This document shows positions 1-55,704 of a DNA stretch of 55,704 nucleotides, piece by piece; the stretch's first letter is position 1; the number at the start of each line of letters is the position of its first letter. The position numbers and the translations under genes are program-made. The DNA is from an uncultured bacterium (GTDB lineage: Bacteria; Bacteroidota; Bacteroidia; Bacteroidales; CAIWKO01). The DNA is taken from assembly GCA_903862465.1 (NCBI GenBank), contig CAIOYH010000166.1, positions 1 through 55,704 of the forward strand. The letters run 5' to 3'. Under the pieces are notes generated by a model. It ran no database searches. It was not told where the DNA came from and saw only the letters and a program-made list of their open reading frames with translations.

Positions 1-2
1 AT

Positions 3-1205
3 AAATATGGGGTGACTACTACAGGATTCATTTTTGTTCAAGGAAATATCATGATTTATAATTGCAAGTTTTACGGAAATGAAAATGGAATATACTCCAC
101 TGGGGGAAGAACAACCATAAACAACTGTATTGTCAAAAATAATATTATAGGTATGGATGTTACAGGTACAATTGATATTTCGTATTGTACAATCACAAAT
201 AATCAAACAGGCATAGGTAATGATAATATGTTATTGAGCTCTTTAGATGCCAAAATTTCAAACTGCGTTATAGATTCAAATGTGCTTACAGGGTGTGATT
301 TGACTACTTGTAATTCTGTGGTATTGCTCCAAAATGAAATAAAATATAATGGAACAGGCATTCTTCATAATAATTATTATGGAAGCATCAGAAAAAATGT
401 TATTGAAAACAATAATATCGGAATCAAAGTGAATATGATTGGTGATACCATTTCGTGCAATAGTTTTTGCAACAACACCAGTTATGATATATATTATATG
501 CTATCGTATGATGTTGATTATTCAAATAACTATTGGTGCACATCCGATTCAGGTATTATCGAATCAAGGATTTTTGATGGATATGATAATATTAACTACG
601 GACTTGTTCATTATATGCCTGTTGATGCAAGCCAATGTTATATGAATCCACAATGTTCTGCCTATTTTAGCTTTTATCCTGATGCTATTATTCCACATCA
701 ATACTATTCTGTCAATTTTTCTACAGGTGTACCGCCACTTTCTTATCAATGGTTATGGGGAGATGGTACAGTTACAGTGAATCAAGCTTATCCAACTCAT
801 ATATATGCAACTCCGGGTTATTATACAATTTGCTTAACCATTGCGGATGCATTAGGTTGCACTCAGACATACTGCAATCCTCCTACATATTTATTTAAAA
901 GCGAAAACTCCATAGTTCAAGTGAATGTAATTGCTCCCGGCTCAATAGGTATTGCAGATAATGAAAAGAAAAATACGTTTCGCATCTATCCCAACCCTGC
1001 TTCCGATTATGTAACTATACGATTGGCTGAGGATATAAACATTGCCACCATCAAAGTCTATAACCTACTTGGCGAACTGAAAAACACCACCAACACCTCG
1101 CAAGCCAAAACAGATATTGATATTTCACAGCTTTCGGCGGGAGTTTATATTATAGAAGTGGTTACGGATAAAAGTAGTTATAGGCAGAAATTTATCAAAG
1201 AATAA
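3..1205 (+). CDS. T9SS-secreted beta-helix/PKD protein, 5'-truncated by window edge
   Basis: The reading frame is open to the first bases of the window, so the true start lies upstream; the GTG at 12 is only the first possible start in view. About the first 200 residues are Asn/Ile/Gly-rich repeats (NN-x-IGI pattern) typical of a right-handed parallel beta-helix. A PKD-like domain follows at roughly 215-290, with WLWGDG and the YTICLTI strand. The last ~75 residues are a T9SS type A sorting domain (FRIYPNPASDYVTI, IKVYNLLGEL, GVYIIEVV, KFIKE end). The protein should be exported and then delivered to the surface by T9SS. It is a paralogue of the next gene, with an almost identical C-terminal domain. 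Its ligand or substrate cannot be told from sequence. Confidence 0.85.
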   Translation, partial: KYGVTTTGFIFVQGNIMIYNCKFYGNENGIYSTGGRTTINNCIVKNNIIGMDVTGTIDISYCTITNNQTGIGNDNMLLSSLDAKISNCVIDSNVLTGCDLTTCNSVVLLQNEIKYNGTGILHNNYYGSIRKNVIENNNIGIKVNMIGDTISCNSFCNNTSYDIYYMLSYDVDYSNNYWCTSDSGIIESRIFDGYDNINYGLVHYMPVDASQCYMNPQCSAYFSFYPDAIIPHQYYSVNFSTGVPPLSYQWLWGDGTVTVNQAYPTHIYATPGYYTICLTIADALGCTQTYCNPPTYLFKSENSIVQVNVIAPGSIGIADNEKKNTFRIYPNPASDYVTIRLAEDINIATIKVYNLLGELKNTTNTSQAKTDIDISQLSAGVYIIEVVTDKSSYRQKFIKE

Positions 1206-1256
1206 AGACACAATAAGAAAATTATCAAAAGTATAGTTTCTAAAAACAATAAAGCC

Positions 1257-3536
1257 ATGAAAAAGTTTACAAAAATCATCGTGTTTGCAGTTATCCTTTT
1301 AACTGTTATTTCATTTTCGAGTCAAGCCACAACGCCTGTTAGTGGCGGAATTTATACAAACACTACGTGGACTTTGGCGAATAGCCCATATATTGTTACA
1401 GGAAATGTTGTGGTGTTTCCGGGTGTCACGTTGACTATTGAGCCGGGGGTTGTGGTTAAATTTGATAATGCTATGATGTTGGAAATACGACAAGCATCAC
1501 TAATGGCACTAGGTACAAGCGCCGATTCCATAACGTTTACAAGTAGTTCTGCGAGTCCTACTGTTGGGATATGGAATAAGATTTATATTAATGGTGGCAC
1601 TTCTTTATCGAAATTCAAATACTGCTCTATTAAATATGCTATCTATGGGATAAACATTTCTTCCACTACACCCGTACAAATGTCTAGCTCCGCATTGAGT
1701 TCAAATAATTATGGCTTAGTTAGCTCCGGGTTAGCAAGCCTTACAATTGATTCCTCTAATTTTTCTCATCATGTTGATATTGGGGTGTCAGTCTCTGGTA
1801 CTGGATGTTTAATGATGCTGAATCATTGTAACTTTAATAATAATCATTACGGTATAGATGCTGGCAATATTAGTACAAATAGTAAGGTTCTTGATTGTAA
1901 TTTCACTTCAAACGAAACCGGTATGCGAGTTAGTAATGCACTAGTTAGCAATTGCCATGTTGAATTAAATAACATTGGATTAGAAGGATATCGCACTCTT
2001 ATTACAAATTGTTATGTGTATTCAAATTCCATTAATGGGATAAAATCGGAGTATGACTCTATCAATAATTGCCAAATATTAAATAATCATATAGGTATTC
2101 AAGCCATGTCAGCCATCATTGAGCATAATGACATTGAAAACAACGATTATGGGATTTCGACTAATAATGGAAATAGTAGTTTAGATTATTCTACTAAAAT
2201 ATTTGGCAATTCTATTACGAACAACGATATCGGGATATTTACTGGAAATGCTACCATAAGTAAAAATGTATTGGAAAATGACTCTGTTGGGGTCTGGTTA
2301 ACCACATCTATAAGTGTTATGTATTGCAACAAGATTTGTAATTGCTATACAAGTGGCTTTACATACGCCGGAACAAACAATATTTCTTATCCAAATAATT
2401 ATTGGTGCACAATTGATTCAACAATGATTGAATCGTATATCATTGATGGCTATGACAATGTTAGTTATGGTCTTGTCAACTTTATGCCTCTCGATACTTC
2501 GCAATGCTATTTAACAGGATGCAATCTAATCATTACAGCCTCGGTTACGAATGCTTTGTGTGATACATGCCATACAGGTACAGCCACAGCGCATGTAGTA
2601 AATGGTGTGGCGCCCTACACTTATACTTGGTACACATCACCCTTGCAAACCACTCAAACTGCCACACATCTTGCTTCCGGGACCTACACACTTTGCGTGG
2701 TTGATGGCAATGGATGCTCTGCATGTAATTATACCATATTTGTTGATTCCACTAATTGTGCAGGATTTACTGCCACCACCCAAACCGGCAATGCAACCTG
2801 CGGCACGTGCAATGATGGAACTGCTTGGGCAAATGGCTCCGGAGGTTCTCCACCCTATTCTTATACATGGTACACCAGTCCAATGCAAAATACCAGCACA
2901 GCCACAGGGCTATTACCCGGCACATATCAGGTGTGTGTAACAGATTTGTATAACTGTGCCGTGTGCCATGTAGTTACTATCTCCATGGGCAATTGCTCAG
3001 CGCATTTTGATTTATACCCCGACAACCTTGTTCTGCATCAATACACCGCAGTAAATATGGCATCCGGGATATTGCCTTTACATTATTTATGGCAGTGGGG
3101 CGATGGCACCACTGATACCTTAGCACTACCAACACATTCGTATAGCACAGCAGGATTCTATGCCATTTGTCTCACTATTACCGATGCTGTTGGCTGCACC
3201 AATACGTATTGCAACTCCTATTATTTGCAAAAAACAGACAACACCATGGTTACTGTAAATGTGATTGAACCTATTACGGTTGGAACTGATGATTATTCAC
3301 CAACGCATTCTTTCGTTCTCGCTCCCAATCCCGCTACTGATTTTGTTACAATCACCTCAACACAAAAAGACAATGCCACTATCAAAGTCTATAACCTACT
3401 TGGTGAACTGAAAAGCACTACCACCACATCACAAGCCAATACAAATGTTGATATATCCAAGCTTGCGGCGGGAGTTTATATTATAGAAGTGGTAACGGAT
3501 AAAAACAGTTATAGACAGAAATTTATCAAAGAATAA
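1257..3536 (+). CDS. T9SS-secreted beta-helix/SprB-repeat/PKD protein
   Basis: This 759-aa protein starts with a clear Sec signal peptide (MKKFTKIIVFAVILLTVISF). A right-handed beta-helix covers about residues 50-400. Two Cys-rich SprB-like repeats lie at about 423-580, each with a YTWYTSP core and G-TY-CV-D strands. One PKD domain (LWQWGDGT) follows, then a T9SS type A sorting domain ending KFIKE. Cys pairs in the repeats fit an extracellular protein. It follows its paralogue by 51 bp and may be co-transcribed with it. SprB-type repeats are known from gliding adhesins, but no gliding gene lies nearby, so adhesion is only inferred. Confidence 0.88.
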   Translation: MKKFTKIIVFAVILLTVISFSSQATTPVSGGIYTNTTWTLANSPYIVTGNVVVFPGVTLTIEPGVVVKFDNAMMLEIRQASLMALGTSADSITFTSSSASPTVGIWNKIYINGGTSLSKFKYCSIKYAIYGINISSTTPVQMSSSALSSNNYGLVSSGLASLTIDSSNFSHHVDIGVSVSGTGCLMMLNHCNFNNNHYGIDAGNISTNSKVLDCNFTSNETGMRVSNALVSNCHVELNNIGLEGYRTLITNCYVYSNSINGIKSEYDSINNCQILNNHIGIQAMSAIIEHNDIENNDYGISTNNGNSSLDYSTKIFGNSITNNDIGIFTGNATISKNVLENDSVGVWLTTSISVMYCNKICNCYTSGFTYAGTNNISYPNNYWCTIDSTMIESYIIDGYDNVSYGLVNFMPLDTSQCYLTGCNLIITASVTNALCDTCHTGTATAHVVNGVAPYTYTWYTSPLQTTQTATHLASGTYTLCVVDGNGCSACNYTIFVDSTNCAGFTATTQTGNATCGTCNDGTAWANGSGGSPPYSYTWYTSPMQNTSTATGLLPGTYQVCVTDLYNCAVCHVVTISMGNCSAHFDLYPDNLVLHQYTAVNMASGILPLHYLWQWGDGTTDTLALPTHSYSTAGFYAICLTITDAVGCTNTYCNSYYLQKTDNTMVTVNVIEPITVGTDDYSPTHSFVLAPNPATDFVTITSTQKDNATIKVYNLLGELKSTTTTSQANTNVDISKLAAGVYIIEVVTDKNSYRQKFIKE

Positions 3537-3552
3537 AGAAGTATAGCGTGTA

Positions 3553-3589
3553 ATATTCATCGGATGACTCCAAGTCATCTGATGAATAT
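3553..3589. terminator. Stem-loop after the T9SS gene pair
   Basis: A 17-bp inverted repeat (left arm 3553-3569, right arm 3573-3589, one mismatch, 3-nt loop CCA) stands 16 bp after the stop codon. There is no U-tract, so it is either a weak terminator or an mRNA 3'-end stabiliser. The next 100 bp (3600-3690) hold degenerate tandem copies of a TAATAGTCTAA/AGCCTAAACCCC motif and no gene. Confidence 0.6.
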
Positions 3590-3689
3590 GTGCACAACTA
3601 AAAGCCCAATCCCTAAAAACCAAATAGTCTCGACCCTAATAGTCTAATAGCCTACAGCCTAAACCCCTAATAGTCTAAAGCCTAAACCC

Positions 3690-5024
3690 CTAATACTTCA
3701 ACCACTTCCACAATTCCTTATAGCTAACCTTTTTGCCATACATCAAAATGCCGGTGCGGTAAATCTTCGCTGCAAACCATGTGGCACCTAAAAAGCCTAG
3801 TACTAACAAACCCATAGAAAGTATTAACTCATAAGTAGGCACACCAAAAGGTAAACGTATCATCATCACGATAGGCGAGGTCAGCGGGATAATCGAGAAC
3901 CAAAACGCCAAAGGTCCTTGCGGATTGTTGATGATGGTTTGCGAAAGCACAAACGCCAAGATAAGTGGTATAGTTATAGGCAACATGAACTGTTGCGTGT
4001 CCGCCTCATTATCCACCGCCGAACCTATAGCCGCAAACAAAGCACCGTACAACAAATAGCCAAACAAGAAGAAAAACAGAAACATCAAAATAATCATCAC
4101 ATAGTTATAACTCCCCACCGAATGCATCACCGAATTCATCATCTCGGTATCTTCATCTTTGGGAGTGCTTTTGTCTATAGTGTTCGTCATCAAGGTATGC
4201 TGCTGCACATTAATTCCCTTTTGCTCCGTGCTCACATTTTTCTTTGTAGCCGTAAACACCGAGGCTTGAAAAACCGTAACAATGCCTAAGGTCAATACAA
4301 TCCACAGCATAAACTGTGTCAAACCCACCAAGGCAATGCCCGTAATCTTCCCCATCAACAACTGAAAAGGCTTCACCGAAGATACAATGACCTCAATAAT
4401 GCGACTCGTTTTCTCTTCTATCACCCCGCGCATCACCTGCGAACCAAACATAAATATGGAGATATAAATCAAAATTCCTGCAAACAAACCTATCATCATG
4501 GTCAACTCGGGCGAACTATTTTCACCCGTTTGCACATTCTCCATTTTCAGGTCAATAGTGGTCTTCACCGATTCAATATCCTTCTTATCCAAGCCATATT
4601 TATCGTGTAGCATCTTATTTTCCAATACATATTTCATCTTTTCGTGAACATAGCTCGTCACACTGATGCCGGGTTGTTTGTTTGAATAATAAAGCAAAGC
4701 CGAATTCGAATCCGTCAAGGTAGGCTTGGGAATATACAGCAGGCAATAGCTCCCCGACTTTATCAGATTGTCTTTAGCCGTTTTGATATTGGTGGGCAGA
4801 TAATTGAATTGCACCGACTTGTTGCTTGTCAGATGATCTACATAGATGCCTGTTTCGTCCACCACATCAATGTTTTTGGTATCCTCACCCCATTTGGAAA
4901 TAAAAAACGGAACTATCATCAGCGAAGCCATCAATATCGGACCCAATATGGTCATCACTATAAACGAACGTTTTTTCACACGCGACAAATATTCGCGCTT
5001 AATAATAATGAGCGTCTTTTTCAT
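3690..5024 (-). CDS. ABC-2 type exporter permease, NatB-like
   Basis: This 444-aa membrane protein has one N-terminal transmembrane segment (about 22-45), a ~130-residue extracytoplasmic region, and a cluster of about five C-terminal segments. The cytoplasmic motif GVIEEKTSRIIEVIVSS before the second membrane block is characteristic of ABC-2 permeases of the NatB/YhaP group (Na+ efflux or drug export). A low-complexity stretch (about 255-305, with Asp/Lys/Thr) interrupts the membrane block. The start lies 6 bp after the stop of the ATPase gene, so the two form an operon and a transporter. The substrate is not determined by sequence. Confidence 0.88.
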   Translation of the reverse strand: MKKTLIIIKREYLSRVKKRSFIVMTILGPILMASLMIVPFFISKWGEDTKNIDVVDETGIYVDHLTSNKSVQFNYLPTNIKTAKDNLIKSGSYCLLYIPKPTLTDSNSALLYYSNKQPGISVTSYVHEKMKYVLENKMLHDKYGLDKKDIESVKTTIDLKMENVQTGENSSPELTMMIGLFAGILIYISIFMFGSQVMRGVIEEKTSRIIEVIVSSVKPFQLLMGKITGIALVGLTQFMLWIVLTLGIVTVFQASVFTATKKNVSTEQKGINVQQHTLMTNTIDKSTPKDEDTEMMNSVMHSVGSYNYVMIILMFLFFFLFGYLLYGALFAAIGSAVDNEADTQQFMLPITIPLILAFVLSQTIINNPQGPLAFWFSIIPLTSPIVMMIRLPFGVPTYELILSMGLLVLGFLGATWFAAKIYRTGILMYGKKVSYKELWKWLKY

Positions 5025-5030
5025 ACGTGT

Positions 5031-5981
5031 TTATTCTGTTAGGTTAGTAGCCGAGTTATATTTGAGCGTATCGTTGTTCACCTTGGCAATAAAAATATCG
5101 TTCATGGTCGGAATAATCTCGCGAATGGCATGTACATTACCAAATTGCATCAACGCTTGTATCATTTCATTGGTGCTTTTTCCATTCCTGATTTTGATGT
5201 TCGCGGTCAAAATATCATCAGCATGAGCTTCTTGCTCTATGATGAAATCACCGTTCAGTTGATGTTTCAACTCATGATTATAACCCGTAAGTTCCACTTG
5301 ATATACATTGTCTTTATAGGTATCCTTAATCTCTTTCACCTTACCTTCCAATATCTTATTGGATTTGTTTATCAAAGCGATGTCGTCGCACAATTCTTCC
5401 ACCGACGACATATTGTGCGTGGAAAAGATAATCGTCGCTCCGTTTTCCTTTAGGCGAATAATTTCATCTTTAATGATGTTGGCATTTATAGGGTCGAATC
5501 CGCTAAAAGGCTCATCAAAGATAAGTAATTTCGGTTCGTGCAACACCGTAACTATGAATTGAATCTTTTGTTGCATCCCTTTCGAGAGTTCTTCCACCTT
5601 ACGATTCCACCATCCCGCAATCTCAAACTTCTCGAACCAATATTTGAGTTTCTTCATGGCATCAGCCCTCGAAAGTCCTTTCAGTTGCGCAAGATACAAT
5701 GCCTGTTCGCCTACTTTCATTTTTTTATACAAACCGCGTTCTTCGGGAAGATAGCCTATTTGTTCAATATGATTTTGACGCAGTTTTTCACCATTCAGCA
5801 GAACTTCGCCCTCATCGGGACCCGTAATCATGTTGATGATACGAATCAAAGTGGTTTTCCCCGCACCATTCGGACCTAACAGACCGTAAATGCTTTGCTG
5901 CGGCACACTGATAGAAACACCATTCAAGGCAACATGATTGGCAAATCGCTTGGTGATGTTGTGGGTTACAAGTATATCCAT
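5031..5981 (-). CDS. ABC transporter ATP-binding protein, NatA-like
   Basis: The 316-aa ATPase has Walker A (GPNGAGKTTL, about 36-45), signature LSKGMQQK, Walker B LLIFDEPFSGFDP and an H-loop (STHN). The C-terminal ~90 residues form the extra domain usual in NatA/CcmA-type exporters. It is the first gene of the pair with the permease downstream. It hydrolyses ATP on the cytoplasmic face to drive export. Upstream (5982-6176) there is only AT-rich sequence and degenerate TTACC repeats. Confidence 0.92.
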   Translation of the reverse strand: MDILVTHNITKRFANHVALNGVSISVPQQSIYGLLGPNGAGKTTLIRIINMITGPDEGEVLLNGEKLRQNHIEQIGYLPEERGLYKKMKVGEQALYLAQLKGLSRADAMKKLKYWFEKFEIAGWWNRKVEELSKGMQQKIQFIVTVLHEPKLLIFDEPFSGFDPINANIIKDEIIRLKENGATIIFSTHNMSSVEELCDDIALINKSNKILEGKVKEIKDTYKDNVYQVELTGYNHELKHQLNGDFIIEQEAHADDILTANIKIRNGKSTNEMIQALMQFGNVHAIREIIPTMNDIFIAKVNNDTLKYNSATNLTE

Positions 5982-6176
5982 TTCTTTTATTTAAGATTTA
6001 TGATTTTAGAATTTAGATTTATACATAAAGATTGTAAGGTGCAAATACAATAGGAATCAACGTTGATAATTATTTACTGAGTATCAATTACCAATTGCCC
6101 GAAACTATATACCCGATTACCCAATACCATTTACCTGCTTACCATTTACCCTTTACCCAATTACCCTCTACCCTCT

Positions 6177-7319
6177 CTATTGAAAGAACTCCCGCATCTT
6201 TTCAAAGAAGCCTCTATCTTTCAGTCCGGGTTGTGGTTTTATGTTTTCAGAGTCCATAAGTTTGTAGATCATCGCTTTTTCTTCTTTCGAAAGTACTTGG
6301 GGTGTCCACACATTGATGCCCACCAACAAGTCACCACGACCATAAGAGTTCAATGAGGGTAAGCCTTTATTTTTAAGTTTTAGGATTTTGCCTGATTGGG
6401 TGCCGGCTTCTATTTTCACACGCGCTTTCCCTTCTAAGGTAGGCACTTCCACGGTGGTGCCTATCACGGCTTCAGGATAACTGATATAATGATTATACAG
6501 CAAATTGTTGCCATCGCGAACCAATTCAGGATGGTCTATTTCCTCAATCAACACAATCAAATCACCGGGTTGTCCACCACGAGCAGCCGCATTGCCTTTG
6601 CCACTCATGGAAAGCTGCATACCTTCAGCAACGCCTGCAGGAATCTTAATGCTGATGATTTCATCGCCTTTGATGATACCATTGCCAAAACAACTCGTGC
6701 ATTTCTCTGTGATAGATTGACCTTCGCCGCCACAAGAAGGACAAACAGAAGATGTCTGCATCTGTCCCAAAAATGTATTCGTAACCCGACTCACCTGTCC
6801 TCTTCCACCGCAGGTAGTACAGGTCTTGTAGGAACTGCCATTTTTAGCACCCGTACCACTGCAAGGTTTGCATCCCACGTACTTGTTGACGTTGATTTTC
6901 TTTTCTACGCCTAGGGCAATTTCTTCTAAAGTCAGTTTCATCTTTACCCTAAGGTTGCTACCGTAGTTCACTTTCCTACGTTGAGACTGTCCTCCGCCTC
7001 CAAAGTTGCCGAATGCACCTCCAAAGATGTCACCAAAATGACTGAATATGTCGTCCATACTCATGCCACCGCCACCATTAAATCCTTGCGAACTACCAAC
7101 ACCTTGGTGCCCATATCTGTCATAGCGACTCTTTTTCTCAGGGTTGCTCAGCACATCGTAAGCTTCCGCTGCTTCTTTAAATTTCTCTTCAGAAGCATGG
7201 TCGCCGGGGTTCTTATCCGGATGGTATTTTAATGCTAACTGACGATAGGCTTTCTTTATCTCTGCTTCTTCTGCCCCTTTTGAAACGCCTAATATTTCGT
7301 AGTAATCACGTTTGGTCAT
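6177..7319 (-). CDS. dnaJ: Chaperone DnaJ (Hsp40)
   Basis: This is a type I DnaJ of 380 aa. The J domain carries HPD at residues 33-35. A Gly/Phe-rich linker ([19 protein letters not shown]) follows. Four zinc-binding CxxCxGxG repeats ([32 protein letters not shown]) precede the C-terminal substrate-binding domain. It stimulates the DnaK ATPase and presents unfolded clients. It lies 24 bp downstream of grpE in the same direction; dnaK is not in the window. Confidence 0.97.
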
Positions 7320-7343
7320 TTGTTTTAGTTCTTAAGTTATAAT

Positions 7344-7904
7344 TTAGTTTGCCACAACAACTTTAGCAAAACGGAGGATGGTACCGTTTAAGTAATATCC
7401 TTTTTCCACTTGGTCAATAATCTTGCCTTTCATATCTTCGCTAGGTGCGGCAACATTGGCAATGGCTTCATGTATATCAGCATTAAACACCTCGCCTTTG
7501 GATATCATTTCCTCCAAACCTTCTTTGGTCAATACTGCTTTGTATTTATTATAAATCAACACAATGCCATCTTTCACGACTTTATTCGCTTCATCATTTG
7601 GTATTGCATCCAAAGCGCGTTCAAAATCATCCAAAACAGGCAACATAGAGATGATTACATCCGATGAAGCTGTCTTGCACAATTCGATGCGTTCTTTAGA
7701 AGTACGCTTGCGATAATTATCAAATTCGGCAAATAGCCTCAGGAATTTGTCATTGAGTTCGTCTATTCTTGCTTTTTGTTCCACAATAATTTTGTCTTTG
7801 TCCGTGTCATCTGTAGGCACTTCTGCGTTTACAGGGGTTTCCGCTGTTTGGTCTGCGCCTTCTGTTTGTTTTTTGTCATGCTTTTTGTCTTTGCTCTTCA
7901 ACAT
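7344..7904 (-). CDS. grpE: Nucleotide exchange factor GrpE
   Basis: The 186-aa protein has a Lys/Thr-rich disordered N-terminus, a long coiled coil (about 40-85) and the GrpE core with EFDNYRKRTSKER and MLPVLDDFERAL. The C-terminal beta domain ends in GYYLNGTILRFAKVVVAN. It releases ADP from DnaK. It is the first gene of a grpE-dnaJ operon, the usual Bacteroidota order. No HrcA/CIRCE-type repeat is visible upstream. Confidence 0.96.
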   Translation of the reverse strand: MLKSKDKKHDKKQTEGADQTAETPVNAEVPTDDTDKDKIIVEQKARIDELNDKFLRLFAEFDNYRKRTSKERIELCKTASSDVIISMLPVLDDFERALDAIPNDEANKVVKDGIVLIYNKYKAVLTKEGLEEMISKGEVFNADIHEAIANVAAPSEDMKGKIIDQVEKGYYLNGTILRFAKVVVAN

Positions 7905-8111
7905 AATTCTTTATTTAAAGTCATCAATACATACTAGATTCTTTGTTTGCCTTCTGAAATACAAAATAGAATGATAGGAGTCATCAGTCATTTTTTCCGA
8001 TTTCTGACCCACAACATTTCATTTTTAATCAAATGTAAACGCATTATGGCATTACAAATTATTTGCCACGGATTCATTTGCGACATTTTGTCAGCATAAT
8101 GGCAAATTCGT

Positions 8112-8375
8112 CTAATCTTCCTTTTCGCTTATTTCGTAATTTTCGAAATCTTCTTCCACATCAAATAAACGCAATTGGTTTTCGCTGATGCATTCTTCTT
8201 CCGGTAACGAATCGGCAAATTTACGAATATAATCTTTAATAGCCGATTTTATCATCTTGTTTGGACTCACTTTTTTGGCTTTGCAGAACTTATCTATGAG
8301 TGTTTTTTGATTTACAGAAAGCTTAAACTCAAACTTTTTGAATTTTATTTTCTTCTTTTTTTTGTTCGTTGGCAT
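8112..8375 (-). CDS. Small ribbon-helix-helix-like protein with a QLRLF motif
   Basis: This 87-aa protein has a Lys-rich N-terminus (nine Lys in the first 14 residues). A segment (about 16-52) then reads like a ribbon-helix-helix fold: a short strand (FEFKLS) and two helices. The acidic tail contains QLRLF at residues 67-71, which fits the bacterial sliding-clamp-binding pentapeptide QLxLF. The gene is alone, with the opposite-strand synthetase gene starting 150 bp away. I do not recognise a named family. DNA binding is inferred from the fold pattern only. Confidence 0.6.
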   Translation of the reverse strand: MPTNKKKKKIKFKKFEFKLSVNQKTLIDKFCKAKKVSPNKMIKSAIKDYIRKFADSLPEEECISENQLRLFDVEEDFENYEISEKED

Positions 8376-8482
8376 GTAGTAATGAATTGATTTCAGGGCG
8401 TAAAATTACTCATTTGATTATTCATAGAAGGCATGATTTTTATTTTTCTTAAAAAATTTACGATTGATATTAATGTTTTTTA

Positions 8483-8490
8483 TACTTTAG
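8483..8490 (+). promoter_or_regulatory. Probable -7 element of the acyl-CoA synthetase gene
   Basis: TACTTTAG differs by one base from the Bacteroidota -7 consensus TAnnTTTG. It sits 37 bp before the ATG, which would give a leader of about 31 nt. No convincing -33 TTTG is seen. Confidence 0.35.
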
Positions 8491-8527
8491 CGCAATTTTT
8501 AATACGAACATTTTTTGAATTTATTTT

Positions 8528-10585
8528 ATGATTAATCAACAACTGTTGAACCCTCAATCTATAGTGATAGTGGGCGGTTCAAACGAAATAAAGAAACCGG
8601 GCGGCAAGGTTTTGAAAAACATTTTAGATGGAAATTACAAAGGAAAGCTCTTTGTGATTAATCCGAGAGAAACCGTCACACAAGGCATTCCCGTGACTCC
8701 TTCTTTGATTGACTTGCCTGATACCGAATTAGCTATCATTGCAATACCATCAAAATTGTGCTTGGAAACTGTCACATTTCTTGCAAAACAAAAAAACACC
8801 AAAGCTTTTATTATTCTGTCAGCAGGCTTTAGCGAAGAAAATGAAGAAGGCGGTTTGTTGGAACGCAAAATTGTAAACATCGTGGATAAAGTGGGTGGTT
8901 GCCTTATTGGACCTAACTGCATTGGCTTTATGAATCCCAATTATAATGGCGTTTTCACTACTCCCATTCCCAAACTTGGACAAGATGGCTGTGATATGAT
9001 TTCGGGTTCGGGGGCAACGGCTGTTTTTATTATTGAAGCAGGGATGCCCAAAGGATTGAAGTTTTCAAGTGTGTATTCCATAGGAAATTCGGCACAGATG
9101 GGTGTTGAAGAAGTCTTGCAATATTTTGATGAAAGCTTTGACCCTTTGACGAGTTCAAAAGTCAAACTGATGTATATCGAAACCATTAAGAATCCTGCGA
9201 AGCTGTTGAAACATGCTTCATCTTTGGTATCGAAAGGCTGCCGAATAGCAGCCATAAAGTCCGGTTCATCTCAAGCGGGAAGCAGAGCAGCAGCCTCCCA
9301 CACAGGGGCTCTTGCAAGTCCCGATGTGGCTGTGGATGCTTTGTTCAGGAAAGCAGGTATCGTCAGATGTTATGGTCGCGAAGAATTTACGACGGTGGCT
9401 TCGGTATTCAACCATAAAGAACTAACGGGAAAAAGAATTGCTATTATCACGCATGCCGGTGGTCCTGCTGTTATGCTTACGGATACTTTGGAAAATGGTG
9501 GATTAGAAATTCCGCATATCCATGGAAAAGATGCAGAAGAACTCTTGACAAAATTATATCCGGGCTCTTCTGTTTCCAATCCTTTTGACTTTTTGGCTAC
9601 AGGCACTGCTGAACAATTAGGAGATATCATTGATTATTGCGAAAACAAATTTGATGAAATTGATGCCATGATTGTCATCTTTGGAAGTCCGGGTTTGTTC
9701 GAAGTGTATGACGTGTATCGTTTGTTAAATGAGAAAATAAAATCATGCAAGAAACCTATTTTCACCGTGCTGCCTTCCATTATCAATGTGGAAAAAGAAC
9801 TAAAAGAGTTTATTTCCTTTGGCAGAATCAACTTCCCCGATGAAGTGGAATTGGGCAAAGCATTGACCAAAGTGTATCATACACACAAATCATACGACCT
9901 GAATCCTGAATTACCACAAGTTGATAGGGCTAAAATCCGTTCCATTATTGATAATACTGTTGATGGTTATATTTCACCCGAAGAGATTCAACAGTTGATG
10001 GATGCTGCAGGCATTCCACGTGCGGGAGAAGCAGTTGTTACGGACAAAGACAGTGCCAAAGTAGAAGCACAATGCTTAGGCTTCCCTGTGGTGATGAAAG
10101 TCGTTGGTCCGCTTCATAAATCAGATGTCGGCGGTGTAGTGTTGAATGTGAAGAATGCTGAAACGGTTGAAAAGGAATTCGAACGTATGATTCAAATCAA
10201 AGATACAACAGCCATTTTGATACAACCGATGTTGAGCGGTACGGAGCTGTTTGTGGGTGCCAAATACGAACCCAAATTCGGGCACATGATTTTGTTTGGA
10301 TTGGGTGGCATTTTCATCGAAGTATTGAAAGATGTTTCTGCAGGCTTGTCTCCTATTGGGAAAGAAGAAGCCGACGCCATGATCAAAAGCTTAAAGAGCT
10401 ACAAAATCATTGAAGGCGTACGCGGACAAAAAGGCATCAATCAAGAGCTGCTGATTGAGATTATTATGCGTCTTTCAGCTCTGCTAGAAGCAGCACCTGA
10501 AATACAAGAATTGGATTTCAATCCTTTGTTGGGCAATGCCGAGAAAGTTGTTGCTGTGGATGCAAGAATACGTGTTGCAAAATAA
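8528..10585 (+). CDS. Acetate/acyl-CoA ligase, ADP-forming (fused alpha-beta)
   Basis: This 685-aa protein carries both subunits of ADP-forming acetyl-CoA synthetase. An N-terminal CoA-binding Rossmann domain (IVIVGGSNE) is followed by two succinyl-CoA-synthetase-like domains. His258 in SHTGALA is the expected phosphohistidine. From about 475 comes an ATP-grasp domain (MKVVGPLHKSDVGGVV). The enzyme interconverts acyl-CoA + ADP + Pi and acid + ATP + CoA. In fermentative or facultative bacteria this yields ATP by substrate-level phosphorylation. It could instead be a non-acetate acyl-CoA ligase of the same family. It is a single gene; the next ~195 bp hold repeat-derived sequence. Confidence 0.9.
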   Translation: MINQQLLNPQSIVIVGGSNEIKKPGGKVLKNILDGNYKGKLFVINPRETVTQGIPVTPSLIDLPDTELAIIAIPSKLCLETVTFLAKQKNTKAFIILSAGFSEENEEGGLLERKIVNIVDKVGGCLIGPNCIGFMNPNYNGVFTTPIPKLGQDGCDMISGSGATAVFIIEAGMPKGLKFSSVYSIGNSAQMGVEEVLQYFDESFDPLTSSKVKLMYIETIKNPAKLLKHASSLVSKGCRIAAIKSGSSQAGSRAAASHTGALASPDVAVDALFRKAGIVRCYGREEFTTVASVFNHKELTGKRIAIITHAGGPAVMLTDTLENGGLEIPHIHGKDAEELLTKLYPGSSVSNPFDFLATGTAEQLGDIIDYCENKFDEIDAMIVIFGSPGLFEVYDVYRLLNEKIKSCKKPIFTVLPSIINVEKELKEFISFGRINFPDEVELGKALTKVYHTHKSYDLNPELPQVDRAKIRSIIDNTVDGYISPEEIQQLMDAAGIPRAGEAVVTDKDSAKVEAQCLGFPVVMKVVGPLHKSDVGGVVLNVKNAETVEKEFERMIQIKDTTAILIQPMLSGTELFVGAKYEPKFGHMILFGLGGIFIEVLKDVSAGLSPIGKEEADAMIKSLKSYKIIEGVRGQKGINQELLIEIIMRLSALLEAAPEIQELDFNPLLGNAEKVVAVDARIRVAK

Positions 10586-10619
10586 TCTCTAAACCACCTA
10601 GAAGTTTCAATATAAGAAT

Positions 10620-10760
10620 AACCACAAAGGCACTAAGACTCCAAGAAACACAAAGAATTTAAGAATTTCTTCGTGCCTTCGTGTCTTAGTCCTGTCCCGT
10701 ACCGGAGGTCGGGAGCCTTTGTGTCTTCGTGTCTTAGTGTTTTAGTGCTATCGTGACTTC
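10620..10760. repeat. Dispersed intergenic repeat fragment (CACTAAGAC/CGTGTCTTAG family)
   Basis: This stretch between the convergent synthetase and PspC genes is an imperfect palindrome. One side carries CACTAAGACTCC...AAGAA and the other CGTGTCTTAGTGTTTTAGTG, with a central TCCCGTACC...GGTCGGGA stem. Related wording (CACCAAGACACGAAG) recurs inside the repeat at 13983-14173. It is a non-coding dispersed element that may also act as a bidirectional terminator. Confidence 0.55.
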
Positions 10761-10780
10761 GTGTTGCGCAAGATGCAACT

Positions 10781-12574
10781 TTAGTTCACAGCTTTCTTTA
10801 CAACAACTTTCAGCTCTTTCTTCTCTTGTTTTTGAGGAATAGTATCTGTTGCTTGAATCTCTGAGTTCTCAATCAGCTTGCCATCTTTCATCGTCATCTT
10901 TTTACCTATCATATCCAAATTCCAACTGCCATCAACATTATCACGGTCGTAAATTAAGTTCTCAACTCTTTTGGTCATAAAGATGCTTTTGCCTTCGGGC
11001 ACTTCCAAAACAAGCTTTACAGATTGATTACGCCATTTTTCAAAATAAGGCAATAAAAAATAGTTGCTGATACTCACCGTTGAATCCGCTATAATGACAT
11101 TCATATTAATGACTTCTGCCCTATTGCGTGCATTCATTATGGTGGTGCCTCTTGAAAATTTAACCACAGTGAGTTTATAGGCATCCGTTTCTGATGGAAT
11201 GATCTTTAGTTTAGGAAATCCATACGCACAGAATTGTGTCCCATTGTTCAGCAAATAGAAGTTGCTGAACACAAAACGCTCATGCTTGTTGATATCAACA
11301 TCAATGTTCTCATCATCCACAAAATGCGTAGTGACTTGATTGGGCAAATTGTCTTTCACATCAATGGTCAGGGTTTCCTTAGGCTGCGGCAACATCACCT
11401 CCTGTTTCACGGTACTTTTTTCGTTGAAGTTTCCAATGATATTAATGGTAAGAAATATGGCTAATATCAAACCCGTAAGCCATATCAGCGAAGCGGTAAC
11501 AGAAACAATACGTATTTTGGTTCTGAATCCGATAATCATTCGGATGCTATTGAAAATAAGCATCAAAAGCGGAACACCAATCAATAGGATTAAGGAAACA
11601 ACAGCAAGTTGTTGTTGCCATGAGTTTTCGAAAAACATATTCGACAAAGCAGGCAGCGACACCGAGGATATGCCCCATTTGGTGAAAAACAAGAAACTAT
11701 CGGAAGCCGTAAGCGACAGCACTAAAGAAGCCGTCAACACGATGGCAATGATGAGCAAAACGATGCCTGTGAAAATCAATAACGCACGCAGAAAATAATA
11801 GATGATTTCGCCAAACACACTGCCAACACCTTGACGACGATGGCTATCGGGTGGATAACCCATCACCGAGGCTGCTAGCTTTTTCTGACAGCAGGAGTAT
11901 TTGGCTTCTTGTTTCACTTCTTTCATTTTTTGTTTAAAATCCCGTATCTCTTTCTTGCCATGACGACGTGCTTTACCCTTCATGGTATGAAAACGAGTCT
12001 TTAGGTCTTCAAATTCGTTTTTGATGTTGTGTTCTATCTCCGAAATAGTCATCGGCGAACCTTTCATATTCATTTTATCTTCCATACTCAAAGCTTTTGG
12101 AATGATAATCCACAGCACCAAATACACCAAAATGCTTGAAGCAAAAAAGATGAGCCCTATCACGAATCCCAAGCGAAACCACACAGGGTCAACGTCCAAA
12201 TAATGACCTAAGCCCGAACAAACACCTCCCAAAACATGATTTTCTTCATCACGAAATAGGCGTTTTTTGGTGGTCTTTTTTGTTTCTTGTTTCGCTTCTT
12301 GTTCCGAATCTCTATTGTCCATATCGCGCGGCTTGCCTAATATATTGATAGTTTCGTCAACAATTTGTTGCGAAATCAACACCTGCCCCGCTTCTATTTT
12401 TGTTTGAAAAATCTCAGCGATGCGTGCCTCGATGTCTTGAATGATTTCTTCTTTGCCCTCTGTTGCGGCAAAATGATTTTTTAAGGATTCCAGATATGCT
12501 TCCAGAATCATGTATGCTTGTTCATCAATCTGAAAAAACATACCACCAATGTTAATTGAAATAGTTTTGTGCAT
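10781..12574 (-). CDS. PspC-domain membrane protein, probable envelope stress
   Basis: The 597-aa protein opens with a short domain (about 1-85) common in Bacteroidota PspC proteins. A PspC domain follows at about 102-160 (LGGVCSGLGHYLDVDPVWFR). A basic coiled-coil stretch, several transmembrane segments (about 265-385) and an extracytoplasmic beta-rich C-terminal domain complete it. PspC domains belong to phage-shock envelope-stress systems. The gene follows a PadR regulator by 18 bp; this PadR-PspC pairing is common in the phylum. I infer stress-linked membrane signalling. Confidence 0.85.
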   Translation of the reverse strand: MHKTISINIGGMFFQIDEQAYMILEAYLESLKNHFAATEGKEEIIQDIEARIAEIFQTKIEAGQVLISQQIVDETINILGKPRDMDNRDSEQEAKQETKKTTKKRLFRDEENHVLGGVCSGLGHYLDVDPVWFRLGFVIGLIFFASSILVYLVLWIIIPKALSMEDKMNMKGSPMTISEIEHNIKNEFEDLKTRFHTMKGKARRHGKKEIRDFKQKMKEVKQEAKYSCCQKKLAASVMGYPPDSHRRQGVGSVFGEIIYYFLRALLIFTGIVLLIIAIVLTASLVLSLTASDSFLFFTKWGISSVSLPALSNMFFENSWQQQLAVVSLILLIGVPLLMLIFNSIRMIIGFRTKIRIVSVTASLIWLTGLILAIFLTINIIGNFNEKSTVKQEVMLPQPKETLTIDVKDNLPNQVTTHFVDDENIDVDINKHERFVFSNFYLLNNGTQFCAYGFPKLKIIPSETDAYKLTVVKFSRGTTIMNARNRAEVINMNVIIADSTVSISNYFLLPYFEKWRNQSVKLVLEVPEGKSIFMTKRVENLIYDRDNVDGSWNLDMIGKKMTMKDGKLIENSEIQATDTIPQKQEKKELKVVVKKAVN

Positions 12575-12592
12575 GACGTTTATGTTTTAAAA

Positions 12593-12925
12593 TTATTTAT
12601 TTTTCTTTGTTATTTGTTTCACCGAATTCACCAACTCGTTCCAGCTTTCATCCAATTCTGTCAGAAACTTTTTGCCGAGGTCGGTCAGTTCATAATATTT
12701 GCGTGGAGGACCTGATTTCGATTCTTCCCAACGATAGTTGAGCAAACCATCGTTTTTCAATCGCGTCAACAAAGGGTAGAGCGTCCCCTCCACTACGATC
12801 AGCTTGGCTTCTTTCATCCTTTCCATCACATCCGAGGCGTACATCTCCTTCTCGTGCACAATAGAAAGTATGCAATACTCCAGCAGTCCTTTGCGTAATT
12901 GGGCTTTTGAGTTTTCTATATCCAT
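12593..12925 (-). CDS. PadR family transcriptional regulator
   Basis: This 110-aa winged-helix protein has the PadR hallmarks: a helix-turn-helix with VVEGTLYPLLTRLKNDGLL and the wing GPPRKYYELTDLGKKFL. It lacks the long C-terminal helical domain, so it is of the short type. It precedes and probably represses the pspC-domain gene. An inverted repeat around the promoter at 13.82 kb is the likely operator. A 217-aa gene sits between that promoter and padR. Confidence 0.9.
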   Translation of the reverse strand: MDIENSKAQLRKGLLEYCILSIVHEKEMYASDVMERMKEAKLIVVEGTLYPLLTRLKNDGLLNYRWEESKSGPPRKYYELTDLGKKFLTELDESWNELVNSVKQITKKNK

Positions 12926-13022
12926 ACTTTTATTTTTGATTTATGATTTATTGATTTATGATTTAGTTCAGAGTTTATAGTTCGGAGTTCATAGTTTATA
13001 GTTCATAGTTCGGAGTTCGGGT

Positions 13023-13676
13023 TTATTTTATTTTTTTTATATTCGCTCCTGAGTTCATAATAGATTTCGGATTACAGTTGTCTTCTTTTTGTTTCTCCAA
13101 TTCAACCATGCTTTTTAGAAATTCTAAGTAATTTGATATTTTAAAAGGTATTGTCTCATTTTTCAATTCGTTTATCATTGCTTTCACAGTTCCAATTTCC
13201 ATATCTAAAGAGACTCCATTATCCCTTGGCTTATCAAACAATTTTTGAAACAATTTATCTATATCACTATCAACCCTCCTATTTTTTTTCTCATATTGTA
13301 GCTCGAGCAATAAACCTTCGATTTCAATTAGTTTATTGTAAAGAGCTTCAATATCCTCTTTTATTCTGTCTCTTATATGTGTTGTTATTTTCAATAAGTC
13401 AGAAAGAGAATCGCAAACTATTTCTCTTTTCCTTTCAATAATCTTCGATGTGTCTTTTTCAGAAATCTGAACAGGCTTTTCTTTCGCTAACTTCGAACTA
13501 TCACTAAGCACTTCAATTGGTTTGCTCAATGGTTGTGAACTAACTGTCTTATTATTTTTTTGAACTTCCTTTACATTATTTATAGTATTTGCATGATTTG
13601 TTTGTTGCCTTTGAGCATAGGTGTTCAATCCATAAGTGGACAAGAGCAATATTGTAAGAAGTAACTTCGATTTCAT
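13023..13676 (-). CDS. Hypothetical secreted coiled-coil protein
   Basis: The 217-aa protein has a signal peptide (MKSKLLLTILLLSTYGLNTYA, about 1-21). A Ser/Lys/Thr-rich linker with no fold signal runs to about 75. Predicted helices rich in Glu/Lys/Leu follow at about 75-150. I recognise no family. It would be periplasmic. It lies between the PadR-type operator and padR, so it may share their transcript. About 100 bp of degenerate AGTTCGGAGTTCATAG repeats separate it from padR, which suggests later insertion. Confidence 0.6.
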   Translation of the reverse strand: MKSKLLLTILLLSTYGLNTYAQRQQTNHANTINNVKEVQKNNKTVSSQPLSKPIEVLSDSSKLAKEKPVQISEKDTSKIIERKREIVCDSLSDLLKITTHIRDRIKEDIEALYNKLIEIEGLLLELQYEKKNRRVDSDIDKLFQKLFDKPRDNGVSLDMEIGTVKAMINELKNETIPFKISNYLEFLKSMVELEKQKEDNCNPKSIMNSGANIKKIK

Positions 13677-13804
13677 TTTATATATTTTTATTATTTATAC
13701 ATTATCAATAGGACCTTAAAAACAGAAAAGTAATCCATCTTTGAGCGTCTTTCTAATTAACAAATTAACGAGTCAACAAATCAACTCATAATCCAAAATC
13801 GCTG

Positions 13805-13834
13805 CAAAGATACTACTTTTTTAGTACTATGCAA
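13805..13834 (-). promoter_or_regulatory. Bacteroidota promoter facing the PadR region
   Basis: On the minus strand a -33 TTG (13832-13834) is followed by 19 bp and then a perfect -7 TATCTTTG (13805-13812). Transcription would start near 13798, giving a leader of about 120 nt to the 217-aa gene. The operator-like inverted repeat overlaps the -33 element. Confidence 0.6.
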
Positions 13835-13880
13835 TACAAAGTACTAAATATTTTTTATTAGTTTGTATAGCATTATAGTA
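13820..13880. promoter_or_regulatory. Tandem operator-like inverted repeats
   Basis: A perfect inverted repeat has arms TTTAGTACT (13820-13828) and AGTACTAAA (13840-13848) with an 11-bp centre ATGCAATACAA. A diverged copy follows at about 13857-13880 (TTTGTATAGCAT against the first site's reverse-strand TTTGTATTGCAT). The site overlaps the -33 of the minus-strand promoter. Repression by the downstream PadR protein is inferred. Confidence 0.6.
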
Positions 13881-13982
13881 AAATCATTGCATATTAGTCA
13901 TTTAGTATTGAAAAATATTTTCAATTATTTTTATATTTTTTTTTGGACATAGGTATATTTTGGAGAAAATAGGCGCTAAATG

Positions 13983-14173
13983 TTTCCCGCAGATTGCGCA
14001 GATGAACGCAGAAACCGCAAAAGAAAAAACACTATGACACCAAGACACGAAGATACGAAGGAATTTGAGATTTTAGATTTGGTATTTGGAGCTTGGGATT
14101 TGAATTTTTTTTTAATGCCTCTATGTGCCCATGTGGTTTTGTTTCTGCGACGATCAGCGGAATCTGCGGGAAA
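13983..14173. repeat. MITE-like inverted-repeat element
   Basis: Imperfect 33-bp inverted repeats (13983-14015 and 14141-14173, 5 mismatches) begin TTTCCCGCAGATT and enclose about 125 bp with no convincing gene. The interior includes ACACCAAGACACGAAG and GGTATTTGGAGCTTGGGATT, both related to sequences elsewhere in the window. The element fills most of the 570-bp gap between the 217-aa gene and the LytTR gene; the rest is AT-rich. No target-site duplication was identified. Confidence 0.65.
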
Positions 14174-14248
14174 TATTATTATTTTTGCTTCTATTAACTT
14201 AGCTGACAAGTTAAAGTCACATATTTATTAATCCATTTAACGTATAAA

Positions 14249-14608
14249 ATGAAAAAAGTTGAATACAATCTGTTTAGTATCAATTCAAAGGAACGTGTTG
14301 ATATGATTAAAGGCACGGATGTGCTGTGTTTAATTGCTTCACAAGGCAACACAGGGGTCATGATTTCAAAAGACCGCATAATTATGGTTTCCCAATCGTT
14401 TAAATCTTGTAGGGTTGTGCTTGGGGAATTCGTGCATTGCCTTGGCGATGGTCTTGCCTTGAATATGCATAGAATTGATTATTTTGACAAGCTGACAGAT
14501 ACCATTATCTTTGATAACGGCAGCACAACGCATCTGAAACCCATGCAAAAGAAAAATTATTACAAATGTTTAGACGATATGGCACTTCAATACGAGCTTA
14601 AACACTAA
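14249..14608 (+). CDS. Solitary LytTR-like DNA-binding protein
   Basis: The 119-aa protein has no receiver domain. The order of elements follows LytTR domains: DVLCLIASQGNTGVMI, then SQSFKSCRVVLGE-FVHCLGDGLALNMHRID (compare the family's FvR-HrSylVNl-hI), then a strand pair IIFDNGSTTHLKP ending in MQKKNYYKCL. It is therefore a probable transcription regulator. A -7 motif TATTTTTG at 14180-14187 and a TTAACTT/AAGTTAA inverted repeat (14194-14214) lie upstream. The assignment rests on pattern, not on a search. Confidence 0.55.
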   Translation: MKKVEYNLFSINSKERVDMIKGTDVLCLIASQGNTGVMISKDRIIMVSQSFKSCRVVLGEFVHCLGDGLALNMHRIDYFDKLTDTIIFDNGSTTHLKPMQKKNYYKCLDDMALQYELKH

Positions 14609-14688
14609 GTCCCTCCCCCATTTCTTTAGTATTTTTAGGCAAATTATGCCTGAAATGCCTGTGCTATGCCCTTACTTTGCCCATACTG

Positions 14689-14750
14689 AAACATCGTTTT
14701 GAGGCTTAAAACATGCGTTTTGAAGGCAAAAACATGCGTTTTGAGGCAAA
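14689..14750. repeat. Decayed ~21-bp tandem array
   Basis: Three head-to-tail copies of a unit containing ACATGCGTTTTGAGGC lie at 14689-14708, 14709-14729 and 14730-14750. The first copy has lost one base. On the minus strand the copies read as heptapeptides (LKTHVFA, FKTHVLS, LKTMFQY) in a 42-codon open frame. It lies about 100 bp upstream of the unknown gene at 14850. Confidence 0.6.
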
Positions 14751-14849
14751 TAAGCCATTTCGACCTAAGGCGCTGTTGCAACTATTTGCAGATTGATTAA
14801 TTTTGCTGATACAAAAAAAATATTATTAACCAAAAAAAAATTATGTATT

Positions 14850-15599
14850 ATGCCAGGCTCATTTAATATTCAAGTAAATTGTGATTTCAAAGACAAGAGT
14901 GCCTTAGAAATTGCCAACATGTGCAACGGTGTGAAAACTGCAGGCGACGTTGATGTTACCGATCCACCAATTACCGATACCGTCATGCATACGCAAGGCG
15001 GGAAAATAACTGCCATCCATGCTCAACGGGCTACAAATCGTTCAACCCAACTAACTGCACAGGAAATGCAGGAAGTGAATACCGCAAAACGGTATTACAA
15101 GAAAACGGGGCTTTACATTCAGGGAATCGCTATTGATGTGGCTACCGAAGCAGGCGACATCAATGCAGGTATAGCCGTTGTGGAACGTTGCGGGTATAAA
15201 ATTAAAAAGGTTGGCTCCAAAGCCGGTCGCGAATTCGAAATCCTTGCATTTGGTCCGGGATGGATACATGTGAGGGTTAAATCTGAAGGAGCAAAAGCAG
15301 CTTATATTTGGAGAATCGGGGCTACAACCGAAAAGGGAGTGAAACCCGAAACATTCATATCGGTATTCTATACCAAAGAATGCGAACTTATTATTACCGG
15401 CATCGTCGCAGGGGTGATTTATGGTATTCAAGAGGCAAGCATAATGCCTGTACCAAAAAAGAATACTAAAACAAAGGGTGCGATTCACCTCACCAATGAA
15501 ATATCATTACAAAGTTCTGCCGGCACAAGTAAACCATCTTATGCTTTAGGTTCTGACCCTTACAATTGGACAGATCCTATTTTTCAAATAGGTGTCTAA
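14850..15599 (+). CDS. Hypothetical protein, beta-rich with possible fibronectin-III-like region
   Basis: The ATG at 14850 (MPGSFNIQVNCDFKDKSA) is preferred over an upstream in-frame TTG; it gives 249 aa. There is no signal peptide. The N-terminal ~95 residues appear mixed and partly helical, with a Gln/Glu/Tyr-rich helix (TAQEMQEVNTAKRYYKK). The rest alternates short strands (GWIHVRVKSEG, AAYIWRIG, ELIITGIVAGVIYGIQEA) in an order resembling a fibronectin-III fold. The architecture recalls a common family of unknown Bacteroidota proteins, but I cannot name it. A strong terminator and a 21-bp array follow it, and a decayed array precedes it. Confidence 0.7.
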   Translation: MPGSFNIQVNCDFKDKSALEIANMCNGVKTAGDVDVTDPPITDTVMHTQGGKITAIHAQRATNRSTQLTAQEMQEVNTAKRYYKKTGLYIQGIAIDVATEAGDINAGIAVVERCGYKIKKVGSKAGREFEILAFGPGWIHVRVKSEGAKAAYIWRIGATTEKGVKPETFISVFYTKECELIITGIVAGVIYGIQEASIMPVPKKNTKTKGAIHLTNEISLQSSAGTSKPSYALGSDPYNWTDPIFQIGV

Positions 15600-15630
15600 G
15601 CTGTTTTCGAATCTAAAAATTTGAAACACC

Positions 15631-15669
15631 AACTGACTGCTTCCTCAAACGAAGCGGTCAGTTTTTTTT
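15631..15669 (+). terminator. Rho-independent terminator
   Basis: AACTGACTGCTTC and GAAGCGGTCAGTT form a 13-bp stem with one mismatch and a 7-nt loop. A run of eight T follows. It stands 32 bp after the stop of the unknown gene. Confidence 0.92.
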
Positions 15670-15725
15670 ATACGACTCATCATTAATACTATAGACTAAC
15701 AAATAATGAAGTTTATACTTTTTCT

Positions 15726-16019
15726 ATAGAACACATGATGACTACCATGGAACACATGATAACTACCATGGAACATATAAAGACAACCATGGAAGATATG
15801 AAGACTACCATGGAAGATATAAAGACTACCATGGAAGATATGAAGACTATCATGGAAGATATAAAGACTATCATGGAAGATATAAAGACTACCATGGAAC
15901 ATATAAAGACAACCATGGAAGATATGAAGACTATCATGGAAGATATAAAGACTATCATGGAAGATATAAAGACTATCATGGAAGATATGAAGACTACCAT
16001 GGAAGATATAAAGACTATC
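15726..16019. repeat. 21-bp tandem repeat array A
   Basis: About 14 copies of a 21-bp unit run head to tail. The core is ACTACCATGGAAGATATAAA, with variants CCATGG/TCATGG, GAAGAT/GAACAT and ATAAAG/ATGAAG. The number of codons per unit is exactly seven, so frames persist through the array. The CCATGG centre is palindromic. One plus-strand frame and two minus-strand frames are open throughout. Confidence 0.97.
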
Positions 16020-16160
16020 AAAAATGGGGTTGCAAGAGCTTTGATCGATATATTTTCCGGGGGAATTTGGAGATGGGGGATTGAGGGGAGGGGGGAGCAA
16101 GAACGCGGGGAATGGATAATGGAAAATGGGAAGCTGAGAAATTATTTGGCGAGTGCGTGA
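15735..16160 (+). CDS. Possible repeat ORF, MEDIKTT heptad coiled coil
   Basis: If translated, this 141-aa protein has about 13 heptads of the form M-E-D-I-K-T-T. Met and Ile are spaced 3-4-3-4, the a/d pattern of a regular coiled coil. A short unrelated tail (about 95-141) follows. No ribosome-binding site or promoter is convincing. The terminator at 15631 isolates it from the gene upstream. Minus-strand frames (VVFISSM and FHDSLYI heptads) are equally open, so coding is unproven. Confidence 0.35.
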   Translation: MMTTMEHMITTMEHIKTTMEDMKTTMEDIKTTMEDMKTIMEDIKTIMEDIKTTMEHIKTTMEDMKTIMEDIKTIMEDIKTIMEDMKTTMEDIKTIKNGVARALIDIFSGGIWRWGIEGRGEQERGEWIMENGKLRNYLASA

Positions 16161-16434
16161 GAATTATTTGTATTTTTGTTGAGTGAAATAAAATAATAGT
16201 AAAAAATATTTGGATTGAAAATGTGAATGTATTAGAATAATGATTAATTTTGTTGAGAAATATATACGCACCAAACTTAATAAGGGAGTAGAACAATTAA
16301 AAAGGCATTTAGATAAATTAGAATTTTAATATAAACTATTAACAAACAACAATATATAAAATCTTCTTCCTTCGATAAACTTCTAAGAATAAAATGTATA
16401 TATTAGAACTTTGAGGTCGTAAACACAAACGTAA
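16161..16434. other. AT-rich intergenic sequence before the TIR gene
   Basis: No gene is supported here. A 29-codon frame from 16240 (MINFVEKYIRTKLNKGVEQL...) is too short to call. A -7-like TAATTTTG lies at 16245-16252 on the plus strand, about 245 bp ahead of the TIR gene. Confidence 0.5.
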
Positions 16435-16461
16435 TGTACAAGCGAAAACGCGTCTTGTACA
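16435..16461. promoter_or_regulatory. Operator-like inverted repeat before the TIR gene
   Basis: Perfect 8-bp arms TGTACAAG (16435-16442) and CTTGTACA (16454-16461) are separated by 11 bp (CGAAAACGCGT). The site ends 34 bp before the TIR start codon, in the expected leader or promoter region. It could bind a dimeric repressor or form a leader hairpin. Confidence 0.55.
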
Positions 16462-16495
16462 AATAGACATAGAAACATCATTTAAAAAAAATACA

Positions 16496-18832
16496 ATGGC
16501 TAAAGCTTTCCTTTCACATAGCAGCACGGACAATAAATTAGTTGAAAAAATCGCTAATCACCTCGGTCGTAATAATTGTCATTTAGACAAACTTACCTTT
16601 GAAGCTGGCAGACAAACATTAGATGAAATATTTAGAGGACTTGAGTCTAGTGATATTTTTGTGCTTTTCATATCTAACGATTCACTTGAATCGGAATGGG
16701 TTAAAAAAGAAATTAGATTTACTAAAACTTTATTGGGAAAAAATGTAATCGACAGAATTTTCCCAATAATAATTGATAAGGATATTACTTATAAGGATTC
16801 TAGAATACCCGATTGGATAAAGAAACCTTACAACCTTAAATATTTTGACAACGAGGTTCTTATTCTAAAAAAAATAAAACAATTCTTGCGTGAGAGTAAT
16901 TTAAAGAAACACTCACATCTGAAGGAAGAATATGAGTTATTTGTTGGAAGACATGATCTAATGCAAACTTTCGAAAGAAAGATGATCAATATTGAAAATA
17001 TTAAGCCTACTTGTATTGTCGCTTCAAGTTATTTTGAAGGCATAGGTCGTAGAACTTTTTTGAGAAATGGACTCATAAAAACGGGAATAATTGATAAGTG
17101 GTATGATCCAATAACTATTCCTATTAATTCTAAAGAAAGTATTGAGGATTTTATTTATAAATTAAGCTTTGTTGAAAATTCGAAAGACTTATTTAAACAT
17201 GACTTTTCACAGATAGACCTTGCAACTAAAATTGAAATAGCAAAAGAACAAATTACAAAAATTGTAAATAGTGGAGAGGTTATTTTTATTATTGATGAAG
17301 GAAGTATTATTTTACCCAATCATGAAATTGCTAATTGGTTTAAAGAATTAATCTCAGATGAAAATTTTAAAAATCAAGTAACGCTATGTATTATCTCAAA
17401 ATTTAAGCCAAAGAGCCAACTAATAAGGCATTTGGGTAATATTTTAAATTTCCCTATTGATAATCTCACAAAACCCGATACTCAAATTTTCTTTATACAG
17501 TATTTAAAATTCTGTAAGATTAATTTAGATGTTAATGACTTGAAATTTTTCTTACAACATCTAAATGGTATTCCTGGTCAAATAATATATACATCAAACC
17601 TAATAGAATCGATTGGAGTTAATGAGGCAAAAAGGAATATCTATGACATAATTGAATATGACGAATTACAAGCATTGTCAGTTCTGGGACTTTTTGATGG
17701 CAATGAATTAGCACAGCAAATGCTAATTACTTTCTCCAAGTTTGAAATTATCAGTTATGATATAGTTTATCAAATTTTTGGAGAATCAGAAGAGGTATAT
17801 GAAGCAATACAAAAGTTATTTGATATGTCCCTTTTTTACACTGTCAGTTCAACTCATGAATACCTTAAATTAAATGCTACAATTGCTGATTACATTAACA
17901 GATCTAAATTGGAACTTTCAAGGAAATATGATGACAAAATAAAAATATTAACTAAAGAATTTATTTCAAAGCCAATTGAATTAAATGAAAATTCGGATTA
18001 TTCTGAATTTTTATTTACCCTTCAGATGATGATAAGTAATAATCAGCCTATTCCTTCTAAATTCTTTATACCATCTTTTATTCTAAAATCTATGGTTCAA
18101 GAATATTATCACCGAAAATATGACACCGTCATAGAATTGGCTAAAAAAGTTTTAGAAAATCCAATAAAATTTGATTATCAAATTATTCGGGAGACAAGAT
18201 ATTGGCTTTGTCTTGCATATGCTAGGACTAAAGATGAAAAATTCTTTGATGAGATTGGTTTTTTTAAAGATATTCAATATGAAACCAATTTGGACTTTTA
18301 CTTTCTCTTAGGTTTTTATTACCGCAATACTGGTAGAACAACAGAGGCAGAACGAAACTATTTGGAAGCTTTAAACATTGATAATAAGCATTCAAGAACA
18401 AAACGAGAATTAGTAATTGTATACCAAAGAAATGGCCAATATGATAAAGCATTGCAATGGGCTGAAGAAAACTATTATAAGTATAGAACTAATATTCTAC
18501 ATATTCATGCATATTTTACAAGCTTGATAAGGCAAAAAATAATAAATGCTGAAGACCATGAAATTTTGATTGAATTACTAGCAAATGCTGGAAAAAGCAA
18601 AGACAAAAAATCAAATAATATTTATAAGGAAATGCAATCAGAATATGATTATTATATTGAAGGAAACTCAGAAAAAGCTATTTCAAGACTTGAAGAATCC
18701 CTTAAAATAGACCCAACGAATTATTTTACATTCAAAGCGCTTGTCGAGATACACACTAGATGTCAGAATTTTGATGAAATTGATATTTTGGGTATAAAAT
18801 ATCCAGATTTAATAGAACCAGAATATGAATAA
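16496..18832 (+). CDS. TIR-STAND-TPR protein, probable NAD-degrading defence protein
   Basis: The 778-aa protein begins with a TIR domain (about 1-118; AFLSHSSTDN, SDIFVLFISNDSLESEW). Glu72 in EWVKKE aligns with the catalytic Glu of SARM1 (DWVHKE), which predicts NADase activity. FVGRHDL (149-155) opens a STAND-like NTPase region. The P-loop equivalent EGIGRRTFL (181-189) has Arg where Lys is expected. A Walker-B-like IFIIDEGS follows. A winged-helix-like middle and TPR-like repeats (about 580-765; NTGRTTEAERNYLEALNID, NGQYDKALQWAEENYYK) serve as a likely sensor. Such TIR-NLR-like proteins are known in antiphage defence. The gene is visibly more AT-rich than the housekeeping genes and lies among accessory genes. 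Confidence 0.82.
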   Translation: MAKAFLSHSSTDNKLVEKIANHLGRNNCHLDKLTFEAGRQTLDEIFRGLESSDIFVLFISNDSLESEWVKKEIRFTKTLLGKNVIDRIFPIIIDKDITYKDSRIPDWIKKPYNLKYFDNEVLILKKIKQFLRESNLKKHSHLKEEYELFVGRHDLMQTFERKMINIENIKPTCIVASSYFEGIGRRTFLRNGLIKTGIIDKWYDPITIPINSKESIEDFIYKLSFVENSKDLFKHDFSQIDLATKIEIAKEQITKIVNSGEVIFIIDEGSIILPNHEIANWFKELISDENFKNQVTLCIISKFKPKSQLIRHLGNILNFPIDNLTKPDTQIFFIQYLKFCKINLDVNDLKFFLQHLNGIPGQIIYTSNLIESIGVNEAKRNIYDIIEYDELQALSVLGLFDGNELAQQMLITFSKFEIISYDIVYQIFGESEEVYEAIQKLFDMSLFYTVSSTHEYLKLNATIADYINRSKLELSRKYDDKIKILTKEFISKPIELNENSDYSEFLFTLQMMISNNQPIPSKFFIPSFILKSMVQEYYHRKYDTVIELAKKVLENPIKFDYQIIRETRYWLCLAYARTKDEKFFDEIGFFKDIQYETNLDFYFLLGFYYRNTGRTTEAERNYLEALNIDNKHSRTKRELVIVYQRNGQYDKALQWAEENYYKYRTNILHIHAYFTSLIRQKIINAEDHEILIELLANAGKSKDKKSNNIYKEMQSEYDYYIEGNSEKAISRLEESLKIDPTNYFTFKALVEIHTRCQNFDEIDILGIKYPDLIEPEYE

Positions 18833-18862
18833 TCTTTGAGTTTTGTAAAATAATGACAATCC

Positions 18863-18917
18863 CATTCGGCATAGGCTGTGCCTAAGTCGAATTTATTTAT
18901 ATAGGCCATACCTATAA
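18863..18917. repeat. Twin-hairpin dispersed repeat, copy 1
   Basis: Two short hairpins sit together: TAGGC-tgt-GCCTA and TATAGG-ccata-CCTATA. They are flanked by TCGGC, GTCGAATTTATTT and AAATC. A clearly homologous copy lies at 53156-53210 and a partial one at 20012-20050. The copy lies just 3' of the TIR gene and could act as its transcript end. Confidence 0.65.
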
Positions 18918-19003
18918 ATCTAACAACAAAATAAAAAGCGTATGTCGCATCCAAAATATTCGCTTTTCAAAAGAATTTATTTATAAAGTTTTTGTTGTTA
19001 GGT
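18918..19003. other. attC-like imperfect palindrome
   Basis: The 86-bp element begins ATCTAAC (fits RYYYAAC) and ends GTTAGGT (fits GTTRRRY), the outer boxes of integron attC sites. The outer stem CTAACAACAAAA / TTTTGTTGTTAG is 12 bp and perfect. An inner AAAAGCG/CGCTTTT stem is nested. Unlike classic attC sites the outer stem has no unpaired spacer. Only one copy and no integrase is in view, so a simple MITE-like palindrome is the alternative. Confidence 0.35.
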
Positions 19004-19048
19004 CATGCTTTGATGATTTTTATTTATATTTGCATCAAATTTAAAAAT

Positions 19049-19273
19049 ATGAGTACTTACATTGTAAATATCAGTGATACTGTTTTTGAAAAAGCTTTTC
19101 TAAGCTTTGTGTCGTCTTTGGGTTTAAAAGCTAAAAAAAGTAAGGATGTAGAAGCATCCGAATCAAGGCTTATTGAGGCAGAAGAGGTTGGAGACCCCTG
19201 TTTGCTTTTCGGCAAATGGAGTGATTTAGATATTGATTCAAAACAATTAAGAGTGGAGTCGTGGAGAAAGTAA
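19049..19273 (+). CDS. VapB-like antitoxin
   Basis: This 74-aa protein begins MSTYIVNISDTVFEKAFLSF. The ATG at 19049 is favoured because a perfect -7 element TATATTTG lies at 19025-19032, downstream of the alternative start. The C-terminal segment LLFGKWSDLDIDSKQLRVESW resembles the toxin-binding tail (fG-W-d-did---lR--aW) of small antitoxins paired with PIN toxins. A frame resembling the start of a PIN toxin overlaps its end by 13 nt. The function is inferred from tail pattern and context. Confidence 0.65.
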   Translation: MSTYIVNISDTVFEKAFLSFVSSLGLKAKKSKDVEASESRLIEAEEVGDPCLLFGKWSDLDIDSKQLRVESWRK

Positions 19274-19344
19274 AATATCTTGTGGATACGTGTATATCAT
19301 TTGGCTGTTGTTCCAACCTAAGTCCAATCTATCATCAACAATAA
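19261..19344 (+). pseudogene. Truncated VapC-type PIN toxin fragment
   Basis: From a GTG overlapping the antitoxin end, the frame reads VEKVKYLVDTCISF. This matches the start of PIN-domain toxins (VKYLLDTNI...), including the first catalytic Asp. After about 14 codons the sequence loses similarity and stops at 19342. The remaining ~110 residues of a PIN domain are absent. The pair is thus an antitoxin with a decapitated toxin. Confidence 0.5.
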
Positions 19345-19364
19345 ATTTTAATTAAATTTAAAAT

Positions 19365-19574
19365 ATGACTGAAGAAATTGATAACCCATTAGACAGAAAA
19401 TCTTTTAGAATCATAGATTTGAACAACCATGAAACTGATTTTGCTTTTTGGCAAACGCAATCCATTGAAAAAAGATTGGAAGCTTTAGAAACATTACGAA
19501 CACAATATATAAATTGGAAATATGATACTGAACAAGGATTTCAGAGAGTTTATCGCATTATTGAACGCTCATAA
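19365..19574 (+). CDS. Small partner protein of a nucleotidyltransferase
   Basis: This 69-aa protein contains DFAFWQTQSIEKRLEALETLRTQY, a motif often found in small proteins encoded just ahead of DUF6036-type nucleotidyltransferases in Bacteroidota. It overlaps the next gene by 53 bp, so the two are translationally coupled. A two-gene toxin-antitoxin or stress module is inferred from this arrangement; I cannot assign roles to each partner. Confidence 0.65.
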   Translation: MTEEIDNPLDRKSFRIIDLNNHETDFAFWQTQSIEKRLEALETLRTQYINWKYDTEQGFQRVYRIIERS

Positions 19575-19962
19575 TATCAAATATCTTGTTGTGGGAGGAT
19601 ATGCTGTGACTATACATGGTTACCCTCGCTACACCAATGATATTGATATTTGGTTATGGTTAGATCAATCAAATGCCGAAAACGTAATTAAAGTATTAAA
19701 AGACTTTGGTTTCGCGTCATTAGGTATTCAAGCAGATGATTTTCTGCATCCCGATAAAATTATTCAATTGGGGTATGCGCCTAATCGTATTGATTTATTG
19801 ACGAGTGTTAGTGGAGTGGAATTTGATGATTGCTATCCCAAGCGTTATACTTTGAATATTGAAGGAATCAAAATTGACTTTATTGATATTGAAAATTTAA
19901 AAAAGAACAAAAAAGCAAGCGGCAGACACAAAGATTTAAATGATTTAGAAAATCTTAAATAA
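19522..19962 (+). CDS. Nucleotidyltransferase (DUF6036/MNT-like)
   Basis: The 146-aa protein shows the minimal nucleotidyltransferase pattern: VVGGYAVTIHGYPRYTNDIDIWL (about 22-44), with the GG motif and the DxD metal ligands, then a later acidic strand IDFIDI. It ends in a Lys-rich stretch. Related proteins transfer nucleotides to RNA or partner proteins, and some act in type IV-like toxin-antitoxin systems. It overlaps its small partner upstream. Confidence 0.82.
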   Translation: MILNKDFREFIALLNAHNIKYLVVGGYAVTIHGYPRYTNDIDIWLWLDQSNAENVIKVLKDFGFASLGIQADDFLHPDKIIQLGYAPNRIDLLTSVSGVEFDDCYPKRYTLNIEGIKIDFIDIENLKKNKKASGRHKDLNDLENLK

Positions 19963-20011
19963 TAGTGCGTAATGAATCAAAAACATAGTTAGGAAGAGGA
20001 TTCCAACCATC

Positions 20012-20050
20012 GGCTATGCTATCTTAATAGGCTCTGCCTATAATTCAAAC
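20012..20050. repeat. Twin-hairpin dispersed repeat, partial copy 2
   Basis: TCGGCTATGC and AATAGGCTCTGCCTATAATTC match the second half of the repeats at 18863 and 53156. The TAGGC-tct-GCCTA hairpin is intact. It lies between the convergent nucleotidyltransferase and HD genes. Confidence 0.5.
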
Positions 20051-20084
20051 CATAAAACAATTTAACCATTCAACAATTTAGCCA

Positions 20085-21323
20085 TCACTCCCCTCCCACC
20101 AACTTAGGATAACACAAAAAATATTTCCGTATGGTGCGCGACAATAGTTCGGTGTTAATTTGGTCCGAACTTTTGGTTATGTCCACCACACTGCCATCCC
20201 GATAGAGCATCGAAATTTTATCAAAAACAGGATTGTAGGCATTGTTTGCCACTTCGTCGGTAAACACAAAATAGCCCACCTCTTCCTCGGTCAAATCATA
20301 AGCCTGTTTGGTTTTTTGTTTCAAGTTGTCCACATAATTAGCATCAAAAGCAGCATCTTGTATTTCTATTTTCAATAGATGGCGTTTCACTAGCTTCTCG
20401 CTCAACAGTCGTAGGATTCTATCCTTTGATTTTGTCCACGTTTTTATGCAGAAAAACACATCATAATCGTCCAACTCGGCAAAAACAACTAACAATTCGG
20501 GCTTCGTTCTGAAATCCTGTTCCGTAGGATGCAGCTTCAAAAACAGTTGCAAAGCCTCGCTTGCAAAAACCTCTTCACCCTGCTCCACTAAATATTTAGC
20601 ACGTCGCAACACGCGTATCAACAACTGCTCAGCCGAAAGCACCGTCTTGTGGAGATACACCTGCCAATACATCAATCGGCGCGCCACAATAAACTTCTCA
20701 ATAGAGTAAATGCCTTTGATGTCAACCACCAATTCGTCTTGACGCACGTTCAACATTTTGATGATGCGGTCTGTGCTAATCACCCCTTCCGACACGCCTG
20801 TGAAGAAACTATCACGCATCAAATAATCCAACCTATCCACATCCAACTGACTCGACACCAACTGATGTAAAAACCTTTTTGGATGCTCATTGGCAAAAAT
20901 CTGTTTCGCCATCAGCAGTTGATTGTCGAACATTTCATTCAATCGCTCCATAAACAACAAGGAGAAAAGCTCGTGATGGATCCCGGGAACCAAGGTCTGT
21001 TCCAAAGCATGAGAAAATGGTCCGTGACCAATATCATGCAACAAAATGGCAAGCATCAAACTTTGTTGCTCCTCATCCGTCACCATATTATCTTTCAACT
21101 TAAGCATTTCAATGGCTTGCCCCATCAAATGCATCGCCCCAAGGGCATGTTGAAATCGGGAATGTATGGCTCCCGGATAAACCATATAGGTGAGCCCCAA
21201 TTGCTTTATATAACGCAAGCGTTGAAAATAGGGATGTTCTATAATATCAAAAATGAATTCGTTCGGAATTGTAATAAAACCATGAACGGGGTCGTTTATA
21301 ATTTTTCTTTTGTTATGAACCAT
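20085..21323 (-). CDS. HD-domain phosphohydrolase
   Basis: The HD motif is in LLHDIGHGPFSHALE; upstream His in HSRFQHALGAMHL and later DRLDYLMRDS complete the metal-binding set of the dGTPase-like/YdhJ group. I prefer the start MVHNKRKIINDPVHGF (ATG at 21323, 412 aa) because relatives begin this way and because the longer frame (to 21380) would run over the putative porX promoter. The likely activity is hydrolysis of a nucleotide triphosphate or related phosphoester. It is divergent from porX. Confidence 0.88.
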   Translation of the reverse strand: MVHNKRKIINDPVHGFITIPNEFIFDIIEHPYFQRLRYIKQLGLTYMVYPGAIHSRFQHALGAMHLMGQAIEMLKLKDNMVTDEEQQSLMLAILLHDIGHGPFSHALEQTLVPGIHHELFSLLFMERLNEMFDNQLLMAKQIFANEHPKRFLHQLVSSQLDVDRLDYLMRDSFFTGVSEGVISTDRIIKMLNVRQDELVVDIKGIYSIEKFIVARRLMYWQVYLHKTVLSAEQLLIRVLRRAKYLVEQGEEVFASEALQLFLKLHPTEQDFRTKPELLVVFAELDDYDVFFCIKTWTKSKDRILRLLSEKLVKRHLLKIEIQDAAFDANYVDNLKQKTKQAYDLTEEEVGYFVFTDEVANNAYNPVFDKISMLYRDGSVVDITKSSDQINTELLSRTIRKYFLCYPKLVGGE

Positions 21324-21343
21324 GTGCAGAGAAGATTTTTGCG

Positions 21344-21351
21344 TACCTTTG
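21344..21351 (+). promoter_or_regulatory. Probable -7 element of porX
   Basis: TACCTTTG matches the Bacteroidota -7 consensus and lies 70 bp before the porX ATG. No clear -33 element is seen at the usual distance. Confidence 0.4.
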
Positions 21352-21413
21352 TATAAAATTTCGAGTTCAATATTACGCATTTTTATCGAATTAATTTAAA
21401 AAAAAATATTTTT

Positions 21414-22967
21414 ATGAGTAAAGTACGGATTTTATGGGTGGATGATGAGATAGATTTATTACGACCACATATACTCTTTCTTCAAGAAAAAGGTTACGAG
21501 GTAACCACCTCAAACAATGGCGATGAAGGCTTAGATTTGATTAACGCAAGCAACTTTGATATCATCTTTTTGGATGAAAATATGCCCGGTATTTCGGGTA
21601 TGGAAACTTTAGCACAGATACGGAATAATTTTCCGAATTTGCCTGTGGTGATGATTACCAAGAACGATCAGGAGCATACCATGGAAGATGCCATTGGCTC
21701 TAACGTTTCGGATTATTTGATAAAACCCGTTAATCCAAATCAGATATTATTATGCTTGAAGAAAAACCTCGAAAACAAACGTTTAGTAAGCGAAAAAACC
21801 ACACAAGCTTATCAACAAGAGTTTCGCAACATCGGCATGGAAATATCAAATCGTTTATCCTTCAACGAGTGGAAAGATATTTACAAAAAGATGGTGTATT
21901 GGGAATTGGAATTGGAAAAATCCAATGATGATTCGATGAACGAAGTGGTGCTGCTGCAGAAGTCAGAAGCAAACACCATGTTCACCAAATTCTATGAAAA
22001 CCATTATATTGAATGGATTAGTGGCAAAACCAAAGACACCCCGGTATTGTCCCATAATTTATTCAAAGAAAAAATATTCCCCCACATGACGAATCCGCGT
22101 CCATTGTTTGTTATTTTGATTGACAATTTGCGCTACGACCAATGGAAAATGATACAACCCATCATCGAAGAATATTACCGAGTGCAAGACGATGATTTGT
22201 TTTATAGTATTGTGCCTTCGGCAACACAATATTCGCGTAATGGAATATTTAGTGGATTGTTACCTTCGGAGATAGCGCGTAAATATCCTAAATATTGGGT
22301 GGAAGAAGAAGACGAAGGCACCAAAAACCAATTTGAAAGCGAATTGCTCACCGAACTTTTGAAACGATATGGGAAAGATATAAAATTCAACTATTCGAAA
22401 ATATTAAACATAGCAGCAGGCAAAAAATATGTGGAGAACCTGCCGAATATCATCAATAATAAGCTGAATGTGTTGGTCTATAACTTTGTGGATATGCTTT
22501 CTCATGCCCGCACCGAGATGGAGGTGATACGTGAGCTTGCCGACGACGAATCGGCATATCGTTCCATCACGCTGTCGTGGTTCAAACATTCGCCTTTGTT
22601 GGATGTCATAAAATACATATCCGAAAACAATGCGAATCTTGTAATCACCACAGATCATGGTAGTGTGAAAGTTACAAATCCTGTGAAGATTGTTGGCGAT
22701 AAAAACACCAATACCAATCTCCGGTATAAATTCGGACGTTCGCTGAATTATAATAAAAAGGAAGTATTTGAAGTGAAGAATCCTGAGGATATTTTCCTGC
22801 CGCGTTTCAATGTGAGCACCAATTATGTATTCTGTCGTTCGAATGATTTCTTCGCGTATCCGAACAACTTCCATTATTATGCCAATTATTACAAAAACAC
22901 CTTTCAGCACGGCGGCATTTCGATGGAAGAAATTCTAATTCCAATCATCTATCTAAATCCGAAATAG
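21414..22967 (+). CDS. porX: Response regulator PorX with PglZ domain
   Basis: The 517-aa protein has an N-terminal receiver domain (about 1-120; WVDDEID, phospho-acceptor Asp in IIFLDENMPG, Lys in YLIKPVNP). A helical linker leads to a PglZ/alkaline-phosphatase-like domain (about 205-515; LFVILIDNLRYDQW, SATQYSRNGIFSG, NLVITTDHGS). This architecture is PorX, the regulator of T9SS gene expression, whose PglZ domain cleaves cyclic oligonucleotides or phosphoesters. The cognate kinase PorY is not in the window. It fits the several T9SS cargo genes here. Confidence 0.93.
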   Translation: MSKVRILWVDDEIDLLRPHILFLQEKGYEVTTSNNGDEGLDLINASNFDIIFLDENMPGISGMETLAQIRNNFPNLPVVMITKNDQEHTMEDAIGSNVSDYLIKPVNPNQILLCLKKNLENKRLVSEKTTQAYQQEFRNIGMEISNRLSFNEWKDIYKKMVYWELELEKSNDDSMNEVVLLQKSEANTMFTKFYENHYIEWISGKTKDTPVLSHNLFKEKIFPHMTNPRPLFVILIDNLRYDQWKMIQPIIEEYYRVQDDDLFYSIVPSATQYSRNGIFSGLLPSEIARKYPKYWVEEEDEGTKNQFESELLTELLKRYGKDIKFNYSKILNIAAGKKYVENLPNIINNKLNVLVYNFVDMLSHARTEMEVIRELADDESAYRSITLSWFKHSPLLDVIKYISENNANLVITTDHGSVKVTNPVKIVGDKNTNTNLRYKFGRSLNYNKKEVFEVKNPEDIFLPRFNVSTNYVFCRSNDFFAYPNNFHYYANYYKNTFQHGGISMEEILIPIIYLNPK

Positions 22968-22968
22968 T

Positions 22969-23397
22969 ATGTCGTCTAAGATGAGCTGCAAAACTGTTGA
23001 GGAATTACAGCCAATTGCAGATGCATTGCTAAAAACATTTCCCAACGAACGTATCTTTACGCTTCAAGGTGAATTGGGGGCAGGAAAAACTACTTTTATT
23101 AAAGCTATCTGCAAGCAATTGCATGTGATGGATGCTACCAACAGTCCCTCATTCGCCATCGTGAACGAATATAACACTGAAGATGGTACTAAACTTTACC
23201 ATTTTGATTTTTATCGTCTGAAAAAACTTGAAGAAGTTTACGACATCGGCTACGAGGAATATTTCTACAGTGGTAATTATTGTTTCATAGAGTGGCCCGA
23301 ACTTGTAGCAGATATTTTGCCTGAATCTTATGTTGCAATAAAAATAGAATGGAATTTAATTGACGATACGCGAAACTTTTTTTTCGAAAAAAGGTAA
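22969..23397 (+). CDS. tsaE: tRNA threonylcarbamoyladenosine ATPase TsaE
   Basis: The 142-aa P-loop protein has Walker A GELGAGKTTFIKAI, the TsaE signature SPSFAIVNEY and LYHFDFYRL, and a C-terminal FIEWPELV. It is the ATPase of the TsaBCDE complex that forms t6A37 in tRNA. It starts 1 bp after the porX stop, so translation is probably coupled; the porX-tsaE-ald order is a recurrent Bacteroidota arrangement as far as I recall. Confidence 0.95.
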   Translation: MSSKMSCKTVEELQPIADALLKTFPNERIFTLQGELGAGKTTFIKAICKQLHVMDATNSPSFAIVNEYNTEDGTKLYHFDFYRLKKLEEVYDIGYEEYFYSGNYCFIEWPELVADILPESYVAIKIEWNLIDDTRNFFFEKR

Positions 23398-23457
23398 TAA
23401 GGAATTGATATTTTAATTAATTTTATGATGTCAAATTTTTAGGGGCAATTTTTTATT

Positions 23458-24678
23458 ATGGATTCAAAACAAGACTTTATCAAATTTTCGTATTCAGAGC
23501 AATTTATCACGCAGCCTGAAATGCTTGAGATTAAGAAACAGCGGTCTCAATTGCTTATTGGTGTACCCAAAGAGATAGCCTTTCAGGAAACACGCATTGG
23601 TTTGGTTCCTGAGGCTGTAGCCATGTTAGTGAACAATGGACATACGGTCATCATAGAATCTAATGCGGGCAAAGCAGCCCACTTCCCCGATAGTGATTAT
23701 AGTGAGGCAGGTGCGCAAATTGTTTATACCTCAGCAGAAGTTTTCCAAGCAGATATTATCATAAAAGTTGCACCACCTTTGCCTTCGGAGATAGAAAAAC
23801 TCAAAAAGAGAACGACACTATTTTCCGCACTAAACTTACCGGGTCAAACGGATGAATACTTCAAACGTTTGATGTTGAAGAAAACCACCGCCATTTCTTA
23901 TGAACATATAAAAGACAAAACTAATTCATATCCTGTGATTCGCTCCCTAAGCGAAATCGTTGGCAATACTGCAATTTATATCGCTTCTGATTATTTGGGA
24001 AGCACAGAACATGGCAAAGGAAAAAGCCTTGGTGGTTTTTCAGGTATCACCCCGGCAGAGGTTGTTATTATTGGGGCAGGTACAGTTGGTGAATTTGCGG
24101 CACGTGCTGCCATTGGCATGGGAGCTACGGTTAAAGTGTTCGACAACTCAGTGTATAAATTGCGCAGCCTTCAAACCAAAGTCAATGAACGTTTATTCAC
24201 CTCCATTATTCAGCAAAAAATCTTAGCGAAAGCCCTTTTAACAGCAGATGTTGTCATTGGAGCCTTGCATACAGTTAACGAGCAAGCCCTTTGTGTTATT
24301 TCTGAAGATATGGTAAGAGCCATGCCACATGGTTCTGTTATTATTGATGTCAGTATTGTCAACGGAGGATGTTGCGAAACCTCACGTGTTACAAATCATA
24401 GCCATCCTATTTTCAAAAAACATGGTGTCACGCATTATTGTATCCCCAATATATCTTCAAAAGTGCCACATACAGCCTCTTATGCATTAAGTAACTTCTT
24501 TGCCCCTATCATTTTACAGATAGCAGATGAAGGTGGAGTGAATACTTTTTTGAAAAACAATCAAGGTGTTCGTCGCGGAACTTATTTGTATAATGGCATC
24601 CTGACAAATAAATATATCAGCGATCTCTACAATATCACTTTTCAGGATATAGATTTACTCATGTTTCCCCTTCATTAA
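23458..24678 (+). CDS. ald: Alanine dehydrogenase
   Basis: The 406-aa protein has the AlaDh/PNT N-terminal domain (GVPKEIAFQETRIGLVPEAV), the substrate/proton-transfer region SYEHIKD and the NAD-binding fold VVIIGAGTVGEFAARAAIGMGA. Later motifs ADVVIGALHTVNEQA and VIIDVSIVNGGCCETS also fit. It catalyses L-alanine + NAD+ to pyruvate + NH4+ + NADH. An N-terminal extension of ~30 residues precedes the catalytic domain, as in other Bacteroidota homologues. Transhydrogenase alpha subunit is less likely given the length. Confidence 0.92.
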   Translation: MDSKQDFIKFSYSEQFITQPEMLEIKKQRSQLLIGVPKEIAFQETRIGLVPEAVAMLVNNGHTVIIESNAGKAAHFPDSDYSEAGAQIVYTSAEVFQADIIIKVAPPLPSEIEKLKKRTTLFSALNLPGQTDEYFKRLMLKKTTAISYEHIKDKTNSYPVIRSLSEIVGNTAIYIASDYLGSTEHGKGKSLGGFSGITPAEVVIIGAGTVGEFAARAAIGMGATVKVFDNSVYKLRSLQTKVNERLFTSIIQQKILAKALLTADVVIGALHTVNEQALCVISEDMVRAMPHGSVIIDVSIVNGGCCETSRVTNHSHPIFKKHGVTHYCIPNISSKVPHTASYALSNFFAPIILQIADEGGVNTFLKNNQGVRRGTYLYNGILTNKYISDLYNITFQDIDLLMFPLH

Positions 24679-24804
24679 GGAATTTCTCAAATTCCTTCGA
24701 TAAAACCACATTTTTGTTGTAAAAAAAGTGCGTTTGTAAACAGTTGAATATCCGCAACATTATTTTTTTTTAATCATTTAACACGACTAATCTGATTTTT
24801 TTTA

Positions 24805-24835
24805 TTTGTTGAGAATAAAGAAATTATTATCTTTG
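24805..24835 (+). promoter_or_regulatory. Consensus Bacteroidota promoter for lpxC/fabZ
   Basis: TTTG (24805-24808), a 19-bp spacer, and TATCTTTG (24828-24835) match both consensus elements exactly. Transcription would begin near 24842, only about 3 nt ahead of the ATG at 24845, so the message may be leaderless or nearly so. Confidence 0.75.
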
Positions 24836-24844
24836 CTGCCCAAT

Positions 24845-26245
24845 ATGATTAATCAGCAAACTATTAGCAGACCGATAAGTGTTGCAGGCAAAGGCTTGCA
24901 TACCGGCGAAGAAGTAATTCTGACATTTAAACCTGCACCCGAAAATCACGGTTATATATTTAAACGTGTTGATTTGGAGAACCAACCATTGGTTCATGCG
25001 TGCTTAGACAATGTTGTAGATACCTCGAGAGGGACTACTATTGAAGAAAACGGCGTTCGAGTCTGCACCATCGAACATACGTTAGCCGCATTAGCAGGTC
25101 TTGAAATTGACAATATTCTTATTGAACTCAACAGTTCTGAAACGCCTATATTGGATGGTAGTTCCATCCGCTTTGTAGAAGCATTGTTGGCTGCAGGCAT
25201 TGTGGAACAAAAAGCTCCCAAAAAGTTTATCGAACTCGCGTCGAACTTTGAGTATTATGATGCAGAACGCAACGTTGAAATCCTTGCAATGCCAAGCGAC
25301 AAACTTCGCATCACCACCATGATAGACTATAACACCAATGTGTTGGGAACCCAATTTGCCACACTCAATGATATTAGTCATTTTAAAGATGAAATTGCAA
25401 ATTGCCGCACCTTTGTCTTTCTTCATGAATTGGAATATTTACTTGAAAACAATTTAATAAAAGGTGGTGATTTGAATAATGCCATCGTTTTTGTCAATCG
25501 GATTATCTCTCAAGAAGAATTAGATCATTTAGCAGTTGTGTTCGACAAGCCTAAAGTCACTGTTTTGAAAGAAGGCATACTAAACAACCTTGAATTAAAT
25601 TTCCCCAACGAACCCGCTCGTCATAAACTATTGGATATTGTTGGCGATTTGGCATTGCTTGGAGGCACCTTGAAAGCACATATTATTGCCAAACGCCCAG
25701 GACACTATTCAAACGTTAGCTTCGCGAAGAAGATTGCGGCTTTAGTGGATACCAAAAGCAAAAAGAAAACGCAAAAAGAAGTTTTTGATTTGACCAAACC
25801 CCCATTGTTCGACATCAATCAAATAAAGAAAATACTACCCCATCGTCCACCATTTTTATTAATAGATAAAATTTTGGAGATGAGCGAAAACGGCATTATC
25901 GGTTTGAAGAATGTAACCATGAATGAGAGTTTCTTTGTGGGTCATTTTCCTGACGAGCCTTTGATGCCCGGAGTATTGCAAATCGAAGCTATGGCACAAT
26001 GCGGTGGCATATTTGCCTTGCAGACAGTTCCTGACCCTGAAAATTACCTCACCCTATTCTTAAAAATAGAACGCGCCCGTTTCAAACATAAAGTTGTGCC
26101 GGGAGACACCTTAATCTTTAAAATAGAACTAACAGCTCCTATCCGAAGAGGTATCTGTCAGATGATAGGCCATGCTTATGTAAATAACCAGATTGTGATG
26201 GAAGCCGAATTATTGGCTCAACTTGTAAAAAAAGATAAAAAATGA
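24845..26245 (+). CDS. lpxC/fabZ: Bifunctional LpxC/FabZ: lipid A deacetylase and hydroxyacyl-ACP dehydratase
   Basis: The LpxC part (about 1-300) removes acetate from UDP-3-O-acyl-GlcNAc, the committed step of lipid A synthesis; zinc ligands are His78 (CTIEHTLAALAG) and the pair in HKLLDIVGD. The FabZ part (about 320-465; LPHRPPFLLIDKI, GHFPDEPLMPGVLQIEAMAQ) dehydrates 3-hydroxyacyl-ACP. The fusion is typical of Bacteroidota. I chose ATG 24845 because an upstream in-frame TTG (24806) falls inside the promoter. It overlaps lpxA by 4 bp. Confidence 0.96.
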   Translation: MINQQTISRPISVAGKGLHTGEEVILTFKPAPENHGYIFKRVDLENQPLVHACLDNVVDTSRGTTIEENGVRVCTIEHTLAALAGLEIDNILIELNSSETPILDGSSIRFVEALLAAGIVEQKAPKKFIELASNFEYYDAERNVEILAMPSDKLRITTMIDYNTNVLGTQFATLNDISHFKDEIANCRTFVFLHELEYLLENNLIKGGDLNNAIVFVNRIISQEELDHLAVVFDKPKVTVLKEGILNNLELNFPNEPARHKLLDIVGDLALLGGTLKAHIIAKRPGHYSNVSFAKKIAALVDTKSKKKTQKEVFDLTKPPLFDINQIKKILPHRPPFLLIDKILEMSENGIIGLKNVTMNESFFVGHFPDEPLMPGVLQIEAMAQCGGIFALQTVPDPENYLTLFLKIERARFKHKVVPGDTLIFKIELTAPIRRGICQMIGHAYVNNQIVMEAELLAQLVKKDKK

Positions 26246-27054
26246 ATCAACCTTTAGCATACGTTCATCCACAGGCAAAAATTGCCAGCAATGTTGTTAT
26301 CGAACCTTTTGTAAGCATTGATAAAAATGTAGAAATAGGTGAAGGCACTTGCATCGGTCCCAATGTAACCATATTGGAAGGTGCTCGCATCGGAAAGAAT
26401 TGTAAAATATTCCCGGGCGCTGTGATTTCTGCTGTACCTCAAGATTTGAAATATGCCGGAGAAGATACTATTGTAAAAATTGGCGATAACGTCACGATAC
26501 GAGAATTCGTTACTATTAATAGAGGTACGAAAGCAAACTTCGAAACTATCATTGGCAACAATTGTCTCTTGATGGCTTATGTGCATGTGGCACACGATTG
26601 CATAATCGGAAACAATGTTATTTTAGCAAACTCAGCAGCCTTGGCAGGTCATATTAAGATTGATGATTGGGCTATCATAGGTGGTATGGTTGCTGTACAT
26701 CAGTTTGTGAACATCGGTGTTCACACTATGATTTCAGGTGGTTGTTTGGTTCGTAAAGATGTTCCGCCTTTCTGCAAAGCAGCACGTGAACCGCTATCCT
26801 ATTCAGGTATAAATTCTATCGGTTTACGCCGTAGAGGATTTTCATCCGAAAAGATTAAAGAAATCCAAGATATTTACCGTATCATTTTCATCAATGGTTT
26901 AAACACTTCTCAAGCCATACGCTATATAGAAGCTGAATTGCCCGCTACTCCTGAGCGCGACGATATCATTTCCTTTATCATGAATTCCAGACGGGGCATC
27001 ATGCGTGGCTACACACGTAACAATAATGGTAAAGAAAAGAAGGACATTCTTTAA
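26242..27054 (+). CDS. lpxA: UDP-N-acetylglucosamine acyltransferase LpxA
   Basis: The 270-aa protein has a left-handed beta-helix of hexapeptide repeats (about 1-190), the catalytic His in MAYVHVAHDC, and a helical C-terminal domain (IKEIQDIYRIIF...). It adds a 3-hydroxyacyl chain to UDP-GlcNAc, the first step of lipid A synthesis. Its ATG overlaps the stop of lpxC/fabZ (ATGA), which implies translational coupling of consecutive pathway enzymes. Confidence 0.96.
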   Translation: MNQPLAYVHPQAKIASNVVIEPFVSIDKNVEIGEGTCIGPNVTILEGARIGKNCKIFPGAVISAVPQDLKYAGEDTIVKIGDNVTIREFVTINRGTKANFETIIGNNCLLMAYVHVAHDCIIGNNVILANSAALAGHIKIDDWAIIGGMVAVHQFVNIGVHTMISGGCLVRKDVPPFCKAAREPLSYSGINSIGLRRRGFSSEKIKEIQDIYRIIFINGLNTSQAIRYIEAELPATPERDDIISFIMNSRRGIMRGYTRNNNGKEKKDIL

Positions 27055-27191
27055 TCCGTAGCACTATTTTTTTCTGACTGAATTCATACCATTTTATTCA
27101 AAACGCACAAGAACATCGCTCGAAACATGATATTTTTGCTGTTTACCGTAAAATAAATTAGAAAATGTTTTCGTATGTCGAAAAAAATTCG

Positions 27192-27199
27192 CACCTTTG
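27192..27199 (+). promoter_or_regulatory. Probable -7 element of rpsP
   Basis: CACCTTTG differs from TAnnTTTG only at the first base and is followed by CACCC. It lies 48 bp upstream of the rpsP start codon. A TTTT run at about the -33 position could serve as the upstream element. Confidence 0.4.
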
Positions 27200-27247
27200 C
27201 ACCCCTATTTAAAAAAACATATTTTAATAATTAAAAACTAAACAATT

Positions 27248-27973
27248 ATGCCAGCAAGAATCAGATTACAACGTCATGGTAAAAAAGGTATGCCTTTTTA
27301 CCACATTGTAGTTGCGGATGGTCGTGCACCACGTGATGGAAAATTTATTGAGAGAATTGGCACTTACAACCCTATCGCAATTCCAGCAGAAATTAACTTA
27401 GACTTTGAGAAAGCTCTACAATGGCTTCGTAATGGCGCTCAGCCTTCCGATACCGCAAGAGCTATCTTGGTTTACAAAGGAGTTATTTTCAAAAACCACC
27501 TTTTAAAAGGTGTAGCTAAAGGTGCTTTAACCTTAGAACAAGTTGAAGAAAAATTTCAAACTTGGATGCAAGAAAAAGAAGCTAAAATAGTAGCAAAAAA
27601 GAATGCTGTTACTTTAACTAAAAAAGAAGCGCTGAAAGCTCGTAAAGAAGCTGAAGTGAAAGCTAATATCGCTAAAGGCGAAGAAGTAGCTAAAAAAAGA
27701 GCACAAGAGTTAGCTAAAGAACATCAAGCACGCATGGAAGCACAAGCTCAAAATGAAGAAGCTGTTGCTGAAGAAGTGGTTGAAGAAGAAGTGGTTGAAG
27801 AAGAAGTTGCTGTAGAAGAAGTAGCCGTTGCTGATGAAGTAGCCGTTGCTGAAGAAGTAGCCGTTGTTGAAGCAGAAGTGGTTGCTGAAGAAGTAACTGC
27901 AACCGAAGAAGCACCTGCAGTTGACGAAGTGGCTCCTGCTACAGATCAAACTGAAGAAGAAAAAGCTGAATAA
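27248..27973 (+). CDS. rpsP: Ribosomal protein S16 with long acidic tail
   Basis: The first ~85 residues are canonical S16 ([42 protein letters not shown] begins the small-subunit fold; FKNHLLKG follows). Residues about 105-165 form a Lys/Ala/Glu helix, and about 165-241 a low-complexity Val-Ala-Glu tail of (V/A)-(A)-E-E-V repeats. Typical S16 is 80-90 aa, so this is nearly three times longer; extended S16 is seen in other Bacteroidota. It heads a run with rimM and trmN6, the classic ribosome-maturation neighbourhood. Confidence 0.96.
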
Positions 27974-28006
27974 GCAGCGCTTTCAGATAGCTGTTTTTAG
28001 ATTTAC

Positions 28007-28537
28007 ATGCAAGTCAACAATCAGTTTTTCTGTATTGGTAAAATCTTAAAACCGTTTGGTTACAAAGGTCAGTTTGTTGCAGCTTTTGAAGTTGACAACG
28101 CTGAAAAATACACAGAATTGGAATTCGTTTTTGTTGAAATAAAACATGAGCGAGTTCCTTTTTTTGTTTCCGAATTTGAGATGCAACGCAACAACAGCGC
28201 CATCCTCAAATTAGATTATATTGATGATATGGATGCCTTGCAAAAAGTGATTGGCTGTAGGCTGTTGATTCCTGAATCAGATGTGGTGGCTTCGGAACCC
28301 GGGGAATTTGACATTCGAGATTTACAAGGATTCACCGTCATTGATGAAAAATACGGCAACATCGGCAGCATAAACAAAGTGTTGGAATTTCCTCAACAAC
28401 ACATCATGCAGATTTTCTTTCGCGAGAAAGAAATCCTCATCCCATTGACCGACGATTTTATCACAGAAATTGACCCTGACAAGAAAATAATCACTATCGT
28501 TGCCCCTGAAGGTCTAATAGGCTTTTATTTGGAATGA
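28007..28537 (+). CDS. rimM: 16S rRNA processing protein RimM
   Basis: The 176-aa protein has the RimM N-terminal beta barrel (IGKILKPFGYKGQFVAAFEVDNAEKY) and the PRC-barrel C-terminal domain (LQGFTVIDEKYGNIGSINKVLEFPQQHIMQI, ILIPLTDDFI). It helps mature the 30S head and binds S19. It lies 33 bp after rpsP, as is conserved in many bacteria. Confidence 0.95.
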   Translation: MQVNNQFFCIGKILKPFGYKGQFVAAFEVDNAEKYTELEFVFVEIKHERVPFFVSEFEMQRNNSAILKLDYIDDMDALQKVIGCRLLIPESDVVASEPGEFDIRDLQGFTVIDEKYGNIGSINKVLEFPQQHIMQIFFREKEILIPLTDDFITEIDPDKKIITIVAPEGLIGFYLE

Positions 28538-29244
28538 CACTTCCGTTCCGATTCAAAGAATTCAGCGTAAGCGATGCCCAATGCGGCATGAAAATAAGTA
28601 CGGATGCTGTCGTGCTTGGCGCTATGGTGGATGTTAGTGCTGCTGAAAACATTCTTGATATCGGAACAGGTTCGGGGATTATCGCTTTAATGATGGCGCA
28701 AAAGTCAAAGGCGCTTATTGATGCCGTTGAGATGGATGCGGAGGCTGCTCGGCAAGCTCAAGAGAATTTCATAGCAAGCCCTTGGTCGGAACGTCTGCAT
28801 TTGATACAAGACTCTATACAGCATTATTCTCAAGAAAAAAATCACACCTACGATTGCATCGTGAGCAATCCCCCCTATTTTCATCATCAACAAAAAAGCA
28901 ATGCACACCAAACGAATATCGCCAAGCACGATGTCGGTTTGAACTTCGAAGATTTGTGTGGCTGCGTGCATACCTTATTGTCTGAGGATGGTCGCTTTTG
29001 GGTCATCATTCCGTATTCGGAAAAGCAACACTTTTTGCAGGTGTTTCTGACGGCAGGTATGTTTTGCACCAAAAGCATCACCCTATTTGACAACAAAGAA
29101 AAAGAACCGCTTCGGATTATCTATTGTTTCGCGAAGCAAATACAAGAAATAACGGAGATTTCAGAGCTATATATAAAGGAAAGCGACGCATCCTATACAA
29201 AGGAATTTATGGAGCTGACAAAAATATTTTATCTAAATTTCTGA
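28534..29244 (+). CDS. trmN6: tRNA1(Val) A37 N6-methyltransferase TrmN6
   Basis: The 236-aa Rossmann methyltransferase has the SAM-binding motif ILDIGTGSGIIALMMAQ, an acidic loop VEMDAEAARQA, and the catalytic NPPYF (VSNPPYFHHQQ) of N6-adenine methylases. The N-terminal FRFKEFSV-QCGMKISTDAVVLGA fits the YfiC group. It overlaps rimM by 4 bp (ATGA). Confidence 0.92.
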   Translation: MTLPFRFKEFSVSDAQCGMKISTDAVVLGAMVDVSAAENILDIGTGSGIIALMMAQKSKALIDAVEMDAEAARQAQENFIASPWSERLHLIQDSIQHYSQEKNHTYDCIVSNPPYFHHQQKSNAHQTNIAKHDVGLNFEDLCGCVHTLLSEDGRFWVIIPYSEKQHFLQVFLTAGMFCTKSITLFDNKEKEPLRIIYCFAKQIQEITEISELYIKESDASYTKEFMELTKIFYLNF

Positions 29245-29298
29245 TGGCAGCATTATTTTTGCTAATTTTGACCTTGAAATCTAAAAACATCTCTGATC

Positions 29299-29646
29299 AT
29301 GAAAAAATTATGTGTTTCTATTCTGATTATTTTCTGCGCTGTGCTCATGGTTGGCAAGGCAGAAGCTCAAAAAGTGTTTTCCTGCGACAGCAAATATGAT
29401 GCGGACGTCAAGGTGTATGTGGCTGATAGTAAATATGACGCCGACCTCAGCGTGTATAAATGTTCTAGTCAGTATGATGCTACGGGCAACGAAGGGCTAT
29501 GGTTTTTTGTCAGCAGCCGATATGATGCTAACAAAAAGATATTCTTTGTGGACAGCAAGTATGATGCTGATTTGATTATTTATTTCGTGGACAGCAAATA
29601 TGATGCAGGTTGGCGAACCAATTCCAAAAAGCAATTGATGTATTAG
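29299..29646 (+). CDS. Secreted small repeat protein, DUF6150-like
   Basis: The 115-aa protein has a signal peptide (about 1-25, ending KAEAQ). Six repeats of about 12 residues follow, with the pattern DSKYDADLxVYxV (variants SSQYDAT, SSRYDAN, DSKYDAG). The alternation of strand and Tyr-Asp-Ala turn suggests a small beta solenoid or propeller-like repeat. I associate the pattern with DUF6150, with moderate certainty. A -7-like TAATTTTG lies at 29263-29270. Its function is unknown. Confidence 0.7.
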   Translation: MKKLCVSILIIFCAVLMVGKAEAQKVFSCDSKYDADVKVYVADSKYDADLSVYKCSSQYDATGNEGLWFFVSSRYDANKKIFFVDSKYDADLIIYFVDSKYDAGWRTNSKKQLMY

Positions 29647-31001
29647 CCTATCTGCAAGGCTTTCGCCAAAGCGTAGAAATCAAGATTATCGAAACCTCCT
29701 GAGCTCATCATCAGGAGGTTTTTTTGTTCCCAGGCATTAGCATTCAAAAAGCGCAGCAATTCCGTTTGATGGGTGAACACCAACAAATCCTTCCTGCCAA
29801 AGGATTCCATCAGGACACGATGGTCCAAAGGCGGCATCTTTTTCAGTTCCAACGCATGAGAGCTGTAATAGACCACCGCGATATCCGCCTGCTGCATGGC
29901 ATCTTTATATTGTTGCAGAAAATCGCTGTTCAGGCTGCTATAGGTGTGGAGTTCCATACACGCCACCAACATGCGGTCTGGATATTGCTCTTTGGCAGCT
30001 TGGATGGTTGCCTTCAGCTTGGAAGGCGAATGGGCGAAATCTTTATAGAACGCAGCGCTGTCATTTTTGCTGATGAGTTCGAGGCGTTTGGCGGCTCCTT
30101 TGAAGGTGGCGATGGCTTTCATGAACACATCCGTAGGGATGTCGAGGCTTTCGCATATCAGGCGAGCGCCGTTCAGATTCATCAGATTGTGTTTGCCAAA
30201 CACCATGATTTCGGTGGCAGCATCATCAAAAACCACCGTGGTGACGCCATTGTTAATGGCATATTTCGGCACGGAATAGGGCTTCAACTGTATGTCGCTA
30301 CGCGCTTCCACACATAGGGCGTTCACCTGCTCATCGCTTTGGCAATAGATGAGCGTTCCATCGGGTTCGATGAGGTTCATGAAGATGCGAAATTGGTCCA
30401 CATAGATGTCGAAGGTTGGAAACACGTTGATGTGGTCCCAAGCGATGCCGCTGATGAGGGCGATATGAGGCTTATAGAGATGGAATTTGGGACGTCGGTC
30501 AATGGGCGAGGTGAGGTATTCGTCGCCTTCCAAAATGATGATGGGCGCATCGGACAGGCGAAACATGGTTTGGAAGCCTTCGAGCTGAGCACCCACCATA
30601 TAATCGAAATCGCGACCGAGGCTATGCAACACATGCATCACCATCGCCGTGATGGTGGTTTTTCCGTGGCTGCCGCCAATCACCACACGGGTTTTGTTTT
30701 TTGATTGCTCGTAGATATATTCGGGAAAGGAATAGATTCGGATGCCCAAAAGTTCCGCTTGCAGCAGTTCGGGATTGTCTTCGCGGGCATGCATGCCGAG
30801 GATGACGGCATCAGTTTCTTTTGTGATTTTTTCGGGATGCCAACCGATGTCTTGAGGCAAAATGTCGCAGGCAGCCAAGCGACTTTTGGCAGGTTCGAAG
30901 ATTTCGTCGTCGGAGCCTGTAACGCGGTGTCCGCTGTTGTGCATGGCGATTGCCATATTGTGCATCACGGCACCTCCTATGGCTATAAAATGGATGTTCA
31001 T
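29643..31001 (-). CDS. mpl: Murein peptide ligase Mpl
   Basis: The 452-aa protein is a Mur ligase. The N-terminal Rossmann part (MNIHFIAIGGAVMHNMAIAMHNSGHRV) leads to the ATP-binding loop GGSHGKTTITAM. The central domain has ILEGDEYLTSPIDRRPKF, which distinguishes Mpl from MurC. It ligates the recycled tripeptide L-Ala-D-Glu-meso-DAP to UDP-MurNAc. It converges with and overlaps the DUF6150-like gene by 4 bp. Confidence 0.93.
   Translation of the reverse strand: MNIHFIAIGGAVMHNMAIAMHNSGHRVTGSDDEIFEPAKSRLAACDILPQDIGWHPEKITKETDAVILGMHAREDNPELLQAELLGIRIYSFPEYIYEQSKNKTRVVIGGSHGKTTITAMVMHVLHSLGRDFDYMVGAQLEGFQTMFRLSDAPIIILEGDEYLTSPIDRRPKFHLYKPHIALISGIAWDHINVFPTFDIYVDQFRIFMNLIEPDGTLIYCQSDEQVNALCVEARSDIQLKPYSVPKYAINNGVTTVVFDDAATEIMVFGKHNLMNLNGARLICESLDIPTDVFMKAIATFKGAAKRLELISKNDSAAFYKDFAHSPSKLKATIQAAKEQYPDRMLVACMELHTYSSLNSDFLQQYKDAMQQADIAVVYYSSHALELKKMPPLDHRVLMESFGRKDLLVFTHQTELLRFLNANAWEQKNLLMMSSGGFDNLDFYALAKALQIG
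29692..29725 (+). terminator. Terminator of the DUF6150-like gene, inside mpl
   Basis: AAACCTCCTGA and TCAGGAGGTTT form a perfect 11-bp stem with an 8-nt loop, followed by seven T. It serves plus-strand transcription yet lies within the 3' coding part of mpl on the other strand. Confidence 0.85.
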
Positions 31002-31083
31002 TGGTTGGGATGGGATTTAAGTGTTAGGTGATTTGATAATTAATCTGAAAACGCACGTAGAAACTAACGTGTCAATCATTAAA

Positions 31084-31248
31084 TTAATCCCATTCATTGC
31101 GCAATTGTTTTTGATATGCTAAGCCATCAACTTCCCATTTTAATGCCCCACAATATTTTTTCGCATCCAAACTCTTCCCAATTTTTATTTTATTTAGGAA
31201 CTTGGTGATTTGCTCCTTGGTGGTTTTCTTTGTTATTTCGATTATCAT
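31084..31248 (-). CDS. Small antitoxin-like protein, 54 aa
   Basis: The 54-aa protein reads MIIEITKKTTKEQITKFLNK... and contains DAKKYCGALKWEVDGLAYQKQLRNEW. The K(K/Y)-C/F-G-x-(I/L)KW...P/G-L--QK--R-EW pattern is that of short Bacteroidota antitoxins usually followed by a toxin gene. A perfect -7 element TACCTTTG lies at 31265-31272 on the minus strand. No toxin follows: the next gene downstream is mpl. It is an orphan or acts elsewhere. Confidence 0.65.
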   Translation of the reverse strand: MIIEITKKTTKEQITKFLNKIKIGKSLDAKKYCGALKWEVDGLAYQKQLRNEWD

Positions 31249-31264
31249 AGCTGTATTTTTTTTA

Positions 31265-31272
31265 CAAAGGTA
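31265..31272 (-). promoter_or_regulatory. -7 element of the 54-aa gene
   Basis: Read on the minus strand this is TACCTTTG, a perfect -7 match. It would give a leader of about 10 nt. A second match TATCTTTG lies at 31450-31457 with no gene attached. The rest of 31273-31590 is AT-rich and holds no gene I can support. Confidence 0.5.
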
Positions 31273-31591
31273 TAAAAATATTATTATTCAATTATAGAAA
31301 AAGATATTTCTATCCATATTTATAACTTTTTCATGATAATGTTCCCTTCTTAAAAAAAAATGAAAAATTTCGATTGAAGATAATCTTACTTATAAAATGC
31401 ACTCAACCTATTCAATTTGTAAGCTTGCCTTAATATATCTATTTTTTTACAAAGATAAACAAATATCCCCTTCCCCAAATAAAATATAAGAAAAAACAGA
31501 CTATCAGCTTTGAAGATGTTCAATATGTTTTGTTGTAAAGATACGCTGATTTATCCTATATATATTTTATGTGATTGATATTTAATGCTTA

Positions 31592-31870
31592 ATGGGATAT
31601 GGCGAACGTAAAATAGTCTATTTTGAAGTCATTTCGACGGGCGGCGAAACCATTTCGCCAAGCGGCGAAACCAATTCGCCAAGCGGCGGAATCAATTCGC
31701 CAAGGGGCGAAATCAATTCGCCAAGCGGCGAAACCAATTCGCCAAGCGGCGAAATCAATTCGCCAAGCGGCGAAATCAATTCACTAGGCGGCGAAATCAA
31801 TTCGCCAAGCGGCGAAATCAATTCGCCAGGCGGCGAAATCATCCTCAAAGACGCCAAAACACCTGCATGA
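31592..31870 (+). CDS. Possible repeat ORF, NSPSGEI heptads
   Basis: If translated, this 92-aa protein is almost wholly ten heptads of N-S-P-S-G-E-I type after a short head (MGYGERKIVYFEVISTG). No promoter or ribosome-binding site is convincing. The antisense frame (31618-31857) encodes ELISPLG heptads, a nearly mirror peptide, because the unit is self-complementary. Coding is unproven. Confidence 0.3.
   Translation: MGYGERKIVYFEVISTGGETISPSGETNSPSGGINSPRGEINSPSGETNSPSGEINSPSGEINSLGGEINSPSGEINSPGGEIILKDAKTPA
31631..31840. repeat. 21-bp tandem repeat array B
   Basis: Ten copies of a 21-bp unit with core TTCGCCAAGCGGCGAAATC run head to tail. Each unit is a near-perfect hairpin: TTCGCC and GGCGAA arms with an AAGC loop. 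One copy (31778-31798) has lost the stem (TTCACTAGGC). The GC-rich array stands in otherwise AT-rich DNA. Confidence 0.97.
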
Positions 31871-31959
31871 CGCAGTCAGGCATGTAAAATTCACATCTTA
31901 AATTAATCGTTTTTCTTAGTGTTCCTCAGTGCTCTCCGTGCCTCCGTGGTTTTCCCCTT

Positions 31960-31994
31960 GGTATTTGGAGCTTGATATTTGGAGCTTGAATCTT
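31960..31994. repeat. TTTGGAGCTTG dispersed repeat
   Basis: Two adjacent copies of TATTTGGAGCTTGA lie here. Related copies occur at 14081-14105 (inside the MITE-like element) and 52854-52885. It is non-coding dispersed repeat debris 3' of phoU. Confidence 0.6.
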
Positions 31995-32009
31995 AAGCCC
32001 GCCCCCCTA

Positions 32010-32681
32010 CTATTCCTTCTTCTTCGGTCTGCTATGTCGCAACACCTTAGCTTCGATAAAGAAAATAATCTCTTCGGCTATGTTGAGGGTTTGGTCGCCC
32101 ACGCGTTCTAGTTTGCGGATGATGGTGAGCAGGTTTAAGCTTTGTTCCACATTATCGGGATTATGGCGAATCATTTCAGCAATTTGCTTATTGGCTTTCA
32201 GATTGATTTGATCTAGTTTCTTATCTTTATAAAAAAGATTTGCCACTAGATGTTTGTCTTCTTTTTCAAAAGAATCATAAGCTTCAGTAAGCATTTCGAT
32301 GCTCGTTTCAAACATTTCGAGGATACGAGTTTCTTTCAACAACTCTTCATCAAAAGGTTTGTCGGCATCAAGTATGATATGCGAGATGCCGTTGGCATAA
32401 TCGCCTATGCGTTCCAAGTTGTAATTGATTTTTAGGGCAGCCAACACAAAGCGCAGGTCAATGGCTACGGGATTGAAGAGTGCGAGGATTTTTTCGCAAT
32501 CCATATTCAGTTTCAGCTCGAAGGCATCCACGCGTTTTTCGTTCACATGAATTTCGTTCGCTTTTTCTTTATCAAAATTGATGATGGCGTCTTTGGATTT
32601 CTTGATTTGGTTAATCACCAAACTCCACATCTCCATCACATCGGATTTCAAATCTTGTATTTCTGTATCTAAATGAGTCAT
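32010..32681 (-). CDS. phoU: Phosphate signalling protein PhoU
   Basis: The 223-aa all-helical protein has two PhoU three-helix units. The first includes DAFELKLNMDCEKILALFNPVAIDLRFVLAALKINYNLERIGDYA and the second NLLTIIRKLERVGDQTLNIAEEI, with the metal-binding E/D-xxx-RIGD/RVGD motifs. It couples Pst transport to the PhoR sensor kinase. It is the last gene of the pst cluster, separated from pstB by a long palindrome. Confidence 0.95.
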   Translation of the reverse strand: MTHLDTEIQDLKSDVMEMWSLVINQIKKSKDAIINFDKEKANEIHVNEKRVDAFELKLNMDCEKILALFNPVAIDLRFVLAALKINYNLERIGDYANGISHIILDADKPFDEELLKETRILEMFETSIEMLTEAYDSFEKEDKHLVANLFYKDKKLDQINLKANKQIAEMIRHNPDNVEQSLNLLTIIRKLERVGDQTLNIAEEIIFFIEAKVLRHSRPKKKE

Positions 32682-32711
32682 TTTTATAGGATTTTAATAG
32701 TATTAATAATC

Positions 32712-32833
32712 GGGAGTTCTATAAATTGCTTTTTCATCGTTGGACTTCTATTTTTAAAATGCTCATTTACTTTAGTAAACTCCGCTTTTAAAAATCTTGT
32801 CCGCCTCGAAAAATCTAATTTATAGAACCCCTC
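32712..32833. repeat. Long imperfect palindrome between pstB and phoU
   Basis: Outer arms GTTCTATAAATT (32716-32727) and AATTTATAGAAC (32817-32828) are perfect. Inner arms TTTTTAAAA...TTTAC and GTAAA...TTTTAAAAA close on a TTTA loop. The whole element spans ~120 nt. It could be a mobile palindromic repeat and may process or attenuate the operon mRNA ahead of phoU. Confidence 0.75.
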
Positions 32834-32849
32834 TAAGGATAAATAAGTA

Positions 32850-33659
32850 TCAACCGAAACGTCCGGTGATGTAGTTTTGGGTTTTGATGTTCTGCGGATT
32901 GATGAACATGGTCTTGGTTTTATCATATTCGATGAGTTCGCCAAGATAGAAAAAAGCGGTGTAATCGCTCACACGACCTGCTTGTTGCATATTGTGTGTA
33001 ACGATAACAATGGTATATTTATTCTTCAATTCATAAATCAATTCTTCTATTTTTGAAGTTGAAAGAGGGTCTAAAGCCGATGCAGGTTCGTCCATCAAAA
33101 TCAGCGAAGGCTCGATAGCCAAGGCGCGGGCGATGCACAATCGCTGCTGTTGTCCGCCCGAGAGTTCATAAGCCGATTTCTTCAACTTATCCTTCACTTC
33201 TTCCCATAGGGCGGCTTGTTTTAAGGAACGCTCCACCACTTCATCCATGCTGTCCTTATGATCATAGCCATTCACACGCAAACCATAAGCCACATTTTCG
33301 TAGATAGATTTCGGAAAAGGATTGGGTTTTTGAAACACCATGCCGACCGACTTGCGAAGTTCGTCCACCACGATGCCTTTGCGATAAACATTTTGCTCTT
33401 CTAGCAGTACTTCCCCTGTTATTTTCACACCGTCAATCAAATCATTCATGCGATTAAACAAACGTAAAAATGTGGATTTGCCGCAGCCTGAAGGACCGAT
33501 GAGGGCAGTAACCTGATTGGTTTTTATTGGCATACTGATATCTTTCAATGCATGAAAATCTTTATAAAAGAGATTCACACTTTTGGCTTCTGCCTTAAAT
33601 GTTTCTACTTTATGCATGTGAGATGTATGGGGAGTGTTTTTTGTTTCTGTTGTTGTCAT
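32850..33659 (-). CDS. pstB: Phosphate ABC transporter ATPase PstB
   Basis: The 269-aa protein has Walker [13 protein letters not shown], signature [16 protein letters not shown], Walker [14 protein letters not shown] and the PstB hallmark [20 protein letters not shown]. It energises high-affinity phosphate uptake. It lies 2 bp after pstA and forms the operon porin-pstS-pstC-pstA-pstB-phoU. Confidence 0.97.
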
Positions 33660-33661
33660 TA

Positions 33662-34528
33662 TTAATTCATTTTATTTCTTTTGCCAAAATATCTTCTAAA
33701 GGCATTTGCCAAGAGATTGGCAATAAGTACGATCATTATCAATACGAAAGCGGTTCCATACGCCATGGGGCGACTCGCTTCCATATTGGTACCGCTTGTG
33801 GTCAACACATACAAATGGTAGGGCAGCGCCATTGCTTGGTCGAACATGGAATGGGGAAGTTTGGGCAGGAAGTAGGCTGCCACGGTGAAAAGTATGGGAG
33901 CCGTTTCGCCCGACACCCGACTGATGGAAAGTATCAAACCCGTGATGATGTTGGGAGCTGAAATAGGCAATACCACGCGTCGTATGGTTTGCAGTTTAGT
34001 TGCTCCCAATGCATAGCTGCCGATGCGCAGATGATCGGGCACCGATTTGAGAGCTTCTTCGGTGGTACGGATGATGACGGGCAAGGCTAAGAGTCCGAGG
34101 GTGAGCGAACCTGCCAATATGGAATCGCCGAACTTGAGTTTGTTTACAAACAAAGCCATGCCGAAGAGTCCGAAAACGATGGAAGGGATGCCTGCCAGAT
34201 TGTTGGTCATGGAACGCATGAATTTCTTTAGCCAGTTTTCTTTCAGATATTCGTTGAGATAGATGGCAGACAAAACGCCGATGGGGAAGGCAAATATCAT
34301 ACTGCCTCCAATGAGACAAAGTGTGCCGACGATGGCGGGAAAGATACCGCCTTTGGTCATGCCTTCTTCGGGCATTTGGGTTAAAAAACCCCAATTGATT
34401 ACCGAAATGCCTCTAAAGATAATGAAGCCAAGAATGACAAACAAAATGCCAACGACTATCATACTTATCAATCCGAAGATTGAAAAGGCGATTTTTTGTT
34501 TTATACGTTTATGGATAAATGACATCAT
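33662..34528 (-). CDS. pstA: Phosphate ABC transporter permease PstA
   Basis: The 288-aa permease has about six transmembrane segments and the coupling-loop motif [38 protein letters not shown] is the conserved second-segment signature. It overlaps pstC by 4 bp and pairs with it as the membrane channel. Confidence 0.96.
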
Positions 34529-35724
34529 GAGCGCTTGCGGGATTTAATCAGTTCTACGGATGTGTTGATGATAAGTGTGATGAGGAAAAGTAATATGCCC
34601 AAGGCAAACAATGCTTTGAAATGCAAACCGCCATAAGATGATTCACCTAATTCGGCAGCGATGGTTGCGGGGATGGTACGAACGGGTTGCAGAAAAGTAT
34701 GAGGAATCACGCCTGCATTACCGGTGACCATCAACACAGCCATCGTTTCTCCAACGGCTCTGCCGATTCCTAAAATGGAAGCTGCTGTGATACCCGAACG
34801 AGCATACGGAACGGTTACGCGTGTGATGGTTTGCCAACGGGTGGCTCCCAATGCCAAGCTTGCTTCTTTGAGCGAGGTGGGCGTAGTGCGCAGCGCATCT
34901 TCCGAAACGGTGATGATGGTGGGCAGAGCCATGATGCCTAAAATGATGCTTCCTGCCAAAGCAGTTTCGCCTACAGGCAAATTAAAGAGTTGTTGAATTA
35001 AAGGAACTAAAACTACCAAGCCGAAAAAGCCATACACTACGGATGGAATCCCTGCCAACAGTTCGATGACGGGTTTCAAAATATTGCGCAAGCGTTGACT
35101 TGCGACTTCTGCCATGAAGATGGCTGTTGCCAATCCTAAAGGCAGGGCGATGAGAATAGCACCAAAACTTACCCAAAGTGTGCCTAAGATTAAAGGTAAC
35201 ACACCGAATTGCGGAGCAGGCTCAGATGTGGGATACCACTCGGTGCCTGTTACGAAATCTTTTATAGAGATTTTGGTAAGCGGAATCACATGCCCTTCCA
35301 AATGTTGAGGGACATATTTATCAGAAAGATAGGCAAGGATACCCGGGTTTTTCTTGATGAGTTCATTGATTTTGGAAGGGAGGTACTCGAAGTTGGCGCC
35401 CAATTCATCATCGGTGAAATAGGTCGAGAGGTCGTTGATGGTGAAAAGCAGGATACTGTCGTTGTTGCCTCCCAGTTGTTTCCAATTGGTGATGTCGTAA
35501 TTAAAAATATCTTTGAGTTGTTTGCTGCTAAGTTCCTTCACCGTATTGTTGTTGCTCACGATGAATTGGTATTTCTTTTCAACAGGCGTACTATTAAACA
35601 AACCGATGCCTTCGTTGAATAGGAATACAATGATAAAAAGTACCGTCAAACTAGTGACGGTACTACTCGAAAACAAAACTACACCAAAAACTTTCTCAAA
35701 TATTTTTAATCTCTTGCGATTCAT
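34525..35724 (-). CDS. pstC: Phosphate ABC transporter permease PstC with PstS-like insertion
   Basis: The 399-aa permease is about 90 residues longer than usual. After the first transmembrane segment (about 18-40) a periplasmic stretch (about 50-165) contains ELSSKQLKDIFNYDITNWKQLGG, which closely resembles the PstS of this operon (TREQLEGIFTGKIKNWKEVGG). The canonical permease part follows (LLAGIPSVVYGFFGLVVLVP, coupling loop SLALGATRWQTITRVTVP). It lies 19 bp after pstS. Confidence 0.94.
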   Translation of the reverse strand: MNRKRLKIFEKVFGVVLFSSSTVTSLTVLFIIVFLFNEGIGLFNSTPVEKKYQFIVSNNNTVKELSSKQLKDIFNYDITNWKQLGGNNDSILLFTINDLSTYFTDDELGANFEYLPSKINELIKKNPGILAYLSDKYVPQHLEGHVIPLTKISIKDFVTGTEWYPTSEPAPQFGVLPLILGTLWVSFGAILIALPLGLATAIFMAEVASQRLRNILKPVIELLAGIPSVVYGFFGLVVLVPLIQQLFNLPVGETALAGSIILGIMALPTIITVSEDALRTTPTSLKEASLALGATRWQTITRVTVPYARSGITAASILGIGRAVGETMAVLMVTGNAGVIPHTFLQPVRTIPATIAAELGESSYGGLHFKALFALGILLFLITLIINTSVELIKSRKRS

Positions 35725-35743
35725 TGTAATGATATTATGGGCA

Positions 35744-36571
35744 TTATTTTATGGGAACATATCCTTCAGCCAAAACAATTGCTTGTCCTTCTGCGGATAA
35801 AATGTAAGTCATGAAAGGTAGAATTGCCTTTTCGGTTTTGGTTAAGTAATAATAATACAAAGGGCGAGTGATAGGATAAGCCTTTGTTTTGGCATTGGCA
35901 ACGGTAGGTGCAACATAAGTTTTACCTTTGTCATAAGATACCTTCAAGGCTTTTACGTTTTTCTCAACGTATGCCAAACCAACATATCCAATGGCTCCTT
36001 TTGTTTGACTTACCGATTGCACGATTGCTCCGGTGGCAGGCATCAAAAGTATGCCGGCTCCAAAATTCTTTTTGTTCAACACATGTTCTTTCACAAACTC
36101 GTAAGTTCCCGAACTAGTTTCTCTCGAATAAGCTACGATAGCTAAATCTGCGCCACCCACTTCTTTCCAGTTTTTTATTTTTCCGGTGAAGATGCCTTCT
36201 AATTGTTCGCGGGTCAATTGGCTAACTCCGTTTGCAGGATTCACGATGAATGATAAAGCATCATAAGCGATGATGGTTTCTTTATATGCTTTGCCTGCTT
36301 CTTGCAGTTTTAGTTTCTCATCCATTTTCAATGGACGTGATGATTGGCAGATGTCGGTAGTTCCCGTTAATAAAGCTGATATACCAACTCCCGAACCACC
36401 ACCGGTTACGGTTAAGGAAGAGCCTGCATATTTCTTCATAAACTTTTCGGAGAGCTTTTGTGATAAAGGCAAACAAGTGTCGCTGCCTTTAATTTTACAG
36501 ATAACTTTCTGTGCATTGATTACCGAAGCACAAAGAATAATTGCGGTTACGGTCAAAATGATTTTTTTCAT
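35744..36571 (-). CDS. pstS: Phosphate-binding protein PstS
   Basis: The 275-aa periplasmic protein has a signal peptide (MKKIILTVTAIILCASVINA). The phosphate-binding motifs are visible: IKGSDTCLPLSQKL, GGGSGVGISAL, and RETSSGTYEFVKEHVL. It captures phosphate and hands it to PstCA. It follows the porin gene by about 40 bp and belongs to the same Pho-box-led transcript. Confidence 0.95.
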   Translation of the reverse strand: MKKIILTVTAIILCASVINAQKVICKIKGSDTCLPLSQKLSEKFMKKYAGSSLTVTGGGSGVGISALLTGTTDICQSSRPLKMDEKLKLQEAGKAYKETIIAYDALSFIVNPANGVSQLTREQLEGIFTGKIKNWKEVGGADLAIVAYSRETSSGTYEFVKEHVLNKKNFGAGILLMPATGAIVQSVSQTKGAIGYVGLAYVEKNVKALKVSYDKGKTYVAPTVANAKTKAYPITRPLYYYYLTKTEKAILPFMTYILSAEGQAIVLAEGYVPIK

Positions 36572-36612
36572 AGTTTTTTTGTTTTTGATTTGTATTGTAA
36601 TTGTTGTTTGTA

Positions 36613-37980
36613 TTAAAATTTGTATTGAATGCGTAGGGTGTAAACATTGTCTTTAACGTCTCCGCCATAGTTCGTAACTCCTGTATTTTCGTTCACCACC
36701 CATGCACCATATACTGTCCATTTGATGTTTTCAGTCATTTTGTAATTCACACCTATACCTAAGGTTTGATATTTAATATCGGCTGATGATAATTTAGTGC
36801 TTCCTGTTTTAGTAGTAACTCCGCCATCAGTAGAATAAGTATAAGTAGATTTCACATCTTGTCCTTTTACTTTTACGTTGGGGTCATACCAATCATATTT
36901 CACAACAAGAGCAAAAGGTGATTTCATGATGTTTTGACATAAGTAAAAGTAAGCAGCATTAAACTTGCGAATGTAGGTATCCGTTGCAGGAAGTGTGCTT
37001 GTGAAAACGCTATTTGGACTCGATGAGCTTGAAGCTCCTGCCGGTTGTGTTCCCATTACATACTCTCCTCGTAATTGTGTGATACCGAAAGGAAAATCAA
37101 AAGTCAATTGCGCATCAGCACCAAAATATTGTCTTGTTGAATATTTACCTTTATTCTCTGCCACGGAATCAACTCCAAAACCCTGAGTCAAACCATCTGC
37201 TAAAGTTTGCATGGTGTAGATCTTTTTTGTACCATTATATATATAACCGTTGTACATGGAAACTCCAACACCAACTTTAAAAAATTCGTTTTTTGTAGTA
37301 CCTGTATAGGCTAAGCGACCAATAAAATCTTTCTTTTCTTTAAAATCAGCATTTATTGCATCTCCTGCATATAAACCTACTTGTAAATTAAATCCACTCC
37401 AAAATTTTACTGTTTTGGGAGCATTTACCACAAGCATAGCACCTAAATCTCTTTCGCTAGGAAACAAAGTTTGAGATGCGCGTGAACGTTCAGGCGATTC
37501 GCGTAAACTTGATGAATAATGGATTTCAAATCCAAACGGACGATCATAAACCCCTGCTTGGATGCCAAATGTTTTTAACCAAGGTTCGGTGAAGCTAATG
37601 TAAGCATCTTTCAAACCAACACCTTTCTCGGTAGCATCAATTTGCAACACTACTTGAGTTAAATCGGTTACATAAGCAACTTTCAGACGACCTCTACGAA
37701 CCATAAAACGTTTGTCGGTGGCTGTTGAAAAATCTCCGCCTTCAAACGACTTTATGCCTTTATGGTCGGCAAGTTGAAATTGGGCTTGTACGTAACCGGA
37801 AATTTTAATTCGTTTCAGAAGGCCTAAATCAGTTTTGATTTGGTCAACATCTTTTTTTACTTCCTCTATCTTGGGACTTATGGTGTCGCCTACAGTTAAA
37901 GGGTTTTCTTGAGCATACATCTTATTAACACCGAAGCTTAATAAGAATAAAATCATCATGGGAATAATTTTCTTTTTCAT
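36613..37980 (-). CDS. Phosphate-selective-type outer membrane porin (OprO/OprP-like)
   Basis: The 455-aa protein has a signal peptide (about 1-23), a short coiled coil (VKKDVDQIKTDLGLLKRI) and a 16-strand-type barrel ending in aromatic IQYKF. RFMVRRGRLKVAYV and the ESPERSRASQTLFPSERDLGAML loop fit the OprO/OprP family. Selectivity for phosphate is supported by its position as first gene of the pst operon and by the Pho box 76 bp ahead. Confidence 0.88.
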   Translation of the reverse strand: MKKKIIPMMILFLLSFGVNKMYAQENPLTVGDTISPKIEEVKKDVDQIKTDLGLLKRIKISGYVQAQFQLADHKGIKSFEGGDFSTATDKRFMVRRGRLKVAYVTDLTQVVLQIDATEKGVGLKDAYISFTEPWLKTFGIQAGVYDRPFGFEIHYSSSLRESPERSRASQTLFPSERDLGAMLVVNAPKTVKFWSGFNLQVGLYAGDAINADFKEKKDFIGRLAYTGTTKNEFFKVGVGVSMYNGYIYNGTKKIYTMQTLADGLTQGFGVDSVAENKGKYSTRQYFGADAQLTFDFPFGITQLRGEYVMGTQPAGASSSSSPNSVFTSTLPATDTYIRKFNAAYFYLCQNIMKSPFALVVKYDWYDPNVKVKGQDVKSTYTYSTDGGVTTKTGSTKLSSADIKYQTLGIGVNYKMTENIKWTVYGAWVVNENTGVTNYGGDVKDNVYTLRIQYKF

Positions 37981-38028
37981 TTTTTTTAGTTTTTATTGTT
38001 CAACATTATTTGTTTAAATTTCACGGTG

Positions 38029-38035
38029 CAAAATA
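38029..38035 (-). promoter_or_regulatory. Likely -7 region of the porin-pst operon
   Basis: On the minus strand TATTTTG is one base short of TAnnTTTG. The Pho box begins 21 bp upstream, where a -33 element would be, and no good -33 is present. This fits activator-dependent transcription. Confidence 0.4.
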
Positions 38036-38055
38036 ACAGCTATCATGTTACCTGA

Positions 38056-38084
38056 ACATTAAGTTGACATTAAGTTTGTATTAA
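38056..38084 (-). promoter_or_regulatory. Three-repeat Pho box
   Basis: On the minus strand the heptamers TTAATAC, TTAATGT and TTAATGT are spaced by exactly 4 bp (AAAC, CAAC), giving an 11-bp period. In plus coordinates they are 38078-38084, 38067-38073 and 38056-38062. The spacing is that of PhoB/PhoP binding sites. The box sits 76 bp before the porin start. Confidence 0.75.
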
Positions 38085-38174
38085 GTTTGCTTGGAAGAAA
38101 ATCTTGTCTTTTATGACTCGCTATTCTAGGAGAATATACCGATAAGCGCCTATTTTCTTGATTTCAGATATAGC

Positions 38175-38208
38175 AAAAAAAAAGAACCACGTCTGTGATT
38201 CTTTTTTT
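38175..38208 (-). terminator. Terminator after the PKD giant gene
   Basis: AAAAAGAACCAC and GTGATTCTTTTT pair with one mismatch around a 4-nt loop (GTCT). A-runs and T-runs flank it on both sides, so it can work in both directions. It separates the 1.4-kb-residue gene from the phosphate operon. Confidence 0.8.
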
Positions 38209-38244
38209 CAATATATAAATAAGGATAAATCCTCGGATTTGTGA

Positions 38245-41200
38245 CTATCGTATCAATGTCACCGTGCCGCTTAGTTCTTTTTCTTTCACCTGATTCTTCA
38301 CACGCAATACCCAGAAATAAGTACCCTCGGGAGAAAGTTTGCCTGCCACTGTTCCATCCCACAATTCGGTAGGGGATGTGGAAGTGAAAATCGTTTTTCC
38401 CCAACGATTAAAGACCAAGAGGGTATAATCAGGAAAACCGAGAGAGATAATATTAAAATTATCGTTATGCCCATCGCCGTTTGGTGTAAACACATTGGGC
38501 ACTATTACATCATCCTTAATCGTCAGGGTTAAAGATGCAGTGTCAATACAATTATTAGGTGTGGTGACAGTCAAAATCACCAAGAACGTACCGGCTTGCT
38601 CATAAGCATAAATCGGGTTTTGAACGTTCGAACCCGGACCTTCTCCGAAATTCCAACTCCAAGCTAAATCTGTTCCGATGCTTTGGTCGGTAAAGGTAAT
38701 GTCGGTTCCTGCAACAACATTATTCTTATCAGCAGTGAACCCTGCGATAGGTGTTGGATACACTTGGAATGTTTGTGTATAAGAATAGGTACAACCACTA
38801 GCAAAGGTAACAGTCAACACTACTATTCTTGGTCCTGGTGTCAAATATGTATGTGGAGGCGGATTTCTAACAGTGCCATGTGCACCACCATCGCCAAAAT
38901 CCCAATCCCAAGTGATAACACTATCGGCTAAATTAACAACATGAAAGACTACATCCATCGAACAAGGATTCAATATTTCAATTTGTACTACAGGAGGTAC
39001 TGTAACCAAATTAGTATGGGTATAAGAATAAGTGCAAGGACCTATTGTTATGGTCAATGTAACATCATACGAGCCGTCAGTGCTATAGAAATGCGATGGG
39101 TTTTGGAGGTTAGATGTTGGCGTTCCATCTCCAAAATTCCATAGCCACGAAGTTATCGGACCCGTTGCGACAGATATATCTGTGAAATGAACAGTGGTGG
39201 TATCCTTACATGTTCCGCCAAAACCTGTGAAGGTGAAATCAGGATATCCGATAATCACATGAACAGAATCGAGGGCAGGAACAGTGAGCGAACAATCGTG
39301 GGCGGTATCAGTCAGAATCACTTCAGGCAAAAAGACGCCTCCTGTGTTATAGATATATGATGGGTTTTGTGTGGTAGCCGTTCCAGCATCGCCAAACAAC
39401 CATAAATAGGTGTCGGTGCTTTGTGTGGTGGCAGTAAAATTCACATGAAGCGGTGCACAACCACTCAAAGGCGTAAAAACAAAAGTCCCTGTTGGTCCAT
39501 AAATATGAATAAATCCGGGTTTGGTGATGGAATCTGTACAGCCATCCGTATTAACTACAGTCAACTGCACATTGTATAAACCCGAAGCATTATAAATATG
39601 CTGCGGATCTTGCATGCCTGAATGATTACTACTATTTGAACCCGCCTCGCCAAAGGACCAATACCACGAAACAACATCAGCAGAAGACGTACTCGTAAAG
39701 TTCACAACCGAAGGCGGACAGTTCGCCGTAATAATATTCGAAGTAAAATTGGGTACAGGACGCGAAATCCGTATCGGTTTGCTTAAGGTGTCGGAGCACC
39801 CATTGGAATCTGTCACCGTAAGGGTAACATATTTCACTATTGTTGAAGGCACATTATAAGTATGTGTAGGATTCGGCAGTGAAGATGTTGGACTTCCATC
39901 CCCAAAATTCCAATGATAGGTGATGTTGCCACCCGTTGATAGATTCGAAAAACTGACAGCATCTCCATTGCAGACTATAGAATCACAACTGAAATTAGCA
40001 ACGGGTTTGGTAACGGTAATATAAAAATATCGTGTCTTGGTGCTGTCGCAACCTCTAGAATCAGTCACTGTGAGCGAAACAGTGTACACTCCCGGCAACA
40101 TGTAGGTGTGAGGAGGGGGATTTGCTAAAGTGGATGTTCCATCACCAAAATTCCATGCATATCCCGTGAGTGTGGCAGGAGCAATGGCAAAGGATGTATT
40201 GGTGAAATTAACCGTCAGCGGGGCGCACCCTTGCGTGATGTTTGCCGTAAATCTCGGGGAAGGAACGGGATAAACCGTTATGAGACTTGGTTTGGTGATG
40301 CTATCGTGGCACCCCAACCCATCTACTACAGCAAGCTTGATAGAAAAAGTTCCTACGCTGTCAAACACATGATTAATCCCAAAACCTGTTCCTGTTGTCC
40401 CATCACCAAAATTCCAACTCCAAGAAGCAAGAGAGGTATTAGCGGTGGAAGTACTCATGAAAGCAATAGTTCCATGTTGGCATATCGTATTGTTACCTTG
40501 AATAAAATCAGGCACAATATGCGAAATTTTGATATAATCAAACTTGGTCAGCGTATCTCGACACCCATTGGGGTTGGTGACAATGAGCGTGACCGTGTCG
40601 AACGCCTCATTATTATAGATGTGTGTTGGGTTTTGCACAGTTGAAGAATCGCCATCACCAAAATACCATTTCCATGATGTGGCTAAAATAGATTCATCGG
40701 TGAAATGAACGGATAAAGGCACCGTACAATTTTGAAGAGGCGTGGCAGAAAACAAAGGTTTTGGAGGTTTCACATAAATATAGTTTTCTTTTTTTAAGGT
40801 ATCGGCGCACCCATTATGTGAAACAATGAGCTGCACATCAAAATAGCCGGTGTCGGTAAAAATATGCTGCGGGTCTTGTAAATCAGAATTGCCATTTCCT
40901 CCAAAATCCCAACTCCATTCATTCGCATAACTGCTAGACAAATCCGTGAAATTAACTAAGAACTTATGGCAGCCAATAGTGTCATCGGCAATAAAATTTG
41001 CTACCGGTTTCCTCCCAACTCTTACAGTATCGTGATGTATAGTGAAACATCCTGAAGCATCCAAGGCATTGAGCGAAACAACGAAAACCCCTGTATCTGC
41101 ATAAATATGTGTCGGATTTGTGAGATTACTAGTTGGAGTGCCATCACCAAAATTCCATATTCGGTTAATAATGGAGCTTATGGTGGTGGTTAAATCTGTA

Positions 41201-42591
41201 AAGTTAACCGTAAGAGGGGCACACCCATTGTTTGGTGACATAGAGAACTCTGTATTAGGCGGACTAATAGTGATGTAATTACTTTGTACCAAGGTGCCAA
41301 CGCAACCATGATTATCGGTCACAGAAAGCGTTACGGAAAAGATGCCGGTGGTGGTGTAGGTGTGAACCGGATTTTGTACTGTGGTGTCGTTTCCATCGCC
41401 AAAGCTCCAATTCCACGCCGTGGCGCCCGGCACATTGCACGAGAAAGGCACACTGACCGGAGGGATGCAGGCAAGAAAAGGTGTGGGTGTGGAGGTAAAA
41501 GTTACATTAGGCAAAGAAAACGCTGTGATGTAATTGGTTCGAATTATGGTGTCGCTACATCCACTAGGATTTGTAGCTATGAGCGTTACGGTGTAAACTC
41601 CGGGGGTAGTATATGGATGAGATGGGTTTTGCGTTGTATTCAAGGGAGACCCGTCACCAAAATTCCATGACCAACTTGTTGCATTGGGACCCGATGTATT
41701 GGTAAAATTTGCCGTGAACGGTACACAACCCGATGTGGTGGGTGCACTAAAGTTTGCTGTGAACACATTGGACGTGATATTAACAACGTGAGTTTGCGTA
41801 TCAGCACAGCCTGCAGGATTCACAATTAAGGTTACCGTAAAATTCCCTGAAGCATTATAGCCGTGCGTTGGGGTAGCATTAGTAGTAGTTAATAGAGGAG
41901 CAGTTGCATCACCCCAATACCAAGAGTAGGTGTTACCCGGAGGCGAACTCGTGTTGGTGAAGGCTACATTAATAGGCAAATTGCAGGGAGTAGGACTTAC
42001 AAAGGTGAAGTTAGCGTTTGGCTTGGCTGATACATTGATAAAGTTGTTCTGGGTAAGAGTTTTTGTACAGGTATTTCCATCTGTTACGGTGAGGGTAACG
42101 GGCCATAATCCCGACAAAGCATAGATATGACAAGGGTTTTGCGCTGTGCTTTGCCCGCCATCTCCAAAGTTCCATGCATAGGTGGTGATGGGTGCGCTTC
42201 CGGGGGTGGAGGTGTTGGTGAAGCATACATTTACAGGTGCACATCCTGCTGTTGGAGTTGCTGTGAAAGCAACGCTTGGCACCTGAAACACCGTGATGAA
42301 TGCCGGTTTGGCTAAAGGCGTTGAATTGCCCGATGCATTGATGGCTACTAGCGTCACCGTATAGGTTCCCGGCATGGTGTAGGGATGGGTAGGATTTTGA
42401 ACGCTTGAGGATGAACCATCACCAAATGTCCAATACCAACCGGTGGCACCACCCGTGGACAAATCGTGGAACGTTACAAGTAGCGGAGCACAGCCTGTAG
42501 TTACATTTGCCGAAAAATTAGCATTCGGTACCTGAGCATAGGTCGTCTTAAAAAGCAATACAAGTATTGCAATAAAATAGATTTTTTTCAA
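38245..42591 (-). CDS. Giant 16-PKD protein with T9SS type B (gliding-motility-type) C-terminus
   Basis: The protein (1448 aa from the chosen start) is a string of 16 PKD domains, each with a W-x-FGD/GEG turn. The last ~90 residues are a CHU_C/type B sorting domain (VPNVFTPNGDGHNDNFNI, LLVFNRWGKTIF, LWDG, GTYFWVL). I prefer the TTG at 42591 (then KKIYFIAILVLLFKTTYAQ, a clean signal peptide) to the ATG at 42681. A perfect -7 element lies between the two. It should be a long surface fibre secreted by T9SS. Adhesion is inferred. Confidence 0.9.
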   Translation of the reverse strand: MKKIYFIAILVLLFKTTYAQVPNANFSANVTTGCAPLLVTFHDLSTGGATGWYWTFGDGSSSSVQNPTHPYTMPGTYTVTLVAINASGNSTPLAKPAFITVFQVPSVAFTATPTAGCAPVNVCFTNTSTPGSAPITTYAWNFGDGGQSTAQNPCHIYALSGLWPVTLTVTDGNTCTKTLTQNNFINVSAKPNANFTFVSPTPCNLPINVAFTNTSSPPGNTYSWYWGDATAPLLTTTNATPTHGYNASGNFTVTLIVNPAGCADTQTHVVNITSNVFTANFSAPTTSGCVPFTANFTNTSGPNATSWSWNFGDGSPLNTTQNPSHPYTTPGVYTVTLIATNPSGCSDTIIRTNYITAFSLPNVTFTSTPTPFLACIPPVSVPFSCNVPGATAWNWSFGDGNDTTVQNPVHTYTTTGIFSVTLSVTDNHGCVGTLVQSNYITISPPNTEFSMSPNNGCAPLTVNFTDLTTTISSIINRIWNFGDGTPTSNLTNPTHIYADTGVFVVSLNALDASGCFTIHHDTVRVGRKPVANFIADDTIGCHKFLVNFTDLSSSYANEWSWDFGGNGNSDLQDPQHIFTDTGYFDVQLIVSHNGCADTLKKENYIYVKPPKPLFSATPLQNCTVPLSVHFTDESILATSWKWYFGDGDSSTVQNPTHIYNNEAFDTVTLIVTNPNGCRDTLTKFDYIKISHIVPDFIQGNNTICQHGTIAFMSTSTANTSLASWSWNFGDGTTGTGFGINHVFDSVGTFSIKLAVVDGLGCHDSITKPSLITVYPVPSPRFTANITQGCAPLTVNFTNTSFAIAPATLTGYAWNFGDGTSTLANPPPHTYMLPGVYTVSLTVTDSRGCDSTKTRYFYITVTKPVANFSCDSIVCNGDAVSFSNLSTGGNITYHWNFGDGSPTSSLPNPTHTYNVPSTIVKYVTLTVTDSNGCSDTLSKPIRISRPVPNFTSNIITANCPPSVVNFTSTSSADVVSWYWSFGEAGSNSSNHSGMQDPQHIYNASGLYNVQLTVVNTDGCTDSITKPGFIHIYGPTGTFVFTPLSGCAPLHVNFTATTQSTDTYLWLFGDAGTATTQNPSYIYNTGGVFLPEVILTDTAHDCSLTVPALDSVHVIIGYPDFTFTGFGGTCKDTTTVHFTDISVATGPITSWLWNFGDGTPTSNLQNPSHFYSTDGSYDVTLTITIGPCTYSYTHTNLVTVPPVVQIEILNPCSMDVVFHVVNLADSVITWDWDFGDGGAHGTVRNPPPHTYLTPGPRIVVLTVTFASGCTYSYTQTFQVYPTPIAGFTADKNNVVAGTDITFTDQSIGTDLAWSWNFGEGPGSNVQNPIYAYEQAGTFLVILTVTTPNNCIDTASLTLTIKDDVIVPNVFTPNGDGHNDNFNIISLGFPDYTLLVFNRWGKTIFTSTSPTELWDGTVAGKLSPEGTYFWVLRVKNQVKEKELSGTVTLIR

Positions 42592-42614
42592 GAGGTATGT
42601 TTTTTTATTTTGCA

Positions 42615-42622
42615 CAAAAATA
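42615..42622 (-). promoter_or_regulatory. -7 element of the PKD giant gene
   Basis: On the minus strand this is TATTTTTG, a perfect -7 match, followed by TGC. It would start transcription about 17 nt before the TTG start at 42591. It lies inside the longer reading frame and therefore argues against the ATG at 42681. Confidence 0.5.
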
Positions 42623-42785
42623 TAAATAAATGACGTAATAATCATAAAAAAGGTTGCCTTTAACCAAATATTATTTTTCATGAGTTTAATATTAGTACAA
42701 GCAAAGCAGCGATTTTATACTCAAAAAACGTAATTTTCGTTACGTACTTGGGTATTTATATTTAATTTTGCAGCAAAAAAAAATA

Positions 42786-43343
42786 TTGAGCATACTAGAA
42801 CTTATATTAATCGGCATGGGTTTAGCGATGGATTGCTTTGCCGTGGCGGTGTCATGGAGTGTCATCAAAAAAGAAATACAATTTTTTGAGGCATTAAAAA
42901 TTGGGATATATTTCGGATTTTTCCAAGCCATTATGCCTGTGGTGGGATGGCTTTTGGGGCTTTCGTTCAAGGATTATATTTTGGCATTCGACCATTGGGT
43001 GGCTTTTGGCACGCTGGGCATCATCGGACTGAAGATGGTGATAGAATCGTTCAAAACATCGGATAAAAAAGAAATAAACGTTACAGATTTTTGGCTCATC
43101 ATCAGCCTATCAATCGCCACCAGCATAGATGCGCTTATCATCGGGGTGAGTTTCGCTTTCCTGAACGTGAACATTTTCGAAATCGTGAGCATCATCGGCA
43201 TCATCACTATTTTTATGTCGATGGTAGGTTTCCGCATGGGCAAAAGTCTCGGGGCTGTTTTTGGCAGAAGGGCGGAATTGGTTGGCGGATTGGTGCTCAT
43301 CGGCATCGGAACAAAAATATTAATCGAACATCTAATACAGTAA
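42786..43343 (+). CDS. mntP: Manganese efflux pump MntP
   Basis: The protein has six transmembrane segments and the MntP/DUF204 motifs GMGLAMDCFAVAVSW and ATSIDALIIGVSFAF, with the paired Asp residues in membrane helices 1 and 4. It exports Mn2+. No ATG lies near the start: a TTG at 42786 gives MSILELILIGMGLAMD, which aligns with the family. A -7 element TAATTTTG at 42763-42770 overlaps an earlier TTG (42768) and excludes it. queD follows after 4 bp. Confidence 0.9.
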   Translation: MSILELILIGMGLAMDCFAVAVSWSVIKKEIQFFEALKIGIYFGFFQAIMPVVGWLLGLSFKDYILAFDHWVAFGTLGIIGLKMVIESFKTSDKKEINVTDFWLIISLSIATSIDALIIGVSFAFLNVNIFEIVSIIGIITIFMSMVGFRMGKSLGAVFGRRAELVGGLVLIGIGTKILIEHLIQ

Positions 43344-43347
43344 AATT

Positions 43348-43794
43348 ATGGCAAAAATTCGTTTGACAAAAGAATTCAAATTCGAGATGGCGCACGCCCT
43401 GTTGGGCTACGACGGACCCTGCAAAAACATCCACGGACATTCATATTATTTATATGTTACGGTGATAGGCGATACCATCGCGGATCCAAAATCGCCCCAA
43501 ACGGGCATGGTGATGGATTTCACGGATTTAAAAACCATCATCAATAGCGAAATCACCGACCGCCTCGACCATGCTTTGGCATTGAACGAAAACACAGCAC
43601 CTGAAATCATCCATTCGTTGACCGCTTTCGACAATTTGGTGCTCCTGCCCTATCAACCTACCTGTGAAAATATGTTGATAGATTTTGCCGAACGGATTCA
43701 AGGGAAATTACCCCCCCATATCAAGCTGTTTTGCCTGAAGCTTTGCGAAACGGTGACCTCATCTGCTGAGTGGTTTGCGGAAGATAATACGTAA
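43348..43794 (+). CDS. queD: 6-carboxytetrahydropterin synthase QueD-like
   Basis: The 148-aa protein carries the zinc-binding set FEMAHAL and NIHGHSYYL and a catalytic Cys in GPCKNIHGH. GMVMDFTDLKTIINSEI and LDHALALNE are family signatures, and PTCENMLIDFAERI follows. It makes 6-carboxytetrahydropterin in queuosine synthesis; a pyruvoyltetrahydropterin-synthase role is the alternative. It is probably cotranscribed with mntP. Confidence 0.9.
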   Translation: MAKIRLTKEFKFEMAHALLGYDGPCKNIHGHSYYLYVTVIGDTIADPKSPQTGMVMDFTDLKTIINSEITDRLDHALALNENTAPEIIHSLTAFDNLVLLPYQPTCENMLIDFAERIQGKLPPHIKLFCLKLCETVTSSAEWFAEDNT

Positions 43795-43853
43795 GAAATT
43801 TGAAAGAATTTGTGCTGATTTTTTTATCAAAATAAAAAAAATATAGCAAACCG

Positions 43854-43883
43854 TTTGTAAATACATTTTTTTGTGTATTTTTG
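43854..43883 (+). promoter_or_regulatory. Bacteroidota promoter for the array C ORF
   Basis: TTTG (43854-43857), an 18-bp spacer and TATTTTTG (43876-43883) match the consensus. Transcription would start near 43890, about 23 nt before the ATG at 43913. This is the best evidence that an array ORF, and the gene after it, are expressed. Confidence 0.65.
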
Positions 43884-43912
43884 CAGTATCAAATCAAATA
43901 AAAACGGTTAAT

Positions 43913-44392
43913 ATGATTTTCAATTCTTCATATTATTTAGGTGCCGTATCAATAGCACCTAGTGCTTACATAGGGATTCCGTATCCCCACTATCCATCGC
44001 AAAGCCCTGCGCTTACTAGGATTGTTCCTTTCAGGAGTGGAAGGCTTTTTGCCTTTTTGGATGATATCCATATCTCAAAAAAAATTAAAAACACCTCGCG
44101 TGAAATGATTTTCGCCTTGCCGAAAACGACTTTCGCCTTACCGAAAATGATTACAGGCTTGCCCGAAACCATTCGCAGCTCAACTGTAACGACTTTCGCC
44201 TTGCCGAAAACGATTACAGGCTTGCCCGAAACCATTCGAAGCTCAAGGGAAATGACTTTCGGCTTGCCGGAAATGATTTTCGGCGAGCCCAAAACGATTT
44301 CACTTGAGCCGAACCCGACACAGGGAGAGGCGAAATTGATAAAAAATCACAGTCAAACATCCTATTCGTACTTCAAAATTCATATAAATTAA
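43913..44392 (+). CDS. Repeat ORF with TFALPKT-type heptads
   Basis: From ATG 43913 this is a 159-aa frame. A non-repetitive head (about 1-64; MIFNSSYYLGAVSIAPSAYIGIPY) has no signal peptide I would call. Ten heptads follow (MIFALPK, TTFALPK, MITGLPE, TIRSS-- ...), then a ~26-residue tail. It has a consensus promoter and ends 11 bp before the next gene, so the two would form one transcript. No known family is recognised. Confidence 0.5.
   Translation: MIFNSSYYLGAVSIAPSAYIGIPYPHYPSQSPALTRIVPFRSGRLFAFLDDIHISKKIKNTSREMIFALPKTTFALPKMITGLPETIRSSTVTTFALPKTITGLPETIRSSREMTFGLPEMIFGEPKTISLEPNPTQGEAKLIKNHSQTSYSYFKIHIN
44105..44314. repeat. 21-bp tandem repeat array C
   Basis: Ten 21-bp units run head to tail with cores such as ACTTTCGCCTTGCCGAAA, where TTTCG and CGAAA are complementary. 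Units 2-4 (44126-44188) are repeated as units 5-7 (44189-44251), a 63-bp higher-order duplication. The array is more diverged than A or B. Confidence 0.92.
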
Positions 44393-44403
44393 AAATTAAA
44401 ACT

Positions 44404-45105
44404 ATGTTAGAAAAAAAATTAATTGTTACTGCCCTGTTGGAAGACAAGGCAGAAGCCGACCTAAGAGCAAGATTCAAAGAAATTATTGCGGGACAAACAG
44501 CACACGCATTGTATGTTCCGGGTTTAAATCCAACGGCTGCCGCTGTTCATACAAAAGACCAGGCACTCGATGTTTTATACGCAAACCGCGACTCATTAAC
44601 AGCCCAGCAAAAAGCCAATACTGAAAAAATTATTGCCAAGATTGCCGAAATAAAGAATGATATCGTTTCCAATTGGTGTCCACAAACTCAAGCTGCTCCA
44701 GATATTTCTATTGACAGGGTAAAAGAATTAGCTCTGGGCATAAAAGGCGAAGATAATATGCAATCAGAATCAGAAGTATCGGTAACAAATAGCAAACCTA
44801 TATTTTCGGATATTGATATGAATCGTCATTTAGAACATACCTTGACGGTTAAAAATTCAACCACCGGCAAAATCGGAATTCCTGATGATGCCAAACGGGT
44901 GGATATTTATATGTTCATAGGCGTTACGGCTCCGGTTGATATCAGCAACATGAAATATATTGGTTCGTCGGCAAGAGGCAAATACACCAATCATTTCAGT
45001 GGTAGCGATCTTGGTTTGGTGGTTTTGTATATTGCCGTTTATGTGCCAAAAAAGAAAGGCGCTTCGGTTGAGATTTCTGCTCCGCAAAAGGGTACGGTGG
45101 TGTAA
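44404..45105 (+). CDS. Hypothetical protein, helical N-terminus and beta-rich C-terminus
   Basis: The 233-aa protein has no signal peptide. Residues about 10-110 are mainly helical (EDKAEADLRARFKEII, TAQQKANTEKIIAKIAEIKNDIV). The rest is beta-rich: DAKRVDIYMFIGVTAP, MKYIGSSARGKYTNHF, LVVLYIAVYVPKKKG. That layout resembles the gene at 14850 and, in length, the gene at 54912. I do not recognise a named family. It directly follows array C and probably shares its promoter. Confidence 0.7.
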   Translation: MLEKKLIVTALLEDKAEADLRARFKEIIAGQTAHALYVPGLNPTAAAVHTKDQALDVLYANRDSLTAQQKANTEKIIAKIAEIKNDIVSNWCPQTQAAPDISIDRVKELALGIKGEDNMQSESEVSVTNSKPIFSDIDMNRHLEHTLTVKNSTTGKIGIPDDAKRVDIYMFIGVTAPVDISNMKYIGSSARGKYTNHFSGSDLGLVVLYIAVYVPKKKGASVEISAPQKGTVV

Positions 45106-45138
45106 AAAACACTTAAGCTCTGCAAATAAAAATGTTGG

Positions 45139-45173
45139 TAGGGGCGGAAAATTTTCTGCCCCTATTTTTTTTT
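45139..45173 (+). terminator. Rho-independent terminator
   Basis: TAGGGGC and GCCCCTA enclose GGAAAATTTTCT, itself nearly self-complementary. A run of nine T follows. The remaining ~230 bp to the next gene are AT-rich and hold only the promoter element below. Confidence 0.9.
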
Positions 45174-45366
45174 GATAAAGAAACAAAGTAATAAGAATTA
45201 CTTATTTTTTTCTATCAAATAAAAATTGCTTACACTATAAGTTACTAGGATTTTATTTGACTATAAATCAATGCATAAAACCATACTTTTTAGGCTTATT
45301 AAAACATTAACACCGTGGTTTTAAAAAATAGTTTTACCAAAAGCAATTAGTTAGGATAATTCTTCG

Positions 45367-45374
45367 TAATTTTG
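45367..45374 (+). promoter_or_regulatory. -7 element of the T9SS gene at 45406
   Basis: TAATTTTG followed by C is a perfect -7 match and lies 32 bp ahead of the ATG. No good -33 element is visible. Confidence 0.45.
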
Positions 45375-45405
45375 CAAAATAAAAAAACACAAACCAAACA
45401 AATCT

Positions 45406-47259
45406 ATGAAAAAATTAGTTTTCTTCCTTTCGGCTATGTTGTCCATTTATGGACTTTCAGCCCAAAATCAACAAGATGACGGCAAAGTGACGATGATTAA
45501 ATGTGAATTCACCGGTGTCTCCAAACCTTTGCGCGACTTGTTTATTGAAAATGAACAACCAAGTGCCAATTTCATTCTTCATGAAAGCGGCATGAAAGAA
45601 TCCAAAGACCGCGAAAGACGCATGCCACAAACTTTTGTTCCAACCAACGAAGTGGATCCTGTAGTTCAAACCGAACAAGGAACCTATCAAGCAAAAGCTT
45701 TAGTGAATTGGGCAGGTCAAAGCGATGGTAGCTGTCCTCCGGATCCATCAGGAGCTTGTGGAACTAACTACTATGTACAAATGGTGAATGCTACCCCAAT
45801 CAAAGTGTTCAACAAAACTACAGGTGCTCAAGTAGGCACCGTGCGTCAACTTGGAAGCTTATGGGGATCAAACACCAACGATGGTGACCCCATTGTTTTG
45901 TATGATAAATTTGCCGACAGATGGTTTCTGAGCCAATTTATGTCCACAGGCAATAAAACCAACATCGCCATTTCGACCACCAACGACCCCACAGGAACGT
46001 ATTACACCTATGCATTCACCAATGCCTCATTCCCCGATTATCAAAAATTTTCTATTTGGCAAGATGGTTATTATATGACATCCAACCAAAGCAATCAAAA
46101 TGTTTATGTTTTTCAACGTTCCGTGATGTTGACCGGTGGCACACCCAAAGCATTTTACAAAACTTTTACTCCAATAGTTGGCACCGGATTCTTTTGCCCC
46201 TTGCCTGCTGATGCTGATGGACAATTGCCTCCAACCGGAACTCCTTGCCCAATTTTTTGTTATGAAGACAGCGGATGGGGAACAGGTCATTATGACAGAA
46301 TAAATGTTTATAGCTTTACAGTAGATTGGACTCCAACAACACCTACAGCAACCGTTGCTACACAAAATGTGGCGAGTGCAGCTTTCGATGCATCTTATAA
46401 TGCAAGTTGGAACGATATTTCACAATATGGTAGCACACAAATGTTAGATGGTATTGGTGGCGTTTTAACATTTAGAGCCCAACATAGAGTTTGGACAGGA
46501 TACAATTCTGTAGTAATTTGTATGGGTGTGAAGACAGGCGTTGGCACGCAAAGAAGTATCCGTTGGTATGAAATGCGCAACACAGGAGGCACATGGAGTA
46601 TATATCAACAAGGAACGTATGCTCCTACCGATGGTTTAAATCGTTGGGTAGGTAGTATTGCTATGGATGATAATGGTTCTATTGGAATGGCTTATGCTTG
46701 TGCCGGAACCGGTACCGGTGGAAATATTTATCCAAGTCTTCGCTACACCGGTCGTAGAGCTGTTGACCCATTAGGAACTATGTCTTTTGCAGAAACCATT
46801 GCCCAAGCAGGCACAGGAGCCATCACAGGTTGCTCAAACCGTTTCGGCGATTATTCTCACACAGCCCTTGACCCATCGGATGGTATCACATTTTGGCATA
46901 CCGGCGAATATGGTTTAAGTGGCGGTTCGGGTGGATATGGCACCAGAATCTTCTCATTCCAAATCCCTTTGTATGTAGGTATAGATGAAAACTCACCACA
47001 AAACACACCCGGCGTTGTTGTTTACAAATCAGGATTCGATTTGAATGTAAAAGCTAATTATTTACCTTCAAACAACAAAATGTCGGTTGATTTATTCGAC
47101 ATCAATGGTCAGTTGATTAAAAACAAAACTATCGTTCCAACGGCTAATGCTTTCGAAACATCTTTCAATGTTATGGGATTAGCAGCAGGCACCTATTTAG
47201 TTAGAGTGGGCGAACCCAACACCGCATTCCAAAAAGTTACCAAAGTAGTAATAGAATAA
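45406..47259 (+). CDS. T9SS type A secreted protein
   Basis: The 617-aa protein has a signal peptide (MKKLVFFLSAMLSIYGLSAQ). A large beta-rich region has repeated Trp/Tyr-Gly motifs (LYDKFADRWFLSQF, FSIWQDGYYMTSNQ, GSIAMDDNGSIGMAY) that suggest a beta-propeller-like ectodomain. The C-terminal ~75 residues are a type A sorting domain (VDLFDINGQLI, MGLAAGTYLVRV). It is exported by T9SS. The catalytic or binding role is unknown; no protease triad is evident. Confidence 0.85.
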   Translation: MKKLVFFLSAMLSIYGLSAQNQQDDGKVTMIKCEFTGVSKPLRDLFIENEQPSANFILHESGMKESKDRERRMPQTFVPTNEVDPVVQTEQGTYQAKALVNWAGQSDGSCPPDPSGACGTNYYVQMVNATPIKVFNKTTGAQVGTVRQLGSLWGSNTNDGDPIVLYDKFADRWFLSQFMSTGNKTNIAISTTNDPTGTYYTYAFTNASFPDYQKFSIWQDGYYMTSNQSNQNVYVFQRSVMLTGGTPKAFYKTFTPIVGTGFFCPLPADADGQLPPTGTPCPIFCYEDSGWGTGHYDRINVYSFTVDWTPTTPTATVATQNVASAAFDASYNASWNDISQYGSTQMLDGIGGVLTFRAQHRVWTGYNSVVICMGVKTGVGTQRSIRWYEMRNTGGTWSIYQQGTYAPTDGLNRWVGSIAMDDNGSIGMAYACAGTGTGGNIYPSLRYTGRRAVDPLGTMSFAETIAQAGTGAITGCSNRFGDYSHTALDPSDGITFWHTGEYGLSGGSGGYGTRIFSFQIPLYVGIDENSPQNTPGVVVYKSGFDLNVKANYLPSNNKMSVDLFDINGQLIKNKTIVPTANAFETSFNVMGLAAGTYLVRVGEPNTAFQKVTKVVIE

Positions 47260-47279
47260 AGTCTTCCTTTTTTCACCTA

Positions 47280-47320
47280 AAAACACTCAAACAAAAAATA
47301 CTATGTTTGAGTGTTTTTTT
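47280..47320 (+). terminator. Terminator after the T9SS gene
   Basis: AACACTCAAACA and TGTTTGAGTGTT form a 12-bp perfect stem with a 10-nt loop, followed by a T-run. A T-rich end overlaps the region just before the next gene. Confidence 0.88.
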
Positions 47321-47334
47321 TTAAATCTATAAAT

Positions 47335-47724
47335 ATGAAATATTCCATAATTGTTTTGTCTGCCGGATTGCTGATGTTTGCAACTTCGTGCAAATGCAAA
47401 GAAAAAACACCACCCGTCCAACAGACACAACAAACAGAACAAACGCAAACAACCAAAGAAGCGAAAATGATGGCGCCAGTCAGTAACAAAACTCACGGTA
47501 CGGTTTCCTATCAATTTAAAGCAACAGGCTGCACTGCCGTGATAATTGTTCAAACAGAAATTGCCACACAGCCGTTGATATTAATTCCAAAAGATGCATT
47601 ACCGGCAGAATTTGATAAAGATGGTCTCGAAATTTATTTTGATTACCGACCGTTGAAAATGCCAAACCCTAAAGGATGCGCTACGGGTATCCCTGCCGAG
47701 TTGACCAATATCTCGAAGAAATAA
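47335..47724 (+). CDS. Hypothetical lipoprotein
   Basis: The ATG at 47335 gives 129 aa with a lipoprotein signal (LLMFATSC, Cys20) followed by KCKEK and a Gln/Thr-rich linker. The rest is a small beta domain (VSYQFKATGCTAVIIV, LEIYFDYRPLKMPNPKGC). The upstream start in the same frame falls within the terminator and is rejected. It is probably anchored in a membrane; the family is unknown. Confidence 0.7.
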   Translation: MKYSIIVLSAGLLMFATSCKCKEKTPPVQQTQQTEQTQTTKEAKMMAPVSNKTHGTVSYQFKATGCTAVIIVQTEIATQPLILIPKDALPAEFDKDGLEIYFDYRPLKMPNPKGCATGIPAELTNISKK

Positions 47725-47741
47725 TAATAAACACAAAAGTG

Positions 47742-49112
47742 ATGCATAAAAATAATTGCTTTCGATTTACGACTGTATTCGTTTTTTTGCTGATATTATT
47801 TCTCATCACCACTTCCTGTGGAAAAGAAATTCGTGATTTCTTCAAAGCCATCGAGAAGTATGGCTATCAAACCAAAGAACCTTTGGGCAAAAAGACCATT
47901 TTGGTGGACAAACAATTGTTGGGGGGTTATGTCTATAACTCCCTGCCCGTTGTCATCTCCGAAAAAGATAAGTTCACCTACAAGTTGACCTTCCTTGCCG
48001 TGGAGCTCGACCACGAAAACGCCGAAGTGGAAGCCCACATCAGCGAGATAAACAATTCCCGTTACCTCAACCTGAATATGGGCGATTCCTATGCTTTCTT
48101 GAAAATAAGTTCCATCGTCAACAACGAATTAGGCATCAAACTCCTCCGAAATTCTATTGAACCCTACGTGAAAGACGGTCTAATCGCGTGGTTGCAGAAA
48201 CACGGTAACGAAGAAGAGTTCACCCCCGAAAACCAATCGCCAATAGACATCTATTATAGTTTCTCCTTCAGCAAAATCACCGTTGACAAAGCCTATCAAA
48301 TACAAAACGAACAATTGCACGAGAAAATGGTTGACCTATTCAAATCCTGCAAAGACTTCTACACCTATGATGCTTTAGAGAAAAGATACCCCAACGAACC
48401 CCTGTTGAGCAGTGCCCGCGAAAGCATCTTCAACCATTGCTCCACCATAGCATCCTACCAAGCTTTCGCTGATAAATTCCCCAACGATTATCTCGCCGAG
48501 AAAGCCAAAGCCCAAATTCAACAACTTAAAATGTTCAAAGCCGACAGCCTAAACTTTTCTGATGTTGCCAAACAGAACACCATCGAAGCCTACGAAGGTT
48601 TCATCAGCAATAGTTCTACCGCCTTCTTCAAAGATTCCGCTAACCGCCATATCACTACTTTGGCAAATGCCATCACAGAAAATGACATCGAATGGCGATG
48701 GACAGGCAGCAGCCGGACCGATGCCATCAAACTCATCTTTCAAAAAATTGATTACGCTGACTTACCCCAAAACTCCGAATGGTATCAGCAACATCTCACC
48801 TTCTACTGCCTCAAACTCCAACAAACCAACCTCACCGAAAAAGGATTATCCCAACTCGACAAACTCGCCCACCGCAATCCGCCCCAAAACGAACTCCTGA
48901 ACCTCTACCTCAGCAAAGGCTTCCTGCTGTGGTCGCTCGACAACATAGATTTATCCATCGAAGTCTTCAAATCAAAAATTGACGCCACCTTCATCGGCGA
49001 AAAAGCCCCTACATTCCGAAACAAAATCAAATCATGGTACAAAAGTTTCAAAGAAAGCGACATCATCTTCCCAAGGGAAAAAGTTACTTGGAAGAAAATA
49101 AAAAAACTTTGA
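47742..49112 (+). CDS. Hypothetical lipoprotein with helical repeats
   Basis: The ATG at 47742 gives 456 aa with a lipoprotein signal (FLITTSC, Cys about 26). A charged N-terminal domain precedes helical repeat segments that resemble TPR/outer-membrane-assembly repeats (DALEKRYPNEPLLSSARESIF, YQAFADKFPNDYLAEKAKAQIQQL). A start further upstream at 47676 would overlap the previous gene and place the signal internally, so I reject it. Function unknown; a role in tethering or assembly is only a guess. Confidence 0.7.
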   Translation: MHKNNCFRFTTVFVFLLILFLITTSCGKEIRDFFKAIEKYGYQTKEPLGKKTILVDKQLLGGYVYNSLPVVISEKDKFTYKLTFLAVELDHENAEVEAHISEINNSRYLNLNMGDSYAFLKISSIVNNELGIKLLRNSIEPYVKDGLIAWLQKHGNEEEFTPENQSPIDIYYSFSFSKITVDKAYQIQNEQLHEKMVDLFKSCKDFYTYDALEKRYPNEPLLSSARESIFNHCSTIASYQAFADKFPNDYLAEKAKAQIQQLKMFKADSLNFSDVAKQNTIEAYEGFISNSSTAFFKDSANRHITTLANAITENDIEWRWTGSSRTDAIKLIFQKIDYADLPQNSEWYQQHLTFYCLKLQQTNLTEKGLSQLDKLAHRNPPQNELLNLYLSKGFLLWSLDNIDLSIEVFKSKIDATFIGEKAPTFRNKIKSWYKSFKESDIIFPREKVTWKKIKKL

Positions 49113-49154
49113 CCTTGTTTGTGTAGAGAATTTTAAAACTCACCTTTTATATAT

Positions 49155-49496
49155 ATGCAGAAAAAGAAAAACCTCATCGGAACCGTGTATTCCACCAATC
49201 CCGATTTTGGCTACACCTACGACAACCCATCCGAACCCACTACCCTACCGCCCCAACAACAAGACCTCAGAATCTTTATCGAAAAGAAACACCGTGGCGG
49301 CAAAACAGCTTCCATCATCAAAGGATTTATCGGAACCCACGATGACCTCGAAGCCCTCTCCAAACTCCTGAAAACAAAATGCGGCACAGGCGGCTCAGCA
49401 AAAGATAACGAAATCATCATTCAAGGCGACATGCGCGACAAAATCCTCGAAATACTACTCGCCAAAGGCTACAAAGCCAAAAAAGCAGGTGGATAA
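49155..49496 (+). CDS. SUI1/eIF1-like translation factor (YciH family)
   Basis: The 113-aa protein has a disordered N-terminus (about 1-30) and a SUI1 domain: LRIFIEKKHRGGKTASIIKGFIG, LLKTKCGTGGSAKDNEIIIQGD, and ILEILLAKGYKAKKAGG. It is the bacterial homologue of eIF1 and probably acts on initiation fidelity. A strong terminator follows directly. Confidence 0.93.
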   Translation: MQKKKNLIGTVYSTNPDFGYTYDNPSEPTTLPPQQQDLRIFIEKKHRGGKTASIIKGFIGTHDDLEALSKLLKTKCGTGGSAKDNEIIIQGDMRDKILEILLAKGYKAKKAGG

Positions 49497-49498
49497 AA

Positions 49499-49534
49499 AA
49501 AAGGGAAGTTGTCAAATCAACTTCCCTTTTTTTT
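49499..49534. terminator. Bidirectional Rho-independent terminator
   Basis: GGGAAGTTG and CAACTTCCC form a perfect 9-bp stem, with A-runs before and T-runs after. It stops both the plus-strand SUI1 gene and the minus-strand protease gene. Degenerate AATGACGCGAAGCAAATGACC repeats fill 49560-49650. Confidence 0.93.
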
Positions 49535-49653
49535 ATTTTAAATCAACAACTGATGTCAAAAAATGACCTAATGACAACAAATAATACGAAGCAAATGACC
49601 AATGACAACAAATGACGCGAAGCAAATGACCATTAATGACGCGAAGCAAATGC

Positions 49654-52629
49654 CTATTTAGGCAAACCCAACTCTATCAACTTACTAAAACTCTCCTTCT
49701 CCGCATTAATTTTATCCTTATTGCCATACACACATATCGCCTTTTGCTCCAACACATCTCTCACCATCTTCGCAAAACCATTGATATCTGCCACCTTAGT
49801 AGCTAAAATATCATCACGGTCTTTCTGCACATCAGCAAACGTACGCTTCGCAAAATAATACGAAACAGCATTATCCCCTTTTTGTTGCGGCGTGGTAGGC
49901 ATATCTATCCCCGAAATCGTGCCCAATATAAAACGTGTCATCGCATTATCGTCCGCTTTAAACTTCGTTAGATAATCAGGTGTAGCATTATAATTGTCTA
50001 TCGTCGCTTTCAAATTCGGATCCCTATACGAACCAAACGTAAGTATCCCGCTTGGCGAAATAGAAGAATATCCGCCATACGCTCCACCTATCACCCGTAT
50101 CTGATTCGTCAACCATTCCCGCGACATAATTTGATTCAACACCCGCATCTTTCCATTCCATGCATAACCCAACTTCTTGAAATCATAACCATCTATCACA
50201 TATTGCACCTTCGAGGTCGTCAGTATCCCTTCATTCTTTTTCTCCAACGCAAACTTCCATGTATTCAACACAGGTTTGGTCGAAGCCAACTTCTTGCCGA
50301 AACCCGTGCTCGAAGTAATAAATTTATCCACATCCGCCTTGCTGCAGGTCGTTGCCAACATCATATTATCCTTCGTAAACAACAAAGCCGCAGTCTTCTT
50401 CAAATTATTCACCACTTCCTGCGAATTCTTATCAAAATCCTTCACCAATTTGCTCACAAACCAAAAATACTCCAACCCGCTTGTCAATTCAGTAAACATA
50501 CCTTTATTCGTAAAATACGAAGTCAACCGATTCGTCGCAACCCCTCTTCCATCACGTTTCACCGACGCATCCAACTGCGACTGATGACGCACCAAAATAG
50601 ACTTCAATCGCGCCGTATCCATATAATTCGTAGTATTCAAAATCTCTGCCGCCAACTCATACATCTTATCCAACGAACTGTTCATCACCTTCGATGTAAC
50701 CGTAAACTTCGCAATCATCTTACTGTCATCCTGATTTTCCAAATAACTATCCAAATTCGTGTAGAAGCCTCCCGTATTCGTGTTCAACTCCCGATTCAAT
50801 TCCCCGTAAGAATAATTCTTTGTATCTAAAGACGTCAACACATTCGTCAGCAACGACGCGTAGGGCAACAACTCCGTCGGCAACACATGCAAATCAAAAA
50901 ACATATCCGTATAAACAATGTTATTCGTAAACTCATCATGAAACAAAACCTTCGTTCCTCCCGCTTGCTTCTCTTCACAACCAAACCACGCCGCTTTCGG
51001 ATTCACATCACTCAACTTCAGCAACGGTATCGTCGCCAAAGCCTCAGGCGTATCTTCCCTTTTCTGAAACGCTATCAATTCATTCGTTTCCTTCACCAAA
51101 TTGTCAACTTCCGTTGGCGATAGTTTCGCTTTATACGCTGCCAACTCCGCCGCTTGCTTCGCATTCTTTTCCTTATCCAAACCCACTTTCGGCTCCATCG
51201 AAATCAGCAACGCATGAGGATTCTCTACAAAATATTTCATCACGATTCCCTCCAAATACTTCCCTTTCAACGCCGCTTTAAACTTCGTCAACGTCTTTTC
51301 ATATTCCAAATTCAAAAACGGATCATCCGCAAAAAACCATCCCGGCTCTATCTGCTGCATATAACTTATCCCTTTCTGCGCATCATTCCCTTCCCTAAGT
51401 TGAAACTCTGTCCGATTCAAAATCCCCTGCACCTCTTTCATATCTATCCCCTTCGCGCAAACTTCCTTCAGCGTACTCATCACCACATCATAAAATTTCT
51501 GTTTATCCTCAGGATTCGCATTCTGCACATTTATCGTAATCACATTCTGCTTAAAATTCGAAGTCCCCGCATTCACATCCTTCCCCACGCCTGCCTTCTC
51601 CAACGCTAACCTAACCGGTGCATTATCTTGATTAAACAACACATCACAAACAATATCCAACGCCATCCCCAACTCCATATCCGTATTATGTCCTGCCACA
51701 AAATCCAACGACAAATACGTCTGACCCTTCATATCCGCTCCATCCAAAATCGGATAAAACTCCGTAACATTTTTCATCGCTCCAAACGCCTTCTGATCCT
51801 CAATCACCGCTCTGTTCCCTGCCTTTGTATATTGCGACAAATATTCGGTGTCCAAAAACTCCAACTCCTTATCCATATCCGCATTTCCATACAGAAAAAT
51901 ATACGAATTCTCAGGCACATAAAACTTCTGATGAAACTTTATAAACTCATCGTACGTCAACGTCGGTATCGCCGTCGGATACCCTCCCGACTCCCATCCA
52001 TACATACTCTCAGGAAACAAATTCTTATAAATCTGATACGACAACTCCCGTGTCGGGCTCGAATACGCACCCTTCATTTCATTATACACCACCCCCTTAT
52101 ACGTAATCGCAGCATCCTTATCCATCGCCTCATAATGCCAACCCTCCTGCTTCAAAATCCTTTTATCCGTATAAATCAGCGGATGAAAAACCGCATCCAT
52201 ATACACATGCATCAAATTAAAATAATCCTTATCGTTCATACTCGCGCATGGATACATCGTAAAATCCTTCGACGTAAACGCATTAATAAACGTCTTCAGC
52301 GAACCCTTCATCAACACGTCAAACGGGCTTTTCACCGGAAAATTCGTCGAACCGTTCAACACCGAATGCTCCATAATATGCGCCACCCCGTTATCCGAAT
52401 ACGGCACCGTCTTAAACGCAATTCCAAACGTCTTGTTCTCGTCCGCCGACGCAATCTTCAGCAGTCGCGCCCCGCTTTTCACATGTTCATAATAATAACA
52501 ATCCGCGTTCACCTCCTTTACGAATCGTTTCTCAATCAGTCTAAAACCGTGTGTCGTTCCTTGTCCAAATCCCATAATACTTCTCAAGCATAAAATGCTC
52601 AGGCTTAAAATTAATACTCGTTTTCTCAT
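49654..52629 (-). CDS. M16 family metalloprotease, PreP-like
   Basis: The 991-aa protein has a signal peptide (about 1-24). The inverted zinc motif HxxEH is in GVAHIMEHSVLNGS, with the supporting Glu in the following helix; ESGGYPTAIPTLTYDEFIKFHQKFYVPENS follows. Length and motif order match the PreP/presequence-peptidase group (two fused halves) rather than the 450-aa M16B enzymes. It should degrade peptides in the periplasm or at the membrane. Long antisense frames over it are composition artefacts. Confidence 0.92.
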   Translation of the reverse strand: MRKRVLILSLSILCLRSIMGFGQGTTHGFRLIEKRFVKEVNADCYYYEHVKSGARLLKIASADENKTFGIAFKTVPYSDNGVAHIMEHSVLNGSTNFPVKSPFDVLMKGSLKTFINAFTSKDFTMYPCASMNDKDYFNLMHVYMDAVFHPLIYTDKRILKQEGWHYEAMDKDAAITYKGVVYNEMKGAYSSPTRELSYQIYKNLFPESMYGWESGGYPTAIPTLTYDEFIKFHQKFYVPENSYIFLYGNADMDKELEFLDTEYLSQYTKAGNRAVIEDQKAFGAMKNVTEFYPILDGADMKGQTYLSLDFVAGHNTDMELGMALDIVCDVLFNQDNAPVRLALEKAGVGKDVNAGTSNFKQNVITINVQNANPEDKQKFYDVVMSTLKEVCAKGIDMKEVQGILNRTEFQLREGNDAQKGISYMQQIEPGWFFADDPFLNLEYEKTLTKFKAALKGKYLEGIVMKYFVENPHALLISMEPKVGLDKEKNAKQAAELAAYKAKLSPTEVDNLVKETNELIAFQKREDTPEALATIPLLKLSDVNPKAAWFGCEEKQAGGTKVLFHDEFTNNIVYTDMFFDLHVLPTELLPYASLLTNVLTSLDTKNYSYGELNRELNTNTGGFYTNLDSYLENQDDSKMIAKFTVTSKVMNSSLDKMYELAAEILNTTNYMDTARLKSILVRHQSQLDASVKRDGRGVATNRLTSYFTNKGMFTELTSGLEYFWFVSKLVKDFDKNSQEVVNNLKKTAALLFTKDNMMLATTCSKADVDKFITSSTGFGKKLASTKPVLNTWKFALEKKNEGILTTSKVQYVIDGYDFKKLGYAWNGKMRVLNQIMSREWLTNQIRVIGGAYGGYSSISPSGILTFGSYRDPNLKATIDNYNATPDYLTKFKADDNAMTRFILGTISGIDMPTTPQQKGDNAVSYYFAKRTFADVQKDRDDILATKVADINGFAKMVRDVLEQKAICVYGNKDKINAEKESFSKLIELGLPK

Positions 52630-52820
52630 TTCTAATTAGTTTTTTAAATGCAACATTTTTCAAATTCGACAACAATAGTAAACATTTCTCCCGACCCGAC
52701 AAAATAAAATCTACAATTTCCCACATTTCACCCACCAACACCCCCTTTTCAACTACCACTCAAATCCAAAAAATGAAATCCCAAACCCGAACCTTCCACC
52801 TAAAACCCACCCCCATATTC

Positions 52821-52850
52821 GTAATTCGCCCATTCGTAATTCGTAGTGGC
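52821..52850. repeat. 30-bp direct repeat, copy 1
   Basis: GTAATTCGCCCATTCGTAAT... is 29/30 identical to 54881-54910. The two copies are 2 kb apart and both sit in non-coding repeat blocks. Confidence 0.85.
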
Positions 52851-53075
52851 ATCCTTGGAATTTGGAGCTTGGAATTTGAATCTTGGATCTTTCTTATGGC
52901 GCATCCCCCCGTGAAAAACGGGGGGTCGGGCTTTACGTTCCAAGTCCTCGCGCCTGAAAAACGGCGCTGTGGGCTTTCCTCTCCAATCCCTTGCGCTCCT
53001 GCCCCGTGTCCATCCCCCGGACTTTTAATCAACATTCCCTTTCATCCACCCCATATTTTCCATTTCCCGCTGCCT

Positions 53076-53145
53076 GTACAGACGCAGCGCGCTATGTCTC
53101 TACCACATCCGCCACCTGTAGAGACGCAAAATTTTGCGTCTCTAC
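53076..53145. repeat. Two 28-bp palindromes with shared arms and different centres
   Basis: At 53076-53103 and 53118-53145 the arms GTAGAGACGC / GCGTCTCTAC are shared (the first copy has changes in each arm). The centres AGCGCGCT and AAAATTTT differ yet are both self-complementary. The second copy is a perfect 28-bp palindrome. The family is dispersed in many bacterial genomes to my knowledge. Confidence 0.85.
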
Positions 53146-53155
53146 TTCTCCACCG

Positions 53156-53210
53156 TTCGGCTAAGGCTGTGCCTTAGTCGTTCATATCTTTTTAGGCTAT
53201 GCCTAAATCT
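53156..53210. repeat. Twin-hairpin dispersed repeat, copy 3
   Basis: CTAAGGC-tgt-GCCTTAG and TTTAGGC-tat-GCCTAAA occur in the same order and spacing as the copy at 18863-18917. TTCGGC, GTCG and AAATC flanks are conserved. Confidence 0.65.
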
Positions 53211-53661
53211 TATATAATCATACTAATCTGCGTCATCTGCGTTCAAATTTGCCTGATAGATTTTCTCCCAAAAAAAGGTTCGCTCTCCCCGTTAATACCT
53301 GTGCTGTTATTGCCCCTTTTCAAGGGGTTGGGGTTTCTTTCCGTCCTATTATAGTCCCGACTTCAGTCGGGGTTGGGGTTAAAACCTCAAACAAAAAACC
53401 TTCTTCAATTTTTTAACCTTAATACAAACGAAACAACCCACCCCCTCCAACCTTCTAACCTTCTTTTAAACCTTAGTAGAATACCTAAACAACCCCAAAA
53501 ACCAACCTTATTACCTTATTCTTTAGATAGAACTTAATAAGCTCAGAAGGTCAACAACCATGCCCATCCCTCCATGCTATTAAGGTTAAAAACTGAAGAA
53601 GGTTTTTCCACCATTTCTTTCATATTTCAATTTTCCTCTAATCGGGGCGTTTTAATTCTAT

Positions 53662-54615
53662 TTATCGCAGAGTATATTCATATTTAAATCCATAAAAAAA
53701 CTCACCGCTTTTTTTATAGTAATTCATATACTCCAATAATCCATCATCTCTATAAAAATATTTTTCCATTACTGTAAGAAGCCCTGTATTATCTTTAATA
53801 CTGACCGTTAACAATTGTCCTTTGGTATTATATGCATAGATTACCATATAATTGTCTTTCGTGTCCTCATCATCTATATTAACTCGGAACTGTAATATGT
53901 TGCCATTTTTATCGTATATATAATTTGACTGATGTACGTATCCAAGATATTCAATCATCCGACCCTTCTTATCAAGCTTATAATAATATGATTTATCTAT
54001 AACTTCACCACGGTCATAAATTAAATCCAAAGCCTTAAAATATTTGTCACTTAATGTGTCCTTATATTCAGGTTTATACGAAACTGTATCACGTGCCAAA
54101 TAAGTTTTTGAGAATATTAAATTCCCTTTTTTGTCGAGTTTAATTATTTGCCACTCATTAAGCTCATCCTTGTCCGCAAAATGATCTCTAAAGAAAAGGT
54201 CTATGCGAACAGTATTATTGACATCATTATAGTTAAGTTTATATGTATCAATCCAAGTACTGTCATCATCAATTTCTATAATTTCTATTTGTCTGAATTT
54301 ATTATCATATTTGTAATAGTTGCGTACATGCTTTAAATAATCAACATCCATCACATAACCTTCAGAATAAATTGCCATACCATTTGAATCGTAGAAATAT
54401 TTTTTTTGAAACACAGTATCCATGTTTAAAAAGTTCCACTGAGCAGTATCTAATCTTGTGAATTTAATGTTTTCAATAATAAAAACTGATTGTTCTTTTA
54501 TTCTCTTGTCAACAGGTTTTTCCGGTTTAACACCATAAATAGGAAGTTGTGCAAATAGCATTGATGGAACAAAAGTCAGTAGTATAAATATTAAAATTGT
54601 AATTGTCCTTTTCAT
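53662..54615 (-). CDS. Hypothetical secreted protein with YD-like beta repeats
   Basis: The ATG at 54615 (MKRTITILIFILLTFVPSMLFAQ) gives 317 aa with a clean signal peptide. A perfect -7 element TATCTTTG lies at 54670-54677, between this ATG and the longer start at 54711. The mature part has repeated Y-(K/Y)-Y-D/N-K-x-G/F strands (YYKYDNKFRQIEIIEI, KLDKKGRMIEYLGYV, YIYDKNGNILQF, YNTKGQLLTVSI), resembling YD/RHS-like or MORN-like repeat proteins. Function unknown. Confidence 0.72.
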   Translation of the reverse strand: MKRTITILIFILLTFVPSMLFAQLPIYGVKPEKPVDKRIKEQSVFIIENIKFTRLDTAQWNFLNMDTVFQKKYFYDSNGMAIYSEGYVMDVDYLKHVRNYYKYDNKFRQIEIIEIDDDSTWIDTYKLNYNDVNNTVRIDLFFRDHFADKDELNEWQIIKLDKKGNLIFSKTYLARDTVSYKPEYKDTLSDKYFKALDLIYDRGEVIDKSYYYKLDKKGRMIEYLGYVHQSNYIYDKNGNILQFRVNIDDEDTKDNYMVIYAYNTKGQLLTVSIKDNTGLLTVMEKYFYRDDGLLEYMNYYKKSGEFFYGFKYEYTLR

Positions 54616-54669
54616 ATAATGCACGGTAACGGTTTTGCTTTTATTTATTCCATTTTTAAAATTCCACCA

Positions 54670-54677
54670 CAAAGATA
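54670..54677 (-). promoter_or_regulatory. -7 element of the YD-like gene
   Basis: On the minus strand this is TATCTTTG followed by TGG, a perfect -7 match, with a predicted leader of about 48 nt to the ATG at 54615. Confidence 0.55.
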
Positions 54678-54790
54678 CATAAACAAATCCAATACCATCA
54701 ACAATCATCAAAAAACCTTTGCGTTCTTTGCGCCTTTGCGCGATATAATCTAAAACAAAAAAGGCTTGAACTCCCCGTCCAAGCCTTCCC

Positions 54791-54910
54791 TGTTATTGCC
54801 CCTTTTCAACCTGTCCCGCACACAAAGTGTCGGGAGGGGTTGGGTTTTTTTATTCCCTATCCAAGCCCATAGCGTCATTAGTAATTCGCCAATTCGTAAT
54901 TCGTAGTGGC
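54791..54910. repeat. Repeat block with second copies of 53.3-kb and 52.8-kb repeats
   Basis: TGTTATTGCCCCTTTTCAA (54791-54809) is identical to 53305-53323. A TCCCGCAC...GTGTCGGGA hairpin follows. 54881-54910 is the second copy of the 30-bp repeat of 52821. The block ends at the 3' end of the next minus-strand gene. Confidence 0.75.
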
Positions 54911-54911
54911 T

Positions 54912-55613
54912 CTACTCCACAGGCGGCACATCCGGCGCCCCACCGCCTCCTGTATGCCTAATCCGAGCCATAATCTTTTCCTTCACATAATCATCATACT
55001 TCGCCTGACTAACCCCCTTATAAATCCTCTTTCCAACATCCAAAATATCATCATTAATAGCATCCAACTCAGCATAAACCTTATCATTTGCCTCCACCAA
55101 CAAACCCCTTGCTTCCTTATTAACCTCCTGTTGCGCATTCTGTTCATCTATCGCAGCCTTCAAATCAATCAAAGCCGTAATAGTCGTTTGCTTCAAACCT
55201 TCATTCAACAAAACAGTCTTATTGTTTTCAATATTCTCATTCACAACTGCCAAATCTCCACTCAAAGCCTCTAAATCTCCCTGTTTCAAACACTCTCTAA
55301 CCTCATGTATTCCAAAACTCTTCACCTGAACATCCAACAATTCTCCTGCATGTTTCACATAACCTTCCAAAAACCGCATGGGTTCCCGCAACGAATCCGC
55401 TTGCTTATACAAATCCTCCGTAAACTTCTTATTCTGCCCGGTCTTCACCTCCACCTTAGGCAAATCCCTCACCTCCTCTATCTTAGCCTTATGGGCTAAA
55501 AAATAATCCTCATCAAAACGATTCGAATAATTACTAAAATCCGATAAATCACGCGTTCCGTTTGCGTTTAAAATATCGCCCACCAAAGGCTTATCTTCTT
55601 TTCTTTCTGTCAT
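54912..55613 (-). CDS. Hypothetical helical protein
   Basis: The 233-aa protein has no signal peptide or membrane segment. It is mostly helical and charged (KKFTEDLYKQADSLREPMRFLEGYVKHAGELL, TALIDLKAAIDEQNAQQEVNKEARGLLVEANDKVYAELDAIND). It ends in a Gly/Pro tail (GGGGAPDVPPVE). I recognise no family. Length matches the unknown gene at 44404. A perfect -7 element lies upstream. Confidence 0.68.
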   Translation of the reverse strand: MTERKEDKPLVGDILNANGTRDLSDFSNYSNRFDEDYFLAHKAKIEEVRDLPKVEVKTGQNKKFTEDLYKQADSLREPMRFLEGYVKHAGELLDVQVKSFGIHEVRECLKQGDLEALSGDLAVVNENIENNKTVLLNEGLKQTTITALIDLKAAIDEQNAQQEVNKEARGLLVEANDKVYAELDAINDDILDVGKRIYKGVSQAKYDDYVKEKIMARIRHTGGGGAPDVPPVE

Positions 55614-55653
55614 AACTAATTTTGTTTTTTGATTAATAAATATAAGTAAGCCA

Positions 55654-55661
55654 CAAAATTA
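55654..55661 (-). promoter_or_regulatory. -7 element of the last gene
   Basis: On the minus strand this is TAATTTTG followed by TGG, about 40 bp ahead of the ATG at 55613. No -33 match is clear. Confidence 0.45.
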
Positions 55662-55704
55662 TTTATTTTTTGCATACCCACCAAAACATTTCTTATAAAA
55701 ATGC

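Follow-up and report, generated by a model that had tools for sequence, protein, structure and literature searches.

The 21-bp tandem array that lies between phoU and a Mur ligase gene in this bacterium, array B, is best read as one member of a non-coding, genome-wide class of dispersed minisatellite modules made by DNA-level amplification, a reading to which we assign a probability of roughly 0.6. Membership of the class and the non-coding status are highly probable; the geometric step of the amplification, described below, is tentative. The window analysed here is a 55,704-nt contig of an uncultured member of the Bacteroidales. Array B had been noticed in it from the letters alone, and this observation was confirmed: the array is real. 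The interpretation offered in the original prediction was partly supported, and the class to which the array belongs is not discernible from one array alone.

Tandem Repeats Finder placed array B at 31641-31841 (period 21, 9.6 copies, 91% match, score 332, indels 0), and an in-register reading resolved ten units, the first at 31631. According to these two analyses, the coordinates (31631-31840) and the period that had been claimed for ten 21-bp units were right. All ten units had also been said to carry a TTCGCC-AAGC-GGCGAA hairpin. A perfect TTCGCC-N4-GGCGAA element is present in seven of them and the exact AAGC loop in five; units 1, 3 and 8 are broken. The consensus forms a ring, TTCGCC-AAGC-GGCGAA-ATCAA, in which every arm is pairable with the preceding or the next arm, and the unit has two dyad axes about 10.5 bp apart. 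Coordinates are collected in Table 1.

Table 1. Array B, its surroundings and related arrays; positions are those of the window.
Feature	Position	Strand	Description
Mur ligase gene (Mpl-like)	29643..31001	-	PF08245, PF01225, PF02875; 5' end toward array B
Leader of array B	31546..31630	+	Common to the C18 paralogous array, from about TATATTTTATRTGATTGATATTTAAT to the array; the part that moved with the array
Array B	31631..31840	.	Ten 21-bp units, consensus AATTCGCCAAGCGGCGAAATC; dyad arms TTCGCC/GGCGAA, alternating spacers AAGC and ATCAA; no indels
Short 3' side of array B	31841..31910	.	No counterpart in G003, where another 21-bp array occupies the place
Dispersed intergenic repeats	31911..31995	.	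CTTAGTGTTCCTCAGTGCTCTCCGTGCCTCCGTGG / CTTAGTGTTYCTYAGTG...CTCCGTGCCTCCGTGG, then heptamer-like TTGGTATTTGGAGC / TTTGGTATTTGGAGC; matches at many other intergenic sites; conserved in G003
phoU, end of pst operon	32010..32681	-	PF01895, 8e-38; 3' end toward array B
Array A, same class	15740..16017	.	13 units GACTACCATGGAAGATATAAA
Array C, same class	44103..44300	.	21/63 bp; inside an ORF

The class became apparent in a survey of 981 kb of the genome (a 4.2-Mb assembly in 230 contigs), in which arrays were counted at a Tandem Repeats Finder score of at least 100 and assigned their fundamental period. The survey contained 126 tandem arrays: 66 with periods of 20-22 bp, 22 with periods of 41-43 bp and only four in the range of 23-40 bp. 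Extrapolation yields roughly 375 arrays per genome, an estimate that is rough because the sample was partly hand-picked around earlier matches. Unit sequences are mostly unrelated from array to array. Away from contig ends, most arrays of either period class measure 150-310 bp, a range biased at its upper end because long arrays break short-read contigs. Nearly all arrays lie between genes, as called by a simple ORF-based procedure. Relative to the long gaps available, neither 3' ends nor promoters were favoured, and no orientation was preferred. Decay of 21-bp dimers is possible as the origin of some 42-bp arrays (5 of 14 at p<0.05), but not of most. Curvature of the DNA was also considered and rejected, as phased A/T steps are absent.

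Within the same genus, G001 carries arrays of the same two periods at about one-third of this density, and G003 has six arrays in 51 kb. By contrast, no 20-22 or 41-43 bp arrays were detected in the 305 kb sampled from G002. Overall, arrays were present in three of the four genus genomes sampled; in other families of the order they are scarce.

Arrays of the class are found as copies at different loci. A search of the genome outside array B with an 18-bp core, allowing up to two mismatches, recovered a paralogous array on C18 (three sites) and a lone site on C13, and nothing elsewhere in the genome. The paralogous array (C18:17441-17648) and its leader are 79% identical to those of array B over 283 bp, starting at 31546. 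Copies that include flanks were also found in F1, a family of four members of ~440 bp, and between C15 in the present genome and the array beside phoU in G003. Other homologous pairs at different loci have the array alone in common: L172/L189 (84%), L171/L175 (77%), L047/L049 (80%) and L111/L176 (77%). Inspection of the aligned copies by eye, with neither a systematic search nor a clean empty site, revealed no terminal inverted repeats or target-site duplication. The F1 copies lie at approximately L050 16544-16980, L116 3895-4309, L119 251-650 and L184 11554-11996; each comprises an array and conserved flanks, with the hairpin AAAGGCTTGCTGTCCGCAAGCCTTT near one end, and the two unit sequences of the family have the core CGTTCGTTATTTC in common and differ in the remainder. 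A REP-like hairpin, AGTCGGAGTGCGACTCCAAGTCGCGCCCCGACT, stands beside several arrays (L049 ~6771, L116 ~4313, L119 ~247 and L107 ~9226).

Comparison with the sister species G003 indicated that the arrays are replaced on a short time scale. The pst operons of the two genomes are 91% identical in DNA and their Mur ligases 98% identical in protein. On the phoU side of G003, the homology of the flank extends to 31911 and is followed by a 21-bp array whose sequence family differs from that of array B; this genome is 81% complete, its contig ends inside that array, and its Mur-ligase side was compared by coordinates only. The intergenic region around array B has no counterpart in G003 beyond short matches, and array B itself had no match in the relatives searched (in G003, none at E 0.01). 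The original prediction had named absence from close relatives among the signs that would count against it. This was half borne out: the sequence family of array B was not found in the relatives searched, yet the array is part of a much larger class. Compared at the species level, with one genome per species, the class appears to be one of fast turnover between sister species.

On the transcript strand, array B follows the phoU stop at a distance of 170 bp; the Mur ligase gene, which reads away from the array, starts 630 bp from it. The array could form a cluster of RNA hairpins where the pst-phoU transcript ends, acting in transcription termination or in protection of the 3' end of the mRNA; one study proposes that hairpin clusters serve as terminators (PMC8355165). 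Consistent with such a role, terminator-like sites on that strand number five in array B and six in the region, versus 1.2 expected, and in G003 it is again an array that occupies the place by phoU. However, the stems are not followed by a T run, covariation is absent, G001 has no array by phoU, and the class as a whole does not favour 3' ends. We consider this role quite unlikely.

Several further features of the window were noted. The dispersed repeats between array B and phoU are neighbours of the array and not part of it; at many intergenic sites, such repeats share the gaps with arrays. Array A adjoins a gene for a TIR-domain protein with TPR repeats (window 16496-18832), possibly a defence gene. 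The ORF that contains array C (window 43854-44392) has an ATG at 43913 and, ahead of it, a match to the Bacteroidetes-type promoter, TTTG-N18-TATTTTTG (43854-43883); array C may be translated. Close relatives of PhoU (86-88% identity) are encoded in lake MAGs (AlinenLipids bins). A phage, plasmid or viral origin was considered and found no match.

The heptads containing SP-x-GE that had been described from both strands of array B hold as translations: NSPSGEI on the + strand and ISPLGEL on the - strand. An ATG-started ORF of 92 aa spans the array on the + strand (31592-31870), as expected of a small gene encoding heptad repeats. In other families, according to our reading of the alignments, the frame continues into a conserved tail (...TFV..EGWSRLTF in F1 and ...QVANGEEWK in C15). 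By contrast, the variation between array B units is not concentrated at synonymous sites: 2 of 14 changes are synonymous in the NSPSGEI frame and 3 of 14 in the ISPLGEL frame, versus 22% and 27% expected. In the C18 paralog, as we read its sequence, the + strand frame has a stop and no start. Among the 58 array families whose period is a multiple of three, the variation had no codon-phase periodicity (mean mid-p 0.63), and a heptad frame is impossible in arrays with periods of 20, 41 or 43 bp. No Pfam match was obtained. Together, these data support the original suggestion that array B is not a gene and make a heptad-repeat protein highly improbable at this locus. The codon tests and Pfam likewise led us to reject protein coding as an account of the class; it is possible that a frame has been kept in array C and in the F1 and C15 families.

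A second suggestion in the original prediction was that an RNA copy of array B would fold into a comb of ten identical hairpins and could be a structural RNA. The comb was not reproduced. Two registers of pairing are open to the arms, TTCGCC-AAGC-GGCGAA and GGCGAA-ATCAA-TTCGCC, so that the RNA fold of minimum energy is a single long rod, and forcing the comb with a pair span of 20 nt costs ~15 kcal/mol on the + strand and ~26 kcal/mol on the - strand. Folded as DNA, array B gave a mixture of hairpins. The predicted RNA folds are very stable on both strands (-87.6 kcal/mol on +, z -5.4; -102.1 kcal/mol on -, z -5.6), which argues for a structural non-coding RNA in the form of a comb or a rod, but good folding is expected of any tandem self-complementary repeat. 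Class-level covariation did not exceed that of column shuffles (15 double changes versus 13.6), and array B alone holds too few changes. Compensatory changes had seemed in excess in a rough look (7 versus ~1 expected, by our own arithmetic); within-column shuffles removed this signal. A wobble asymmetry that would mark the transcribed strand was not significant class-wide (p 0.07), the Rfam search returned nothing near the gathering score, and no clear promoter toward array B was found. In the L171/L175 family, one pair, picked after the fact, comprises A-T (13), G.T (7) and G-C (4) and never A.C (0; Fisher 0.03), a point in favour of a structural RNA. The members of this family are paired copies of a dyad array, TAGARCNNGYTCTA, at L171 11359-11620 and L175 4543-4823. 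Overall, a structural RNA is a very unlikely explanation of array B, and the suggestion found no support at the level of the class.

Dyad symmetry is nevertheless a property of the class. In 75 distinct families, the self-complementarity of the unit consensus was above that of its own shuffles (mean mid-p 0.36, KS 5e-4) and the dyad symmetry was above that of flanking windows (MWU 0.0016). The excess was strong at 41-43 bp (KS 2e-6) and marginal at 20-22 bp (KS 0.06). Stem arms were less variable than the rest of the unit (15 families, KS 0.004). In array B and its C18 paralog, changes affected 4 of 204 arm cells versus 19 of 153 loop cells, a difference for which the Fisher value of 1e-4 is optimistic because the units are of common ancestry. 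Many arrays have no hairpin and the excess at 20-22 bp is marginal; therefore, dyads alone cannot explain the period. These class tests indicate that the dyad is favoured and do not demonstrate RNA pairing as such.

Conserved arms, variable spacers, a two-turn spacing and inverted half-sites about one turn apart are also what an array of sites for a dimeric DNA-binding protein would present, whether iteron-, operator- or centromere-like, with the sites spaced by two turns and facing the same side of the helix. However, the cores differ between arrays, so that no single protein could recognise all of them by sequence; only one paralog of array B exists in the genome; and the flanking genes tested include no initiator or partition gene. 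Judged on these sequence features, a protein-binding array is rather improbable.

The preferred reading, a class of dispersed non-coding modules, can be given a mechanism. We propose that DNA-level amplification, through slippage, rolling replication or staggered repair, would create the arrays and keep them homogeneous, and that it would favour units spanning two turns of B-DNA. With inverted half-sites spaced ~10.5 bp apart, successive dyad axes would come to lie on one face of the helix, which could allow hairpins, cruciforms or a dimeric DNA-binding protein to stack along it. For both axes of a unit to lie on one face, the period would have to be an even number of turns, which would admit 21 and 42 bp but neither 31 nor 52 bp. 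This double-dyad geometry fits array B exactly. Arrays without dyads keep the same period, and the cause could therefore lie in the copying process instead. Any benefit of the arrays to the host would be secondary. A bolder version, which we regard as unlikely, is that a lineage-specific machinery writes arrays of two- or four-turn units (~200-300 bp) from any sequence and inserts them whole at new intergenic sites; such a repeat generator would be specified by the geometry of the helix rather than by a sequence. No agent was found. Both Y1 transposases and reverse transcriptases were considered and rejected, as their presence or absence does not correlate with that of arrays, and both occur in G002, where the 305 kb sampled held no arrays. 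With these genes but no arrays in that sample, G002 provides a natural contrast for finding the agent.

Among known systems, the nearest kind are minisatellites or VNTRs, described from E. coli as a small group of variable segments (PMC2884548). Bacterial minisatellites resemble the present arrays in being non-coding, head-to-tail repeats of ~20 bp or more that are homogenised within a locus and turn over fast. Array B fits this description in its unit structure, with head-to-tail units in the range of ~10-100 bp (period 21, 91% match), and in its freedom from coding constraint. The arrays of this genome differ from minisatellites in that they number several hundred per genome (estimated), keep a 21- or 42-bp step nearly throughout, are enriched in dyads and are copied between loci as modules.

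REP/BIME elements are likewise intergenic, palindromic, lineage-specific and able to form arrays (PMC3733652), and Y1 transposase genes, as in REP/RAYT systems, occur in this genus. REPs, however, have one genome-wide sequence and a GTAG or CGTC tag, whereas most arrays here have their own sequence. A single family at many sites was not seen, the array B core being confined to array B, the C18 paralog and the lone site, and neither tag occurs in AATTCGCCAAGCGGCGAAATC or its complement. Transposase presence does not track array presence.

Iterons and phased operators are direct repeats of ~20-22 bp, or two helical turns, with a conserved core and a variable spacer. The arrays are like iterons in this step and in the conserved core with variable spacer; they differ in being chromosomal, in occupying hundreds of sites (estimated) with unrelated cores, and in that no initiator or partition gene was seen next to array B. 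As in MITE-like elements, the F1 copies and the B/C18 pair have flanks and array in common at different loci, but several families have the array alone in common, and inspection by eye showed neither terminal inverted repeats nor target duplication. A limited literature search yielded no earlier report of arrays of this class, an absence that is weak evidence.

Sequence is what defines the bacterial repeat families known so far; in the present arrays, the common property is geometry. The class brings together unrelated sequences with a 21- or 42-bp step, a similar array length, fast turnover between sister species and, apparently, no occurrence in one relative. Contigs of the clade frequently terminate in such arrays, and where heptad 'proteins' or 'hairpin RNAs' are annotated in genomes of this kind, they may merely reflect 21-bp arrays. 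It is testable whether the arrays are made or maintained by a dedicated process, and through which gene.
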